Source: an uncultured archaeon (GTDB taxonomy: Archaea > Aenigmatarchaeota > Aenigmatarchaeia > GW2011-AR5). Taken from it: a DNA stretch of 6,287 nucleotides. Under the pieces are notes generated by a model. The model saw only the letters and a list, made by a program, of their open reading frames with translations. It did not search any database and had not been told where the DNA came from. This document shows positions 1 to 6,287 of this stretch, piece after piece (positions within the stretch are counted from its first letter, which is position 1; the number at the start of each line of letters is the position of its first letter). The translations under genes and the position numbers were made by a program. The stretch spans positions 1 to 6,287 of the forward strand of contig CAIKBN010000035.1 of NCBI GenBank assembly GCA_903825675.1, given 5' to 3'.

Positions 1-111
1 CCCCCAGGTGCTTCAGTTCATTCTTCCTTCAGTTTTAGGTAATTCCTGATTCCCCTTATTAAATAATATTATTTTTATGTTTCTTTTATGGATGCGCTTT
101 TCGATCCACAT

Positions 112-130
112 TGACGCACAAGGTGCGTCA
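112..130. repeat. Palindromic hairpin, copy 1 (TGACGCAC-AAG-GTGCGTCA)
   Basis: A perfect 8-bp inverted repeat with a 3-base loop, about 30 bases beyond the 3' end of the tRNA-Ser gene. The same stem (GACGCAC/GTGCGTC) with different loops recurs at 340-360 and 4826-4843. Copies 1 and 2 also share an 11-base direct repeat (AAGGTGCGTCA at 120-130 and 350-360), so the tRNA gene is bracketed by it. No T-run follows on either strand, so it is not a classical intrinsic terminator. Its function is unknown. Confidence 0.8.
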
Positions 131-139
131 TTTCGTTCG

Positions 140-153
140 TGAAAGAAAAGGGC
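140..153 (-). terminator. T-rich terminator-like tract behind tRNA-Ser
   Basis: On the minus strand a CCCTTTTCTTTC tract lies 7-20 bases after the discriminator base of the tRNA. Archaeal RNA polymerase commonly terminates at short T-runs without a hairpin, so this is a reasonable 3' end for the pre-tRNA. The hairpin at 112-130 lies just beyond and may reinforce it. Placement is inferred from sequence alone. Confidence 0.35.
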
Positions 154-190
154 ATAAAGCGCCGAGAGCAGGATTCGAACCTGCGCGAGC

Positions 191-224
191 TTCATCGCAA
201 AGACAAGCTAAGGCTTGTCAAACT
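191..224 (-). other. tRNA-Ser intron in the variable arm
   Basis: 34-base intron at a non-canonical site. On the minus strand the junctions form a canonical bulge-helix-bulge: exon helix GAG/CTC, central 4-bp helix CATC/GATG, 3-base bulges ACA and AAG, then an inner G-C and T-G pair, a TT/TT internal loop and a perfect 7-bp hairpin GACAAGC-CTTA-GCTTGTC. Cleavage after the second base of each bulge gives a variable arm with a clean 4-bp stem and 5-base loop, which strongly supports the call. The archaeal splicing endonuclease EndA would remove it. It is too short to encode anything. Confidence 0.85.
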
Positions 225-240
225 GTGATGCTCACATGCT

Positions 241-289
241 CATTGTAGCCTTTTTTGATCAAACTTTTTATAAAAGTTTGAAAGGGCTG
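241..289 (-). other. tRNA-Ser anticodon-loop intron (37/38)
   Basis: 49-base intron at the canonical archaeal site, one base 3' of the anticodon. It folds into AGCC/GGCT at its base, then TTT/AAA, then a 9-bp hairpin CAAACTTTT-ATA-AAAAGTTTG. The central helix of the bulge-helix-bulge, anticodon-loop CTGG against intron ACAA, has only two Watson-Crick pairs (T33-A, G34-C), so this is a relaxed junction. Removal restores a perfect anticodon stem and a standard seven-base loop, which fixes the boundaries. Confidence 0.8.
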
Positions 290-339
290 TTCCAGGCATG
301 CGCGTTAGGCCACTCCGCCATCTCGGCAATACCCGAATA

Positions 340-360
340 GACGCACCTAAAGGTGCGTCA
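340..360. repeat. Palindromic hairpin, copy 2 (GACGCACCT-AA-AGGTGCGTC)
   Basis: A perfect 9-bp inverted repeat 12 bases upstream of the tRNA-Ser 5' end. On the plus strand it is followed by a run of six T (362-367), so in that direction it looks like a hairpin-plus-T terminator, although no plus-strand gene precedes it in the window. On the minus strand it would lie in the 5' leader of the pre-tRNA. It shares its stem with the copies at 112-130 and 4826-4843. Confidence 0.8.
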
Positions 361-459
361 GTTTTTTCAAACCTACGGTTTCTCTCATTCTTATCAACTT
401 CCTCTCCTCTTTAAAGATATTATTTAAAAGGTTTGATCCAAAATTTAAATAGGTTAGAA
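361..459 (-). other. Leader region between trm112 and tRNA-Ser, with a possible mini-ORF
   Basis: No established gene. On the minus strand there are two TATA-like boxes (about 440-452 and 420-429), then a strong purine-rich ribosome-binding-like stretch AGAGGAGAGG (401-410). A very short frame follows, TTG at 397 or ATG at 388, ending at TAG 347-349 inside the copy-2 hairpin (17 or 14 codons). It could be the pre-tRNA leader, an untranslated remnant, or a tiny leader peptide. The sequence alone cannot decide. Confidence 0.3.
420..429 (-). promoter_or_regulatory. TATA-like box upstream of tRNA-Ser
   Basis: Minus-strand TTTTAAATAA preceded by a CAAACC element that could act as BRE. With the usual 25-27 base spacing, transcription would begin near 398, giving a leader of about 70 bases that includes the copy-2 hairpin. 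A second AT box at about 440-452 is an alternative. No TATA-like sequence lies at the distance expected for a leader-free tRNA transcript, which is why I favour a leader here. Confidence 0.35.
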
Positions 460-624
460 TCAGAATTTTTTTGCCTCATATATAAGCATATTGGGAATAT
501 CGCCTATTATGCCATACTTTAGCCTGCATTTATTGCAGATGAGCTTGCCGGCTTTTTTATCATATTTTATGCTGCCTTTGCATTTGGGGCATGCAAGAAC
601 ATCCAGTAGATCTTTGGAGAGCAT
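460..624 (-). CDS. trm112: Trm112-like / UPF0434 zinc-ribbon protein, 54 aa
   Basis: A complete small gene from ATG 622-624 to TGA 460-462. The protein starts MLSKDLLDVLACPKCKGSI and ends with a GIIGDIPNMLIYEAKK segment. The first cysteine pair is C12/C15 (CPKC) and the second C30/C33 (CNKC), and the family hallmark 'GIPxML'-like sequence appears as GDIPNML. This is the Trm112p/UPF0434 (YcaR-like) fold, normally 55-70 residues. In archaea and eukaryotes Trm112 is the small activating subunit of SAM-dependent methyltransferases acting on tRNA (Trm11, Trm9 types) and on release factor eRF1/aRF1 (Mtq2 type). Both zinc pairs are present, although some members lack them. It lies 30 bases after purH and just before the tRNA-Ser gene. 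The family call is firm; the methyltransferase partners are inference. Confidence 0.85.
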   Translation of the reverse strand: MLSKDLLDVLACPKCKGSIKYDKKAGKLICNKCRLKYGIIGDIPNMLIYEAKKF

Positions 625-645
625 AATTATAATGACGATAAAAAG

Positions 646-654
646 CTTAAGAAA
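646..654 (-). promoter_or_regulatory. Possible TATA box for trm112
   Basis: Minus-strand TTTCTTAAG is centred 26 bases upstream of the trm112 ATG, the spacing expected for a leaderless transcript and similar to the purO promoter (TTTTTAAG, same distance). It abuts the purH stop codon. It is a weak match, and trm112 could equally be co-transcribed with purO-purH. Confidence 0.3.
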
Positions 655-1770
655 TTAGTGATGGGAAAAGAACCTTAGTTGCCCTGGCAGATCAACAAAA
701 GCCATGCCATATTCATTTGCTTTTGCCACTACTTTGTTAAAATTTTCTCCTCCGTGTGGAGCAAGTACTGCTGTGATGCCTAGGCTATGAGCAAGTTCGA
801 TTGAATCTGTTTGCGGGAAGAACCCGTCACTTATCAAAGAAGAGCCAGGTATACTATAATCAGCAACTCTTTTCAGGCCATTTTTCCTTGCGAACGCTTC
901 GGCGTCTCTATTTAGGGATGCAGCGATTGCTATACATGAAACTCTGTCTCTTTGACCTGTACCTATACCGGTAGTATAGCCGTTTTTAACAAGACGTATA
1001 GAATTTGATCTAAGTCTTATACGATACCCTGTCAAAAGGTCTCTTAACTCGTTTCCAGTAGGCTGTCTTTCTGAGACAACGTACCTTTTTAGTTCTTCAG
1101 TAGTCCCTATAGGTGTTAGAAGGGGATCGTATCTCATTAAGGTGCCATCTGGTTCTGACTTGTAACGAGGTCCAGAAGGGTCTCCTGTAAATCTGGGAAT
1201 AGCCATGAATTTTTCTGGGTTGTATTCAAATATTCTTATACTGCCTTTGAAACTATCCACTACACCTTCTTCATATCCTGGAGCGACCAAAACTTCTGTA
1301 AACAACTCCCTTATAGCTTCTGCTGTATCTTTGTCAATAGGCGTATTAAATACGTCTGCACCACCAAATGCTGCTTTTCGATCAGCATCACAAGCCTTTT
1401 CATATGTATCTACCAATGGTTTTTTTTCATACTGTGTTGCAAAGCCGCTTGGGTTTTCATGTTTCATAATTGCAACAGTTGGGGCATCGAAGAAGCCTAC
1501 AGAAACTGTTGCATAGATAATGTCTTCCATGTTGGTTAAGGATGGACCCTGTTTGCCTGTTTTAAGTTCTCGTAAGGTTCCTAAAAAGGTATCATGACCA
1601 TATTGTGCAGCTGTTTGTGAAGGATTATCTGCGTATCTAAGATCTTGTACTTTTCCAAAATAGCTCTGTACTACTCTGCCATCATTATATAGTTCTACTA
1701 TCAGTATACCATCAGGATGATCTCCTACATTCTTTGTTTTTAATGGATCAGGTATTTTTTCGCTGGTCAA
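655..1770 (-). CDS. purH: Stand-alone AICAR transformylase (PurH C-terminal domain type)
   Basis: Transfers a formyl group from 10-formyl-tetrahydrofolate to AICAR, giving FAICAR, the penultimate step of IMP synthesis in the cytoplasm. The protein has only the transformylase domain; the N-terminal IMP cyclohydrolase domain of bifunctional PurH is absent and is replaced by the neighbouring PurO. Visible family motifs in order: LRYADNPSQ (44-52, normally LRYGENPHQ), the catalytic pair K103-H104 in KHENPSG, AFGG (134-137), RSNSI (254-258, whose N256 aligns with the catalytic asparagine of ATIC), GIGTGQRDR (268-276), SDGFFPQTDSIE (314-325), and a terminal RFFSHH like the usual RHFRH end. The 371-residue length suits the single domain. 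Start: TTG at 1770, sharing TTGA with the purO stop, with GAGAGG (1779-1784) eight bases upstream; there is no ATG before the conserved region. Translational coupling to purO is likely. Confidence 0.88.
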   Translation of the reverse strand: MTSEKIPDPLKTKNVGDHPDGILIVELYNDGRVVQSYFGKVQDLRYADNPSQTAAQYGHDTFLGTLRELKTGKQGPSLTNMEDIIYATVSVGFFDAPTVAIMKHENPSGFATQYEKKPLVDTYEKACDADRKAAFGGADVFNTPIDKDTAEAIRELFTEVLVAPGYEEGVVDSFKGSIRIFEYNPEKFMAIPRFTGDPSGPRYKSEPDGTLMRYDPLLTPIGTTEELKRYVVSERQPTGNELRDLLTGYRIRLRSNSIRLVKNGYTTGIGTGQRDRVSCIAIAASLNRDAEAFARKNGLKRVADYSIPGSSLISDGFFPQTDSIELAHSLGITAVLAPHGGENFNKVVAKANEYGMAFVDLPGQLRFFSHH

Positions 1771-2564
1771 TCTAATCGCCTCTCGCCATGTATACTTTTT
1801 ATGCCAAATTCCCAGTTATTTCCTCCGCAACTAACAAAATTGATCCCGCTTATTGTACCTGCAACAAAGCGTTGGTCACATGATTCAAACAAATATCTGG
1901 CCAGGATTTCTGGTGTTAAGACGCCGTCAACAAAAGGAAGTTTTACAGTTGGTATTTTCTCCGGTGTGAAAAGATCAAGCTCGAATGGCAGCGGCACTCC
2001 TTTTTCGTTCTCTTTTCCATTGTATGTGGATACAAAAACTAGCTCTTCTGTCTTAGGTTCTACTTGAATAGCCTTAGTTATCCACGGTTCTCTTTTACCT
2101 ACTTCAACAGGTCTAACTATACCTAAATAATAATCAGGGTTAATATGTCCATTATATGAAATTACTCCTGCTATTCTTGGGGTGTTAACAGGTGTCCCAT
2201 CTTTTAATTTGTCATCTTCTGGGCCAAGCTTGTCTAAGATGTCTCTCAGAATAGCTTCTGTATGTCTATCTGAATTCATATATGCATTAAAAATATTTTC
2301 TGTGTGATAGCCGTTACTAACAATCAGTAAACCTGTTTCTTTATCTACCATAACAGCTACATAGTGTCTGTTTGTGTCGAATGATTCATTTTTATCTAAT
2401 GGTTCTGATCTGAATTGAACAGTTCCTCTATTCTCATATCTGACAAATTCACGGTCTTTGCTCAGTTTTGATCTGCCGCCAAATTTAAAAGCAAAACCAT
2501 CAAAATTCTCATACGATATTACAAGTCCGAGAACCCTTCCTAAATAACCATCATTAAGATTCAT
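1767..2564 (-). CDS. purO: Archaeal-type IMP cyclohydrolase (PurO)
   Basis: Closes the purine ring of FAICAR to give IMP, the last step of de novo purine synthesis. It resembles the PurO family (PF07826) rather than the unrelated PurH N-terminal domain: YLGRVLG near the N-terminus, VSNGYHT in the middle, NTPRIAGVI, YLGIVRP, and VSTYNG further on. From ATG 2562-2564 it is 265 residues, longer than the roughly 200 of the characterised methanogen enzyme; the extra length is mostly in loops and a C-terminal segment after FVSTYNG. A longer frame opens at TTG 2627, but the 21 added residues do not resemble the family, and a TATA box sits exactly where a leaderless ATG-2564 transcript needs it. The pairing with the transformylase gene (4-base overlap) supports the assignment. 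The family call is inferred from motif memory; no alignment was run. Confidence 0.83.
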   Translation of the reverse strand: MNLNDGYLGRVLGLVISYENFDGFAFKFGGRSKLSKDREFVRYENRGTVQFRSEPLDKNESFDTNRHYVAVMVDKETGLLIVSNGYHTENIFNAYMNSDRHTEAILRDILDKLGPEDDKLKDGTPVNTPRIAGVISYNGHINPDYYLGIVRPVEVGKREPWITKAIQVEPKTEELVFVSTYNGKENEKGVPLPFELDLFTPEKIPTVKLPFVDGVLTPEILARYLFESCDQRFVAGTISGINFVSCGGNNWEFGIKSIHGERRLD

Positions 2565-2586
2565 TATCAATAATCTTGTATTAATG

Positions 2587-2594
2587 CTTAAAAA
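2587..2594 (-). promoter_or_regulatory. TATA box for purO-purH (leaderless)
   Basis: Minus-strand TTTTTAAG is centred about 26 bases before the purO ATG at 2564, which would place the transcription start on or next to the A of the ATG. There is no Shine-Dalgarno sequence before that ATG, consistent with a leaderless mRNA. Confidence 0.55.
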
Positions 2595-2603
2595 TCTAGT
2601 CTG

Positions 2604-2609
2604 AAAAAA
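2604..2609 (-). terminator. T-run behind cbf5
   Basis: Six T in a row on the minus strand, 35-40 bases after the cbf5 stop codon, preceded by a GCG triplet, with more T following (TTTTT at 2590-2594). This suits archaeal T-tract termination of the gins-to-cbf5 transcript just before the purO promoter. It is inferred from position. Confidence 0.35.
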
Positions 2610-2644
2610 CGCGAAATTGTAATGCAATAGTAATGCCCTTGTGG

Positions 2645-3619
2645 TTATTTCATCTTCGGATAAATGCCCTGTTTCATTATAACCTTGTCTGTTTTGGCTG
2701 CAAGGCCTTTTTTATTTAGCATGTCTTCGCTGGCCATGGCTGCTTTGGCTAAGGCGACGAGCTCTCCTTTTAGTGAAAGAATTGCGATAAGGTCATTTAC
2801 TGCTATGCCTTTCTGGATTCTGCTTATTCCGCCTGTATAAAGCGGCGAGCCATTCACTACTGCTGCTACTGCGGAATCCTTGATTATTACCTTGCCGAGA
2901 TGCTCTATTGCTGCTTCTACAGGAAGAATAAAATTGCGTATTGATTCATCGCCATTCTGCCGCCAGAATTCATAAGCATCAACTAGATCTTGTATTCGAA
3001 TTAGCATGGATTCATCGAATCTGCCAACTTTAGTCCGCCTGAGCTCTTTCATGTGAGCTCCTACGCCCAGTTCTTCACCAAGCTTGTGGCATATCAGGCG
3101 GATGTATGTTCCTGCTTGGCAGCTTACTCTGAAAAGAACATCTCTTTCTTTTTTTTCCAGTAGTTCGAAAGAATAAACTGTTCTCTTTCGCTCGATTCTT
3201 GCTACTGCTGACTTTACAGGCGGCCTCTGGGTTATAGTTCCGGTAAATTTTTTAACTGCTTTCTTTAGTTCTGCATCGCTTACGTCTTTATGCAGATGAA
3301 GAACGCCTACATATTCCTTGTCAAGATTCTGCAGCGCAGGTATAACCTTGCATGCATTTTCTAGAGTTATTGTTAGAATGCCAGTTACTTTAGGATCAAG
3401 GGTTCCTGAATGGCCTGTGCGCTTAAGACCAAGTATCTTTTTAACAGTTGCTGTAACATCATGAGAAGTCGGCCCTGACCACTTATCTAGGATCACTATA
3501 CCGTTTCTTATGAGCTCTTCTACAGGTATTGAGCCTGGGTACTGACCGAATTCAGCTGATATTTCTTCTGATTTTATCAGGAAGTCTTTCATATTAAATC
3601 TTTTTTTATCGATTATCAT
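2645..3619 (-). CDS. cbf5: Cbf5, H/ACA RNP tRNA/rRNA pseudouridine synthase
   Basis: Catalytic subunit of the archaeal H/ACA ribonucleoprotein (with Nop10, Gar1, L7Ae), which converts guide-selected uridines to pseudouridine in rRNA and can modify tRNA U55 without a guide. From ATG 3617-3619 it is 324 residues, close to the usual archaeal length. Landmarks: GIVILDKWSGPTSHD (40-54), the catalytic loop GHSGTLDPKVTG with nucleophile D75, KEYVG (101-105), QRPPVKSAV (131-139), and GTYIRLICHKLGEELG (170-185). A C-terminal PUA domain follows from about 240 (LGKVIIKDSAVAAVVNGSPL onward) to the end. The chosen ATG overlaps the upstream DUF106 stop as ATGA, the classic coupled arrangement. A longer frame to 3691 would run deep into that gene, and a later ATG (3592) is possible. 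Adjacency of cbf5 to a DUF106 gene is common in archaeal ribosomal superoperons. Confidence 0.95.
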   Translation of the reverse strand: MIIDKKRFNMKDFLIKSEEISAEFGQYPGSIPVEELIRNGIVILDKWSGPTSHDVTATVKKILGLKRTGHSGTLDPKVTGILTITLENACKVIPALQNLDKEYVGVLHLHKDVSDAELKKAVKKFTGTITQRPPVKSAVARIERKRTVYSFELLEKKERDVLFRVSCQAGTYIRLICHKLGEELGVGAHMKELRRTKVGRFDESMLIRIQDLVDAYEFWRQNGDESIRNFILPVEAAIEHLGKVIIKDSAVAAVVNGSPLYTGGISRIQKGIAVNDLIAILSLKGELVALAKAAMASEDMLNKKGLAAKTDKVIMKQGIYPKMK

Positions 3620-4329
3620 GTGCTTATCTTTAGCATTTTTCTTATAAGTATGGCAAATGGGATGGATATTAAAAAGTACCAGCCCAGCCATCCGAATTCT
3701 TTTTTGTTAACAGTAATTATGCTACTCATAGAAGGGAATACTGGCACTGGTACTGGTGTCTTGGCTATTATCCTTGAAAATTTTATTCGTTCTTGGTTGC
3801 AGAAAAATAGCATACATCCCTGTTTTTCATGCGATATTAAATATTCGTTGTTGCCTATTTTTTCTGTTATGGCTGATGTAAAGCTAAAGACCGTTAAGCC
3901 TCCTTTAGTGACATTTACTTTATCATTTTCTAAATGAATAAGATAAAGCTCATTGTCTATGGTTATATTTCCGGTGTTTTGCTCAATGGCAGCTATATGA
4001 TCAGCATAGTTAGATGAAAGTGATGGTAAAAACAGAATTACTAAAACAAATGAGACAAGCATTGGTTTCATGGTCATTCGCATGAGCTTATTTTGCCCTA
4101 TCATGGTCTCTTTCATCAATTCATTAACCCTATCTTTGTTGCCTTTTTTCTGCTCTTCTTTCATCTGTTTGTTAAGTTCTTTGACCTTTTCTTTTATTTG
4201 TTTCGACTCTTGCTGATTTACCAGGAATCTGTAGCAAAGATTAATCAGAATAAGTATTACTACTGCAAAGATGGTTACTGCCAAAACCGGCTCGAGCACA
4301 AGCAGTGGACTAAAAAGGAATTCTAACAT
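3616..4329 (-). CDS. DUF106 / EMC3-TMCO1-like membrane insertase (YidC superfamily)
   Basis: Predicted archaeal member of the Oxa1/YidC/EMC3 group, which helps insert membrane proteins. The 237 residues show the family plan: a first membrane helix at about 12-36, then a highly charged coiled-coil arm (about 38-75, rich in K/E/Q) that in relatives contacts the ribosome or substrate. After a KLMRMTMKPM lead-in a second helix follows (about 88-104), then a third helix near the end (about 213-230). Between helices 2 and 3 lies an insertion of about 105 residues, probably extracytoplasmic and beta-rich, with two cysteines (C172, C177) and a PVPVPVFP run; typical archaeal members are shorter. Start is ATG 4327-4329 with AGG seven bases upstream, formed partly by the L44e stop codon; the stop overlaps cbf5 as ATGA. 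The family call is from topology, motifs and the cbf5 neighbourhood. Confidence 0.82.
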   Translation of the reverse strand: MLEFLFSPLLVLEPVLAVTIFAVVILILINLCYRFLVNQQESKQIKEKVKELNKQMKEEQKKGNKDRVNELMKETMIGQNKLMRMTMKPMLVSFVLVILFLPSLSSNYADHIAAIEQNTGNITIDNELYLIHLENDKVNVTKGGLTVFSFTSAITEKIGNNEYLISHEKQGCMLFFCNQERIKFSRIIAKTPVPVPVFPSMSSIITVNKKEFGWLGWYFLISIPFAILIRKMLKIST

Positions 4330-4337
4330 CAAAAAAC

Positions 4338-4739
4338 CTATTTTTTATTTTCGCTTTTAGTTTCTGTTTTCTGCTCTAATTTCTTTTCTAATTTCTGTTT
4401 TTTATTTTCGCTTTTAGCTTCTGTTTTTTGCTCCGATTTCTTTTCTAATTTCTGTTCCAATTTCTTGAATTCGACTTTTTTTATGCGGAAGCCTTTGCCA
4501 ATGGAGTGCTTTTTCTTGCAAACCTTGCATAAATAGCGAAGATCTACTTTTCTGGTAGGCTTTTCCCTTCCTTTAGGGTTTTCCTTTGGGAAGGAGCCAT
4601 AGCCTTTAAGCTTTCGTAAAAATCTGCGCTGGCCCTTGCTAGTTTCTCTTCTTGGCCTTTTTTTAGCTTCTTCTACTGTATGCTCAGTGTGCTTTCTGCA
4701 GAAAGGGCAATACCGTCTCTGGATTTTCATTATTATCAT
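4338..4739 (-). CDS. rpl44e: 50S ribosomal protein L44e with repetitive charged tail
   Basis: Zinc-binding large-subunit protein found in archaea and eukaryotes (eL42), located near the E-site. The core has [14 protein letters not shown] with the first cysteine pair (C11, C14), the [16 protein letters not shown] stretch, [12 protein letters not shown], and the second pair in CKVC (C71, C74). Conserved similarity ends near residue 91, the usual full length; about 42 extra residues follow, made largely of a tandemly repeated 19-residue K/E/Q unit. Start: ATG at 4739 has AAAGGA (4745-4750) five bases upstream; ATG at 4730 gives a protein starting MKIQRRYC, which matches relatives equally well, so the first three residues are uncertain. 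The further upstream ATG-like frame reaching 4832 would translate the palindromic repeat region and is rejected. The DUF106 gene follows after 8 bases, so they are co-transcribed. Confidence 0.93.
4344..4457 (-). repeat. 57-base tandem duplication in the L44e tail
   Basis: Two directly adjacent copies of a 57-base (19-codon) unit, 4344-4400 and 4401-4457, differing at about five positions. On the protein level they read QKLEKK-x-EQKTE-x-KSENKK twice, so the reading frame is kept. Within each unit the sequence is itself built of near-repeats of lysine/glutamate/glutamine codons. This is a recent in-frame expansion of a disordered extension. Confidence 0.9.
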
Positions 4740-4763
4740 ATCAATCCTTTTCCTAAATTGAAT

Positions 4764-4906
4764 TGACGCAAAATTGTCTGAAGCGATCACACTGACACAA
4801 AAACTGCCTGACGCACAACCAAAACGACGCACAGCAGTGCGTCATTGTGTTTGCGTCCTTTTGTGTTTGTGTCAATTTGTTTGTGCTTCTGTTTGCTTTT
4901 GCGTCT
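4764..4906. repeat. Imperfect ~140-base palindrome of 16-base units, centred on hairpin copy 3
   Basis: The gap between gins51 and rpl44e is a large imperfect inverted repeat. Its centre is the perfect hairpin GACGCAC-AGCA-GTGCGTC (4826-4843). To the left, GACGCA-like hexamers begin at 4765, 4780 (GAAGCG), 4794 (GACACA), 4810 and 4826. To the right, their complements begin at 4838, 4852, 4868 (TGTGTC), 4884 (TGCTTC) and 4900. The spacing is 14-16 bases throughout, so five units on each arm mirror each other. Unit consensus on the right arm is roughly TGCGTC-NN-TTTGTGTT. The spacers also match partly (for example TGACACAAA on both arms). It would form a long hairpin in the gins51-rpl44e transcript. 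Not a CRISPR: the units are contiguous and degenerate, without unique spacers. Function unknown. Confidence 0.8.
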
Positions 4907-4945
4907 TTTTTTCGTCTTGACCCCAAAATGGAGGCTTCCGACTTC

Positions 4946-5464
4946 CTATTCTTCTACTCTTTCTATTACTCCCTGTTTTAATAGCAAATCATTTAATTCT
5001 TTCGGTAGCATTGTTTCTTCTATTATATCGTTCTCATTTAATTTATATTTTTTTAAATCAGGCCCTATTATCTCTGGCATGGTTTTTATGACTTTATAGG
5101 ATACTTTATCTTGCTTTTCTTCTATTTTATTTAAGCTTTCGAAGAAGGCCTGCCTGAATTTTTTAAGCTGCGCTAATAAGCTGTTAAAGAGCTCTTCCTC
5201 GGTCAGTGTTAAATTTTCCGGCGGTAGCCCTGTTCTTGCTGAATAGACAGCCATATCAACTATTTTGCGTTCTCTTAATTCAAGTAGCCTTTTTATCGTA
5301 TTTTTAACGTTCTCGAGTTCGAGTATATCTGTTGTTTCTTTTAGCTCTTCCTTTCTTTTTATGTAGTCCCTGAGGTCATTTACTATGCTCTCAGGCAGTT
5401 TCTGTAGGTGTTTAGTCTCTTTTTCTTTTCTTTCAAGTTCACGGATCATCTCGAAGGTTAGCAT
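4946..5464 (-). CDS. gins51: GINS complex subunit, Gins51 (Gins15) type
   Basis: Subunit of the archaeal GINS complex, which joins the MCM helicase and a GAN/RecJ-like protein in the replicative CMG-type assembly. The 172-residue protein has the alpha-helical A domain first (about 1-118). It includes a charged helix around NDLRDYIKRKEELKE and the strongly conserved core helix NTIKRLLELRERKIVDMAVYSARTG (positions 55-79). A short beta-rich B domain follows at the C-terminus (about 127-172), with IIGPDLKKYKLNENDIIEETMLPKEL ending in LLLKQGVIE. The A-then-B order marks the Gins51/Sld5-Psf1-like class, as opposed to Gins23. The B-domain pattern of a D-L-x-x-Y followed by an acidic stretch and 'LP' is typical. 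Start is ATG 5462-5464 with a weak AGG seven bases upstream. It is first in the minus-strand block. Diverged but recognisable. Confidence 0.82.
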   Translation of the reverse strand: MLTFEMIRELERKEKETKHLQKLPESIVNDLRDYIKRKEELKETTDILELENVKNTIKRLLELRERKIVDMAVYSARTGLPPENLTLTEEELFNSLLAQLKKFRQAFFESLNKIEEKQDKVSYKVIKTMPEIIGPDLKKYKLNENDIIEETMLPKELNDLLLKQGVIERVEE

Positions 5465-5493
5465 ACGAACCTAAGGAAGATTTGGATGAAAAG

Positions 5494-5502
5494 TATTAAA
5501 AA
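5494..5502. promoter_or_regulatory. Shared TATA core of the divergent gins51 / EamA promoters
   Basis: TATTAAAAA preceded by GATGAAAAG (BRE-like) is centred 25-26 bases before the ATG at 5523, fitting a leaderless plus-strand transcript. Read on the minus strand the same bases give TTTTTAATA about 34 bases before the gins51 ATG, which would leave a leader of about 8 bases carrying the AGG. One AT core may therefore serve both directions. Confidence 0.5.
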
Positions 5503-5522
5503 TCATGGAGCTTATTATTTTC

Positions 5523-6287
5523 ATGGATGAAAGCAAGAAGGGTTTTTTATTTATTATAATATCTATGCTTATTTTTGGTTTCTATGGCATTTTTATAAAG
5601 GCTATCGCTTTGTCCCCGCAGGTTCTATTATTTTTCTTTCAGGTATTTGGTGCAATAGGCTCGTTATTGCTTTTACTTCGCTATAAGATGAAATTCTCAA
5701 TAAAGGGTTTTGTATTATTGTTATTAGGCTTGGCTGCTGTGGCGCTTTTAAATGATCTGCTATATTTCAATGCATTTAAGCTGACTACTATATCAAATTC
5801 TATCCTGGTTCACTATACAGCGCCTATCTTTGTTGCTGTGCTTGCGCCTTTCCTTTTAAAAGAGAAGCTAGAAAGGATTACGATAGCTGCGCTAATGCTT
5901 TCTTTTTTCGGCTTGTTGCTAATATTATATTCCAGCCTTAATATCAATACAAGTTGGCTTGGCATTTTATTTGCCCTTGCTTCTGGTGTTATGTATGCAT
6001 TCATGATAATTGCTTACAAAAAAATCTTGAGACATCTTGGTGTTTATGTGGTAAATTTCTACAGGTTTGTATTAGGCACTTTGGTGTTATTGCCGTTTGT
6101 CTTGATTGAGAAGCCTGTGTTTATGCAGGCTGATATTTACTGGCTGATTATTTTCGGCCTGGTATTTGCTATCTTAGCAGTTTCACTGAATATTGAAGGC
6201 ATAAAAAGGGTCAAGGCACAACATGTAGGAATAATTGGCTACATGGAGCCTGTGGCAGGGACATTATATGCGATTCTTCTGCTCTCA
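5523..6287 (+). CDS. EamA/DMT-superfamily permease, 3' end cut by window
   Basis: Ten-helix drug/metabolite-transporter-type membrane protein of unknown substrate; 255 codons are visible and the frame is still open at the last base. The first EamA repeat contains GFLFIIISMLIFGFYGIFIK, a loop ending in LLRYKMKF, a helix ending NDLLYFNAFKLTTISNSILVH, and YTAPIFVAVLAPFLLKEKLE, the family's classic 'P-E' helix ending in KEKL. The second repeat starts at NTSWLGILFALASGVMYAF and reaches EGIKRVKAQHVGIIGYMEPV before truncation; perhaps 30-40 residues are missing. Start: ATG 5523 fits the TATA box spacing; ATG 5505 is in frame and adds six residues but would lie only a few bases from the TATA. It is divergent from gins51 and unrelated in function to the block on the other strand. 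Confidence 0.88.
   Translation, partial: MDESKKGFLFIIISMLIFGFYGIFIKAIALSPQVLLFFFQVFGAIGSLLLLLRYKMKFSIKGFVLLLLGLAAVALLNDLLYFNAFKLTTISNSILVHYTAPIFVAVLAPFLLKEKLERITIAALMLSFFGLLLILYSSLNINTSWLGILFALASGVMYAFMIIAYKKILRHLGVYVVNFYRFVLGTLVLLPFVLIEKPVFMQADIYWLIIFGLVFAILAVSLNIEGIKRVKAQHVGIIGYMEPVAGTLYAILLLS

Follow-up and report, generated by a model that had tools for sequence, protein, structure and literature searches.

According to the available portions of the sources cited here, non-canonical introns with bulge-helix-bulge (BHB) junctions are found in Thermoproteales and other Crenarchaeota, where they are short, can occur several per gene and have sequences common to different tRNAs (PMC4033280, PMC4090602). 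The predicted introns described in this study are alike in these features but differ in belonging to an Aenigmarchaeota family, in lying in class II tRNAs and in coming with a single enzyme of ~200 aa. The position between the anticodon stem and the T arm has also been described, in the variable arm of two tRNA-Lys genes of A. pernix (PMC4307357) and at site 45/46 (PMC4090602). In our case, by contrast, the tRNA is of class II and the intron interrupts the loop of its long variable arm, whose stem forms the outer helix. tRNA-Lys is a class I tRNA with a short variable loop. Outside Thermoproteales, most tRNA genes of Atabeyarchaeia and Freyarchaeia are interrupted, often repeatedly and at non-canonical sites (PMC11291895), as in the family studied here; these are, however, Asgard archaea, and the available text of that paper mentions neither variable-arm sites nor the splicing enzyme. 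A 2021 survey gave a figure of 0.84 introns per gene for Thermoproteales, compared with 0.21 for the archaea it covered as a whole (PMC8450103). No report of tRNA introns in Aenigmarchaeota, nor of variable-arm introns in class II tRNAs, was found in the literature searched, in which subscription journals were mostly uncovered.

The window, meaning the whole stretch of 6,287 nucleotides analysed here, carries a tRNA-Ser(GGA) gene on its minus strand, from 327 to 160. It was recognised by the Rfam tRNA model RF00005 with 42.7 bits (cut-off 29, E 9.8e-07). ARAGORN run without introns called no tRNA in the window because it ignores introns, and the gene was not among the 18 matches of a tRNA model search of its own genome. 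The gene was parsed with a solver scoring both cloverleaf pairing and BHB pairing, which received the gene as its only input, the intron coordinates being withheld. In two implementations, the parse ranked first contained two introns, one at position 37/38 (289-241, 49 bases) and one in the variable arm (224-191, 34 bases). Exon 1 (327-290) comprises the acceptor 5' strand, the D arm, and the anticodon 5' stem and loop up to position 37. Exon 2 (240-225) contains position 38, the anticodon 3' stem GCATG and the 5' part of the variable arm, TGAGCATCAC, and exon 3 (190-160), delimited by the Rfam match and the solver, contains the variable-arm 3' strand, the T arm, the acceptor 3' strand and the discriminator G. 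The predicted mature tRNA has 85 bases, with the anticodon GGA at 293-291 in the loop CTGGAAA, and its CCA is not encoded. A Trm112-like ORF adjoins the gene, which is flanked by palindromes of the form GACGCAC...GTGCGTC at 341-360 and 111-130; they recur in the window at 4825-4843, and other tRNA genes in this genome have similar hairpins close to them or within them (in the L016 intron, at L090 and at L068). Elsewhere in the window, at 655-2627 of the minus strand and next to it, AICARFT-like and IMP cyclohydrolase-like genes are adjacent and encode separate proteins. Genes for a Cbf5/TruB protein with PUA, an EMC3-like protein, L44e, a GINS protein and EamA are also present.

At the borders of the second intron, the hBHBh' motif of archaeal BHB tRNA introns was found in its 3-4-3 form. 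The exon strand CATC (230-227) pairs with the intron strand GATG (196-193) over all four positions of the central helix, and the two bulges, of 3 bases each, are AC^A and AA^G. The outer helix has six pairs (236-231 with 189-184), formed by the arm stem and its flank, and the inner helix has, according to the solver, two pairs, a small internal loop and then seven pairs; a hairpin, GACAAGC-CTTA-GCTTGTC, is contained in the intron at 219-202. This intron is not at the canonical position 37/38, where the first one lies, but at offset 10 of the variable arm. The arm loop has seven bases, and the predicted junction comes directly behind base six, as it does in the anticodon arm at 37/38. Removing the intron shortens the variable region from 50 bases (234-185) to 16, TGAGC-ATCAC-GCTCGC, and restores a normal arm, TGAGCATCACGCTCGC, like that of the genomes G002, G005 and G011. 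The Ser(GGA) orthologs of these genomes and of G016 carry no insert, keep the TGAGC...GCTCGC arm and have arms of 15-16 bases. The blind parse, the motif and the intron-less orthologs thus bear out a preliminary description, made from the letters of the window, which had placed two introns in this tRNA, the second at 191-224 in the variable arm with a BHB, and had proposed that removing 34 bases leaves a GAGC-ATCAC-GCTC arm; the 49 bases it had counted for the unspliced variable region are in fact 50.

The ends of this intron could also be drawn differently. A 31-base intron from 227 to 197 obtained a solver score of 31.4, compared with 31.5 for the 34-base reading, and has an inner helix of 4, but its central helix pairs at only 3/4 positions, it would leave a 19-base arm unlike the 15-16 bases of G002, G005, G011 and G016, and it departs from offsets 10-11 of the other six variable-arm introns predicted in the family. 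We consider these shorter ends most improbable. The 34-base reading was preferred because its central helix is 4/4 rather than 3/4 and the variable region that it leaves has 16 bases, like those of G002, G005 and G011; given how close the two scores are, the exact ends rest partly on the comparison with relatives.

To place this gene among its relatives, tRNA-Ser genes were collected by a search for their 3' end pattern covering 19 family genomes, all of which were matched. Forty-three records with a GGCG or CAGCG end were kept, and three were set aside (one without acceptor, a tRNA-Asn, and one with an unresolved 5' end). Of the 40 that were parsed, two misparses (L103 and L134) were dropped, leaving 38 genes from all 19 genomes. 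In these, 55 introns were predicted, the D region holding 18, the anticodon 5' strand 13, the anticodon loop 17 and the variable arm 7. At least one intron was predicted in 35/38 genes, or in 37/38 when T-arm introns are counted. The variable-arm count excludes three further calls of the solver, made at offsets 13, 14 and 16 of the arm, which by eye are T-arm introns. Inspection by eye suggested that the T stem or the T loop is interrupted by an intron in four tRNA-Ser genes (L119, L138, L140 and L103). Some tRNA-Ser genes are long, Ser(GCU) of G012 spanning 331 bases and Ser(UGA) of G009 294. ARAGORN, run on 11 loci, called a single ordinary tRNA-Ile, and an Rfam search of L069 gave no match. 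A strict BHB was found in 11 of the 55 introns, with 44 departing from it and 18 having an outer helix of at most one pair, but the strict criterion ignores internal loops and relaxed motifs are therefore overcounted.

The seven variable-arm introns predicted by the solver are spread over 7/19 genomes, 5/10 genera and 3 isoacceptors: GGA in the window's own genome (G000) and G018, UGA in G009, G016, G007 and G013, and GCU in G005. Five are at offset 10 and two, from the same genus, at offset 11. This shared offset follows from the BHB geometry applied by the solver and is thus partly a geometric rule, not proof of common descent. When the variable regions were shuffled 1000 times, the score was matched by 3 shuffles for the window's gene (dinucleotide shuffles of the 50-base region, combined score), 0 for G009, 4 for G016, 8 for G005, 46 for G018, 76 for G007 and 43 for G013, so that the last three introns are individually weak. 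In genus g9, in silico removal of the variable-arm intron of G018 gave TTCCTGGAAACGGGAGC, identical to the arm of the intron-less G014. The distribution of these introns is patchy inside genera, and their gain or loss therefore seems recent. The host had been expected to be DPANN-like, which agrees with an Aenigmarchaeota family, but the supposed rarity of introns at this site outside Thermoproteales-like archaea, and of two introns in one tRNA in a small DPANN-like genome, does not fit the 55 introns of 38 family tRNA-Ser genes, 7 of them in variable arms, nor the intron-rich Asgard genomes already published (PMC11291895).

These comparisons bear on whether the insert is removed at all. GAGC and GCTC can still pair with the insert present, so that it could stay in a tRNA-Ser whose 50-base variable arm would be long and branched. 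Class II tRNAs tolerate arms of somewhat different lengths. On the other hand, the junctions carry an exact 3-4-3 motif, mature variable regions are of 14-18 bases across the 38 parsed genes, and in the G018/G014 pair one arm has an insert, with the predicted boundaries, that the other cleanly lacks. A retained insert is thus very unlikely in our view, if slightly less so than the 31-base ends, and we keep to removal of the 34 bases.

The other tRNA genes of the window's own genome were looked at as well, a T-loop pattern being used to add genes to the model matches. One or more introns were predicted in 15/20 of the genes examined. Those trusted at non-canonical sites are in Met (30/31), Ile(UAU) (29/30), Ser(GCU) (near 8/9) and the variable arm of Ser(GGA); a D-region intron in Gln(CUG) is a weaker case. 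The solver parses of L018, L092 and L094 were not trusted, and L014, L017 (cut by contig ends) and L081 remained unparsed. By eye rather than by a solver parse, position 33 of L018, the initiator tRNA-Met, seems to be C and its D loop seems to hold an intron. In this genome, the pattern search gave a single tRNA-Ser gene for each of the anticodons GGA, CGA and GCU. The assembly is 78% complete and in 178 contigs, which leaves room for another Ser(GGA) in its missing part and for the window's gene to be a decaying or unexpressed copy. However, all stems of this gene are intact after the predicted splicing, the genome yielded one Ser(GGA), and no second Ser gene of the same anticodon was present in any genome, the own one included, among the 38 parsed. 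Decay appears the least probable of the explanations weighed here, and a functional, spliced gene is the reading that we retain.

Introns were also compared with each other, using 71 of them, two of which were bounded by eye. At E <=0.01, 25 pairs of introns matched, whereas a set of shuffled queries gave none. Among the 25 are three in which one gene is compared between sister genomes (two for G007/G013, one for G002/G010), and the two Val introns are otherwise counted separately. The first intron of the window's gene is 95% identical over 42 bases to the tRNA-Val(UAC) intron of G002 and G010, and thus has the sequence sharing with introns of other tRNAs that characterises translocatable introns. 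For the second intron, no match was found among the 71. The idea that it is a dispersed hairpin copy was rejected, since beyond the lack of an intron match it gave only a weak 21-base match at G009:C30, where no tRNA was recognised. The hairpin of the first intron (CAAACTTTT..AAAAGTTTGATCAAAA, about 286-246 of the window) is a dispersed element in several family genomes (L040, L041, L052, L062, L063), and it occurs in tRNA introns as well as at places where a tRNA gene was not recognised. In the own genome, the introns of L085 (Gly UCC) and L094 (Ala GGC, bounded by eye), both long and in class I tRNAs, are alike over 92 bases at 77%, which suggests intron copying or a shared small RNA.

As for the splicing enzyme, PF01974 was matched in 53/59 relatives, and G005 and G008 each gave one additional weak match, below the cut-off and in unrelated longer frames. 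A profile was built from a 13-row alignment, for which 13 of 20 EndA frames were used, three of the 20 (L030, L033 and L038) being incorrect; it detects NEQ261 in the PDB at 8.3e-09 and also ARMAN-2. With this profile, exactly one EndA gene was found in 16/19 family genomes, including all 5 that are >=90% complete, in frames of 197-235 aa. No match was obtained in the window's own assembly, at 78% completeness, nor in G001 and G016, both incomplete, so that the presence of a splicing endonuclease rests on the family (16/19). The profile search, which a very divergent subunit could escape, gave no second, structural subunit in the 19 genomes. The family yielded no fused epsilon-2 EndA of ~390 aa, and its EndA showed no ARMAN-type ASL insert in the N-terminal half, where ARMAN-2 has 3+4 extra residues compared with the family profile. 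The heterotetrameric or epsilon-2 enzyme anticipated for this host was therefore set aside for the family, which has one ~200-aa EndA in 16/19 genomes and two in none. In other genomes of the class, seven epsilon-2-like proteins, so named from length and motif (404-455 aa), were read, and all keep the triad Lys. Five genomes (G022, G027, G032, G045 and G056) have two EndA types together, a protein of ~190-250 aa and an epsilon-2-like one with the triad Lys.

It had also been argued that this intron implies an enzyme of broad specificity. A strict BHB is, however, already cut by narrow alpha-4 enzymes (PMC4033280, PMC6379350), and the second intron alone therefore says little about the enzyme. 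A better argument is provided by the relaxed motifs, among them that of the first intron, with a central helix of 2/4, an inner helix of 4 and an outer helix of 7 in the solver parse. From these, we infer a broad specificity for the family EndA.

The best AF2 model of the family EndA (13-row alignment, pLDDT 79.9, pTM 0.78, the other four models being at 57-70), taken as a fold match only, is closest to the EndA of M. jannaschii. Compared with this loop-less enzyme, the family protein has no long insert in its N-terminal half but six extra residues between the catalytic Tyr and His. Nor did this comparison, which covered the M. jannaschii chain, show a long insert of the size of the CSL, the crenarchaeal loop of 15-18 residues close to the active site. 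The catalytic subunit of Nanoarchaeum equitans (3IEY_A) has a Tyr-His extension of equal length, six residues more than M. jannaschii, but it keeps the triad Lys in the alignment, and its beta subunit is a separate protein (PMC6379350); the family showed neither a triad Lys nor such a subunit. The epsilon-2 EndA of ARMAN-2 with its ASL (4FZ2, PMC12397907), also from a DPANN archaeon with a broad intron repertoire, likewise has a longer Tyr-His loop; in contrast to the family protein of ~200 aa without insert, it is a fused three-unit protein with the ASL insert and a triad Lys. This lysine, K282 (PMC12397907), aligns with Ala177 of the family EndA (L024 protein numbering). Read singly, all 16 family copies have Ala at this position. 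In a set of 133 sequences, some duplicated (the 120 listed of 971 matches plus the 13 profile rows), the triad position was Lys in 0 and Ala in 133, His was likewise present throughout and Tyr was missing from a single sequence (132/133). Lysines 137 and 141 of the loop between Tyr and His (L024 numbering) were each found in 133/133 of this set, as was an Arg or Lys directly after Ala177, and this last residue might be a stand-in for the triad Lys. In six other genomes of the class, Ala was found in four EndA proteins and Ser in two fused ones. The family EndA thus departs from the Tyr-His-Lys triad, which is conserved in all four EndA types described, and for which, as a review puts it, the need for loop lysines beside it is unexplained (PMC6379350). 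The lysines of the CSL and the ASL are believed to hold RNA in position and possibly to contribute to catalysis (PMC12397907), which makes a putative replacement of the triad lysine by a loop lysine reasonable.

The absence of the triad lysine leaves doubt as to how, or whether, the family EndA cleaves. One could suppose an ordinary alpha-4 EndA for the strict motifs, with an unseen second enzyme or a partner cell acting on the relaxed ones, which is compatible with a real intron. Such a division of labour is unlikely, though clearly less so than the alternatives to the intron itself, as 44/55 family introns miss the strict criterion (a figure overstated by ignoring internal loops) and the triad Lys is absent from 16/16 copies. 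RtcB, for its part, was found in 18/19 family genomes, the own one included (G000:C38, E 2.8e-168). In eight genomes (G009, G011, G012, G013, G014, G015, G017 and G018), the RtcB matches come in pieces or are incomplete, in frames of 827-1018 aa, a pattern that would fit interruption by inteins.

Altogether, these results make it highly probable that 224-191 is a variable-arm intron, which EndA would cut from the BHB at AC^A and AA^G, the exons then being likely joined by RtcB. For the tRNA-Ser(GGA), transcription, cleavage and ligation are predicted from the gene and its relatives. The cutting enzyme would be the lineage's single EndA, devoid of the triad lysine at its usual place, and the lysines of the Tyr-His loop may serve instead. 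The arm stem would act as outer helix and the arm loop would take the role of the anticodon loop, so that the BHB geometry would make the variable arm a docking site. In a broader and tentative proposal, which we hold rather less probable than its failure but above the two-enzyme arrangement, the catalytic lysine of the sole EndA would have left the helix that follows the triad His and would now lie in the Lys-Gly-Pro-Lys loop between Tyr and His. The rebuilt site would accept relaxed motifs and might have let introns flood tRNA genes, class II included, with the variable arm as a recurrent docking site and some introns carrying dispersed hairpin copies.

The predicted intron is thus well supported and belongs to a known kind; its site is unusual, and so is the enzyme of its lineage. 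According to the available text of a 2015 review, class II tRNAs have no known translocatable intron, which is partly the basis of an argument for their recent origin (PMC4390854); against this stands a class II tRNA intron that is 95% identical, over 42 bases, to an intron found in a tRNA-Val gene of another genus. Variable arms appear as recurrent predicted insertion sites in class II tRNAs, and, with a lineage that has the loop lysines but not the triad lysine, the need for loop lysines beside the triad becomes directly testable.
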